Assembly (NCBI RefSeq): GCF_010015445.1
Contig: NC_053123.1
Location: forward strand, 5,546,148-5,610,147
Source: Perca fluviatilis
Taxonomy: Eukaryota; Chordata; Actinopteri; Perciformes; Percidae
Length of the DNA stretch: 64,000 nt
Direction of reading: 5' to 3'
Shown: piece after piece, positions 1-64,000 of the stretch
How positions within the stretch are numbered: position 1 is the first letter of the stretch
Layout of the letters: every line of letters begins with the position of its first letter
Notes under the pieces: generated by a model
Seen by the model: only the letters and a program-made list of their open reading frames with translations
What the model was told of the DNA's origin: nothing
Database searches by the model: none
Translations under genes and position numbers: made by a program

Positions 1-872
1 GGATGTTGGATCATTAAAATGAAAATCGTTTTAAATGGGAACATCATTGTTTTAACCCCAGCTCTAATAAGGAGACTTTGCTGCAGACAGAGTTTGATGT
101 CTGAACACGTAAGAGACATGAGATGGTTTTTTGAAAGGCAGGTGTCGACATGAGCCACTGCACACAGTCAGAGGCAGTACTGCAAACACAGGATTAAAGG
201 ATCACGGTCTTAATATTTATTTACTACAGCATTTCAATCAAGAACTCAGTTTTGTGTAGGGCGCCAGGATGAATACAACCTTTAACCAAACCATACTGTA
301 CCATTAAAACCCCAGCCGACACATCGGCACGGCCAATGTTATTGGCCAGTTTAAGCTTGGCTTCGATATATTACAGGTATCCGCCTACATTTAAAACTGT
401 AGTACATTAAATGCCAAAGATATGTTTTGGGTAATTTTGAAACCAATTCACCATTAGAAAGTATGTCCACCAGATAGCCATGTTTATTTTTTACTGTGTT
501 AGACAATGTTAAAAAGTGGCGCTGCTACACCACACAGTAACATACATATTTAATGAGTGAGGCGAGTGTTTAAACTGTGATCGAGGAACAACAGAGACAA
601 CAACATGGAGAAGGTGTCAATGCTGAAGTTAGTTTGATAATCACCAGTTGTTTTACCCAGTATCTGCATTGAGTTGAGGTTAGATTATAGTTTGTCTTGA
701 CCAGCTAACCGATTTCGCTGGTCATGCTCTGTTTATCAGCACGATGATGTACGCTACCTCCAGATTAAACTAATGTTTGCATACTGCATCATCGACATTT
801 TCACAAAGTGTTTCTTTTTATTGGATTTTGGCGTTTCTCTAATCTCCTCTGTAATGTTTCCTGCTTTTACAG
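1..872. other. intronic sequence upstream of tensin exon
   Basis: No coding exon is recognised here. The stretch ends in a pyrimidine-rich tract and an AG acceptor just before the exon at 873. The next upstream coding exon of the tensin gene should end in phase 2, and none with matching protein content is visible, so it probably lies left of the window. Confidence 0.5.
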
Positions 873-1939
873 GCTTTTCTTCCGACGCCACTATCCGACC
901 AACACTGTCACGTTCTGTGATACTGATCCTCAGGACAGAAAGTGAGTACAGAGACATGAAAATGATTTCTTAAAATTCCAATAGTGGTTTGTCTTAGGCT
1001 GCTCAGATGCAAAATTACTGTTGAGTTCCAAGATGAAAAAGAAAATCAGAAGAAGGTCCAAATTCTTAACAGCTTTGTCCACTGTTTGTATTATTATTTC
1101 CACTATTATTGATTGTGTGAGTCCTGCCTTTTACTCATTTGATGCAGTTAACTTCTCAGAAAACTTACCGGCAAGTCCACCATTCATCAGTATGCAGCTG
1201 TCTTAAAATGTTAACACTTCTTTAAATCTTTACAGGTGGAACAAGCCTGAGGGAGGCACAGCCAAGTAAGTTAACGTCTGTGGGTTACAGTGCTATTGAT
1301 CTGATGTTTCTACACAACAAAGGGGAAGGGGCATTCATCAGTGAATCATATTTAACTAACTAGAGGACCGTACCACGGTTTTCTACAGCTAAAATTGAAA
1401 TTGCCTCTTTGGGCAATTTATCACCACAAACTGACCGCTGCAGCAGAGGAAGAGAACTACTTCATCTGACACACACAATATTATTTAAGTAGCCAGTAAT
1501 GACAAGATAGGCTGTTTTATATAATCACGTTCGATTTTTTCCAAATGCAAATCACATATTCTGCAACTGTGCTGATCTGGAGTCTTAGTTAATAGTTAGC
1601 TGTTAATTTGTGACATTCTTTTTAAATATCCCCCAGTATCTTAAAAAAAAAAAAAAGTATGACCTGGTCAGACTAGGTGTCTTATTTTCAAACTGAAAAC
1701 TGAAAAATGTATCTGTTTAAATAAATATTTCATAGTAATAATTTTAGTTAAGTTCTCATATTGTAAAAAGTGAGATTTCCACGTCATATTTTTAATTATA
1801 AAGCAGGTCGAGGTGCTTTATAAATACTGTGAAAGTATCAAAACTCTCAATCCACAGAGAAATGCACACAGCCTGTAGTCAGAAACTGTGCCTTTAAACA
1901 AGCTGTCAGGACTTCTGTACGGTTGTGATGTCACAACTC

Positions 1940-2004
<65 letters not shown>

Positions 2005-2614
2005 GAAAGTGCTGCTACAGTGCCGTTACAGTCTTTCCCCGACTGCAATGACGATGCAGAGACTTAGAGAGCAAAGCTGTGGATGACCCAGAAACGCTGA
2101 CCAATCAGAGCAGACTGGGCTTTATCGGGAGGGGGGGCTTAAAGAGACAGACGCTAAAACAGAGCGTTTCAGACCGGGGGTGAATACAGGTTTATGCGGA
2201 CGGATGGTATGAGAAAAAGAATGTTTTTTTTTTTTAAACATTAAAGCATGTAAACATGTTCTAGTAGAAACCTAAAATACAAGTATGAACCTGAAAATGA
2301 GCATGATATGGGACCTTTAATGGCAAAAAAAGCTAATGGGAAACAAGCTAAGTAGAGTCTAGAACTCTCTTCTATATAAATTCGGTTGTCTATCGATATG
2401 GCTTCCGTTGTAGACCCAGCCCAGTGCTTATGCACGGCAGCCTTTACGAATACCTCTCCAACGTTGTCTTTCCAGGCTGTTTGGGTTTGTGGCGCGTAAG
2501 CAGGGAAGCACAACGGACAACGTCAGCCACCTCTTCGCCGAGATCGACCCTGAGCAGCCCGCCAACGCCATCGTCAACTTCGTCTCCAAGATGATCGCCT
2601 CGCAGAAACGATGA
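873..2614 (+). CDS. Tensin-family protein, last three coding exons (PTB domain C-terminus)
   Basis: Three exons join in frame with GT-AG introns: 873-941, 1236-1265 and 2476-2614, with a TGA stop at 2612-2614. The encoded peptide contains [20 protein letters not shown], then [10 protein letters not shown], then [15 protein letters not shown] and a C-terminus ending [14 protein letters not shown]. This pattern is the end of the tensin phosphotyrosine-binding domain. Tensins are focal-adhesion adaptors that link integrin tails to actin through the PTB domain and bind phosphotyrosine through SH2. Phases agree at both junctions: exon 1 ends two bases into a Lys codon and exon 2 ends two bases into another. 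The rest of the gene lies left of the window. The ending SQKR looks closer to tensin-1 than tensin-3, but I cannot assign the paralogue, so no symbol is given. Confidence 0.9.
1755..2321. mobile_element. MITE-like repeat in the last tensin intron
   Basis: The right end reads ATGATATGGGACCTTTAA, and the left end near CATATTGTAAAAAGTGAG resembles a degenerate inverted counterpart. The same terminal phrase (GGACCTTTTAA) ends the element at 50086-50681, so the two appear related. A TA microsatellite sits in the middle. The left boundary is approximate. Confidence 0.45.
1942..2002. repeat. (TA)n microsatellite
   Basis: This is an uninterrupted TA dinucleotide run of about 60 bp inside the intronic repeat. 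Apparent poly-Tyr/Ile peptides across it are artefacts. Confidence 0.95.
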
Positions 2615-2808
2615 GAGCTGTCCGCAAAACCCTGGCACTTTTTTTTTTTTTTTTATAAATGCCTTTGGTTATTTTCTTTCCTTTTAACCACGGAGACTCA
2701 CTTTCTGTTTTGGACAATTAAGCATTTGGTTTTACGCGTCACCTTATTTTTCCCGCTCTTTTACATTTATGTATGACTGTGTGTTTGTGTACGCAAGAGA
2801 ACAAAACG

Positions 2809-2810
<2 letters not shown>

Positions 2811-2858
<48 letters not shown>
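2811..2858. repeat. (GT)n microsatellite
   Basis: This is a perfect GT run of nearly 50 bp in the tensin 3' UTR. Confidence 0.95.
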
Positions 2859-2859
<1 letters not shown>

Positions 2860-4804
2860 TGTGTGCGTGCGTGCATGTGTAGCTTTCATGCATGTGCTTT
2901 TCTTCTCGGACGGACTCCAGAATGGACCAGAGGAAGTGCAGGATGGGGCGTGGCTGTGTGTGACAGTGGGACGGGAGGCGATTGGGATCTCCCCGGCAGG
3001 GTAACAACTAACACGTGAACGGGAGGAGGGAATGACATTGTGTGTGCAAATGTTAATTTTATTTTTAGCAATTGTTTCATTTTTTATTTTTTTAAGAGAA
3101 GAAGTCAAGTTGTGTGATGTAAAGGTGGATTGTAAATCTATCAGGCTTTTTGACAGGTCAACCAAAGATTAAAAAAAAAACAAAAAGAAAAGTAGTCAGG
3201 GTGTGTATAGTGTGCCACTGTCGGAGCGTCGCAAGTATTCTTTTGTAAAACAAAAATATGGCTGCTTGATCAAAAACAATGCTGAACTGTTTCTTTCTGT
3301 ATGTACTGATACTGTAGGTCAATTCTGCGCCGTCGCCATCTTGCGAACAATGTTTTCGGACATTTTTCCGCAGCTGGTGAGGTCTGTGTAAATATTCTAG
3401 ACTGCTTTAGGAGTAGGACTGTTCTAGATGACATTTGGTGCCTGACTTATTTTGTAATGCAGAGCTTTGTAAGAAAAAGAAGAGCATAAGAACTCTTCCA
3501 GGCTGTCTGAAATATACAAATAGCCAAAGTAGGAAATATGGTTGTTCTCCAAAATGTCCGCACGTCCTTCCTGTTCGATGTAGTGGTGTCGCTAAGGACG
3601 CAACAGATGTTGTTCCTCTGAGGCGTAGCTAGAGTCGGACAGCATCAGCTACTTTCTTGCGCGTCTACGATATCTGAGTGAACATAAAAAAAATTTTTTT
3701 TTAAAAGCTTCAGAGAGAAACCCACTGAATCATCGCAGCCACACAAAGATATTTTGGGTCAGACAGGAAAAGGAGAGGATTAGCTTCCTATCTGCCATCA
3801 TCCTCTGTTCAGTCCACGCTGCCCTATTTCACTCATTACTGAAGGACATCCGTTTGTTTTGGGAGGACCTCCGTTACAGAAACGTTTTGTTCCGCTATAC
3901 TGCTCTTCAAGTTTCCGTCGATAGAAAAAAATAAAAATAAGCTCTTCGCGTCAGCCGGCCAAAACTGTTAACACTCACGCCCTACCCAAAAGTAAGCTAT
4001 ATACATATAAATATACATATAAAGATATATATTAAAAAAAAAAAAAATTCCAAACCGTGACTTAAGATATTTATTTTTTTTTGCTTTGTTGCTCTGTTAT
4101 CTGTGTATTATAAAGTATACATCAAGATTTACTAAAAGTGAGAAGAAAAGATAGCTTTTTATTTTGGCTAAAGTGCATTGACATATATAAGATGTAAAGT
4201 GTGTGCATTTTAAACTGTTTTTTTGAATGTTTATTTTTCACAGCATTACTGCCTTTTTGTTAACATTCTTGTTTTCTTGGGGAGGCTTTGTTTGTTTGTT
4301 TGTTTTTAAAGATGGGGGGGGGGGGGCATATTGTGTATGAAAGATGGGTGTCCAAATTGGAGTTATCCTAAAGTGATGCCAACGCAATTGTTGCATTAAC
4401 TTAAACCTGCCTAGAAAACACATGTTGTCCAAGTTTAGCACTTAAAATGTTGAAGTATTATCGGTGTGTTTCTACTTGTCAAAAAAACAGAGGAGGTATG
4501 GACGGTGACGTCATCATCGTTGCATGTGTGGAGGCAGACTTGCTACTTCCTGTCATCCCACAGCGCCACAGCTTGTTCATGGAAAACCAGTCAGCTCAGT
4601 CAGCTGCTGCTGCCCTCATGTGGTGTGGACCGAGCATTACAAAAGGAACCACTTTTATTCTAACAGTGTTTTAGCTGTGATTGTGGCCCGTCAAAAGGGT
4701 ATTTGTTGGAGTAAAGTATCCTGGTCGCTGAAAAAAAATAATTTAATTTTGATGTTGATTCATGTGCTAATCTTTCTTAGCAAATTAGTTTTTCTTTTGG
4801 CATT

Positions 4805-5393
4805 TTAACCCTTGTGTTGTCTTCCCGTTGACCATGATCTTGTTGTCCTTCCTTTGTTATGCTTTTTTTTTTAAATTCATGGTCAATAAACCTAATTTAT
4901 ATGAAATTAAACCTAATTTTTTAGTTTAAAAAAAAGCAAGTTCATTAATTATTGACGAATAGTTCAGATCAGAGGATGCTGTGTGAATCACGAACTGGTA
5001 AATGTTAAAGTTTAGTCACAATACTGTTTTGAAACCATTTAAATATTTTTTTTACAACACCCAAAGTTCAATTGAAGTAATCATTCATTTATTTTTTATT
5101 TTGTTGGGCATTTTCGGCCTTTATTTCGACAGGACAGCAGAAGACATGAGAGGGGGGATGACATGCAGCAAAGGGCCGCAGGTCAGAGTCGACCCCCGGC
5201 CCGCTGCTTCAAGGAGTAAACCTCCATATATGGGCGCCTGCTCTACCAACTGAGCTAACCGGGCGCCCGGTAATCATCCATTTTAACTGAAAAGAATGTT
5301 GTATATCCATACAACGTGCAGCCATGTTATTTTTCGGGGCAATTTGGTTGAAAGAAACCCATATTTCTCACCCGAGGACAACACAAAGGTTAA
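4805..5393. mobile_element. TTAA-flanked MITE (piggyBac-like ends)
   Basis: The left end is TTAA followed by CCCTTGTGTTGTC, and the right end is GACAACACAAAGG followed by TTAA. These are inverted termini with a TTAA target duplication, as in piggyBac-type elements. No transposase is present, so it is non-autonomous. A SINE has inserted inside it. Confidence 0.75.
5091..5269 (-). mobile_element. tRNA-derived SINE
   Basis: On the minus strand it begins with a tRNA-like head containing GTTAGCTCAGTTGGTAGAGC (polymerase III A box), continues with a B-box-like region, and ends in an A-rich tail after AAATAAAGGCCGAAAA. It is bounded by a 14-bp near-identical target duplication, at 5077-5090 and 5270-5283 with one mismatch (GTAATCAT[T/C]CATTT). 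This length is typical of LINE-mediated insertion. Confidence 0.85.
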
Positions 5394-6015
5394 ATGAAAG
5401 GATTGAGTACAGCAGTCGAGATTACGACTCCCTCCTTTATGCCTGATGCTCTAGGATTAGTCGGCAGCATGTAGCTAATCAAATAAGGGTTAGTTTGGGA
5501 GCCTACACTCTGACTCAAAGTTAAAAAAAGAAAGAAAAGAAAAGTTTATATCTGACTAGAATGTTCCATTATTTATTAGCAAGAGCCTGCATGCTCGAGT
5601 CGAGTTGTTACCTTTCCACTGCTGACTGTAATCTGTACACCGTAGCCTCGAGTCTTACTCAAGCCAGCCAGAGATGCCCATAGATAGTTATCATCAGGTT
5701 TTCATTTCCACGTGGCGACCGTGTCTTGACTCGGCTTACGAGACAGAAGAATCTGTATTTTTTGCCTACAAAATGCTCGTTGAGAAAAGAGGAAGGTCCT
5801 CTTCTTCAAACTGAATGTTTGCCATTTGTTTGCCAAGATGGAAACTTCAGTGGCATGTGCCCACTTTGACAGATCAGTCTGGACTGTAGAATGTGTGTGA
5901 ATGAGCTACTATGCCTGTACAGAGCGTTTGTCATATTTTCGGTTTGCTACATTGTATGGCTTTTACTATTTCTGATGAAAAAGAATACACATTAAAAAAG
6001 CAGTACAAATCAAAA

Positions 6016-7304
6016 CGGGTGTAAAGTTTGTCTTTTTGTCTTTGTCTTTCTGTTACGCCAACTCAGGGGGAATTTAGAGGGTTCAGGTGAGTTCTTAGTG
6101 TGAAAAACTCCATCGCTACCTTGTTAGCCGGTTCCTGGATGGGCGTGTATGTCTGAAGCGCCGTGAAGCAATTTGTTACATCGCAAGACCTGGTATCAGA
6201 CGATACTTCCTGCTGCTGAAGTTGCAAGGGTGGGTTTTCCGCTCACAGGCGCTAGGGGGAAACGAGACAACCACCATTCAACCCGAAAAAGTTATATAAC
6301 CATTCCAATGACTCCGAAGCTGTTCGGTTAAGGTAAATTAAGCTAAAAAAAAAAATAGTTCCCCACAAACTTTGTGGTGTGTGAGTCATTATTTCTTCTT
6401 CAGAGTTTGATCATTGGCACATATGTGCTATAGGTCCATGAAATGTACTGGAATGTGGAAATGCATTTAAGCACTTTTTGACAACATTGATGAAGAAAAA
6501 GATCCTATAAACTCCTATGTAAAGAAACTAACACAGTATGTGTAACATCTGCAGTTTGCATGTTTTAATTATTCATTATTTGGTTGTAGAAGTAACCATG
6601 GTTTCAGGCTTCAGGGGGATGAGCGACGACTTTGTTCCAGCCATACTTTGTGAGTTACGGTAGAATAGTAACAAATGGCTTTTCTATTAAAATACTCGGT
6701 CTAGCTTCAACTACCGGGATGGTTGGTGGTGCAATCTCATGACATCACTGCATAAAGCTATAAAAGTTTGAAACTGTTGTAATAAAGTTTTATGGATAGC
6801 AATGTTCTGTGCCCTTACCAGCTTAATAAAAGTATTAAAAAAATAAATAAAAAATGCAGACATTTGAAATAAACAGGCTGCTGGAATGTGACACTTAAGT
6901 TTTCTTTGAGAATTGTCATTCATTTTTATTTCAGTGATGTAATGAGGTTGCTTTTCCTCCTGGGCTTGAGGACTCCAAACTTATAAAATGAAAGGACATA
7001 GAAAGCGTGAGAATGTTAAGTGATGGTGATGTTTTTAAAGAAACTCTGTAATATCTCACTAGACGAAAAGGAAGTGTAGTCCGTGAGGCTGCGGAATGAG
7101 ATGTCAGGACAACACACAAGTAGTCCTCATTCCACAGAGTGTGAGCTGAACGTCTCTGATGCTGTGAAGAAATGGAAATACAAAAAGCTACTGCACAATT
7201 AAAGAGTGAGAATCACATTTTTGGGGGGTAAAAAAAAACATAGGATCAACAGAAATGCAGCACCAAATTCGTATTAGGCAGAGAATTGGACTGAAATGCA
7301 AGAT
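6016..7304. other. Intergenic, nothing recognised
   Basis: There are no conserved coding motifs, no clear terminal repeats and no RNA genes. Short reading frames here lack recognisable features. Confidence 0.5.
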
Positions 7305-7785
7305 ATGTAAGTCTGGACCAAAGTAGTCTCGCATTGCCAGACCTTCCTCCACAGTGCTGCGGAGGAGGGTCTGGCTGGTCCACACAGCATTCTGGGATGG
7401 GAGAAAAACGTGCTCTGGTTTATTGGCATTTCTTTAAACCAATCACAATCGTCCTGGAGCGGTGCTAAGTGCCGGACAGAGCCACGGCGCCGCTGCAAAA
7501 CAGCCTCGGGAAGGAACTTGTTTTGGTGGAAAGTGTGTACGTTCAAAAGTAGTTTTAGGCGTGCAACAGAAAACTCAGATTGGACAGATAGTCTAGCTAG
7601 CTGTCTGGATTTACCCTGCAGAGATCTGAGGAGCAGTTAACCATAGTCCTCAGAAATCCACCGGAGTTTAGAACACCAACACAAAGAAACCGGAGGGTAA
7701 CGGACATCCAGCCTAAGTGAGGGACATCCGCTGGAATTTCCAGCTGCTTCCAGTTGCAGAGTTTGCTGGTGCTAGGCTAGCGCAA
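7305..7785. repeat. Probable interspersed repeat (non-coding)
   Basis: The sequence contains a local inverted repeat around 7330-7375 (TCTGGACCAAAGTAGTC and CCAGACC...GGTCTGG). It has the look of a common teleost dispersed repeat. No target duplication was found and the class is unknown. Confidence 0.35.
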
Positions 7786-8252
7786 GTCAACAGTATCTGC
7801 TAGCCTGCCACTAAAAAGCCAGATGTCTGTGTTGATAGAATAATGTTAGGAATAAAACTACCCTTGCATCGCATTACAATAGTCCTACTTTGTTCCATGT
7901 AGTTGGTAGCATAGGCTACAGCAGCAGCAGAGTTATATTACCTAGGCTACCGAGGAAGCCGGTTTCCATGACAATCACCATCACGCAAGTTTCTTTACCT
8001 GCCGCTGCAATTTGCACGTAAACTGTCCGAGCTTACATGACTTTTCTGTCAGCAATTACCTAAAGTTAGCGGTTAGCCCAGCCAGGTATCTACCAAGAGT
8101 GTAGCTATACCGTTAGCTAACGTTGTCACTCTCCACAATGCATTGAACAGTGACATTATCGCCACTAAAGTTGTCAGTCTCAATCTAGGCTAGGCTAACG
8201 TTATGAAAGGGGCTAGCTTTATTAGCTAGAGTAGCCTACCGAAAGTTATTAC
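7786..8252. other. Intergenic, nothing recognised
   Basis: The stretch has many GCTAGC/GTTAGC words but no tandem periodicity and no gene. It would be the intron downstream of the THAP exon if that gene were real. Confidence 0.4.
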
Positions 8253-8539
8253 CTGTTCATCAGTAGCTGTTGGTGCATCTGGAAAGACGGATGGAACACC
8301 ATTCGTTGTCAGTGACATATGGTCCTTTAGATTGCGGGGTTTTTCAAAGTCGTCTGGTCTAAAATGATCACTACACATTCGCCGCTTGAGTAGAGTCTCC
8401 GCCTTGATGTCCAAGCCAGCAGCAAGAAGCCACAGTTGGTTCCTTTCTGGATCTCCCAATGGAAATTTGTGGCAACTTTGTGGTGCCCGTCAGTTTTTTG
8501 TTTTTTTTTACAATTTCTAAATGCACACTGAATCATCAT
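8253..8539 (-). pseudogene. THAP zinc-finger domain exon, frameshifted
   Basis: On the minus strand a start ATG at 8539 gives MMIQCAFRNCKKKQ, matching the N-terminal C-x4-C of a THAP DNA-binding domain. In a different frame the sequence continues FPLGDPERNQLWLLAAGL, then RRMCSDHFRPDDF (the C-x2-H zinc ligands) and GVPSVFPDAP, which matches the AVPTIF box. The two halves are in different frames, with the shift lying between about 8450 and 8500 close to an A-rich run. A GT donor follows at 8251-8252, so this looks like a first exon. THAP domains occur in host transcription factors and in P-element-like transposases. With no downstream exon recognised, it is either a decayed gene or transposon fragment, or a sequencing indel. 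Confidence 0.7.
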
Positions 8540-8926
8540 GTTGCCTAGTCCTTAGTTTCCAATCCAGTGCTTCAGACAGTAGCCTAGTGCTACCCATGCG
8601 AAGCTTTCCCTCCAAAACTTAAAAACGTATCTATACATAGCTTTCAGTTGTCAGCCTACCACTCCAAATGTAAAACATTTACAAATATGCAATAATGCAA
8701 TAACAATCAAACAAGTGCATGGGTATGTGTTTTTATTTATATTTACCATTCAATATCGCAATCGCTGCTGTCAGTCCCATAGTAGAACATGACAGCGCTG
8801 CGTGTGTTTGGAACTATAGCCTACAGGCTTACATGAACCACGTGACCACCCGGCTAGCGAGATCAAAGAGCAACAATTAATATCTCTATGGCTCTGGTGG
8901 CTCTGATCTACACCATAGCGGTTGCC

Positions 8927-9430
8927 GCTGTCACTACCCGATGTGAGTTGAGTGCAGATGTGAGTCGCGCGTGCTCAGATTTAAACGGTTTATGGCATAA
9001 CGCCAAGGGATCCGGATCCGGCTAGCGTTGTTTGCTAACGTTAGCTCAAAACGCCATTCAAGTGATAGCCTTTGTTGTGTTTGATTTCTAACTTGTAGCC
9101 AGCAGTGAACGACCTTAGTTATGTAGGTCCATTTGTATTGTATTGACATAGAAGTCTCTGGTTAGCAGGTTCTTGTAGGCTACTTCAGCCTCTAATCTAG
9201 AACTGACATCAGGGATCATGCTGTGAAAATGTGATGCCTTACGCTAAATAGTACATTACTGCTATGTAATGTACCTATCTCATTATTCTCTGGCTAATAA
9301 ATTACTGCTATGTACCTAATGTACCTATCTCATTATTCTGTGGCTAACAGCAAAACAGATCTGCGTGTAGTCGCAAAGTGACGCGTGCGCGACTCACATC
9401 TGCACTCGACTCACGTCCGGTAGTGACAGC
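8927..9430. mobile_element. MITE with about 45-bp terminal inverted repeats
   Basis: The left end is GCTGTCACTACCCGATGTG followed by AGTTGAGTGCAGATGTGAG. The right end is the inverted counterpart, finishing CACGTCCGGTAGTGACAGC. There are only a few mismatches over about 45 bp. There is no coding capacity. I found no convincing target duplication, so the superfamily is unresolved. Confidence 0.8.
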
Positions 9431-9764
9431 TAAACCTGTTCGAGTTGTGATTCACTCTGATCTTTAACCCAAGTCTTTAAATTGACTCACGAATCGCGAG
9501 TCTCTAGCATCATTAACCCGGTTCAGTTGAGTCCTACTACAATTAAATCTAAAATGATAACAGCGCTGCACACAAACCTCTTGCAACATTAGCTAGTACT
9601 AGTCCTAGCCATCTTAGCTGCCAAAAGCTGTATAACTTTCAATTTCGTAGGCAACAACAACTCCACAAGTCAACTAAAGCGACTCAGAGAGCAGAGAGAC
9701 AGTTCCCGACCCGCAGCCTCAAAGCCGGAAGCTCGCAGACCGTGGGATTCACTTGAGAACTCAC

Positions 9765-9838
9765 GTTGATGACTCGTGAGTTGTTGATGACTCGTGAGTT
9801 GTTGATGACTCGTGAGTTGTCAGTGATTCATGAGTTTT
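9765..9838. repeat. 18-bp tandem repeat, about 4 copies
   Basis: The unit TTGTTGATGACTCGTGAG repeats about four times, the last copy being diverged. Each unit contains the near-palindrome ACTCGTGAGT. Confidence 0.85.
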
Positions 9839-11150
9839 TGCTTGAGTCAGTCAATCGCGCGAATCAGCCAGCTGAGTGGATCTGATTCAGACGAGCGAGT
9901 GCTGCTTCTCCTCGAGCTCAGGGTAAAGCAAATCAACAACAAAAGCCATTCTTTCACTTCTGAAATAACATACAATGTTCTGCACGTAGCTAGCTAGGCC
10001 TGCTGCAGGTTTGGTGTATAAATGTAGTATATTAAAATGCAATTAACTTGAGGAGACAGTCTGAAACATTGCAAGCTCGCCAACAACTCATGAGTGTGAA
10101 AGACTTTATTATTCAAGTAGGCTACACATACACATTGAAAACATTAAATGCATACATGAAAAAGGGGCGCATGAAATTTACATTAAAGAGGTTGTAAGGC
10201 ATTGTAAATGTTCAGATTCCATATGGCTTTCTTATTTGTCCTTTTTTAAAGTTTCAAAATATAATTTCATGTAATTTTTAAATGACTTCGGTTTTCTTTC
10301 AGACCATTTACATTTATTGATATAACATTTTCCAAATAAAATTTAAATATTCTAAATGAAAACATGGCATTTATCCAAATCAAAAGCTTGCCTCAGATCT
10401 AGCATTCAATACTGACTCAAGTGACTCAACCCGGATCAATTTAGTGAGTGACTCAGATAACCCAAATCGAGTTTCCCACGCCTATTTTACTGCTGTAAAA
10501 TACCGAAGAAGAAGAAGAAAGTCAGAAAGACAGCCTCTGATTGGTCGACACACTCAGCCACTTAATTAAGGAAGTAACGATGGCAGGTGATACTCACCTG
10601 CTAACAGTAAACAGGATACCTAAATACCCGTTCAGTTGTGGATTTAATGTTGTGGAATGTTTGTGCACCGTCTCCGAAAGACACAGAAGTTCCAGGCTGG
10701 ATTACAAAGCTTCTGGAAGACCTAATTTAGATGTTAGCCTTCCTGCTAAACAAACAGAACGGCGCTAGCTCGAAGCCGTGCGTGGATGTGGACAATTACA
10801 ATTCACGTGATTTATGGATTTAATTCATTTTTGGATTCATCATTATGGATTCATTGTACAAAGACACTTCCAGGCTGGATGAAGAAACTTGTAAAAGGCC
10901 TACAAAAAAAGTAAGTGTCTACACTGTATTCATTTGGAGATTTTTAATATAATCTACAACTCGGCCTCAGCAGGGGGCTGATGAGATGACAGATGTAGCT
11001 AGCTAGCTAGCTAGGCGAATTAAAGTTGTAAATCCCATCAAAGCCCAAACAAGAAAAGTAACCACATTTCTAAATTTGAAGACTTTGACATTCTGGAGTT
11101 TGGAATGTGGTGTGTAACACCAACATTAAATCACAGGGAAATAGCTAGAT
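9839..11150. other. Intergenic, nothing recognised
   Basis: No gene or bounded element was recognised. A GCTA microsatellite of about five units occurs near 10996-11014. A reading frame at 10541-10768 has no family features. Confidence 0.4.
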
Positions 11151-11199
11151 ACTGGATTATAACGATACGTTCTGTTTCATGTGCGACCTATCGTGCTTC

Positions 11200-11600
11200 C
11201 TGTCCGAATACACATATTCAAAAAAAATTAAAAAGATGTATATCAAAATCAAGAAATCAAATCACGATTCAAGAAAAAAAAGATGTGTTTGTATAAATCG
11301 CAAAGGTGACTATAGTGCGATATCAAAATCGCACAATATTTGTTAAAGGCATTCTGATTGTGGTGCTGCAGACACGTCCCATCCTACAAATCCTATCTTA
11401 CAGACTAAATAAATAAAAAAAATCTTTGTTTGGGACAGATACTCGCAAAAATTATACTATAATCACTTAAATATAAAAAAAAAATGAAAATAAGTGATAC
11501 AAAAGGATCAGACCCTCCAATATATGAATCATATCGCAATTGCAATATCAGTCAAGATAATCACAATTCAATATTTCCCTCATATCGTGCAGCCCTAATC
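11200..11600. mobile_element. Degenerate hAT-type repeat remnant
   Basis: The stretch is rich in ATCGCAAT/CGATATCA words and ends CATATCGTGCAGCCCTAAT, the form of many fish hAT MITE termini (TAGGGCTGCACGATATG inverted). The left end is not clear. Confidence 0.4.
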
Positions 11601-11614
11601 AGTCGAAATGATTA

Positions 11615-11992
11615 TAGGCCCAGTAGTGTAGTCTAATGTATTGTAGTGGGTATACTGTACTGTATATAAATATATTAGCCTATATGGGCCAGAATCTGCC
11701 TTTGGTGGGGGGGACATATCATAGTGGGGGGTCTGGGTGCCCTCCCCAAGGGAAATTTTGAGCGTCAAAGACTTAATTTCCTGCATTCGGATACACTTTT
11801 ATGCACCAATTTACGGTGGCAATACCTTAGCCTATGCAAAGAAGAAAAACACGGATGAAAATTCAAAATATATTAAATATAATGGAAAGTATGTTGTCTT
11901 TGGGCATTTTTAAGTGGGTATATCGAAATCCTGGAGCTTTCTTAGTGGGTATACTGTGGTATACCTGCGTATCACGTAGACTACACCACTGA
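11615..11992. mobile_element. Non-autonomous DNA element with TAGTGTAGTCTA-type ends
   Basis: The left end reads AGTAGTGTAGTCTAATGTAT and the right end GTAGACTACACCACTGATT, forming short inverted termini. GTGGGTATACTGT also recurs near both ends. A further copy of one end lies at about 59440-59485. There is no coding content. Confidence 0.55.
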
Positions 11993-12664
11993 TTAGGCCT
12001 ACCCCTTCAGTTACTTTACACACACGTGGGGCCTCATCCTGTCTGCAACAATTCTGGGATGCACAATCAAAACTCAGGCCAATGTGTTTCTGCTTCGGGT
12101 AAATACATTCCTGATTTAAAATCAAGCACATAAGCAGGCATCTTGTTGAGCTTTAAAAATAGAATCGGTGAACTTAAAGGATTTAAGATTCAAGCAAGAA
12201 ACTGTCAGGGCGTCTACCACCCATCTCCAGACACTGCTCGATGCATCGTGTCCATGGTTCTATCACCATGCAAGTGTAAAGCATCATTTCTCTGTACTCT
12301 GAAACAATCCGGCGAAGAAATCCAGGCCGAGTGAAAGGTGTGGGACAAAGACATGTCATAAATTACACTCAGAAAAGCAGCAGTGGCCCACCTCTTTCAG
12401 TCCAATTTATAAAAGGAAAAATGTTTTATTACTTTTTTTTTTTTTATAAATTCAAGTTTTGAATGAATTCCAGAAAACATCTGTTGGTTTTATCACTGTT
12501 ATGTGGCCTGATACAGTAATATAGTAACACACTTTTTTTTTTTCTAACTGTATCCCCCCCGCCGTCTTTCTGTTGCTTTGTCAAGTGCCAACAACTAGCA
12601 ACAAGTCTGACCAATAATCACTTATAAAAAATGTCTATATACATATCTGTCCATATCTAAACAA

Positions 12665-12830
12665 AAGTGGGTAGCTCAGTCTGTAGGGGGTTGGGTTGGG
12701 AATAGGAGGGTTGCTTGTTCGAGTCCCCACACGGACCGAAGTACGCAGTGTGGACTGGTAGCTGGAGAGATGCCAGTTCACCTCCTGGGCACTGCTAAGT
12801 TGTTCTTGAGCAAGGCACTGAATTAATACC
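12665..12830 (+). mobile_element. tRNA-derived SINE fragment
   Basis: A tRNA-like head GTGGGTAGCTCAGTCTGTAG is followed by a B-box-like GGTTGCTTGTTCGAGTCCCC. A SINE body with CCAGTTCACCTCCTGGGCAC and TTGAGCAAGGCACTGAA follows. It is not a functional tRNA because there is no acceptor stem pairing. Confidence 0.7.
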
Positions 12831-13417
12831 TTTCTTATTTTTTCATTCAGAACACACGAGAGTTTACTTGAAAAACGTAATGAGCTAAATAATAGTTTTT
12901 CTCGATTATTCTGTTTTTGTGATCATTGGGAGCCAAAATCATAATCACGATTTAAATTTCGATTAATTGCACAGCCCTATGTCACGATACAGTATGATTG
13001 CGATTTTTAAACCCATTGCGATATATTGCAATTCATTACCTTTTTATTTTTCCCAACTTCAAATGATCTCCCTAAACATCGGTTTTATCGGTGTGTTCCT
13101 CTCACTTCAACTTTTTTGCTGGAAAAAAAACTAAACGGGATTGTCAAGCCGACAAACTAACAAACGCCGTCATGAAAGCCTGCCGTAAATGTTGTACACA
13201 CCTGACAAACTGGATAACAGTAGTCCACCTTATTCAATGCCAACAGGTATGCACTGCTGTGCTACTACAGCTGGAATGTTGGAAACAGTGGGATTCAGCC
13301 AATTTACAGTGATACCCTTAATGGCTGCAGCAAGAAGGATTTGCAGAAGGTATATATCATCCCTTCATTCAAAACCACCAGGGGTGACTCCCAACAAAGC
13401 AAACAACGGACCCTTAG
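12831..13417. other. Intergenic with hAT end remnants
   Basis: Short remnants such as TTAATTGCACAGCCCTATG near 12960 resemble hAT MITE ends. No gene was recognised. Confidence 0.4.
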
Positions 13418-14765
13418 CAGGGCTCCACACTAACTTTTTGCCTTGGTTGCACTGGTGCGCCTAACTTTTTTTATTTAGGTGCACCAGCACAAAATTTAGG
13501 TGCACCCAAATTTTTCCTCGCATCGCCGTAACGCTGAATGGCAATACACGATATATAGCTCTGTATTTTTTTACAAAGTGGGCTAAATGTTCAGTTTTAA
13601 GTCAAAGCCACTTTTCACAAGCTCTTTTATTAAAACAGATTGTGATTAAAATAAAATGCAAAGACAGGGTTTTCTTTACCAGTTTGAAAATATACAGCTG
13701 CAACACATATAAATGAAAGTTATCTAAAATAAATAGCCTGAGAAAGCTCCTTCATAAGCTTTCAACAACAATAACAGACTGATTAAAAGAGAGAGAGGAC
13801 GCCCGGATAGCTCAGTTGGTAAATATAGAGGTTTGACTCCGACCTGCAGCCCTTTCCTATATGACAGGCATGAAAACGGGTCAGGGGTGAAAAAGGTGAG
13901 AAGGATATTACCCCTCTAGGGGGGTCTGGGGGCATGCCCCCCCAAAAGAAAATTTTAAATATTCCATATTTTAAAGCATCAATCTGATGCATTTTGAGAT
14001 GCATTTTTTGCCAACCAACAGTGTAATATTTCAATATGCACTCATTAATGTTAATTTGACTGGCAAAACAGTTAAAGTCCTTCTGACATTACACAATAAT
14101 AAAAGTCATAACTTTTAAAGACTAAAAAGTTTTGGATACATTTGTACTACTTCCAACCATATACTAAATAAAGAGTCAATGTGGATTTACATATTGCAAT
14201 AATATCATAATCACAATCTACAATGAATCATTGTGAAAACTAAAATTTACTACTTTGGCCAGGTCATCATCAAAAAAGCAAATTAGTACATTCATGATTT
14301 TGTCCATGCTGATATTAGCTGCTTTATTTACATTTATTAAAAACGTGGCATTGTTTATCTTTTCATATAGCTAGACGTCTAGACTCTGGGACAAGGCCGT
14401 TATGTTTAAATACCTGCCATGCTGATTCCAAACAGACAGCTTTATCAAGGCAGTTTGGGCTTCAGATAGCTTTTACAAATCATGATCCGCTATGAACGTG
14501 CACACACGTATTGTTTGTATCACGGTCGGTCAGTAAAGGAACAGTCGCAGTCTTAACGGTAGCGGTCGTTGCCGGTAACGTACTCGTATTACAGAGTGCA
14601 CGGACCGAAGCTTGTGACTAGCATCTAATGACTAGCAAGCCCTGTCTTACCGCTGCCGGTGTTCTGTCGATGTAGCATACTTTGTCAGAATAGCATACCG
14701 GAAGTTTAGTTTTATAGCGGGGTCTGTCAATTTGGCCTACTTTGTCAAAACAGCATACCAGTGTT

Positions 14766-17100
14766 TATAAAGGGGTATGCTGTTTTGATAACCCCTGGTT
14801 TAATAAAAATACAGTCTATAAAGGGGTATGCTGTTTTGATAGCCCCTGGTTTAATAAAAATACAGTCTATAAAGGGGTATGCTGTTTTGATAGCCCATTG
14901 TTTAATAAAAATACAGTTTATAAAGGGGTATGCTGTTTTGATAACCCCTGGTTTAATAAAAATACAGTCTATAAAGGGGTATGCTGTTTTGATAGCCCCT
15001 GGTTTAATAAAAATACAGTCTATAAAGGGGTATGCTGTTTTGATAGCCCATTGTTTAATAAAAATACAGTTTATAAAGGGGTATGCTGTTTTGATAGCCC
15101 CTGGTTTAATAAAAATACAGTTTATAAAGGGGTATGCTGTTTTGATAACCCCTGGTTTAATAAAAATACAGTCTATAAAGGGGTATGCTGTTTTGATAGC
15201 CCATTGTTTAATAAAAATACAGTCTATAAAGGGGTATGCTGTTTTGATAACCCCTGGTTTAATAAAAATACAGTTTATAAAGGGGTATGCTGTTTTGATA
15301 ACCCCTGGTTTAATAAAAATACAGTCTATAAAGGGGTATGCTGTTTTGATAGCCCATTGTTTAATAAAAATACAGTTTATAAAGGGGTATGCTGTTTTGA
15401 TAACCCCTGGTTTAATAAAAATACAGTTTATAAAGGGGTATGCTGTTTTGATAGCCCCTGGTTTAATAAAAATACAGTTTATAAAGGGGTATGCTGTTTT
15501 GATAACCCCTGGTTTAATAAAAATACAGTTTATAAAGGGGTATGCTGTTTTGATAGCCCCTGGTTTAATAAAAATACAGTCTATAAAGGGGTATGCTGTT
15601 TTGATAGCCCATTGTTTAATAAAAATACAGTCTATAAAGGGGTATGCTGTTTTGATAGCCCATTGTTTAATAAAAATACAGTCTATAAAGGGGTATGCTG
15701 TTTTGATAGCCCATGGTTTAATAAAAATACAGTCTATAAAGGGGTATGCTGTTTTGATAGCCCTTGTTTATAAAAATACAGTTTATAAAGGGGTATGCTG
15801 TTTTGATAACCCCTGGTTTAATAAAAATACAGTTTATAAAGGGGTATGCTGTTTTGATAGCCCCTGGTTTAATAAAAATACAGTCTATTATAAAAGGGGT
15901 GCTGTTTTGATAGCCCATTGTTTATTAAAAATACAGTCTATAAAGGGGTATGCTGTTTTGATAGCCCATGGTTTAATAAAATAAAAAAGAAAGTCTATAA
16001 AGGGGTATGCTGTTTTGATAGCCCATTGTTTAATAAAATAAAACAGTTTATAAAGGGGTATGCTGTTTTGATAACCCCTGGTTTAATAAAAATACAGTTT
16101 ATAAAGGGGTATGCTGTTTTGATAACCCCTGGTTATAATAAAAATCCAGTCTATAAAGGGGTATGCTGTTTTGATAGCCCCTGGTTTAATAAAAATCCAG
16201 TATTATAAAGGGGTATGCTGTTTTGATAGCCCATTGTTTTAAAAATACAGTTTATAAAGGGGTATGCTGTTTTGATAGCCCCTGGTTTATTAAAAATACA
16301 GTTTATAAAGGGTATGCTGTTTTGATAACCCCTGGTTTAATAAAAATACAGTCTATAAAGGGGTATGCTGTTTTGATAGCCCATTGTTTAATAAAAATAC
16401 AGTTTATAAAGGGTATGCTGTTTTGATAACCCCTGGTTTAATAAAAATACAGTTTATAAAGCGGGTATGCTGTTTTGATAACCCCTGGTTTATAAAAATA
16501 CAGTCTATAAAGGTATGCTGTTTTGATAGCCCCTGGTTTAATAAAAATACAGTCTATAAGGGGTATACTGTTTGATAGCCCATTGTTTAATAAAAATACA
16601 GTTTATAAAGGGTATGCTGTTTTGATAGCCCCTGGTTTAATAAAAATACAGTTTATAAAGGTTTTATACCCTGGTTTAAAAAAATACAGTCTATAAGGGG
16701 TATGCTGTTTTGATAGCCCATTGTTTATTAAAAATACAGTTTATAAATAAATGTTGTTTTGATAGCCCATTGTTTAATAAAAATACATTTATAAAGTATA
16801 TGTTGTTTTGATAGCCCCTGGTTTAATAAAAATACAGTTTATAAAGGGGTATGCTGTTGATAGCCCCTGTTTAAAAAAATACAGTTATAAATTTGATCCA
16901 TTGTTAATAAATTAGATGTTGTAAAAAAAGTTAGTTTTGATAGCCCATTGTTTAATAATAATACAGTTTATAAAGGGTGGCGTTTGATAGCCCATTGTTT
17001 ATAAAAATACAGTTTATAAAGGGTATGCTGTTTTGATAGCCCCTGGTTTAATTTAAAAATACAGTTTATAAAGGGGGGCTGTTTTGATAGCCCCTGTTTC
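14766..17100 (+). repeat. 51-bp satellite array, about 45 units (left arm)
   Basis: The unit runs TATAAAGGGGTATGCTGTTT, TGATAGCCCCTGGTTTAATA, AAAATACAGTC. Variants are TAACCCCTGG, TAGCCCCTGG or TAGCCCATTG at one site and CAGTC or CAGTT at another. Units from 14766 to about 15750 are almost exactly 51 bp. Inward units, especially after 16200, carry many small indels. Because 51 is divisible by three, all units read open with a 17-residue period, which produces long but spurious reading frames on both strands. Confidence 0.97.
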
Positions 17101-17333
17101 GATAGGTCTTGCTTCATAGAAAATGAAGTATTGGGGTCCTTTTTTGTTAGTTTTCACACTTACCAGCGTACCCCTTCATAACCTATTTCTGTGTATCTTA
17201 CTAAAACAAAATAAATTTTAAAAACATTCATTGTTTATAGACTGGTTGAAAAATATTTTAATACAAATTTCATAGAACATTTCAACAGTTTGAGGCAAAC
17301 ATTATGCATTTAACACACTTTTTACACTTGAAC

Positions 17334-17588
17334 CTGAGAGCTGGTTGGGGCTGGGACCTGAGAGCTGGTTGGAGCTGGGACCTGAGAGCTGGTTGGGGAT
17401 GGGACCTGAGAGCTGGCTTGAGCTGGGACCTGAGAGCTGGTTGGGGCTGGGACCTGAGAGCTGGTTGGAGCTGGGACCTGAGAGCTGGGACCTGAGAGCT
17501 GGTTGGAGCTGGGACCTGAGAGCTGGTTGGGGCTGGGTCCTGAGAGCTGGCTTGAGCTTGGACCTGAGAGCTGGCTTGAGCTGGGACC
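17334..17588 (-). repeat. 24-bp minisatellite, left arm copy
   Basis: About 11 units of CTGAGAGCTGGTTGGAGCTG plus GGAC. This is the reverse complement of the minisatellite in the transposase coding region (21416-22185) and of the right-arm array (25714-25971). Confidence 0.95.
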
Positions 17589-17591
17589 TTA

Positions 17592-18239
17592 TGGTGCGTT
17601 CTTTTTGTCCACCGAAGTCGTTTTACGAGTTGTTTTCCGGAGTTACGACCCGGAAGTTGCAAAAAGAGGTCGTATTTACGACTCGTCAAGTCGTCTGAAC
17701 TCAGAGGACCCCGAGCTCACTTTCAAAGATGGCTACGTCGTGCATCACACGTAGTAAACATTGTGGTTATCTACAATTTGAAGCACTTTTGTCTTTGTTG
17801 TAACCAAATGAAGAAGTCGTACACATAGTGCTGTATACTGCTATCTATAGGCATGTCTTATTACGAGTTAAATACCGCCCGATTAGTTATTTTGTAGCTT
17901 GTGCAGCTGAAATTGGCTAGAGACGCTCAGTTGCTATATGACAACAACGGCTTTAAGCCGAGCCTTGAGCAGAAAGCAGAGCAGTAGCCCAACGTTAATG
18001 TTAATCAAAACGTAATTTTCATGCATCAAACTGTGAAATATAGTTGTGTAATATGTCAATAACTGGGTGAATAGAATCCTAAATGTTACTAAAAATGTTA
18101 CAAAAATCCATCTTTTCTCCAACTCGTAGTATTGTGTGACAAAAAGAACGCAACAACCCACGGTAACTCGTTTTCCGACATGGATGTGACGTCACACTCG
18201 AGCTACTAGTTGCGATTACAAGACAAAAAGAACGCACCA
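17592..18239. mobile_element. Harbinger-like MITE nested in left arm
   Basis: Inverted termini TGGTGCGTTCTTTTTGTC and GACAAAAAGAACGCACCA are flanked by TTA (17589-17591 and 18240-18242). A 3-bp TTA/TAA duplication is characteristic of PIF/Harbinger elements. It has no transposase. The same MITE sits in the right arm at the mirror position. Confidence 0.85.
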
Positions 18240-18693
18240 TTAGACCTGGCTTGAGCTGGGAACTGAGAGCTGGTTGGGGCTGGGACCTTAGAACTTTTCA
18301 ACAGTTTGAGGCAAACATTATGCATTTAACACACACTTTTTACACTTGAAATGCTCTGAGGCAAGGGTTGCAGGGGTACACTCCTTGTGCGTCCATCTTG
18401 AGCATATGTCACACTGCACCTTTAAAGACAAAATTTTAAAAATTCACTTTAGAAGTGCAATATATAATCAATGAAGCATTGAAGAATTGTTACAAACTTT
18501 TTCAGCTGTACTAGCAGTAAGATGAAATACATTTCTTCTTACTGCTACATGAGCCTTAAATAGCCATAGTTAAGACTATTGTAATGTAAATTCTTTCAAG
18601 GATGCCTGTATTGCCTGCTTTAGTGAAAGCAGTTAGGAATGTCAGATTGCTGACGGAACACCATACCCATCAGAATGGGATACCTTCGGTTAA

Positions 18694-18735
18694 TGCGCAT
18701 GCGCAGCAGTGAAATTTGTGGAATTGCGCATGCGT
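18694..18735. promoter_or_regulatory. Pair of NRF1-like sites upstream of the transposase gene
   Basis: TGCGCATGCGCA at 18694-18705 is a match to the vertebrate NRF1 palindrome, and TGCGCATGCGT at 18725-18735 is a second near match. They lie about 400-440 bp before the inferred start codon and outside the inverted arm. A promoter role is inferred from the motif and position only. Confidence 0.55.
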
Positions 18736-18779
18736 TAAATTTAAACCATCATTTCAGCATACCTAAGATTACAAGCGGT

Positions 18780-19120
18780 AAGTGTTGGTGTATTATATCG
18801 CATATTATATACACATTACCTAATTGCATGCCTTGTACAATCACAAGAAATGTTGACAGACGTTTTAAATATATTATTTTTAGCAAGTGGAGTCGTAAAG
18901 TCGCGTAATGTCGTGTTAAAACGTTAAATCTGGTGTTAACTCGAGGTTCTAGCGTTTGGCGCCATGTAATGTTTGACTTTTAAATGATTAATGCTTATTT
19001 TTCTAAGTGTTGTATTATATTGCATATTATATACACATTACCTAATTGCATGCCTTGTACAATCACAAGAAATGTGATAGAAATGACTTTTAAATGATTA
19101 ATGCTTATTTTTCTGCTAAC
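18780..19120 (+). repeat. Two-copy direct repeats in the transposase 5' flank
   Basis: A stretch of about 63 bp (containing CATATTATATACACATTACC and TTGCATGCCTTGTACAATC) occurs at about 18789-18851 and again at about 19011-19073. A second word, TGACTTTTAAATGATTAATG, occurs at about 18973 and 19084. The start codon at 19133 follows directly. Confidence 0.85.
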
Positions 19121-20694
19121 TGTAGTTTAACCATGGAAAATAAGTGGGAGGAAATTTTCAATTACCTTTTAAAGGGTTCATACCCTGCAGAGCTAAATAA
19201 AGGGCAGAAGCAAAGCCTAAGGAAATACTCCTCGAAATTCAGGATTCACGGTCAGTATTTACTATCAAAATAAGTCTGTAATACTAACAGGAATATGCAC
19301 GTGTTCATATTTTGTATTTATTATTGGTTATGTCAATATTCCTTAAAGATGGAGAACTACTCTTTGGCAGTCACAGAAGAGTCATAAAGACAAAGGAGGA
19401 GGCTAGGAATTTATTTAAAGAATTTCATGCCTCACCTATCGGAGGACATACAGGAACCTTAAAAACACGAGCTGCCATGTGTTCACGGTTCTACTGGTAT
19501 GGCATGACAGTGGACATTGACAAATGGGTATGTAGTTTATCTGTTCATCCATAAGCCAAAATTTGTATTTTTATAAGTCTATATCTACATATTAATAGCT
19601 ATGTGAAAGTTACTGTTTTTTTTTCAAGATATCTGAATGTGACCAATGTCAACGGGTGGGACCACCCCTGAATGCAGTTAAAACTCTGGACTGCATCAAG
19701 GTCACCATCTTTTGTAATCGACTAGATTTTAACAATGCTAAGCATTATTTTATTTAATCTATTATGCATTCAAATCACTAATAGGTATCTGCTGTTTGGG
19801 AGCTCATCGGAATTGATCTCACTGGTCCACTCCAAAAAACATCTACTGGGTATCAGTATATATTGACAGTCACTGACTATTTTTCCAAGTGGGTGGAGGC
19901 CTTTCCTCAAAAGACAGTCTGCATTGGAAGTAGCCAAAAACCTTTGTACAGTCATTTATAGACATGGCTGCCCTAAGCGCATACTGTCAGACCAAGGACG
20001 GGAGTTTGTCAATCAAGTAAGCTTCACTTTATGCATTTTGTTCTGATTATGTCATTTGTAATTTGGTGCTCAAAAAATACAGATTTATTGATTGAAATAT
20101 TTGACAGAAGTACTATAAACCAAATGAAAATAATGTTCTGATTTTTTATTTTTTTTATTTTAGATCAACAGCACACTTTGTGAGCTGCTTTCTATTGAGA
20201 GGAGTGTTACGGCTGCTTACCATCCCCAAACAAATGGGCTCGATGAGAAAACCAATGATAACATCAAACGGTAAGCATTCATTATTCTTGCGTTTATTTT
20301 CAGGGTTTTGTTTATTTGGTAGCTCTTCTGATCATTATTACCAGAGTGTATTGAAAGTTGGTAGTTTCTGTCTTGAAATACATTCATTTAGAAATAATTC
20401 TAAAAATTATTTTTCTAGGGCACTTAAAAAGCTTGTTAATGATCAGCAGGATGACTGGGACCAGTACCTAGATGCAAGTCTTTTTTCACTGAGATCCAAA
20501 ATACAAACCACAACAAAATTCTCACCATTTCTTTTAATGTATGGGCGAGAAGCTAGATTTCCATCAGAAGTGCCTGTTGAACTGCCGGTAGGTTTTTTTT
20601 TTTCTCTTTTTCTTGAAAATGGCTTTCTGTTAGGGCCAAGCATCAAGTGACCAAACATTTTAAAAGATAGGCTTAGATAATATAGCTTAAACCA

Positions 20695-20990
20695 GTAGGG
20701 CTGTCACTTTACGTTCGAAAATCGATTGCACAATCGATCGGACCAACCAACACAATTTTTTAAACGATTTTAACGGTCTTTTCTCGGAGCGCTACGATAC
20801 GCCCGCAGCGAACGCGCGTCACACAGCAACTGCAGGCTCTGACAAACACAAATAACAGCAAATTATACTTCTGCATAATGTTTCTCTTTTTACTACAAAA
20901 GTGTGAATTCTGCCGGTATTCAGACAGTCTCATACATACAGATACAGATTCGGGCTACAATCGCCTAGTCAAAATTTTATTGTAGATTAA
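20695..20990. mobile_element. hAT-type fragment inside a transposase intron
   Basis: TAGGGCTGTCACTTTACG, the form of a hAT MITE left terminus, begins near 20697 within the intron before the last integrase exon. No matching right end was identified. Confidence 0.35.
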
Positions 20991-21415
20991 TTTAGTGTAA
21001 AAGTCTATACTATGAAATGTACAAGTCATTCATTATCTATTTTGTTGTAGCTTTCAACAATAATACTCCCTGAAGACTGCAGTGAATTTCTCAGGGACAG
21101 TCAGAGAATGCAAGAGAGCACAAGAGAAAAGGTTGAGGAGAATATTGCACAGTCACAAAAAAAAATGACAGAGGCATTTGCAAAAAGAGTTCAGAAAAAG
21201 TACAGAAATGTGGAGTTTAAAGAAGGAGATGAAGTACTCTTACTGAACATGAGAAAGAGAAGCAGGAAAGGAGGGAGAATGGAAGCAGACTACACTGGAA
21301 CCTACACAATTCAGGAGATTTCAGGAAAGACAGCAACTTTACAAACACCACAGGGTGTCTGTCTTAAAACAAAATATAACATCAGTCACCTGAAACCTTA
21401 TAAAAAAAGTAGTGC

Positions 21416-22185
21416 CAGCTCTCAGGTCCCAGCCCCAACCAGCTCTCAGGTCCCAGCTCAAGTCAGCTCTCAGGTCCCAGCTCTCAGGTCCCAGCTCAAG
21501 CCAGCTCTCAGGTCCCAGCTCCAACCAGCTCTCAGGTCCCAGCTCCAACCAGCTCTCAGGTCCCAGCTCCAACCAGCTCTCAGGTCCCAGCTCAAGCCAG
21601 CTCTCAGGTCCCAGCTCCAACCAGCTCTCAGGTCCCAGCTCAAGCCAGCTCTCAGGTCCCAGCTCAAGCCAGGTCTAAGGTCCCAGCTCCAACCAGCTCT
21701 CAGGTCCAAGCACCAACCAGCTCTCAGGTCCCAGCCCCAACCAGCTCTCAGGTCCCAGCTCAAGCCAGGTCTAAGGTCCCAGCTCCAACCAGCTCTCAGG
21801 TCCCAGCTCAAGCCAGCTCTCAGGTCCCAGCTCAAGCCAGGTCTAAGGTCCCAGCTCCAACCAGCTCTCAGGTCCCAGCTCAAGCCAGCTCTCAGGTCCC
21901 AGCTCAAGCCAGGTCTAAGGTCCCAGCTCCAACCAGCTCTCAGGTCCCAGCTCCAACCAGCTCTCAGGTCCCAGCCCCAACCAGCTCTCAGGTCCCAGCT
22001 CAAGCCAGGTCTAAGGTCCCAGCTCCAACCAGCTCTCAGTTCCCAGCTCAAGCCAGCTCTCAGGTCCCAGCTCAAGCCAGCTCTCAGGTCCCAGCCCCAA
22101 CCAGCTCTCAGGTCCCAGCTCAAGCCAGCTCTCAGGTTCCAGCTCAAGCCAGCTCTCAGGTTCCAGCTCAAGCCAGGTCTAAGGT
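21416..22185 (+). repeat. 24-bp minisatellite within the transposase coding region
   Basis: About 32 units of AGCTCTCAGGTCCCAGCTCA plus AGCC occur, with CCAACC and GGTCTAAGG variants. In the integrase frame it reads as Pro-Ala-x-x-Ser-Ser-Gln-Val repeats. A 14-bp partial unit near 21477-21491 shifts the frame, after which the sequence stays open as LRSQLKPA-type repeats because 24 is divisible by three. Each unit contains CAG-GT, a splice-donor-like word. Confidence 0.95.
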
Positions 22186-22421
22186 CCTAGCTCATACCAG
22201 TTCTCTGCTACCTGTTTGGAGTAGTGCTCAAGAACAAGGTGCAATAGAAACTCATAAGTTAGTTCTGACCTGTTGGTCGTTGGTTTAAACCGGTTGGTCA
22301 TCAAGTTGCATGTTTCTCCCATGACCTGTTCCTGGTCATGGTTGCATGTGTTCTTTGTTGAAAATGTAAATGTTACAGTTTTTCATCTAAATATTAACAA
22401 GACTAATGTTCTGTGTTGCAG

Positions 22422-23754
22422 TCCAAAAACTTTGGTCTTCCAAAGATACAGGACAAGTGGAAGCGGTCGTGGGACCATACAAAATTTATGATACCTCTTT
22501 TAGAACACTATCGGGACACGGCTGGCTTTCAGATGAGGTGAAAGTACATCCATGTGATATACAAGTTTAATGTTTCAGTGCTGTATCAAATTAAATTACT
22601 AACAACTTTTTTTGTTTACACAGATCATTGATGCATACCTGCACTGCATTATGAAGTTAGCCAAGGTAATAAATTAAATTTCACTCCTTATCTGTGTTTT
22701 CATTCTGTTGTTAGAAATACTGGATCTAACAGACCAATACTGTTACAGATACCTGTGCATTGTTTGGATGCTGTACTTGGGTCCTCTGTCTTTCATCGTG
22801 GCCAATTCAGAGTTGTTCAAAAGGTAATATGGTTTTATTACAGACTATGTAACCTTATACACATGCATGTTGGAACTTTGGATTTTAAGTGCTCTCTTCT
22901 ATTTTTAGATGAAGTTACCCACAGCCTCAACTTGGATTTGTCCTGTAAACGTTGGAGGTCACTGGATTTTAGTGGTACTTTTCTTGATTCTGTATTTACC
23001 ACAAACTTTCTTGGTAGTTTTTGGTGTGTCTATAAAATCTTTAGGGATTGTTTTAGGATTAACTAATACATTTTTTTAAATTTCAACAGATTGTGAAAAT
23101 GGATGAAAAATCCCTCCTTGTGATAGACCCCCTCGGTAATGAAAATATGTACCAGAGAAAAATTCTTTGGAATTGGAGGTAATGTAAACAAGCCTTTCTT
23201 ACTGTGTTTGTAGACTAATTTATTTGAATATGTTTCTGAACTAATGACTTGTACAATAACAGAAATTTTTGGAAGACAAGAAATGTCAGTGAAGGCCCGT
23301 GGACGATCCAAACTGCAAAACACAATCTGCAGCAGGACGGCTCTAGTTGTGGAGTCTTAATTTTGATGGTATGGATATTATTGATAAATGTAATTGGGGT
23401 GAATGTGTGTTACTTTACACCTACACTGACTCTTTGTAGTTTGCAGAGCTCATTCTCCAAGGTAGAAGTATCTGCGTTGCTCAAACAGACACAGAGGAGG
23501 TCTTAGCTGCAAGAGTCAAAATTGCAGCCACTCTTCTGGAATGCAAAGGTATCCATTAATTATCAATGTCTGACTTGTCCTTTGAAAAGAGACTATATTA
23601 AGGATAAATTGTGCTAAAGTCTTGAAGCAAATGTCTTTAAATTAACATTGCTTGTGTTGCACTATTTTTGTTTTTAATTTAAGATGGTGTGGAAGATCTC
23701 TGTGTTTCCTGCAACATGTTGCAGTTTGATGCTGAGGAGGATTTCACAGAGATG
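22422..23754 (+). CDS. Ginger transposase, Ulp1/C48-like cysteine protease half
   Basis: Eight exons join without a frame break: 22422-22537, 22624-22665, 22749-22823, 22909-22974, 23090-23178, 23263-23368, 23440-23548 and 23684-23754. The peptide shows VVGPYKIYDTSFRTL, GHGWLSDE then IIDAYLHCIMKLAK (the substrate-groove start of Ulp1 folds), His in VNVGGHWILV, Asp in LLVIDPLGN, and Gln and Cys in LQQDGSSCGVLILM. This is the His-Asp-Gln-Cys set of SUMO/NEDD8-type C48 proteases. Exon 22422 begins in phase 1, so it probably splices from the integrase exons through the minisatellite into one protein, though a separate transcript is possible. The last recognised segment, DLCVSCNMLQ, may start a cysteine-rich finger that the LINE insertion has cut off. 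The biological target of the protease is unknown. Confidence 0.85.
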
Positions 23755-23839
23755 GTAATAAGACAATAGGTTATATACTGACAAACTGGCAACTTTCACT
23801 ATCCAGCCACTCAGCTTTTTGTCTTCATCTGATGTAAAT

Positions 23840-24330
23840 CAATTCTGATTCACCCGACAATTGCAGAGTCGTCTGAGTATTTCTGCAGATGACAGGTCTC
23901 TGACTTAAACTGGAAGTCTGAGGTGTACAGAGGGAAAAGGAATGGTGAGAGTACGGTCCCCTGTGGTGCTCTTGTGCTGCGGAACACCTGGTTTGACACA
24001 CAATCCTTCAGTCTCAAACTGTGGTCTGTTTGTCAGGTAGTCATTGATCCAGGCGATTGTTGAGGGCTTCACCTGTGTCTTCTGGAGTTTCTGACAAAGC
24101 AAATCAGGCTGAATTGTGTTAAATGCACTGGAGAAATCAAAGAACATGATCCTCACAGTGCTGCCTGCTTTGTCCAGATGACAGTGGGTTGGTTGAAGCA
24201 GGTGGATGATGGCATCTTCAACGCCAACTCCACTATGATAAGCAAACTGCAGGGGATCCTGATATGTTCTAGTTTGCTTACTCAGGTGGGGCAACAGTTG
24301 TCTCTCCAGGACCTTACCTGATTGCCTAAT
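23840..24330 (-). mobile_element. LINE reverse-transcriptase fragment inside the Ginger gene
   Basis: The minus strand reads QTRTYQDPLQFAYHSGVGVE, then DAIIHLLQ, then RIMFFDFSSAFNTIQPDLL and WINDYLTNRPQF. These are fingers/palm motifs of a non-LTR reverse transcriptase, with FDFSSAFN as motif A. Only about 150 residues remain, with one frame disturbance near the NRPQF end. It lies downstream of the last protease exon and opposite in orientation to the gene. Confidence 0.85.
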
Positions 24331-24467
24331 CCTAACCCCTCCCCCACAACTAATCCTAAACCTACCAATACAAGGGGGGTAATAATTTGGCGGGGGTCGA
24401 AATTCTGCACAACACCGGTTCAGTCTCTTCAGCTCCCTCTTCATCTGACTTCTAGAGACAGACAAGT

Positions 24468-24595
24468 GGGAGGCGAAGGGAAATGGAGCAGCAGCATCTC
24501 CTGGTTTGGTTCAACTATGCTGTGTCTTCTTTTTGCTTACCTGCAAGCATTTCAGTATAGTGTTGTGACATTTTCTTCATAAGGGATGGCAATAA
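24468..24595 (+). other. Possible 3' terminal exon and poly(A) signal of the Ginger gene
   Basis: An acceptor-like CTTCTAG precedes a short frame ending in a stop near 24560, and AATAAA lies at about 24591-24596. This would suit a transcript end just before the right arm, but the encoded peptide has no recognisable motif. Confidence 0.3.
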
Positions 24596-25217
24596 AATCC
24601 TTGGTCTTTTTATGAATTTATTTCAGCTTGTTACCAAGCAGAGCAGAACGCAAAGCATTTTGTATGACTCTTCTCCCCCACTAACATCCGCCCCCCAATC
24701 CAGCCCACATGAACATTAGATAAAAGGTTCTCAGGACTGGTATGGCCTTGTAAGATGTCATGGTGTCTTCTGGGACAGTCCACTCTTCTGAAGTAGTCAG
24801 TAATCAGCAATCTGACATTCCTAACTGCTTTCACTAAAGCAGGCAATACAGGCATCCTTGAAAGAATTTACATTACAATAGTCTTAACTATGGCTATTTA
24901 AGGCTCATGTAGCAGTAAGAAGAAATGTATTTCATCTTACTGCTAGTACAGCTGAAAAAGTTTGTAACAATTCTTCAATGCTTCATTGATTATATATTGC
25001 ACTTCTAAAGTGAATTTTTAAAATTTTGTCTTTAAAGGTGCAGTGTGACATATGCTCAAGATGGACGCCAAGAAGGTGTACCCCTGCAACCCTTGCCTCA
25101 GAGCATTTCAAGTGTAAAAAGTGTGTGTTAAATGCATAATGTTTGCCTCAAACTGTTGAAAAGTTCTAAGGTCCCAGCCCCAACCAGCTCTCAGTTCCCA
25201 GCTCAAGCCAGGTCTAA

Positions 25218-25710
25218 TGGTGCGTTCTTTTTGTCTTGTAATCGCAACTAGTAGCTCGAGTGTGACGTCACATCCATGTCGGAAAACGAGTTACCGTGGG
25301 TTGTTGCGTTCTTTTTGTCACACAATACTACTACTAAGCTCGGCTTAAAGCCGTTGTTGTCATATAGCAACTGAGCGTCTCTAGCCAATTTCAGCTGCAC
25401 AAGCTACAAAATAACTAATCGGGCGGTATTTAACTCGTAATAAGACATGCCTATAGATAGCAGTATACAGCACTATGTGTACGACTTCTTCATTTGGTTA
25501 CAACAAAGAAAAAAAATGCTTCAAATTGTAGATAACCACAATGTTTACTACCGTGTGATGCACGACGTAGCCATCTTTGAAAGTGAGCTCGGGGTCCTCT
25601 GAGTTCAGACGACTTGACGATGCGTAAATACGACCTCTTTGCAACTTCCGGGTCGTAACTCCGGAAAACAACTCGGAAATGAAACTTTCGGTGGACAAAA
25701 AGACACACCA
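25218..25710. mobile_element. Harbinger-like MITE nested in right arm
   Basis: This is the mirror copy of 17592-18239, with ends TGGTGCGTTCTTTTTGTC and a slightly changed GACAAAAAGACACACCA. It is flanked by TAA at 25215-25217 and 25711-25713. An internal deletion relative to the left copy falls near 25330. Confidence 0.85.
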
Positions 25711-25713
25711 TAA

Positions 25714-25971
25714 GGTCCCAGCTCAAGCCAGCTCTCAGGTCCAAGCTCAAGCCAGCTCTCAGGACCCAGCCCCAACCAGCTCTCAGGACCCAGCTCCAAC
25801 CAGCTCTCAGGTCCCAGCTCTCAGGTCCCAGCTCCAACCAGCTCTCAGGTCCCAGCCCCAACCAGCTCTCAGGTCCCAGCTCAAGCCAGCTCTCAGGTCC
25901 CAGCCCCAACCAGCTCTCAGGTCCCAGCTCCAACCAGCTCTCAGGTCCCAGCCCCAACCAGCTCTCAGGTT
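25714..25971 (+). repeat. 24-bp minisatellite, right arm copy
   Basis: About 11 units of the GGTCCCAGCTC-type repeat occur in the same orientation as the coding minisatellite at 21416-22185. It contains the same 14-bp partial unit (CCCAGCTCTCAGGT) that occurs in the coding array and the left arm. Confidence 0.95.
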
Positions 25972-26204
25972 CAAGTGTAAAAAGTGTGTTAAATGCATAA
26001 TGTTTGCCTCAAACTGTTGAAAAGTTCTATGAAATTTGTATTAAAATATTTTTCAACCAGTCTATAAACAATGAATGTTTTTAAAATTTATTTTGTTTTA
26101 GTAAGATACACAGAAATAGGTTATGAAGGGGTACGCTGGTAAGTGTGAAAACTAACAAAAAAGGACCCCAATACTTCATTTTCTATGAAGCAAGACCTAT
26201 CGAA

Positions 26205-27148
26205 ACAGGGGCTATCAAAACAGCATACCCCTTTATAAACTGTATTTTTATTAAACCAGGGGCTATCAAAACAGCATACCCCTTTATAAACTGTATTTTT
26301 ATTAAACAATGGGCTATCAAAACAGCATACCCCTTTATAAACTGTATTTTTATTAAACCAGGGGCTATCAAAACAGCATACCCCTTTATAAACTGTATTT
26401 TTATTAAACAATGGGCTATCAAAACAGCATACCCCTTTATAAACTGTATTTTTATTAAACCAGGGGTTATCAAAACAGCATACCCCTTTATAAACTGTAT
26501 TTTTATTAAACAAGGGGTTATCAAAACAGCATACCCCTTTATAAACTGATTTTTTATTAAACAATGGGCTATCAAAACAGCATACCCCTTTATAGACTGT
26601 ATTTTTATTAAACCAGGGGTTATCAAAACAGCATACCCCTTTATAAACTGTATTTTTATTAAACCAGGGGCTATCAAAACAGCATACCCCTTTATAAACT
26701 GTATTTTTATTAAACAATGGGCTATCAAAACAGCATACCCCTTTATAGACTGTATTTTTATTAAACCAGGGGTTATCAAAACAGCATACCCCTTTATAAA
26801 CTGTATTTTTATTAAACCAGGGGTTATCAAAACAGCATACCCCTTTATAAACTGTATTTTTATTAAACCAGGGGTTATCAAAACAGCATACCCCTTTATA
26901 AACTGTATTTTTATTAAACAATGGGCTATCAAAACAGCATACCCCTTTATAGACTGTATTTTTATTAAACCATGGGCTATCAAAACAGCATACCCCTTTA
27001 TAGACTGTATTTTTATTAAACAATGGGCTATCAAAACAGCATACCCCTTTATAGACTGTATTTTTATTAAACCAGGGGTTATCAAAACAGCATACCCCTT
27101 TATAAACTGTATTTTTATTAAACCAGGGGTTATCAAAACAGCATACCC
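26205..27148 (-). repeat. 51-bp satellite array, about 18 units (right arm)
   Basis: The same 51-bp unit as at 14766-17100 is present, inverted. Nearly every unit is intact, unlike the inner part of the left array. Confidence 0.97.
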
Positions 27149-27539
27149 TTCACAAACACCGGTATGCTGTTTTGACAAAGTAGGCCAAATTGACAGACCC
27201 CGCTATAAAACTAAACTTCCGGTATGCTATTCTGACAAAGTATGCTACATCGACAGAACACCGGCGTCTTCCTTGAACATGCGCTGCAGAAGGTTGGTGG
27301 AAGTTCGATGATTGGTCAAAGCTATAGACAGTATGGTTAAATCCAGCGCATTAAAACAAATCCCATGTGGACTTTTTAATTTATTTATTTTTCTAAAATA
27401 GTCATACGGCACCAGGCCCGAGTACTTACACCCCCCCCTCTCCCCCTTAAACATTTTCTCATCAAATCTACACAATTCACGTAGGTCACCTATTTTGGTT
27501 TCAAAACGGCGAATTTCGCCGAAAGGTGAGTGATTTTCA

Positions 27540-27630
27540 TGTCTGTACATGTCATCCCCCCACTCTCTCTCCCCTTTCATGTCTTCAGCTTTCCTATCAA
27601 AATAAAGGCCGAAATCTTAAAAAAAAGAAC
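27540..27630 (+). mobile_element. SINE tail fragment
   Basis: TGTCATCCCCCCACTCTC through TTTCATGTCTTCAGC and AAATAAAGGCCGAAAT matches the body and tail of the SINE at 5091-5269. The tRNA head is missing. A head-only piece of a similar SINE lies at 13801-13865. Confidence 0.65.
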
Positions 27631-28559
27631 GACCGAAAGACAGGGGGAGTGCGATGGACTGAAGCGTATGCTAGGCTACTCAGAGAGTGACGGCTGACTC
27701 ATTAGCGGCGTTACACCCGTCTTGTCTAGGCTATGAAATGTCTGTATCGTCACTGCGCTGCATTTTAATTAACTATGATCCAGCATGCTCCGTCTTACAC
27801 GCTATTACTCAACGAACTGAAGTTAGTTTAATAATGTGTTTTTCGCCGTGGCGGCCACAGTAACAGAGTTACCAGCGGAAACACTGCCAATACAGGTTTC
27901 CCTCTCATACTTAACAATATACAGCTGTGTTAATAACAATTAAAACTGTAGACAAATGTCGGAGTTTGGACCGGCGCGCGCTGTGTCTCTCCATGTTGCA
28001 GGTGAGCCGGGCCGGTGTGAGTGGGAATGGGGGGGGGGCTGCCGGAGGAGAGATCCAAATCCAAACACAGGCACGGCTTTCCAGAAGGAATGGGTCATGT
28101 AACGCAACATTAAACCATATCGATATAAACAACCTCGCTCCGTTAGTGGAGAGGCAGCGGATGCGAGGACGTTAGGTGCACCGGTGCGACCTAGGAAAAA
28201 TCTTAGTCGCACCCTTACAAATATTGGTCGCACTCTCGAGCCCTGCTTAGGGATAGAGCTGGGCAATATATCGATATTATATCGATATCGTGATATGAGA
28301 CTAGATGTCGTCTTAGATTTTGGATATGGTAATATCGTGATATGACATAAGTCTTTTCCTGGTTTTAAATGCTGCATTACAGTAAAGTGACGTACTTTTA
28401 TGAACTTACCAGACTGTTCTACCCAGTAAGCACACATACGTCGCGGCGACGTATTGGCGATGTAAACAGAATGCATCGGGGATACGTAGTATTTTGGTAG
28501 TTTGCTCACTGGCACGACGTCCCCGCGACGTCGCTGCGCTACGTTTCAGCGACATATAG

Positions 28560-28820
28560 CCGCTCTCTCCGCGACGTATACATATATACATCGTTCTACC
28601 GTATGCCATACGTCTAGAGGCAGGCAATATACATCGTTCTAACGTATGCAATACATCGTAGAGATGTACGCTTATATACGTCGCTCTAACGTATGCAATA
28701 CATCGTAGAGATGCAGGCTTATATACGTCGTTCTAACATCTGCTATACATCTTACAGATGCAGTCTCAGGTACATCTTCCTGACATCTGTTATACGTAGT
28801 ACAGATGTCAGGAAGATGTG
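28560..28820. repeat. Subterminal tandem repeat of about 57 bp
   Basis: Units run as ATACGTCGTTCTAACGTATG, CAATACATCGTAGAGATG and AGGCTTAT, repeated about four times with drift. Several words are near-palindromic, such as CATACGTCTA and GACATCTGT...ACAGATGTC at 28779-28812. Confidence 0.75.
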
Positions 28821-29121
28821 CAGATCAATTGATCCTGCATTAATCCATTTAACAAAACTGGTCAGTATAGGTCACACACAATTACTTTAAATATCTTTAC
28901 TAAATTGAATTGCTAAAGTAAGATAGATAAACCATACACAATTACTTATAATAATACATTTTATTTATAAAGCGCTTATCAGGGTACTCAAAGACAATTT
29001 ACACAAGTTCAAATCATTATAGAAAAAAGCACACTGTAACACATTAAAATATATTCTTGTATGTAGCTAGATTTGGGGATAATTATCCTACTGTGGTCTA
29101 TACTAAGGGCTAATGTACAAA

Positions 29122-29275
29122 AACACTACCTTGTGTCTTCCCGTCAACCTTGAAAAAAAAAATTATTAAATTTTTCTTCTACACATTTTCAGCGCTTATT
29201 TCTACGTCCCATATTTTCTGATATAAAACAAAAGTTGAAAACGGGTCAATTTGACCCGAAGTCAACACAAGGGTT
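29122..29275. mobile_element. Short TTAA-type MITE (degenerate)
   Basis: The right end, GACCCGAAGTCAACACAAGGG followed by TTAA, and the left CCTTGTGTCTTCCCGTCAACC are inverted counterparts of the termini seen at 4805-5393. The left TTAA is lost. Confidence 0.6.
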
Positions 29276-31969
29276 AAAAGCTTAAACCAGGATATTTTTT
29301 TTTAAAGTCTGAGACTGTGGGCTTCCCCTCAGGCAAAGAGTTGGGGCACGCACGTTTCCTGGGAACGGGGTGCAACGGCTTGAGATATGTTTTCTCTCGT
29401 TTGGTGGGTGTGTCTCTCGATTATTGGCTGTGTTCCAGGTGATACCCAATTATTAGAGACTGTCTGTAAACCCGTGGTATTAGAAAGGGCTTGCACACAC
29501 AACAGGATGACAAACACCTTGTTTCAGTTTTAAAAAACGTCACTTTCTTAATTTTTGGATGCCTATGGGATCATGGTAATGTTATTTGAACCCAAACACT
29601 TAACAATTGAGCCAAGAATAACATTTATTTATTAACAAAATTCATTATTTTTCTTAATCTGTAGGAGTCGCTGAAATATACAGTATTTCTCTCTTTTGAC
29701 TACACACTCGTGAGCTGTATATCACTGCTTCACAACAGCAGTGTGTACATGTTGGAGAACAAAAACTAATTGTCACACTATATTGTCCACTTTCTATCAT
29801 AATGTAAATTATTTCAGTAGCAAAAAAAAATGCTGTCCCTGCTACAGCCTCTGCTCCAGTCTGTTGCCAGTCGGGGAACTCCTTGATGGCCGGCTTCGTA
29901 CTCAGGAAAGTAGGGTCCCTCAGTGGTGGTGCTGCAGTGACAAGAAAAAAAGATTTGGGTTTTGTGCGTTATTCGAAGAAGTATCTTTTAATAATTTTTT
30001 TGTTTCATCTCCCTTTGTTTTGAGTGGTTGAGTAATATTTTTTTTTGCAGATGTGAATAGAAGAATATGACAAGTAGAATATGGCAAGCCAAATGTCGTT
30101 AACGTAGTTAAATTCTCTGCTAAATTTTCCTCAGAAACTCCCATTCAGCCTTTAAATATAATTGAACAGTAAGGACATTTGGTCAGTAGGGGGCGCAGCA
30201 GTCTGTGCAGTTTCATTTTGGATGAAGTTCAAGGTGGGCTGTTTACGGTAGAAGGGATACAGCTACGGCCAAAAGTTACGCAAAAATCCCGCAAAATCTA
30301 GACTAATATAATAATATATTTGTTATACTTTCACCCAGGAAAACGTGTTTCATTCCTCTAGAGTTTTTTATTCAAACCACGATCTGTTTCCTGAACTTAA
30401 CAAGTCATTTTGGTGCCTAAACTTAACTGTCGTCACCGTAGCTGTATCCCATCTAGCCTCAACCGCTGTTAAAGTGCCATTCTGACAATATGTATTTAGA
30501 TCACTTTGTAAATTAAAGCTTTAAATAGCATGTTATAAATCGTCCCATAAAAAATAGCATAACTTTCTCTCTAAAAAGGCTAACATCAAGGTTTCATAGT
30601 AATCACAATTATTTAAAAAGTAGTTACTTTTGAAACCAAAGGTGTCATTTTATGCTGCCCTCTCTTTACTTCCTACTCCCATTTTCAATTACGATTTTGT
30701 AAACTTACCACAGATGATTTGGCAAAGTAATGACTGGGAATATGGCAGCTTTCCACATTTTCCCGTTGAATATCTTGGTCATCATGGCAATTGAGAGATC
30801 TGAAAAATACAAACATATAAAAATTTAAAACAAGATAAGATCCTTAATTAATCCCACAGTAGAGGACATTTTCAGTGATACTGCACCAGAAGGAAAGTGC
30901 AATGACAAAAGCATCAGTAAAAACGCAAGAATAAAGCAGTTAAAACTGTTCAGTGTACAGACAGAAAGTCTAATAATAAGGTATTCACAGTATTGCACAG
31001 AGGAGTTATTGATATTGCATAAAAAAGGTGTACATTGATGTTGCACGTGAGTAAATTGTCAGATAGGGTGCGTGTGGTCTACTTGGAGCTGTGTTGATTA
31101 TAAAGTCTGGCAGCAGCAGGAAGGACGTGTGGTATATATCCTTCACTGCACATTAGGGTTACATTTGAATACAAAATGTAACTTAAGTACAACTTCCAAA
31201 GGGTTAAAATATTTACTGTTGATAGATGGATATGATTTAATAATAGTTTATTACCTACCCATTTCAAAGTCTGCGTAAGTCTTCTTCTTTGGCTTCCTCT
31301 TCTGGAATCATTAATGCCTCTTCCTCTTAGCAGGCCAATTCAGCAGTGGTCATCAAATCAGTTTTCAAACTCTTTCCTCTTATCTGAAAGAGATTAATAT
31401 ACAGAGGTAATTAATAATTCAAGTACAATGTAATAGATGGAGAAAGTCTAGGACCCCTTGAACACACAGGGGGTTAAAAAAATAGAGCAACACATAAGAA
31501 TCATGAGTGGCACTGCGCCTGCCCCAAATACTAGATAGATTCAGATTACAGGTGTGTAATTTGCTTCTTGCAACAAACTAATATGACAATAACATACCTG
31601 ACTCTTTTCACTTGTTGATCAGGCTTATACACACAACTATTATTGTGGTATGATGTCCTTCATCTCTGCATTGCCTTCTCTCCTGCCGACGTTTTCTGAT
31701 CTTCCACTGTACATCATACCAACATAAAAACAGACACACTATGTGAAAGCTACTATCAAAAAATACTGCTCTTTTGTGAGGATGCAGTATTTTTAGTATT
31801 GTAACTACTGTTTCGCAATGAACACAGTGTATTCCTGACATTTTGTAGAAGATGGTGATATTCTTAGCAAGAACCTCCTTTTTAATGAGGGATAACTAGT
31901 GAAACAAACAAGCAAACAAACATCAACTAACAGTTTACCAAAGTTACCCTTTCTTATAAACATTATAGC
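29276..31969. other. Element interior, no gene recognised
   Basis: No recognisable coding motif was found. A small inverted pair, GGGATACAGCTACGG near 30255 and CCGTAGCTGTATCCC near 30437, may mark a MITE. The rest is AT-rich non-coding sequence. Confidence 0.4.
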
Positions 31970-32165
31970 ACACATACGTCGCCACAATGTATGGCGATGT
32001 ATTGGCGATGTAATCCAAATTCATCGGGGATACGTAGTAGATTGCTCGTTTGCTCACTGGCACGACGTCCCCGGGACTGAGATTTCAGTTCCATTAAAGC
32101 CAAAACAAAAATCAAATTAACCGATATGAGCAAAGTATGACTGAGGTGCGGCACTCAGTTACTGT

Positions 32166-32190
32166 TAGCTAGCTAGCTAGCTAGCTAGCT
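32166..32190. repeat. (GCTA)n microsatellite
   Basis: About six perfect tetranucleotide units. Confidence 0.9.
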
Positions 32191-32759
32191 AAAATTAACG
32201 TTAAGGGATATCGGGTAACGTTCAATTAGCTATAGCTAGCAGCCTCACCTTAGCTAACGTTACTGGCATGTACTGCAACTGACATAGCAGCTAACGTTAA
32301 CTTTACATTCAAATTCAGTCAGATTAGTACATATAGCTAGCAAGCTAACTAGCTAGAGCACGGATATTTTAATTTTAAATGAATGTGAAAAAGGGCGGCT
32401 AGTGCGACGTGAGCCTGATCTAACGGCTCTAAAGTTACTTTAAACCATGACATGGCGTAACTTACTAACATATCTTGTTATTAGTCCGATGAACACCAAC
32501 TTCCACATGAGAAAACTAGGGATGCACCGAATATTCGGCCACCGAAAATTTTCGGCCGAAAATGGCCCAAAAGGGCATTTTCGGTTTTCGGCCGAAATAC
32601 CTTTATCACCGAAACAATACGGCCGAAAATGTTGTGATGACGCAAACAGAAAACGCGACCTGCACGTGTGTCAGTACCCGATCCGTTCCACCTGCAAAGC
32701 GTCTCCTAAGCAAAGAGGTTGAGACGGACCACGGAGTGAAAACAATGAAAAGTGCTCTT

Positions 32760-33051
32760 AGAGTCTGTCAGCACACGTTTCACTGAGATCTGTTCGGATC
32801 CTCTGCACTTCATCGCAACTGTACTTGATCCGCGTTATAAAGACCATTACTTGGATGCGGAAATAAAGCAGGGCGCACGAGAAATGATCCAGGCCGCGAT
32901 GGATGCGGAGAACCCGCGTGGAGACGGAGCAGCGCCCAGCGCAGGAGGAGATCAGAGCGCAGAAAAAAAGACTTGTCTCGCTGCACCAGATGAAGGGCAT
33001 GCACCCTCGTTGTCTGATATGTTCAGTGAAATCCTGCAAGAAAGTGCCTCA

Positions 33052-33060
<9 letters not shown>
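32760..33060 (+). pseudogene. hAT transposase fragment (C-terminal region)
   Basis: The peptide includes LHFIATVLDPRYKDHYLD followed by AEIKQGAREMIQ, which resembles the LDPRFK-type block in the catalytic/dimerisation region of ZBED-like hAT transposases. Both flanks of the protein are missing, and the frame runs into an AAT microsatellite that would encode poly-Asn. It is a remnant carried by the 860-bp element. Confidence 0.8.
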
Positions 33061-33095
<35 letters not shown>

Positions 33096-33099
33096 TAGG
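33053..33099. repeat. (AAT)n microsatellite
   Basis: About 14 AAT units at the end of the hAT transposase fragment. Confidence 0.9.
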
Positions 33100-34035
33100 T
33101 AAGCTATTCTGTTCTTAGGCTACTGTATACTGTATGTGACTATCAGATTGTAGCCATATTTCTGCTAGATATTTTTTTAATTAAACTTTAATATTAATTT
33201 ATACAATTGCAATGCCTTGATTTTAGTAAAGTTAGTACACAGTCATAGCCATAAATGCAATGGTACTAATAATTGGCTTAATTTCTTTCGGTGTTTCTGT
33301 TTCGGTTTTCGGTCTTGGTTTCCTCTTTTTTCGGTTTTCGGTTTCGGCCAAGAATTTTCATTTCGGTGCATCACTAGAGAAAACGTCGAAATATTTGTAT
33401 TAACGTTACGTTAAGATGAAATAGTGCTTACCATGGTATTTGACAGCAGCAAAGAAGCAGTCTCCATCCTAACCCTTCGTAGACTGGCAACTTTTTTTCC
33501 CCCTTCCTTTATCGACTGTGGCGCGAATATGTTGCTGGGCAGAATTCAGATTCACTGTCAATCACATCAACAGTGTGTGTGTACAGTAAAGACATCCAGA
33601 CGCTCAATAAACGATGCTTCCAAATGACCCGCGAGCAACTGAGGAACTGTTAATACATCTCACCGACATAGTTAATATGTCGCTGCGATGTATAGATTGC
33701 GATCATAATAAGACGTCCAGACGCTCAATAAACGATGCTTCGTTATTCTTCTTTATGACCCGCGATCAATTGCAGACGAAGCGATCAATTGCATACGTCG
33801 TGCCGACGTATGTGTGCTTACTGGGTAGCTGTTCTATTATTTGCCTTTGCCCACTTAGTCATTATATCCACATTACTGATGATTAGCCTATTCATCAAAA
33901 ATCTCATTGTGTAAATATTTTGTGAAAGCACCAATAGTCAACCCTATAATATCATTGTGGTATCGATATCGAGGTATTTGGCCAAAAATATCGTGATATT
34001 TGATTTTCTCCATATCGCCCAGCCCTACTTGGGTA

Positions 34036-35550
34036 TCTCTATATTAAAAATATCGACCAATGGCGAGTAGATATCATCCCAGTATTAGGTTTCCCACAGG
34101 ACCAAAAGGTGTGGACAAAGTTTGAGTCAGTTTCTCCACAATTCCTCCAGCAGCAACTTGTTGCTGAAGAACTCTACATTACCTTCCTGTTATGTGTGGT
34201 GTTCTGAAGTATCTTGCTACCATTTCCCACTTGAATTCTCTCCAGCTGTTGGAGGAAGTTACTCTGTGTGCTTCAGAACAGATTTGAACCCAGGATTCCA
34301 GGGAGATATCTTGCTTAAGCTCTGTCTCCCATTTTGCTTTGCTTTACAAAGTGTTGATCTCTGCTCTAATGACCCATGTAATCAATACCTGGAGCTAGTG
34401 GAACAGCAAACTGGGAGCAAAGTGTTCCGTGATGATAAACATTGGGAGTTATATTTAATATCTGTGGTTGCAATGGTAAAGTTGTTGCATGATGACTAGA
34501 GAATGTATTATAAAATGCAAAAACGGCTTCAAGGAAGAAATAAATGGAGTTCATGTTTATAAAAAAATACATATCAAAACTCAACTCTCTGGAATTTATT
34601 TAGGTTTAACGTTGGAGGTTGTTGTTTATGCTAATTAATATACTACTGAACGGTCTGGTGTCTGAAGTTACTCGACTGTAATATTGCAGTTTACTGCATG
34701 AAAGTTTCTTGTAGTAGTCTGTGTGCAGTATGTGTAATGATACGTCTGGCCACTTGATGCCAGTGTTTCCTTTTCAAGCCACAGAGGCAGTCCGCCATAA
34801 ATCCACTGACAGTTGTCCAACTTAGTTTGTGTTTGAACTTTACCAAAGACGCAGTACTTACCGTGTCTATCTCCTCTATGACGAAGTCTCTATCAGTAAA
34901 TGTAGTGTTTCTCTGGTACTCAACTCTTAGATGCTGGATCTGTTTCCCTCTTTTTGTTTTTGGTGTTAAGCTGATTTATTTAGGTTTTGATTTAGACAGG
35001 TACACGTATCACATTCTGTTGTTGTATAGATCAAATATAAGGAAACAATGTATTTGTGCAGAAGGCCAACTATTGCAAATGGCCCCACATATTTCACCTT
35101 TCACCCCAAGTCTTTCATCTTTCACAGAAATGTCCGTATCAAATGGTCAACCGTGCGATTTTCTGTATTTTCTTTAAAGTTCATGTACTTTCACAAAAAA
35201 AGAATTCGGGAGCTGTAGTTCATGGGAAAATGTAACAACGGCACCAGAAGTCCTGCGTAATGCTTCCTGAGTACAGGATTACAATCTTTTCATCTCCCTT
35301 ACACTATGGAATAGAGTTGTGTCTCTGGAAAATGGTAATTTGTTCTCCCCAGGGGCTCCAGATGACAAGATGGTCTGTTTGGGGGCAGAAAGGTTGGATG
35401 ACCGGGGATTATCCTTTTTAATCTGGGTTTGCTTTAGTGTACTGGTTTGCCCAATAGTTTCCCCTCTACTCTGTGGCTGTGATTTGAACATTTTTTTTTC
35501 CATATTCAGACTTCTGATCTTGGCTTTTATTACCGACAACTGCTGTATGC
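34036..35550. other. Intergenic, no gene assigned
   Basis: A 125-codon reading frame at 34122-34499 has no recognised motif, although AATAAA occurs shortly after it (about 34538). No splice structure or family could be supported. Confidence 0.35.
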
Positions 35551-35558
35551 TTGCGGAC

Positions 35559-35992
35559 TAGAGCCTGACCGATATATCGGCGGGCCGATATTATCGGCCA
35601 ATATTACGTATTTTCCAAACTATCGGTATCGACATTTATAATGGCCGATTAATGAATATTTAAAAAATAAAATAAAAACAGACAACCATGTTCTGAGTGT
35701 TGGCGTTGCATAGTTTGTCCACCAGAGGGTGCTCTACAAGGTCCCTGTTGGCAACACTCTTGATTTTTTTGTTTTGTTGTTATTGTGGTTTTGTTCAAAG
35801 GACTTTAAGTTTCATATCTTAAGTTTGTATTTTTAAACATTTTATTTATCAGAACTTTAATATATTTTGATGTTCCTCTGATTTGTTGAGACAATAAAAC
35901 AAACTTAAGTTTATTTTTAAACTGCAGGTTTATGAGGACCCATAAATAACTAATGTTAGGGAAATCTGTTTGTTTTGTTACACGTTTCTGGG

Positions 35993-36046
<54 letters not shown>

Positions 36047-36099
36047 CCAAATATTTCTATCGATCTAGGCCTTAAAAATCCTTTATCGGTCGGGCTCTA
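35559..36099. mobile_element. hAT MITE with perfect 8-bp duplication
   Basis: The ends are TAGAGCCTGACCGATATATC and, inverted on the right, TAGAGCCCGACCGATAAAGG. The duplication TTGCGGAC is perfect (35551-35558 and 36100-36107). A TA microsatellite of about 50 bp lies at 35996-36044. There is no coding content. Confidence 0.93.
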
Positions 36100-36609
36100 T
36101 TGCGGACCAATTAGCTCCAAGCCCATCTTGTCTGATACTGCTTTAAGGGCCTATTACTGCATGCTGCTATCTTACCTAGCTTAGCTTCAGTTTGGTTGTT
36201 TTTTTTTTAAACTGGAAGGCTAACCTTACCTGTGCATGGACATGTTGGATGTACAATACTAATCTGTCAAATGTCAAGACTGACATCACTGACACGTTGG
36301 CAAAAATGCAAGCCTTTCTGTTTGTTTTGCATGCCTGCGGCAAAAAGTTTAGTCCGAAATAACTTTTGGAGAAAAGGAACCCGACGTCAACCTGCTGTGG
36401 ACGTTAACCGGCTATTAGACTCGTCAGTCGCGGCGTGCGAGTCCCGTAACGTTACTGTAAAAAGGTTTTAAACGCTATAAAGGTAAAAAAACAGACATGC
36501 ACTGAACTGCCCAGGATTTTGTGTAACAGTTCCTTTTGTCCTGCAATAACAAAGCAGTGGCTTCATCTCTCGCTTCGTCACCTACTATTTTCTCTCATTT
36601 TCCATGAAA

Positions 36610-36780
36610 TAATTCAATTCAATTTTATTCATGGTGTCAAATCATAACAAGAGTTATCTCAAGACACTTTACAGATAGATTAGGTCTAGACTACAGTCTA
36701 TAATTTACAAAGACCCAACAATTCCAGAAATTCCACCAAGAGCAAGCATTTAGGCGAGGAAAAACTTCGGACAGACCCAG
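36610..36780. repeat. Interspersed repeat fragment
   Basis: TTCAATTTTATTCATGGTGT and CAAGACACTTTACAGATAGA are words seen at the ends of many fish dispersed repeats. The class is not determined. Confidence 0.35.
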
Positions 36781-36815
36781 GCTCTTGGTAGGCGGTGTCT
36801 GCCGGTGCCGGCAGG

Positions 36816-37300
36816 TTTTGAACGTGAGCAGACCCGCGGGACTGAGCCCGGTGGCTGAGCCCGGTGGCTGAGCCCGGTGGCTGAGCCGCCCTGCACTGCA
36901 GGCTCATGTGAGGGTTCTCCCGATATAATGGCTGTAATTCATCATTTGTATTTTCTTATAATACTGTATGCTGTAAAGACTGTAACGTAGATGTAATGCT
37001 ATTAATGTCTCCGTTCCCAAACTGCCGGCTATCGGCTAGTAACTAACATTAGCGGTAGCTTGTAGCCCGACATAATGAACGCGAGCAGACCCACGGTTCT
37101 CCTGAGTTACTGACTGTAGCTGTGACAATGGATATAATGGCTGCAATTCGTCATCTGTATTATCTTATACACCCAAGGGCTGCATGCTGGAAATTCGGTA
37201 ACGTGGACGTAACTGTATCGACGCCTCTGTACCCAAACTGCCGGCTATCGGCTATTAGCTCACATTAGCGGTAGCTAGTAGCACGACATAATGATTACAT
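36816..37300. repeat. Two-copy tandem duplication of about 250 bp
   Basis: The block from about 36820 to 37070 is repeated from about 37078 to 37298. Shared words are GCGAGCAGACCC, CTGCCGGCTATCGGCTA, ATTAGCGGTAGCT and GACATAATGA. The first copy also contains three units of a 13-bp repeat (GAGCCCGGTGGCT) at about 36845-36885. Confidence 0.8.
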
Positions 37301-37864
37301 CTCCTTCGTTCTCTAAATGCATCCCTCGTCAACGAAAACACCTTGTTTAACGCAGAGTTCTCCATGTATACTTGTTTCTACAACATAAACAAACTGTCAA
37401 TAGTGCGCATGGCCAGTGTGATGTCATTGGTCAACGTGGAAGATCCAGGTATTATTTTAACCTCCATGACTGCATCATGTGCTACTAAGCATTTCTTATT
37501 GGAACAAATGGGGCTTGGCACCGAACGCTGTATCCAGTTCTCTTAATACATCCATGATTGTCAAACATGGAAACATGTCACCATTTGGAGTGCCTCCTGC
37601 CTGCAATTGGATACACCAAGAAATCAGTTTACACGTTGCCAGATGGAGTGCAAACCTTCAAAGCAGAAAGGAAATTCATATACTGTATTCATCCCACTCC
37701 AATATAATACGGCATATTAAAAGAAATATACTAACTTGTTATAGTTAGTTAGTTACTTAGTTTAATTTTATTTCTGTGTCATGCCAAACATTTGGCCCAT
37801 CCCACATGGGATTACAAGACACCATAAACTTATTTAGCAAACGTCTTCCGGTCGCATATACAAA

Positions 37865-37909
<45 letters not shown>

Positions 37910-38029
37910 ACTAAATACAAACAACAAATCCTCATCTACAGATCATCTCGGTAAAGAGTTTTTTTTTTCTCCTCTTCTCCCAGGCTTTCTCAAGATAACT
38001 GGCTAATTTCTATGTTTCACATGTGAACA
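37301..38029. other. Intergenic with (GT)n at 37870-37908
   Basis: No gene was recognised. A GT microsatellite of about 38 bp is present. Confidence 0.5.
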
Positions 38030-38995
38030 GCCATCTCAGTCGTTGAGCAGCATCCATATTTACCCAAATCAATCTCTGCTTTTATCTTACTAAACAAAAA
38101 ATCACGCTGTTCACAGTAAAAAGGACAGTAGAAAACTAAATGTAACTCCTTTTCTGTATCATTCAAACAACACATGATGGGACAGATCTGTTTTTCCTCT
38201 TCTACATTAACATATTGCCTGTTTCAACAGTCAAAGGTAAAACCCCAGATCTCACTTGAGCACACAGATCTTTGCCTTTTTGACAAATTATATACAACAT
38301 AATTCTCTGTGCCATATTCCGGTTTTATCATCACAGAAATACGCAATTTTGGCTTAGCCCATATATATCGTCGGCCCACTGCTTTTTGTCTTTACCAAAC
38401 ACAGATTCTTTAAACAAACGATATTCAGCTTTTCATTATTAAGAAACAACTCCCCAAACCCGTAGTTACAAAACAATCTGCATATATCTTTAGACCAAGG
38501 ACCAAGAATGTTTTCATCCCAGAGAAATATTTTCCTTGTCAACCTACTTGCGTCCATATCTAATAAATGATTCCATAACTGGGCCATAAATATCTTTCAA
38601 AGAGCCTCACATGATTCCCCATCCCATGTCTCCCAATATCGCCAATTTTGGAGCATATTCATGCACACCCAGAAAATATCTTATGGCACAATTTAGCGCA
38701 CTAATTCACAATTAGATATATTTCTAAGTCCTCTAACCCCCACGGTATAATAAAGTATAGGGCACACACAAGCCTGGAACAGTTTAGAATATGTTTGGAA
38801 ACTTATATCTTTCAGATTCTTGCTTTTACCAATGATTCCTCCCAAAGCTCTATGTGCTGAATCAGCAAGAACCATAACACCTTTTCTAAAATTCATATGT
38901 TCATCAATATAGAAACCTAGATATTTATGAGTCTGCAAAGTTCAGGTTGTGTGACCCAATTTTAAACTCATCAATGCTGCTATGCATCCCTGTGT
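38030..38995 (-). pseudogene. LINE ORF2 C-terminal fragment
   Basis: The minus strand reads HKYLGFYIDEHMNFRKGVMV, then ADSAHRALGGIIGKSKNLKD and SKLFQACVCPILYY. In other frames it continues MAQLWNHLLDMDASRLTRKI and HLVFYCPFYCEQRDFLFSK. This sequence order is that of the region after the polymerase domain in non-LTR retrotransposon ORF2. Frameshifts and stops separate the pieces. It is a dead 5'-truncated copy. Confidence 0.8.
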
Positions 38996-40761
38996 CTGGC
39001 TTGCTTAATGACATCTAAGTCACTAGTTTTTCCTTTCGCCATGAAAATGATGACTCAGCCCACAAATGGAGAGGATAAAAACATACAAGAGAGGAATGTT
39101 TCACTTTTAAGTGCTTCTTTGTGTACTGGATGTTTGTTGGCAGTACAACTCACTGGTGTATGCAAGGAACTAACAAATGTGTGATACAAATACAGTATGT
39201 ATCCTGTGTGTTCACGTGCACTGACAAATTGTGTGTGTGTGTGTGGGTGTGTGTGTGTTTTCTGGGGTCATGAGTGACTGTCCATCCTGTGACCGGTACG
39301 TGTGACTCACTCCTATTCCAAATGTTTCCATCTTGGCGCCTCAAAGGCAAAACCGTCAGAGCGCCGTCACCATCTGGACATTAAAGGCCCTCCTGGGCTG
39401 GCTTCCTCATGTCCCTGACTCAAAGACTTTAACTAAAAATACAACTTTCAGGATGTTATTGCAAAAGCACCAATACATAACTGGACTGGATGTTTCTGCT
39501 TCTGGCTCTTGATGTTTCTGTCTTCTTTCCATGAATAACGAAGGCGAAATTGCTCACACACACACATCCTACAGTAGTAATAATGTTGTCACGCTGGCTA
39601 ATGGTCATGCAATGGCTTTGATTTAAAGACTCATCCTGGAGAATGAATTTTGATGTCAGGCTTTTCCCCTCAACTTCTGCGCTCTGTGTGTCGCTACTGG
39701 AAACAACAACAACAACCTTCGAGCTAGCAAGCTACACGCTAGAAATGGCAATGTTTGAAGGAAATTTGGATCGTGCAACAAGGCAGGCCTGCTTGGTTCT
39801 TTTGGTGAATGATTGTAATGATTTCCAAAGAATATGTTCACAGCATTTACTCTTTAACTGGGACGTTTTGGGACCGATTGGTGGGATTGGGTGACACACT
39901 GGTAAGAGCAAATGAGGTTTAACCATGTATCCAGCAAATTGAAATAGCTCACGGTACTGTATTGTTTGAACAGTTAACTTTATTTTATATTTCATCTGGC
40001 ATTTTCTTTAGCGGGGTGCAAGACAAGTTCCTTCCCAAGACCATTTTGCAGAGTCACCGTTTCTGCATCCGGAACTTGGTGAGAATGATTGGACGATGGA
40101 CTTTTCCTTGGCTCATGCTAGCTGCAGTACAGGCCTGGCAGAACATCGTCACAGAGGATGCCAAGTGTCTGCTGATGTCCACAGATCTGAGACTTGGCAC
40201 AGTCATTGATCGCAAATATGATGGCTTTATCTGAGTACTGTGATGTGTTATGGGTAAAGCAGAGAACTGAGTATGGTTGGGGTGAATTAAGCCCCTCCTC
40301 TCTCAGGTTACTGGGTACATGTCAAGCACGTGCCAGTAAAAATAGGTTCACGAGAGATGGGGGCAAAGGTCAGCCTTAATAGTACCTCCCATTATTGGGC
40401 TGGGAGAGACAGACTGGCCCTCTTCTGTCCAAATGAGGACAGAAATGGGCAGGGGGAAGAAAGCCACCTGATGCATCCAAGAGAACGGACACACCTGTTC
40501 AATGGCTGTTTCGTTTTCACATGCTATTTCTCAACAGGTGGAATCAAAAAAGTACAACTTTTAAGCAACACAAAAAGAGGCTTTTAAGAAAGATGATGTG
40601 GGCTGGTTGGATGCTCTCTCATGTTCAAAGTACTGTACACAAAAGGACCCCCTTGCACAGGGGTCTGTAAAGTGTTGCAGCTGGTGCGGTTTTTCAGCAA
40701 ATCGGACTTTGCAGTGGCATTGTGGTGATTAATATTCATTTGTGTATTCACCAACTCCTTC
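38996..40761. other. Intergenic, no gene recognised
   Basis: It contains a short GT run near 39229-39260 and one copy of a 103-bp repeat at 39300-39402. No coding motif could be supported. Confidence 0.45.
39300..39402 (+). repeat. 103-bp direct repeat, copy 1
   Basis: The segment from TGTGACTCACTCCTATTCC to CCCTCCTGGGCTGGC is found again, identical by eye, at 43678-43780. It shows no transposon ends of its own. Confidence 0.9.
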
Positions 40762-41138
40762 TAGGGCTGGGTATTGCCAATGATTTCCCGACTCAATTAG
40801 ATTCCGATTCACAAGGTCCAGATTCGATGACATTTCTGATATCAATTAGGTTAGGGAAATTTCAGATACAAGATCAATTTTGCTTGGATATAAAAGATTC
40901 TCAGATAACTTATGCTGTGAATTGTACAAGCAAGAAGCAGCCCTCAAATATTTTTATAATGCACCAGGTTAATGTTTCAATAAGAATTGGCACCAAAAAA
41001 GGGGGTCAATTTACCACATTCATGGTGAAAAGGCATATATTAAAAGATTGATTTCAGGGTTTTATTATTCAATATCAGATCACTCAAACGGAGATGATCG
41101 ATTGTAATTCAAGAATCAATTTATGTAACCCAGCCCTT
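40762..41138. mobile_element. hAT MITE
   Basis: The left end is TAGGGCTGGGTATTGCC and the right end TTTATGTAACCCAGCCCTT. The 8-bp flanks ACTCCTTC (40754-40761) and GCTCCTAC (41139-41146) match at 6 of 8 positions. The interior holds GATTC/GAATC-rich words and no gene. Confidence 0.7.
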
Positions 41139-42529
41139 GCTCCTACCATCTCCTATTTTAAAAACACATTTTCATGGTGGACTAACTCACAGCTGACGGG
41201 AGCCAGCTTTTTCAGACCTGTTTTCCTGGACTGCCTTTGTTAACTTTAGTGAAGCCAGGAATCCCAGAGAGAGCCTAACTACGTTGAACTCCTTGGAAAA
41301 GGACCCTGGGGCACAAATCATAAGTACAGTACTTTTTATATGCCTTGTTTTATCCAACATAGAGTGGGAACATGTGCACCAGAATTTTCACACAGCTGCA
41401 ATGTGGTAAACCCTACCCATCTAGTAAAATGGGACCCCTGAAGACAAGATGGTATCTCTGAAGGGGTATTGCAATTGCTACGGTTTGTAAGAAAAAGACC
41501 ATTTCATGCAACTCAGGAAACAGATTGTTTGTATTTAAGGGCGAGATGGGTTTTATGGCAGCACGGATGGCTCCAGTGAAGAAAGACAGCAGGCAGAGAT
41601 GGATGCGACACTGTAACATGAGCCAACATTCATCCCAAGCTGCTGTGAATGTATGCTGTGCTACAGGGTGCAGCGATTCCATATTCTACAACCTTTGCGC
41701 ATGCCAACATACTTAGGCAGACAGGTGTTGAAAATGACTCTTTTTGGGAAAATTGTTGTGCGGTGTGTCACTTTGAACCCCGTCATGCTTTGTGAACAAA
41801 TTCCCTTAAAGCTCCTCAGTCACCCATCACCAATCCAGGAGCCCCCCCCCCAAGCCAATCAACACATCTCAGAGCCCTGTAACAGATGGCCGCAGGGGTC
41901 AGCAGGGGTTAGCCGGGGCAGGGAGGGGGTTGGCTAAGGTTAGGCCGGGGCACAGGGCTGTTTGGGATTGTTGTGACATGGCCTGTCTGCCTGTCAGTAT
42001 GCAGGTGGATGAGTAGCATGTGGCTATGTGGCCCACCAATCCCCTCCCCCCACCGTGTACTCTGCCAAAGTCAGGGCTTTGATTGCAGGTCAAGAAGCCG
42101 GGGTCGAGGGATTCAGTGGTCATCCTACCTACCTCCGACCAACCCCCAAAAATCTATGTGTTCGGCTTACTCAGCACCCTCTCGCACCTGCTCTGGGAAA
42201 GTGCAGTGTTAAGCCTTGGAGGGAGGGGGATGGTCAAAGCAAACGCAGGGCACATGGAACGGCTGAACCTGGCCAGCGTGGAACCATGATTAATCTGTGC
42301 TTATTAACCCCAAAGACCTTTGACCTTTTTGGTTTATTCAAGGTATGTTTTAACTTCTTTATTTGATTATTTTGCAGAATTACACTTTTTAAGTAGGCTA
42401 CTTGTGCTGACAGACAAAGTTTTCTTTGACTCGAGGATGACAAAGGTTGAGATTTTCCCAGACAACTTAAGGCATCCATGTAACTGCAAGTTTTCAGCAA
42501 TGCTTTAGTCGATCTAAGGATAATAATGT
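41139..42529. other. Intergenic, no gene recognised
   Basis: No family-level motif was seen. It is locally GC-rich and purine-rich around 41890-42240. Confidence 0.45.
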
Positions 42530-42920
42530 TGTTTTGTCCGTCGGTCGGTCCACTCCTTTGGTCCAGAAATATCTTGACAACTACAGGTTGGATTCCCATG
42601 AGATTTGGTACAGGCATCCATGGGCCCCAGCATGAATCCCACTGACTTTGGTGATCCCCTGGCTTTTCCTCCGCCACCAGCAGGTTGACATTTTTAGTGA
42701 AACCTTGCTTTGAAATGGGGTCCAGATATTTGGTTCCTAGACAATGATTCCTACTGCTACTACTTCGAGTACTACCCTGACCTTTTCTCCTCACCCCCAT
42801 GATGTCTACATTAGTGTTTTTTGTGAACCTATTGGTAAGACCAAAGGATGTTCATCAAATTTGCTACAGATATTCAGGGTACCCAGAGTATGAATCTTTC
42901 AGCTACAGTTTAAGTTTTAT
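42530..42920. repeat. Interspersed repeat fragment
   Basis: Words such as CAGAAATATCTTGACAACTA and GATTTGGTACAGGCATCCAT belong to a dispersed fish repeat. A related piece with AATCCTACTGACTTCGGT lies at about 48150-48250, just past the Tc1 copy. Confidence 0.45.
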
Positions 42921-43049
42921 AAAAATTTACTTTTTGTAATATTTGCTCAAACTGTCTTGCGAGACACATCGCTGTGTATCGAGACAGTACTATATGAATA
43001 AGATCATCTGTGGAAAAAATCACATTCCTCTGACTCCTCCTGGTGCTCC

Positions 43050-43475
43050 TCATGGCATAAAGAAAACAACCAATCAGAGCCGAGGAGTCTCTAACGCGGT
43101 GTCAATGACTGCTCATGAACTCCGAACAAACTGTCAAACCAGGCATCACTGATCTATGAATCATGATTTTGTTACTGCATTGCCTATTTCTCTCCTTAAA
43201 AGTATTCAGAAACCTATTTTAGTGTACTGCTAGCTGTAAAATGAGTCCGCTGGTGGGTGGGTGATGCTTGATTTTGGCTCGAACTTCTCATTTTACAGCC
43301 AAACGGTAAAAGGAAAACCTTTGAGGCGACAAATAGGCAATGCAGTAACGGAATCATATTTGATCATCGCTGCCTAGTTTGACAGTTTGATCACAATTCA
43401 CGAGCAGTGGAACATTGCGTTAGAGACTCCTCAGCTCTGATTGGTTGTTTGTCTAAGGGCGCTGTGGAAACTATC
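43050..43475. mobile_element. Fold-back (long inverted repeat) element
   Basis: ACAACCAATCAGAGC near 43068 followed by GAGGAGTCTCTAACGC is matched in inverse by GCGTTAGAGACTCCTCAGC and TCTGATTGGTTGTTTG at about 43418-43453. GCATTGCCTATTTCTC and CAAATAGGCAATGCAG continue the match inward. The arms are about 150-190 bp and could form a hairpin. No transposase or clear target duplication was found. Confidence 0.75.
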
Positions 43476-43677
43476 AGGATATAGTGACAATTTAAGCAAA
43501 TATGACAGTATTTCTAGTTATTTTTGTTAATAAAAGTTACCTACTAAATCTTAATTACTTTGGTGGTCTCTTGACCTTTCCTCTGGTGCTACCCGCAGGC
43601 CAAAGCTGACACTTATGCTGTGAAATATCTGAACTATATATATTTATTTATTTATTTATTTATTTTATTTATTACTA

Positions 43678-43780
43678 TGTGACTCACTCCTATTCCAAAT
43701 GTTTCCATCTTGGCGCCTCAAAGGCAAAACCGTCAGAGCGCCGTCACCATCTGGACATTAAAGGCCCTCCTGGGCTGGCA
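43678..43780 (+). repeat. 103-bp direct repeat, copy 2, at the truncated Tc1 end
   Basis: This copy is identical by eye to 39300-39402. It directly abuts the broken left terminal repeat of the Tc1 element, taking the place of about 80 bp of terminal sequence that should be there. Confidence 0.9.
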
Positions 43781-44128
43781 TAGTCATACTATTATTCTCA
43801 CTGAAGGCATCAAAACTATGAATGAACACATATGGAATTATCTACTTAAAGTGTAAAATAACTGAAAACATGTCTTATATTTTAGATTCCTAAAGATAGA
43901 TAGCCACCCTTTGCTTTTTTGATAGCGCTGCAAACCCTTGGTGTTCTCTCAATGAGCTTCATGAGGTAGTCACCTGAAATGGTTTTCACTTCACAGGTGT
44001 GCTTTGTCAGGGTTAATTAGTGGAATTGTTTCCCTTATTAATAGGGTTGGGACCATCAGTTGTGTTGTGCCGAAGTCAGGTTGATACACAGCCCTCAGCC
44101 CTATTGGACAACTGTTAGAATTCATATT

Positions 44129-45169
44129 ATGGCAAGAACCAATCAGCTAAGTAAAGAGAAACGAGTGGCCATCATTACTTTAACAAATGAAGGTCAGTCA
44201 GTCCAGAAAATTGCGAAAACTTTGAATGTGTCCCAAAGTGCAGTCGCAAAACCCATCAAGCGCTACGAAACGGTCTCACATGAGGACCGCCCCAGGAAAG
44301 GAAGACCAAGAGTTACCTCTGCTGCTGAGGATAAGTTCATCCGAGTCACCTGCCTCAAAAATCGCAAGTTAACAGCAGCTCAGATTAGAGACCAGATGAA
44401 TGCCACACAGAGTTCTAGCAGCACACGCATCTCTAGAACAACTGATAAGAGGAGACTGCGTGAATCAGGCCTTCATGGTCAAGTAGCTGCTAGGAAACCA
44501 CTGCTAAGGAGAGGCAACAAGCAGAAGAGATTTGTTTGGGCCAAGAAACACAAGGAATGGACATTAGACCTGTGGAAATCTGTGCTTTGGTCTGATGAGT
44601 CCAAATTTGAGATCTATGGTTCCAACCGCCGTGTCTTTGGGTGACGCAGAAAAGGTGAACAGATGGATTCTACATGCCTGGTTCCCACCGTGAAGCATGG
44701 AGGAGGAGGTGTGATGGTGTGGGGGTGCTTTGCTGGTGACACTGTTGGGGATTTATTCAAAATTGAAGACCTACTGAACCAGCATGGCTACCACAGCATC
44801 CTGCAGCGACATGCCATCCCATCCGGTTTGCGTTTAGTTGGAACATATTTATTTTTCAACAGGACAATGACCCCAAACACACCTCCAGGCTAGTAGGGGC
44901 TATTTGACCAAGAAGGAGAGTGATGGAGTGCTGCGCCAGATGACCTGGCCTCCACAGTCACCGGACCTGAACCCAATCAAGATGGTTTGGGGTGAGCTGG
45001 ACCGCAGAGTGAAGGCAAAAGGGCCAACAAGTGCTAAGCATCTCTGGGAACTCCTTCAAGACTGTTGGAAAACCATTTCAGGTGACTACCTCTTGAAGCT
45101 CATCAAGAGAATGCCAAGAGTGTGCAAAGCAGTAATTGGAGCAATGGGTGGCTACTTTGAAGAAACTAG
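44129..45169 (+). pseudogene. Tc1-type transposase pseudogene
   Basis: The start MARTNQLSKEKRVAIITL leads into a helix-turn-helix with SVQKIAKTLNVSQSAV and the GRPRV linker. The first catalytic Asp is in LWSDESKFEIYG. A stop codon at 44642-44644 follows SNRRVFG, and frames then change near 44880 around the second Asp motif. The third motif reads SPDLNPIKMVWGELDRR, where family members normally have Glu in the position of this Lys, so a catalytic residue is lost as well. Tc1 transposases are nuclear cut-and-paste enzymes of about 340 residues. This copy has at least three disabling changes and cannot be active. Confidence 0.93.
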
Positions 45170-45542
45170 GGGCCAGTTGTTCAAAACATTTAATCTGGAT
45201 CAAAATTATCCGGATTTGGAAATCCCATGTTTTGCTATCCAGGATCAGGTAATCCGTCCTGCTTTTATGCCGTTTTTTCAAAACAACATTGGATTGGATC
45301 ACCCTTATCCAGATAAACAGTTTTCAAGATTACCAAATATGGATTACAAGTGCTCTAAATGGGACAACATATCACAATGTGGGCTACCAGCTATGTAAAG
45401 AACAGGTAGGAGAGCCAACATGGGGTCACTGTAAGTGTTTCTTATTTTGAGACAAAACACAAAAATAACATAACCATCCACTTCCATTCATAATTTCTTT
45501 TATGACCCCTCATCTGAGTTACAACAAATAAAAACAAATATA

Positions 45543-47274
45543 CATTAAAGCTGCGAGCAGCGATGGACGGGCCCTCGCGCCTCTGCGCGCGTCGGGGTTA
45601 CCGGCGGCTGCCGCTCCTTGCGACCGCGCATTTGCGCGGCACTCAGATGCTGCGAATCGTAAACAATGAAAAGGGAACTTCCCGCCGAGTACAACGATAG
45701 CTCACACAAGACTCTACGTCATATGGTTCATTAGCTGTGAAAAGGGGCGTGGCAAAAGCATAGGGGGCTGGTCAAACCATCACCAATTAAAAAGGAAGTC
45801 TGTGCCGAGTTCAATGATACCTTACACAAGAATCTACCTTAGATGGGTCAGCATTTATTCAAAAGGATGTGGCTTCAACATAGGGGGCGGGCCAAACCAT
45901 CACCAATGAAGAAGGAAGTCTCTGCTGAGTTCAATGATACCTCACACCAGGGTATACCTTAAACGGTTGAAACGTTATGAAAGGGGGCGTGGCTTAAGCA
46001 TAGGGGCAGGCCAAACCATCACCAATGAATAAGGCAGTCTTTGCTGAGTTCAATGACACCTCACACAATAATCTACCTTAAACAGTTCAAATGTTATAAA
46101 AGGGGGCGTGGCCTGAGTAAGTGGGCGTGGTCATATTATAGGGGCCGGCTCAGTATCACATGTAGACCACACATTCTGAGTTTCATGCAAATCGGATGAT
46201 GTTTGTCATATAAGGCGCATTTCCTGTGGCCAGGGGGGGGCGCTATGACCAAAAGTCAATTTTGGCCTGTAGGTGTCCTCAGGCATGGACCCTTGTCAAT
46301 CTTGAGAAATTTCGGGCAGATACGACAACGTACACTCAAGTTACAACAACTTCTTTGTTCATCTCTAAACACTCAAAATGGCCGCCACGCCACACCCACA
46401 CCGTCTGACGAAAAGTTTTTCTTTTAATAACTTTTCATCGTTAAGGTGTTGGGATGGTACAGACCAAGTTTGAAGTGCATCGGATGAAATCTGTAGGAGG
46501 AGTTCGTTAAAGTATAGCACCTTGACTTTTAGGCCTACTTCCTGTTGCAACTAGGGGGCGCTATGACTTTAAGTAAATATCGGCCTTTATTTGTCCTCAG
46601 GGTTGGACTCTTATGAATCCTGAAAAGTTTCGAGGTAATCGGACAACGTACACTCGAGTTACACCCACTTCTGTTTGCTGGCGTGAAACGCACAAAATGG
46701 CGCCGCCACGGCCACGCCCTATGACGAAAAGTTTTTCTTTTAACAACTTTTCATCTTTAACATCTTAAGATGGTACAGACCGAGTTTGAAGTTGATCGGA
46801 TGAAATCTCTAGGAGGAGTTCGTTAAAGTAGGACATGTGGAAATGGCCAAAATCGCACTAATTTCGAACTTTGAAATCAAAATGGCGGACTTCCTGTTGG
46901 GTTTAGGGTATGGCTCTAATGACGTTTTTTGTACATCTTGACATGATGCATATGTGTACCAAGTTTCGTGAGTCTACGTTAAACGCACTGCAGGGGCTCA
47001 ATTTTCTTAACTTTCTAGGGGGCACTAGCGAGCCATTTTTGTGCGCCTATTCCCGAAACCCTTAAAATACGTAAATTTTCACCAGACTTGATGCGACCGC
47101 CAAATTTGGTGAGTTTTTGAATATATTAAGCCCCTCAAAAAGCCAATTCATTTGACGGGAAAATAATAGAAGGAAGGAAGGAAGGAAGGAAGGAAGGAAG
47201 GAAGGAAGGAAGGAAATAATAATTCCTTCAGTTTCAATAGGGCCTTCGCCGCTGTCGGTGCTCGGGCGCTAATT
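45543..47274. mobile_element. Long SINE-like or retroposed repeat with 10-bp duplication
   Basis: The block starts near AAGCTGCGAGCAGCGATGGA and ends GGTGCTCGGGCGCTAATT. It is flanked by AACAAATATA at 45533-45542 and 47275-47284. It contains about four tandem copies of a unit of around 118 bp with AAAGGGGGCGTGGC (45690-46140), two diverged copies of a longer unit with CTAGGGGGCGCTATGAC, and a GGAA microsatellite (47169-47216). There is no protein-coding content. The duplication length suggests target-primed insertion, but the class is unknown. Confidence 0.65.
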
Positions 47275-47359
47275 AACAAATATATTGTGGATATTTTGAA
47301 AATGTCTTAAAAACAAAACAAAAGGCTAAATGTCTAATAGTTTACAAAATAAAGACTGT

Positions 47360-47524
47360 TCAGGGTTCTTCTTCATCTGAGGAGGAGAGACCAGCATTTC
47401 CAAGCCCTGCTTTTAGGAGGCGGAGCTGAAGTTTGGCTTTGGTTTGCTGCAGATTGGTCAGCTTGATTTATTCCTCTGCCAGGACGATCTGTGCTTCTGC
47501 TCTTTCAGTTTCTCGTTTAGACAT
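47360..47524 (-). pseudogene. Short charged reading frame in the Harbinger-like element
   Basis: The minus strand gives MSKRETERAEAQIVLAEE, then a stop, then LQQTKAKLQLRLLKAGLGN and SSSDEEEP. It resembles the charged helical tail of the Myb-like accessory protein encoded by Harbinger elements, but the resemblance is weak. An in-frame stop interrupts it. Confidence 0.35.
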
Positions 47525-48144
47525 GGGGACAAGATCATTTCTATTTTTATTTTATTTTTACTTTACTGAATAGCTTCATTGGTAGCCTATGTCTACTTCA
47601 TCTACTTTATCACTGTTACAACGGTTACACAAGTCAAGTGCAAAATATAAATAAAAGTATATACACTACATGATAAAAATGTATTATTTGACCAATTTTA
47701 AAGTTTTACTACATTTTCTTCCTGGAATCTACCTTCAAATCCTACCCCCTGTTGGGATCAGGATAATCCTGTTTTTTTGGATCAAAGTTATCCAAATCCT
47801 ACTGACAAGTTTTGAACAACACAAACTGAAGGTTTGATCCAGATTAAAACTAGGATTGGATTCTGTAATCTAATCTGATTTCAGAATCCTTCTTTCCCTT
47901 TTGAACAACCCATTTTCAAGATTTGATCCAATCCGATAACCAAAATCCGATCAGATTACCTTTTGAACTGGCCCTAGAATATAAGACATGTTTTCAGTTA
48001 TTTCACACTTTTTTGTTAAGTACATAATTCCACGTGTTCATTCATAGTTTTGATGCCTTCAGTGAGAATCTACAAAGTAAATAGTCATGAAAATAAAGAA
48101 ACACATTGAATGAGAAGGTGTGTCCAAACTTTTGCCCTGTACTG

Positions 48145-50085
48145 TAGATTGACATTCATTGTTCCCAGGGCATAAATCCTACTGACTTCGGTCGGTGATC
48201 TCTGACTTTTCCTTAAGCGCCACCATGAGATTACCATTTTTGTTTTTGAATGAAATGTCTTTTTTTTTTTTTTTTCTCTTCAATTAATTTATTGAAAGCA
48301 TTTGACATTGACATGTTTTTAATTTTGTAAAGACATGTTCAAGCAGTTCCGATAGAGCCTTTATCAGGGCCATATTTAGTTTAATGTGTTATATGTCAAT
48401 ATTTTTGATAGCCTACTGTACTTAAATGGCCAGTATGTACTTTATTTTCATTATTCATTGAAGCCTATGTTTACAGGCTTGGGGTGATGCGCAATGTGCT
48501 ATAGGTGCCAAAAGAAAATCTGTTTGGTACTGCCAATTTGTTTTGTTTTGTCATGGTTCATGTGTGCAATAAACATTACACTTTGTGAGGAAAAAAATCG
48601 TGGCAGAGAATTGTGACATCAATTCTAAGCTAAAAAAATCATGATTCATATTTTTCCCCGAATCGTGCAGGCCTGATTGCTAGCCAAGGATTTTTAATGA
48701 CCTCAGCATATCTCCAGCTATCTCAAATGTCCTGTTTGGACAGGGCAACAGTGTTACTGGATGGCCTATATTACCCTCACCGTGACAACTCAGCCGTGGT
48801 GGCTGGTCATATCAGGTATCTGTGTAACAGAAGTTTGAGATGGGAAGGGAGAAGGCCTGCATTAAATCACAGAAAGGGGACCACAAAGGCAGCAGGTAGG
48901 ATTAGGCTAACGCACAATAAAACAGTTATCAACCCATAATGGCTAGTGCACTTCTAAGAAAAGCATTTGTGTTCAAAGTATTTCAGTAGAGCTGCTCAGT
49001 CGCCACCAGTTGAAGGTGTCAGATGTAGCAACTGCATAGTTTCCAGGTGTGGATGTATAACTTATTAATAAACCTATTCTAGAAAGATAATGCTTAAATT
49101 ACAGTAAATTCTTTTTGCCATCTTATTAGTTCGAATCCATAAATGTTCTATTTTGTTCTCTGTAATGGCTAGCATCAGTCATTTATTCAGTCATTTCTGT
49201 ACCACACAGTTTAATTTATCCCTATTGCCCTAGATGTATCCTTCCACTGGAAGCTATATTGTAGGGTTTGTCCAAAGAAAGTAGTCTGAACTGTCAAATA
49301 AATTACTTTACAGACGAGGGCAATTTTTTACGAGCCGTTACATATTATATACCTTGTATCTGTACACACTACCACAGTCAGAATTCGCAGACACATGCTC
49401 AGTATGTGATTAGTAGTTTCCAAAAGGTCTGTCCAAGCTCGTAACTGTAGTGTTTCTCATAAAACAAGATTAGAACTTTGTTGCGCCAGTGCCAAAACAC
49501 CCTACCCTCTCTAGGCAGCTTTTGCAAGTAACAATCCAAATTCCTCGATTACAGTCAGAGGTGAGGAGAAGAAAAGACAAAAAGATGTCAAAAAGTGAAG
49601 AACAAGATATGGGCAGATTAGTTTAATAGCAGGAAAGCAAACACTGAACCCTCTCATCTTGCCTACAAAGCGTCTAGACTCTGATCACCGCCCGGGCCAG
49701 AACCGGAGTATGAACTTGTGTCCAACCCTACCTGCCCTGGCATCCTCTCTCGCCCTCCCTCCTGCCTGTCCATCATGCCTTAAAACCCACCACCCCTTTA
49801 CTGTAAATCCCAAAATGCCTATCGCAGTTCTTATACTTATCTATGCTTTTCATTGCCACATTCTTTCCAGTGTCGGGCCGTGCCACGAACGGGGCAGGCT
49901 GCTGATGCTGTGTGAGAACCTCCTGACTCGGCAAGAAAGCCGGTGATGTCTGGGTCGTTAGCTTCGAAAAGATTGAATACAACACACATGAGTTTGTGCA
50001 TTAGGGCTGTATTCAACGGATATTTTAACTACTCTTCAACCAGTCGATTGGTCCATGGGGAAAACATCTGCCTGTTATCTCTATG
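48145..50085. other. Intergenic, no gene recognised
   Basis: It contains a dispersed-repeat fragment at about 48150-48260 and a hAT-like right end (CGAATCGTGCAGGCCTGATT) near 48660. No gene could be supported. Confidence 0.45.
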
Positions 50086-50681
50086 TTAAAGGTCCCATGG
50101 CATGAAAATGTCACATCCTAAGGAAAGCTCATTGTGGGACTGGCTCTAGTGGCTGTAATTCTGCACCAAGGCTGAATTTCGGGAAAGAGACTTCAGATAC
50201 AGTATTAGGGGACCACTAAGGTCTATATAAAAGAGACTTCAGATACAGTATTATGGGACCACTAAGGCCTATATAAAAGAGACTTCAGATACAGTATTAG
50301 GGGACCACTAAGGTCTATATAAAAGAGACTTCAGATACAGTATTAGGCGACCACTAAGGTCTATATAAAAGAGACTTCAGATACAGTATTAGGGGACCAC
50401 TAAGGTCTATATAAAAGAGACTTCAGATACAGTATTAGGGGACCACTAAGGCCTATATAAAAGAGACTTCAGATACAGTATTAGGGGACCACTAAGGTCT
50501 ATATAAAAGAGACTTCAGATACAGTATTAGGGGACCACTAAGGTCTATATAAAAGAGACTTCAGATACAGTATTAGGGGACCACTAAGGCCTATATAAAA
50601 GAGACTTCAGATACAGTATTAGGGGACCACTAAGGCCTATATAAAAGCATCCAAAGAGCACCATGTCATTGGACCTTTTAA
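50086..50681. mobile_element. TTAA-flanked MITE carrying a 46-bp tandem array
   Basis: The ends are TTAA-AGGTCCCATGGCATG and CATGTCATTGGACCTT-TTAA. A TTAA target fits Kolobok- or piggyBac-type elements. Most of the interior is a tandem array of about ten 46-bp units. Confidence 0.8.
50186..50647 (+). repeat. 46-bp tandem repeat, 10 units
   Basis: The unit is GAGACTTCAGATACAGTATT, AGGGGACCACTAAGGTCTAT, ATAAAA. Copies differ mostly at GGTCTAT or GGCCTAT and are otherwise nearly identical. Confidence 0.97.
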
Positions 50682-53600
50682 CTAAAATGTCCACAGTGTG
50701 GATGCTCTCTACCTGTCAGTGTCCATCAAAGTGTTCTTCCTGAGGTGAATAGACCTTTTTAATGGTTGGCAATCGGAGCTCCGCATTTTTGTACTTTGCT
50801 ACAAACCCCAGCAGCGTGACGGGGCGCTGAGCGTCTATTCTGCGCTGAGTGCTGCATGTTTGTTTTCTTTTTTTGTTTTTTTTGAAGAATGTTCAACTTT
50901 GGGTAAAAAGCTGCGCTCGTCACTGTCACTTTTTTTACCTAGCCGTCCAATCCTAGTGGAGGAGGGGCGGGACAACTGACACAAAGACCAACCGTCATAT
51001 CCGACATAGTACAAGTAGTGAACAACAACAACGGAGGAGAAATGAATACTGCTGGGCGGTGTATATTTGTCCTCTCTACCTACGTGCTTCAGCCTTTCCT
51101 TCATCCAGAGCAAGTTCTCCACCTTGTGCTAGCCCATATGGTGCCAACCGCCGCAGACATCTTTACTTTCGCGCATATACGTATCAGAGCAACCAGACTC
51201 CCCTGCGCCTCCAAAGCGCACCCAGCTGGGTGTTTTCAGAAGGGCGCCTGGCATTTTCAGCTGGGCAGAAATGCTTTATGACCTTACAAAAGTAACCCCA
51301 GCGATTGTCCGACGAATGAGAATTTGATTGAATAAGAGCTTATCGCCCACCGAGCTAGAGACGCCAGCCCTAATATGTAAACAGTAGCCTATACTATACA
51401 CAGATCACGATGTTACATATAGTTATTTATGTCCGGGACGTCCTGAAACCCTGATGCTACAGAGGAAGGGCAGCACAACGAGCCTTCCGGGATTCCATAG
51501 CTCACTGGACCACCGTCGCCTCCCTGAGGATAGACGGCTAAAATAAACAGGCAATCCAGCAAGAAATGAAAACAATGAAAACCAACGGTGACTGACACAA
51601 CATCAGTTTGCGTGTGTGTGTGGGTGTGTGTATCTGTGCGTGCTTGTGAGCGTGTTTGCTCACATATGTACGTCACTGATATCTCTGGGAAAGTGTTCTC
51701 TTGCTGAGGCCGGATCTTCGCTGGCAGATGCATTTGCCTGGTGGGACTGTGGGGATGTGTGTGTGTCTGTGTGTCTGTGTGGAAGGGGTGGGCTGTAATC
51801 GTGGCAACTGTAAACAGTCCCCGGTATTGAGTTCGTCCTTCTTCCCTCTTTCGCAGTCTACTTCCTGCGTTTGTTGCGTGCCAGTGCATGTGTCTGTCTA
51901 TGTCTGTCACCGCCTGTGAGTAGTGTCCAGAACTCTTCTCTTAACAACATTGCATGCACAGGGGGCGCCTATGACGTGAGCCGGGACTACAGTCTGGTTA
52001 TATCAGCTTAGATCACATCTGGATGAGGGACAGTTAAAAAGACAAGTCATTCTCCAAACATTGAGCTAAACTACAGCCAACAAAATAAGTAATAAGTTCT
52101 CTAATGAAATGAGGCGGTGTAAAGCAAAAGTCGTCCAACTACTGGGCTCAAAGTGTGGAGTATAATCTGAGTCTCTGCAAAGTTGTTTGATGTTGATTAA
52201 ATTCATGCGTTGACATCTCCTACAAAAAATACCACACGGATATTGAGAAGAAATTTCATTCAGAAAAGATTGTGTGTTACATAATGGAAAATAATCCAAT
52301 ACATGTTGGAATATAAGGTCCAATAGCTGCTTGCGACACCTGTTCTTATAACAATTCCTCTCCTAAGCCAGATGAGGAAGGAGTCTGCCACTCACAGTGG
52401 AAGCTGGCGTCATTGTCACGTTTGCACTTGTGCTGTGAAAAAGGAGACCCTGACGTGAACCCAAACCAGTGGCTGGCTCGGCTTCTGGCTCCCACTGCAG
52501 TAAAACAAAAACTGATCCTCTTGACTTTTCATTAAGTTAACAAGCACGATGTCTTTATTTCTCTTCTTTTTTTCTGCACACTTTTTTTTTTTTTTCAGAA
52601 ATCCTCAGACAACAACCTAATGACCCAAGAAGTTCTGGAGCTGTGCAGCTACAGTACATACCGTACCACGCCATCCGAATTTGACACAAACTGTCAAGTT
52701 TGAAGTTAACATTGCGGCCAACAGTAGCTGATGTTTTTCCCAAATGATATTTGTTCAAACTAAGAGCCACACCAATAACAAAAATATGTAATAACGACTG
52801 TGAGATAAGTCTGTACAGTGTCTTCAACTGTAGCTGGTTGAAGAAAAAAAGGTGTAATAAAGGTGCTGACACACACGGCAGTGTGTCCCGTGCCGTCCCA
52901 AAAAGTCTGAAGCCTTCTGGGACCATGACAATATGTGCATCACTAGTTCAGGCTGCCAAAGTCTCTCCTTAAGGCCAATATACCCGTTTCAACAAACACC
53001 AATCTGTCAATAAGCCATCATTTTACCATCATGAATATGGAACAAGTGACAGGAAGTGTGCATCATTTTTTTAGCCCTGATAATAATTTCACAAAAGACA
53101 GCAATGCATCCAAACCTATCATAACGGATCTGACCCAGGACATTGAGGACAACCAGTACACTTCAGCAGTTTCATCTTCTATAAACAAATACCTCGGCGT
53201 TTCAAAAGATGCTATGATCACAAATAAATTCCACACATAGATTCTGCTAGGAGAGACTGCTAGAAAGCAAACGCAGCTGTAAACAACGTACGTTTCAAAT
53301 TCTTTCAAAAAATCTTCCTCGCAGATGTTTTTTCCAGGAAGGAAATGCATTTAACACATTCGTTAGGCCCCAATAAAACACACAATAAGTGCATTTCCAT
53401 ACATGGTTTTTATGAGCATTTTCAATTTGTGCATACAAATCACCCTGAGAGGAAACAAACAAATTGGAAAGAAGTTTTTATGCGTGGTTGAGATGGAAAC
53501 AGTGCAGCGTATAAATAACAGCAAATGCAATAAAGTGCAATGGAAACAGACTTAACAAATTGATCATGACATGATTTATATTGACCTTTCCACTGCAGGG

Positions 53601-53775
53601 ATGAAGAAGAAGAACGGCAGACCACAATATCAGATCTGTGTGGAGTGAAAAGGAGACTGTACCCTTTCTCAAATGAATACATGAAACGAACAGAAATGTC
53701 ATATTCAACTGCCGCTTATTTGATTACGTCATCTCAATGTGCCCTCTTCTTCTACAAGTCCTTCTCATCAGGCCC
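50682..53775. other. Intergenic, no gene recognised
   Basis: Low-complexity GT-rich stretches occur at 51610-51660 and 51755-51790. A reading frame at 53031-53240 has no family features. No element ends were identified. Confidence 0.4.
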
Positions 53776-54199
53776 TAGGATTGGGTATCGAGAACCGGTT
53801 CCAAATTGAATCGTTACAAAAATTACGATTCCAATGGAATCGTCTTTTCATTGGAAGCGTTTGGGGAAAAATAGGGTTTCCAATCCGAACATCGGTTCCA
53901 AATTTAACATGCACAAGTTTTGGTTTCCGTAGTGGCCATCTTACTTCCAGGCACTTCTTGTGTTGCAGCCATGGAGCACAGTAAGTGCTGCTCTAAAGCA
54001 TGGCTTTATTTTATGTTGAAAAAACCCAGTATAACCGTAAACTAAAAATAAAATGTTCCTCTTATCTGTGAAATAAGCATGTGACCCGTTTCACTCCACC
54101 CCTCAATGAATCAATAATTGATAAGAACTGGAATCGAAAGAAAGAAAGAATTGGAATTGGAATCAGAATTGTTAAAACTCAAAATGATGCCCAACCCTA
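53776..54199. mobile_element. hAT MITE
   Basis: The ends are TAGGATTGGGTATCGAGAAC and, on the right, AAAATGATGCCCAACCCTA. Flanks TCAGGCCC (53768-53775) and CCAGGCCC (54200-54207) match at 7 of 8 positions. GATTCCAATGGAATCGT-type words fill the interior. Confidence 0.85.
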
Positions 54200-57100
54200 C
54201 CAGGCCCCCAGGAAGTGTGCCGGGCTTTGAAGCCAGTTTGACATAGCGGTAAAAGTTTTTCACATAGACTTGCATTTTAAAGAGACCTGTTAATCGGTGG
54301 ATACATTGTTTTGAGCATCACAACCCCTGTGAGTGACTCGTTTCACTATCAGAATTTGATTCATTCAGTCGGATAACATTTGGAAAGTCCAAAAGAGCCG
54401 CACAAATAAATAATTTAATCCCCTATCAGGTTAGCGGAGCGCCAAACCGGAAGTAGCCGGCTCGGCCGGTGGAGGCCTCTAGTGCGCCCGCTCTACGGAC
54501 CACACAGTGCAGAAGCAGCATTGATCATCCGGTTTATTTTATACGTGGACGTTGAACTTTTTTGGCTTCATGCCAACTCTCATTGGAATGAACGGGGCTC
54601 TGCCTCGAAACGCTTTATCCCCCTTTTATCATACGTCCATGAATGAACCAGGCTCTGACCGCGGCACTGTGAGAGATGGCGCAGTGTAAAGAGCGACAAA
54701 GTTAGTGTAGGGAAGAAGTCGGGGTGGATGGATTGGGTCAAACAAACAGGACTTTCAACCAGGAGACCACTGTTTGTGTCCCATGTGAAACCAAAAGGCA
54801 ACGTTGACCATTTTATCTTATGTACGTAAATTAACTTACTTAACGTACTTAGCTAAGGCGACTTACATAAGTTTGTGTGTTGAAATGAAAGACGCGCTGC
54901 ACGCAGGAGAGACAGAGAGACAAATGCTGAGGGTATGTATTGTCTTCCTTCGTTAGACAAAATGAGATAATGTAATCCTCTACACCGTCATTCGTGACTA
55001 TATTTACCATTTAGTTTACTTTTCCAAAAATAAAAGTGCTGAAATTGAATACAGTGAGGCTTACAGTTCAAAACGACCTCAGATGGAACCAAAGAGATGG
55101 TTTCCTTTTTCATTAAGAACGATTTATTTCGGGGAGTCGCTCACAGAAACCTTTAAGATTGACGCAAATGACCGGACTATTACTGCATCGGGGGGCAGTG
55201 TGACAATATTTTTTCTAAAATAGCAGATTTTACACTGCTAAGAGTTCACCAGTTATGTGCAGGTTCAAGCTATTGGTGTGTGTGTGTGTGTGTGTGTTTG
55301 TGTGTTGGGGGAGAGGGGGGATTAACACAGCGCTAGAGTTGGAGAGGTATGATGTAGGGCTGCACCATACGAGGAAAATGTGCAATAACGTTGAATATCG
55401 TGATAACGATATTACTTGCAATAAACGGATATTAAAGTGTACTCACTTTTGCCGTTCTGCTGTGTTCAGTATTCTGCTAAAATACAACAAATTGCTTGTT
55501 GAATTTAAAACAACTGTTGTCCACACACAGGTTACAGCAGAAAGCTCCATCTGCTCCCTGGCCTTGACCCCCTGCGTCAAATCACCCGTAGCTGTGTGTT
55601 GACGTGTACATGTGTGCGACACTGGCGCTGCTCCACTGCCCCGAGGGGTTTAAGGGTGCTGCTGCTGGGGAGGAGGAGAGGTGACGACCTCTGACCCTTT
55701 TCTCCATTCCTGTGGACTGCCACAGCTGCAACATCCAGCAGGTGTGGCGACTCATTTTCAGCTCGGAGCTGCAGCTCTGAACGCTGCTGAGGCGTTGTCA
55801 GTATCGGAGAATGATCATAAGATTACTACAAATTATGTTTTGATGTCTGTTTTTTATACTCAGAAGCAGCAGAGTATTGCTTCAAAGATTAATCAATTAA
55901 TAGATTAGGCCAGTTGTCAACTTTTAAATTAATCCTCAACTATTTTAATAATCTATTAATTGGTTTGAGTCTTTATTTATTTATTTTTCAAAAATTCTTT
56001 GATTCCAGCTTCCTAAATGTGAATATTTTCTGGTTTCTTCACTCCTCTGTGGCAGTAAACTGAATATCTTTGAGTTGTGGCAAAAACAAGACATTTGAGG
56101 ACGTCATCCTGGGCTTTGGGAAACACTTATTTGATACACATTTTTCACCATTTTCTTGACATTTTAGAGACCAAACAACTAATTGATTTTATTGAGAAAA
56201 CAATCGGCAGATTAATCCACAATGAAAATAAGTTATGAATTAGTTTCAGCCCTAAAGCAGAATTCTCCTGTCTTCTGGGATTTCATATTAACTAATTTTT
56301 ATGCTCTTAATCACTAATCAGGCAATCAGTGTATAAACATTCAAAAGAAACTTTTCTAGCCAAATAAATCATATACAGAGGATACAGTTTCCTATAAAGG
56401 GTATATGCATAGAATATATGATATCCCCACTATGGAGTTTAATTTGACTTTTATACTCCACAGCATCTGAGCACAAAATGTGGCTCCAATAGTGGATAGA
56501 CCCAATTTGTACAACCAAGTATGCCTGTCGACCGCTAAATAACATTGGAAAACAAACCAAAGTAACACACGTGCCCATACTACACACCACATGCAAAGAC
56601 AAAAAAAAAAAAAAAAACAAGATAGAAAATAAATTTTAACTTCTGCAGGAATTTAAATCGTGAACAGATTTGGTTTCGCTCGGTGCGAATGACCCAATAA
56701 CTGGAACCGTGTCCAGGAAATACAGCGTCACCAACCGCACAACACCCATAATTAAAAAGAATTGCTCATATTGATGCATGCACTGAAGCATCCATTCTGA
56801 GTGCTCTACTGGCAGCTGGTGGGGGCAGTCCGTCCTCATGGCGGTCTTGTGGGGGTTAGGAGGAAACCTCTCCAAACAGTGAACACGCTGTGTGTATCTG
56901 CATTCTTTCAAGCCTTCAAGATCTACAGTATGTGCCAATATACATACTTTGTACATGGTACAAGTAGCCCACACATCCATGGGTGTAAATCTGCCTTTGC
57001 CAGGCTGTGTGTGTTCATGTGTGGCAGATGGGCGAGCCGTGTGCCAGGACTTGCTAGGGAGGGGGGTGTGTGGTTGTGTGCCGTGACCAGTGTTGCAGTC

Positions 57101-57440
57101 GGGCCCTGGGCTACAGCCTCCCAGCACAGCAGCCTGGCAGGCAGCACTGGCTCTTGGCTGACCTCTGCCTCCACCAGGCTGCCCTCACTCACTCACCTCA
57201 TTAGCTTGACAGGAGCGACCAAACAAATTGAGGGCATCATAGAGCTCACAGCACTTCCATGGGAACTTCCATGAGAACTCCTCCCACCCCCCCATGTCTT
57301 TCCCTTAGTCATTTTGTTGTATGTGCTAATACACAAACGCACGCCCATGTGTAAACAATGACAATGAGTGTCAGAGGTTGTGCTTGACCAAACAGATGGA
57401 CAAGAAGACGTATACGCAGACACGTAATTCTTTTATGTTT
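54200..57440. other. Intergenic with repeat remnants
   Basis: A GT microsatellite occurs at 55275-55299. hAT-type ends occur at about 55356 (TAGGGCTGCACCATACGAGG) and about 56254 (AGTTTCAGCCCTA), but their flanks do not match, so I do not join them. No gene was recognised. Confidence 0.45.
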
Positions 57441-57628
57441 TTTTAAGATTATTTTCTTTGCATTTGTGCATTTAATCACCAGGACAGCATGAAAGGGGAG
57501 AGAGAGAGAGAGAGAGAGGGGGAAGACATTCAGGAGACCTGTCGGATTTGAACCCACGACCTCTGTGATGAGGAATAAACCTCCCCACATGGGCGCACGT
57601 TCCAGCAACTGAGCCACCCAGAAACCCG
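57440..57628 (-). mobile_element. tRNA-derived SINE
   Basis: On the minus strand a head with GGGTGGCTCAGTTGCTGGA and a B-box-like GTGGGTTCAAATCCGACAGG is followed by a GA-rich stretch and an A-rich tail. It belongs to the same general type as the SINE at 5091-5269. Confidence 0.75.
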
Positions 57629-58210
57629 AAAGACGTACGTTTTTAAACGGTAATTCCGTTTTTTTCTTATTTTTTTCTTACCCTATTTTCCCTTGCTTTG
57701 GGGTCTGAGTGACTAATGTGAACAAACCTTTGAAATTGGTCCAGTATTGAAAAGTATTGAGACAACACTGGAACCGGCAGCTGCGAAATGGGGTCCAATG
57801 TAACCCTATAGGGCAGTGAGCCTCCCTTCAGAGAACATCAAGTCACCGGGGCCTCCCCCATTTTAATAAAAGACCTATTTATTTCATTAACAGTAATAAC
57901 AACATAAATAATATGTAATAAATAGTTGCAACTATAAAGGGTTTGAAAATGTTTATTTTGAACACAAGTCCTATTACGATCTCTCTCATTTTAATAAAAA
58001 TCAATAATATGGCTGATGGTTAATTAGTATGTAGGTCAATGCCTATTGACCTACTGACAAAAAGAAAATGGAACTCATATCCATGGATGGCGATTTCAGG
58101 GCTGTTTCATTTTAAACAGTAGAGATCCTTTCCATAATGTTGTCAGACAGAATAATACCGTAATCTGAGCATGTCTGTGACAACAAAAAACAAAAAAAAA
58201 GTGGTTAAGT
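57629..58210. other. Intergenic, nothing recognised
   Basis: AT-rich sequence without coding motifs or terminal repeats. Confidence 0.45.
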
Positions 58211-58360
58211 AGTGCTTAAAAAAAAAAAAAAAAAAAAAAAAATTTTTTTTAAAATGTATTGTGGGGGGGGAGGGGTGGGGGGGGGGGTTTTTTTTAACAG
58301 GGGGGGTGGGTTTGTGGGGGGGGGGGGGGGGGGGGAGGGGTGTTTTTTTTTATTTTTTTA
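58211..58360. repeat. Homopolymer block (A, T and G runs)
   Basis: A run of about 24 A is followed by T runs and then G runs of up to about 20 with few other bases. This is unlike any other part of the window and may be a sequencing or assembly artefact. Confidence 0.8.
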
Positions 58361-58364
58361 TTTA

Positions 58365-58672
58365 ACCTTTATTTATTCAGGAGAGGTTCACTGAGAGGCA
58401 GCCTCTCTTTTGCAGGAACGCCCTGATCACATTCACACAGTTGCACACATTCACACCTGGAAGCTGCCCAGTACAACCATAGTCTGATCTGCTGGCCACT
58501 GAGCAGCTCCACTGGGTTGGGGTTAAGGGCCTTGCTCAAGGGCACTTCAGTGGTGTAATGAGGGAGGGACAAGCGCTGCTCTTTGACTTTCCCCACCCAG
58601 ATTTTATCCGGTTGGTTGAACCGACGACCTCCAGGTCACAAGCTCTCTCTAACCTCTAGGCCACCACTGCCC
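58365..58672 (-). mobile_element. Interspersed SINE-like repeat
   Basis: The minus strand contains GGCAGTGGTGGCCTAGAGG and, later, TGCCCTTGAGCAAGGCCCTT, a combination common in fish dispersed repeats. It abuts and probably truncates the Tc1 fragment to its right. Confidence 0.6.
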
Positions 58673-58673
58673 A

Positions 58674-59180
58674 CAAACATGTGGAGGAATGTTATGTTCA
58701 GTGATGAGTCCAGATTCTGCCTATGGCAGTTGGATCGTAGGGTCATGTGGAGAAGACGCGGAGAACGCTAGGCTGATTGCTGCACCGATAGAGTAACACC
58801 TTTTGGTGGAGGCAGTGTGAGGGTGTGGGGCGGCACCTCCTTCACTGGAAAAACGAGGCTTGTCATCATTGGAGGCAATCTCAATGCAGAGAGAGGAGAG
58901 GATGGAATGGCTTGCCAGCAGTCCTGACCTCAACCCCATTGAACATTTGTGGGATCAGCTTGGGCGTGCTGTTCGTGCCAGAGTGACCAACACAACCATG
59001 TTGGCTGACTTGCGACAAATGCTGGTTGAAGAATGGAATGCCATCCCACAGCAGTGTGTGACCAGGCTGGTGACCAGCATGAGGAGGAGGTGCCAGGCTG
59101 TTGGTTCATGGTTCATCCACATGCTACCGAGGCTCCTGTTTGAAGAAACAAGACATATTGGCAATTTAACAATTTATTAA
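58674..59180 (+). pseudogene. Tc1-like transposase fragment, internally deleted
   Basis: The plus strand reads RNVMFSDESRFCLWQLDRR (first Asp motif), then FGGGSVRVWGG in the same frame after a stop. After a deletion and frame change it continues SSPDLNPIEHLWDQLGRAVR and a helical C-terminus to SMRRRCQAVGSW. The catalytic Glu in NPIE is kept, but the second Asp motif and surrounding sequence are missing, as is the whole N-terminal DNA-binding part. It is a different Tc1 family from the copy at 44 kb. Confidence 0.88.
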
Positions 59181-59607
59181 TTTCACAAACTTCAATCATC
59201 CAATCCACCAAACACCAAACGAGTCAATGGCAGAATAAGCTGGCATTGGCAGAGAAGATTTGGCAATTTTTTCATGGGCGCAAACTACATACTCAGCGCT
59301 GCTGCTCATCCCACAAATGGATGTTCCTTACAAATGGGGCACCATTTGAAAGGGAACTAAACAGGCTTTTCAACAGTATAAGATTTATTGCCAAAAAGCA
59401 TTGTTACCACAGAGAAATAATCTACCAAACACAAATTTGGGTATAGTGCGTATACGTGCGTATCATGTAGACTACACCACTGCATTGCAGCTTGTTTCGC
59501 CAGTGCAGACTGCAGGGGTCTTGCTTAATACTGGACCATTGTCAAAGATTGTTGTTGTTGTTCCCATCAGTCACTTACACAAAAAACAGGAAAATATAGC
59601 CTGGGTA

Positions 59608-59942
59608 AACCCTGACGAACTTCCGGCAAATTTGAGATTTGCTCTGGAAGTCAGTCTGGCGAAGAGCCCATTCAAACCCATTTCCAATGTCCCCAAAATC
59701 AAGGCACCAATCACAACCGTTGAGGCGGGCTTTACTCGACGATGAGCAGCTTTTTGTTTATATTAATCATGACGGCTACCGAATCGCAGCGTCACCCAGA
59801 TCGTTGGTCTGATTGGTGGAAAGACTATCCAATCCGGAGCGGCGTCCGTTGGTGACGCCCCTTTGGAAATTATCTCCCCAGCATGAAATAGACCCACTCT
59901 CAGTTACAACTGAGAAGGATCTGGTGTCAACCAGGCTAAGGA
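59608..59942. mobile_element. Probable short DNA transposon remnant
   Basis: TAGCCTGGGTAAACCCTGAC at the left and TGGTGTCAACCAGGCTA at the right form imperfect inverted ends. There is no coding content and no clear target duplication. A fragment of the element type at 11615-11992 lies just upstream (about 59440-59485). Confidence 0.5.
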
Positions 59943-60091
59943 AAATAGGGTCCAAAGTTACCATTTAACTGCATCCAGATTTATAAATTGAGGCCAGGTA
60001 CAGCATGAGATCATGTTACATTTGAACCCCACCTTGATAGTCCCCCCCTAAACAAAATCAACCTTTCACGGGGAACCCCCTTTTATTTATG

Positions 60092-60831
60092 TTAAAGATG
60101 CAGTAGGTAAGTCTTATAAAACTAACTTTCTGTCATATTTGCTGAAACTGACCCTATGTTCCAGTAGAACTACATGAATTATGTAAAAAAAAAAGACAGC
60201 TCCTCTGGCACCTCTTCCACCGGTCCCGGTCGATTTTCTCCAATCAGGGCCACAGGGGTGGTCCATCTGCCTGTCAATCACTGCTCAGGCACACGCATAT
60301 ATAGCGTTCTCCCCTCCCCCCTCCCCGCGCACGAGCTGCAGAAAAGTTTTCCAAAACTCCGTGAATAATGGAGTGGCTTTTCAGAGGTGGCGTGAGCTGC
60401 TGGATTTTAAAGATCTGAAGAACGATGCAGATGTAGCCACATTTCTTCTCGACAGGTAACATAATTACCATGAATGATTTATCTTTCACTTGGTTATTAG
60501 TAGTCAAAAGTCCACAAAGCTACTTTGGTGAGGATGATAGTAACGTTAGCACAGTGGTCGGTCTGATATGATGCTGAAATGGCTAACGCTAGCCTGCTAG
60601 TTAGCATCGTTTTACTGTTGGTGAGTAAAGTTAACTTTGTGTTAGTGTTTTAGTTATTGAAAATGTTGTCTGTCTGACATGCCGGCAGTTCTGTCAAACT
60701 CCGTTGTGTGGGAGGGGCTTAGGAGACGGTCTGGGCTGCAGCAGAAAGGGGGGAGGGACTGAGAAGTTGTCGATGTTCAAATTTGTTGGCAAAGTCCTGG
60801 CTCTTCACAATCTTACCTACAGCAGCTTTAA
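60092..60831. mobile_element. TTAA-flanked MITE
   Basis: The ends are TTAA-AGATGCAGTAGGTAAG and CTTACCTACAGCAGCTT-TTAA-type, in inverted orientation with TTAA on both sides. It is 740 bp and without a transposase. It may be Kolobok- or piggyBac-derived. Confidence 0.8.
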
Positions 60832-61545
60832 GCGCAAACTATTTTAACTGCATGCATGGCTGCCACCCCTGACAGATTTATAAACGAGTGAATCCACCCT
60901 TGAAGGAATCATGTTGCTGTGCGAAGATGAGCTCTCATTGTATCCTTGTTTAATTTAGCTTTTTTTTTTTCGTCAGCAATGTCAAATAATAAAAAAACCC
61001 ACTCCTTTCTTAAAGGAGAGATATACCCTGGAGGTGAAGTTAAAGACATCCTTCACCTCACACTAGGGGTGTGACGAGACGAGACACGAGATTGGGTTCA
61101 CAAGAACGAGATGAGAATTTAACACTATTTTAAAGAAAACCTCAATTAAGAAATATGACTGGAAAAATTGCCTTTACTCAGAGAACCAAGGTTACAGAGA
61201 GAGAGAGAGAGAGAGATATTCACTGGGCTTTACCGGCAGCTTTGTACAATTGCAACTGCGCTACCGCTCTGAACAAGTGAACTCTGAGTCAACTTTGACG
61301 AACGGAGAGGGGATCTTCTCTGCTAATGTAGAGGTTCAAGCCAGACCCCTCTTCAAAACCATACGTATTATAAGACCAACCAGAGGCCTGTACTACGAAT
61401 CAAGATCAACATGCCCTGGATTGATTTCAGTTCCCCGGCTTCACCGCGGTCCCACATAACCTGTGTCACGACGGTGGTTAACAACTAGTTCAATCAACCC
61501 AGGGTTTCCCAATCCAGCGGGTCACGCAGTCACATAAAAGAGGCG

Positions 61546-61734
61546 GTGTTTGCACAGCACGACCAATCACAAACATCTACCAGAGCCGCATATTTTACAC
61601 AAGAAGAGCAAACTATAATTCTACATAAATATGAGGAACACAGACACAGTTTAGCAGGCAAAAGGCAATACAATCGCTGCTTCCTGAAACTGGTGGAAAG
61701 CTGGCAAAAAACAGTCGACACTATAGATGCGTAA
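61546..61734 (+). pseudogene. Myb/SANT-like DNA-binding fragment (Harbinger accessory protein)
   Basis: The peptide TQEEQTIILHKYEEHRHSL, then AGKRQ and ESWQKTVDTIDA, matches the layout of the Myb-like domain of Harbinger accessory proteins (acidic start, KYEE helix, final W-x-K-x-x-D-x-x-A helix). A stop follows at once. It is too short to be functional and sits between Harbinger-type ends, which supports the assignment. Confidence 0.65.
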
Positions 61735-62064
61735 ATCGCAACGCTTATCAATATCACTTCCTCATCAGTCAGGCTCAAGATCTGACTATAGTTACACTTG
61801 TGTTTCCATAAACGTAACCTAAAGTCGTTGCTTTAGCCTATTATTTCAGTTGCAACCCTGGCAGTGGGAAGCCATCTTGAGAGCAAATAAAAAATATAAA
61901 AACATAAATTCAAACCGATGTGTGCATTGTGCGCAGATGGCTCAAGAAGCTGATAGCCTATATGTAATTCCCTCCCATTATAATCTATGTATTTCATAAA
62001 AAATACCCATCAGGGAATGTTAACGGGGTTGTCAGTCTCTAAATGTTTGAACTTTTATGAGCGC

Positions 62065-62065
<1 letters not shown>

Positions 62066-62105
<40 letters not shown>
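62066..62105. repeat. (CT)n microsatellite
   Basis: A perfect CT run of about 38 bp. Confidence 0.95.
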
Positions 62106-62108
<3 letters not shown>

Positions 62109-62242
62109 CCCTTCCTCCCTGCCTCTCTTTCTGCGCACCGAGCTCTGCCTGATCTAATATAAGAACGGTGACGCCGTTATCAATCGAGTATTGATTGGTC
62201 AGTAGGCGGTGCTTTTACACCGGTTGATCTCTAATCTCCAAC

Positions 62243-63156
62243 TTAAAGTGATGGTTCGGAGTAATTCACCCTAGGGTCCTTTGCACCATGACCTCGAGCC
62301 AAACACCCCCCCAGAAGCTTTTTTCACCTGGGTCGAACATTGGGAGAGTTAGCTAGAGTAGCGTTATCAGCTGAATAGCTTAGCGCAGGGGCTAATGGAC
62401 CCACGTTTGTATCTTGTAAGTTACCCCACTAATAATGCCCGAAATGATACCAAACGTCTACACTAGTACAAATAGGTTATGCTCTCATAAAACGATGGAT
62501 TGGAAAGTTTGTAAGTACACCAGAAGTTTATGAACACTTGCCTGCTCTCTTCAGCTCTCTGTTGCTGCTGCTGCTACCTGCAGTTAGACGAGTGCTTAGG
62601 GCCGTCTACAAATTACAACACCGAAAAGAGTTACAACAAAAATATTTATTAATTCAATGATTAAATAAGGTAATGTCTCCAAACTTACCTCAATTATTAC
62701 TTGTCTCCTGCTAGTTATACTACAGCACTTACTTAAAAAAAAAGTTAAATTAATAAATATTTTTGTTGCATCTCTTTTCGGTTGTTATAATTTGTAGTAC
62801 GGCCCCTACCTCGTCTCACAGCAGCAACAACAACAGCAGAGAGCAGAAGCCAACAGGCAAGTGTTATTTACATAAACTTCTGGTGTACCAAACTTTCCAA
62901 TCCATCGTTTTATGAAGCATAACTATTTAACACTACTTGTAGCGCGTTGGTATCATTTCGGGCATTATTAGTGGGGTCATTTACGAGATACAAACGTGGG
63001 TCCATTAGCCCCGCGCTAAGCTACTCAGCGGCTAACGCTATTCTAGCTAACTCTCCCAATGTTCGACCCAGGTGAAAAAAGCTTCTGGGGGGGTGTTTGG
63101 CTCGAGGTCATGGTGCAAAGGACCCTAGGGTGAATTACTCCGAACCATCACTTCAA
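62243..63156. mobile_element. Palindromic (fold-back) element, about 0.9 kb
   Basis: The left arm (62243 to about 62660) and right arm (about 62746 to 63156) are inverted copies with small indels. Tip words are AAAGTGATGGTTCGGAGTAA and TTACTCCGAACCATCACTT. Inner words are GATGGATTGGAAAGTTTG and CAAACTTTCCAATCCATCG. The spacer is only about 85 bp, so the transcript could form a long hairpin. There is no coding content. Confidence 0.9.
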
Positions 63157-63501
63157 GCATAAGTTAGTGTTCAGCATAAGTAACCACGGCGATTGAACCC
63201 GGTAACAACTGATCAACCGTCATGGTACCCAAAACCCTGGGTTGAACCTGAAGTTAGCTCGTTAACGCCATGTCTTGCTTCGTAGTACAGGCCTCTGGTC
63301 AGACTCCGTCTACTGGCTGCTGCTCTGCACTTGGGACAAATATCGCTAGACAATGTTTACCTCGACGAGAAGTCTCGTCACATTTTAATCTCGCGAGATC
63401 TCAACACACCTCTACCTCACACATGAAATAATGGCTGAAAGGGCACTGCCCAGTTAAAAGAGATGCACCGTGTTGGTTCCCATTTAACTGGGGATGCCAA
63501 A

Positions 63502-64000
63502 TAGGGGTGGTACGGTTCATGAAAAAACATCTGAACAGCTTGTCTCGATTCGGAGCGTGTGCGTCGCACGGTTCGTCAGTACACTGTTAATGGTCACTAA
63601 CCACTTACTGCCGTAGTGCCCCCATTCAACTCCTATGTTAAAACACTTACCGGAAATTATGAGCAGGATGAGCGTAACGAACACAACACATGGCAGCTGA
63701 TTGGACGAACGCGTCACGTGGGTCTTGCTGCTCCCGAATTTCAAAACCTATCCTAATGGCGTCTCATTCTGAATACAAGCTCGTATTTTACGAAAATAGT
63801 TCACTGAAACGTGTTTCTGAAAACCTTTTAGTTTAAAATATTTCCGTCAGATTTTGAGAGGCGGAGAGCCGAGCCAACCGCTCCCCAAGTGGAGTGTGGA
63901 GTGCTGCAGGTCATGTCACGTGTAGAAATGGCAAGTGGGAGAGAAAAGGAAGGCTGCCCGGAGTTGGAGGATGCGCCAGCATCGTATATAGTCTGGTGTG
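63502..64000 (+). mobile_element. Left end of a hAT-like element, cut by the window edge
   Basis: TAGGGGTGGTACGGTTCATG is a typical hAT MITE start, and TCGCACGGTTCGTCAGTAC follows. The right end is not in the window. The boundary is therefore one-sided. Confidence 0.45.

What the first reader, a model, noticed from the sequence alone, without database searches (positions are those of the whole stretch)
14660..27260. Giant Ginger-like transposon with integrase plus Ulp1-like protease and multi-kilobase inverted arms
Seen: a CCGG-flanked 12.6 kb element with TGTT...AACA tips, 4.0 and 2.5 kb inverted arms, and a gene with HHCC, D,D35E and GPY/F-like motifs followed by a His-Asp-Gln-Cys C48 protease set. 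Known: Ginger elements carry gypsy-like integrases, leave 4-bp duplications, and some Ginger1 proteins include cysteine protease domains. Inferred: arms this long, built of satellites and minisatellites, are unusual for the group and may define an undescribed lineage.
Basis: partly seen in the sequence, partly recalled or inferred. Interest (0 to 1): 0.9.

Follow-up and report, generated by a model that had tools for sequence, protein, structure and literature searches.

The report
Foldback Ginger1 transposon in perch
A perch chromosome carries a 12.6-kb Ginger1-type jumping gene whose giant mirror-image arms match each other but are not shared by the 27 sister copies whose two ends could be read, so the arms likely arose when one end of the element was copied backwards onto the other during DNA repair.

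Summary
A 12,601-bp element (14660-27260) lies between CCGG duplications. It has a 100-bp perfect outer inverted repeat, 4.0- and 2.5-kb inverted arms, and a broken multi-exon gene for a Ginger1-type transposase: H2C2, D,D35E, GPY/F-like region, Ulp1 protease and PHD finger. The window is European perch DNA.

The integrase groups with Ulp1/OTU-bearing Ginger1-type rows, apart from 17 gypsy rows (branch 89/81). But the arms do not define a lineage. Perch holds 36 matches to the outer tip. Of the 34 outside this element 29 were fetched, and 27 of these end in a different second tip (B), related to the first (A) over about 40 bp. In the window end B is internal, at 18650, four bases short. The left arm is an inverted copy of the right end, joined there at a 4-bp microhomology. 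It carries half of the PHD exon and a nested MITE-like repeat.

Most likely this is a foldback derivative of an asymmetric Ginger1, made by template switching during repair. The 51-bp satellite repeats a tip motif (61 sites in the arms), so it is a plausible array of transposase-binding sites, as shown for Galileo.

New variant of a known kind.

The parts
14656..14659 (.). CCGG target site duplication, left
14660..14759 (+). outer tip A, left copy: 100 bp identical to the right tip
   Evidence: 34 other matches in the perch genome
14763..17093 (+). 51-bp satellite of the left arm, each unit with the tip motif in reverse
17332..17589 (+). 24-bp minisatellite of the left arm
17588..18240 (+). 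nested MITE-like repeat inside the minisatellite, also at L009 and L024; a shortened copy lies in the right arm
   Evidence: limits approximate
18333..18419 (-). inverted copy of the PHD half-exon, PHD His kept
   Evidence: Pfam PHD 0.00026, below the curated cut-off
18650..18653 (.). CTGA at the join of the inverted copy with end B
18650..18800 (+). native end B, now internal and lacking its first four bases TGTT
   Evidence: terminal in 27 of 29 other copies fetched
19133..20590 (+). integrase exons: YPYY-like, H2C2, D,D35E; frameshift near 19915
21051..21410 (+). GPY/F-like exon
21415..22205 (+). 24-bp minisatellite between integrase and protease parts; open in frame, may be coding or intron
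22418..23766 (+). Ulp1 (C48) protease exons and the first half of the PHD finger
23905..24510 (-). reverse-transcriptase fragment of a nested retroelement
   Evidence: RVT_1 1.1e-10
24804..27260 (+). right arm, taken as the native 3' part and end A
25038..25124 (+). PHD second half-exon in its native place; PHD His lost
25713..25970 (+). 24-bp minisatellite of the right arm
26206..27148 (+). 51-bp satellite of the right arm, 18.5 units
27161..27260 (-). outer tip A, right copy
27261..27264 (.). CCGG target site duplication, right

Best explanation
It is a Ginger1-type DNA transposon of perch with two unlike ends, A and B, in which an inverted copy of end A and of the 3' part of the gene sits in front of end B, likely put there by a template switch during repair of a break at end B. 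Shown: both outer tips are A and abut CCGG, end B is internal and lacks TGTT, the join shares CTGA, and 27 of the 29 other copies fetched have one A and one B end. Inferred: the break, the copying direction (right end as template, because the PHD half-exon has its native place there) and that it happened in situ; CCGGTGTTCTG is common to both outer ends, so a switch there would keep flank and tip intact. Predicted and untested: the integrase-type transposase binds the tip motif that the 51-bp satellite repeats, so the arms would act as arrays of binding sites. This copy's own transposase gene carries a frameshift, so any movement would need another copy's enzyme.
For: Outer tips, duplications and arms. 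One inverted A-A pair among 36 tip matches. Second end B with TGTTCTGACGG or TGTTCTAACGG in 27 of 29 fetched copies; identical CCGG on both sides in 22 of these 27. A and B align over 40 bp, 0 of 2000 shuffles as good. Junction at 18650-18653. PHD half-exon in both arms. Nested MITE-like repeat at the same place in both arms. Tip motif in the satellite; 38 units on the single A end of L020, a non-foldback copy. Ginger1 kinship. Precedent for binding sites in arm repeats and for recruitment of gene parts into arms: Galileo, PMC3688188 (abstract) and PMC4168063 (passages).
Against: No full-length A-B copy was seen, because the whole-genome search answered only once. L033 and L036 showed no B end in the 1.4-1.5 kb fetched, and 5 of the 34 other places were not fetched. 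The CCGG duplication at both outer ends fits transposition of the foldback form as well as an origin in situ. A 4-bp microhomology is weak by itself. Binding of any protein to the motif is untested. The first five bases, TGTTC, depart from the published TGTNR.
Confidence: 0.72

Rival explanations
1. A mobile long-arm subfamily: the A-A foldback form arose elsewhere and then transposed to this site as a 12.6-kb unit.
For: CCGG on both outer ends and high similarity of the arms fit a recent insertion as a unit.
Against: No other inverted A-A pair within 100 kb among the 36 tip matches; 27 of the 29 other copies fetched are A-B. The gene is frameshifted.
Confidence: 0.2
2. The arms are an assembly artefact of a simple A-B element.
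For: Long palindromes are a known assembly problem (recalled); reads were not available here.
Against: The arms differ in satellite number, in a deletion of about 156 bp and in clustered substitutions. The mirror stops at the CCGG duplications and the flanks are unlike: the only match in 500 bp is 18 bp at E 0.009.
Confidence: 0.04
3. An undescribed Ginger1 lineage defined by satellite-built arms.
For: Satellite at end A is shared by the sister copies, 3 to 38 sites in the 20 copies counted, so repeats at one end are a family trait; kilobase length on one end is seen in L020 as well.
Against: The second arm is absent from the 27 copies whose two ends were read, and the transposase falls inside a fish/amphibian group of 7 tree rows at 100/100.
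Confidence: 0.04

Closest known systems
Ginger1 DNA transposons (PMC2836005), Ulp1/PHD type such as Ginger1-9_HM
   Same: CCGG duplication, H2C2 + DDE + GPY/F-like, Ulp1 and PHD at the C-terminal side
   Different: 12.6 kb against 2.6-7 kb; kilobase arms against 40-270-bp repeats; about 14 predicted introns against 0-4; TGTTC against TGTNR
P0121, Astyanax mexicanus 'gypsy retrotransposon integrase-like protein 1', 793 aa
   Same: H2C2, rve, Ulp1 and PHD in one protein; 70% identity over 63% of the query
   Different: The DNA around it was not seen, so its ends are unknown
Galileo of Drosophila (P superfamily; PMC4168063 and PMC3573991, PMC3688188)
   Same: Arms lengthened by tandem repeats, by recruitment of the 3' end of the transposase gene and by a nested transposon; the longest copy has arms of 4.2 and 4.7 kb
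   Different: Unrelated transposase (THAP/P type) and 7-8-bp duplications; binding to the repeats was measured there, not here
Foldback elements such as Tetris (PMC4079207, passages)
   Same: Long inverted arms with internal tandem repeats
   Different: Suggested there to be Mutator-type with 8-10-bp duplications; no transposase gene found
GIN1 and GIN2 host genes (PMC3424704, passages; PMC2836005)
   Same: Vertebrate genes derived from Ginger1/GIN integrases
   Different: Domesticated, not mobile; no named GIN row was in my trees

Membership tests
Ginger1 | 4-bp CCGG or CCGT target duplication | tested here: met
   Window CCGG/CCGG; CCGG identical on both sides in 22 of 27 other copies with both ends read
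Ginger1 | H2C2 zinc finger and DDE core of integrase type | tested here: met
   PF17921 9.8e-17 and PF00665 1.1e-09 on joined exons; gene frameshifted near 19915
Ginger1 | GPY/F motif and YPYY motif | tested here: inconclusive
   Matching residues seen by eye in alignments to relatives; the window reads TGTYTI where relatives read GPY; no profile test
Ginger1 | C-terminal Ulp1 or OTU protease | tested here: met
   Peptidase_C48 1e-08 in P0046, whose exons are in the window
Ginger1 | integrase groups apart from gypsy retrotransposons | tested here: met
   17 RT- or RNase H-bearing rows on one side of a branch, 89/81, 90% of 200 bootstraps; moderate support
Ginger1 | terminal inverted repeats of 40-270 bp | tested here: met
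   Native ends A and B align over about 40 bp with mismatches; the window's outer repeat is 100 bp perfect and runs on into the arms
Ginger1 | TGTNR terminal pattern (shared with gypsy and Ginger2, so not specific to Ginger1) | tested here: not met
   TGTTC at both ends: fifth base is C, not A or G
Ginger1 | length 2.6-7 kb and 0-4 introns (as listed in 2010) | tested here: not met
   12.6 kb, or 8.6 kb without the left arm; about 14 introns predicted; descriptive range, not a definition
Foldback / Galileo-like architecture | kilobase inverted arms with internal tandem repeats and recruited inner sequence | tested here: met
Galileo (P superfamily) | P-type transposase and 7-8-bp duplication | tested here: not met
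   Integrase-type protein and 4-bp CCGG
Galileo-like arms | transposase binds the tandem repeats | not testable with these tools
   Only the motif sharing was shown
Gypsy LTR retrotransposon | direct LTRs with RT and RNase H of the same element | tested here: not met
   Ends are inverted; the only RT found in the scanned frames is a minus-strand fragment

The most novel reading that the evidence does not exclude
An integrase-type DNA transposon turned into a foldback element in one step: a repair template switch replaced end B by a second end A with its satellite of transposase-binding sites, giving an A-A element that a Ginger1 enzyme can still mobilise, and showing how foldback arms are born.
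Probability: 0.25. Interest if true: 0.65.

Novelty: new variant of a known kind. Interest (0 to 1): 0.45.

Why it matters
The origin of foldback arms is hard to trace once sister copies and junctions have decayed. Here the native ends, the junction with its microhomology, an order of events (nested repeat before the duplication, a deletion after it) and unrearranged sister copies lie in one genome, so the origin of such arms becomes testable. It also puts foldback arms on an integrase-type transposon: in the listings of seven full-text searches and the passages I read I saw no Ginger element with such arms; Repbase and most subscription papers were not searchable.

Tried and rejected
Undescribed lineage defined by the arms: set aside because of the B ends of sister copies. 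Gypsy LTR element: set aside because the ends are inverted and RT- or RNase H-bearing relatives fall outside. Several single-exon peptides were too short for Pfam, so joined exons and relatives were used. Empty-site comparison was not possible: no related fish genome was offered. A tree with Ginger2/TDD and named GIN1/GIN2 was not made for lack of labelled rows. Dating in years was not attempted.
Full report
What is there. The element runs from 14660 to 27260 (12,601 bp) and is flanked by CCGG at 14656-14659 and 27261-27264. The outer 100 bp of both ends are identical. The inverted arms are 14660-18653 and 24804-27260. Their outer part is a 51-bp satellite (about 37-42 units left, 18.5 right); further in come unique sequence, a 24-bp minisatellite and a nested repeat.

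Host. The perch protein model P0046 (PFLUV_G00142060, Perca fluviatilis, on a contig of 39,440,604 bp) matches the window's exons almost throughout, apart from exon edges and one stretch where the model skips exons. The window's contig C12 has exactly that length. So the window is European perch.

The gene. Relatives place an ordered series of 15 exons between 19133 and 23766, plus a PHD half-exon at 25038-25124. Of the 14 neighbouring pairs, 12 can be joined by a GT-AG intron in frame with no stop. The two pairs that include the DDE exon (19785-20016) show stops because a frameshift lies inside that exon near 19915; for one of them the script found no sensible donor, although one search shows FVNQ followed by GTAAGC. 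Joined exons match Integrase_H2C2 (9.8e-17) and rve (1.1e-09); the Ulp1 part scores in P0046 (1e-08). The D-to-E spacing is 35 residues, counted by hand. The PHD half-exons score below Pfam's cut-off (0.046 right; 0.00026 left), but the full-length relative P0121 passes it. The 24-bp minisatellite between the integrase and protease parts is open in frame but may be an intron.

Kinship. Two searches gave 479 hits (120 listed) and 161 hits (120 listed), many from fishes and amphibians. P0121 of Astyanax (793 aa) has H2C2, rve, Ulp1 and PHD in one chain. A tree of 42 rows that I chose from these lists (one further OTU row, P0164, dropped as too short) puts the window with fish and amphibian rows (7 rows, 100/100; 11 rows, 100/99) in a group of 25 rows (11 OTU, 7 Ulp1, 6 other fish/amphibian, the window). 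The 17 RT- or RNase H-bearing gypsy rows lie on the other side of one branch, 89/81, in 90% of 200 bootstraps: moderate support. An earlier tree of 86 rows without labelled gypsy rows also put the window among fish rows. The best-matching solved structures are foamy-virus and Ty3 integrases, as expected for this group.

What the arms are. The outer 101 bp match 36 places in the perch genome (the tool calls such counts lower bounds). Two are the window's own; of the other 34 I fetched 29 (20, 9). All 20 of the first set have CCGG next to the tip. In 27 of the 29 the element ends 0.27-2.5 kb further on in another tip, TGTTCTGACGGAACACC or TGTTCTAACGGAACACC read inward, which matches window 18650 onward. 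L033 and L036 showed no such end in the 1.4-1.5 kb fetched. CCGG is identical on both sides in 17 of 20 and 5 of 7. So the family has unlike ends: A with satellite, B without. They align over 40 bp, 0 of 2000 shuffles as good. The window holds the only inverted A-A pair within 100 kb among the 36 places; two other close pairs, on C13 and C21, are in the same orientation.

In the window end B is internal at 18650 and lacks its first four bases, TGTT. The sequence before it, 14660-18649, is the right end in reverse, and the join shares CTGA with the inner edge of the right arm. The right arm holds the second half of the PHD finger in sense with the gene; the left arm holds it in reverse and keeps the PHD His, which the right copy has lost. 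A MITE-like repeat with ATGGTGCGTTCTTTTTGTC ends, also found in L009 and L024, sits at the same place in both arms, and the right copy lacks about 156 bp. The simplest order is nested repeat, inverted duplication, then deletion; later conversion between the arms could blur it. Aligned inner segments differ by 3 of 497, 10 of 374 and 6 of 524 bases, the last two sets mostly in clusters.

How it would work. Each typical 51-bp unit contains TCAAAACAGCATACC in reverse; tip A contains it and TCAGAATAGCATACC, and end B contains TCAGAATGGGATACC. There are 63 matches in the window against 0.56 in shuffles: 61 in the arms, one in end B, one outside the element. L020, an ordinary A-B copy, has 38 such sites in reverse on its single A end, so satellite growth does not need the foldback. 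In Galileo, binding sites for the transposase were found in the tandem repeats of the arms (PMC3688188, abstract); arms there recruited the 3' end of the transposase gene and other transposons (PMC4168063, passages); arm expansion and secondary binding sites are discussed in PMC3573991 (abstract and first part of the discussion). By analogy I propose that the satellite is an array of transposase sites, and that a break at end B was repaired by copying end A, entering through CCGGTGTTCTG, common to both outer ends, and leaving through CTGA. The binding and the repair route are inferences.

Literature. Of PMC2836005 I read parts 1-3 of 5. It gives Ginger1 as about 2.6-7 kb with 40-270-bp repeats, CCGG or CCGT duplications, TGTNR ends, 0-4 introns in its table and OTU or Ulp1 domains, and it names gin-1 and gin-2 as derived host genes. 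PMC12863088, PMC10045372, PMC5753468, PMC3424704, PMC6431247, PMC4079207 and PMC4168063 were seen as passages. I saw no Ginger with such arms in these or in the listings of seven searches.

Limits. The genome search answered only, so full-length sister copies and the whole set of B ends were not searched, and 5 tip matches were not fetched. No second perch genome and no related fish genome was available. Confidence in the foldback structure is high; that it arose in situ by a template switch is an inference, and the combined statement is scored 0.72.

Noticed in passing
44045-45398 (+): Broken Tc1/mariner-like transposase: HTH_Tnp_Tc3_2 (8.3e-12) in one frame and a weak DDE_3 piece in another.
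   Followed up: no
23905-24510 (-): Reverse-transcriptase fragment (RVT_1 1.1e-10) in the last predicted intron of the transposase gene.
   Followed up: no
17588-18240, L009 2737-3388 and L024 9049-9717 in the turned orientation: MITE-like repeat of about 0.65 kb with ATGGTGCGTTCTTTTTGTC inverted ends, 90-92% alike at the two other places; superfamily not determined.
   Followed up: partly
L020, about 6486-9000 of the locus: A 2.5-kb A-B copy with 38 tip-motif sites on one end: satellite expansion without a foldback.
   Followed up: partly
L010, about 1430-1930: The middle of this short copy holds sequence not matched to the window element, with an inverted pair ending in ACGTGTTCACGGAGACGTTTTT (seen by eye): perhaps another nested element.
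   Followed up: no
proteins P0015, P0019, P0033: Ginger1-type integrase parts appear in protein models named finTRIM, phosphopantothenoylcysteine decarboxylase and kinesin C1: fusion transcripts or annotation errors.
   Followed up: no
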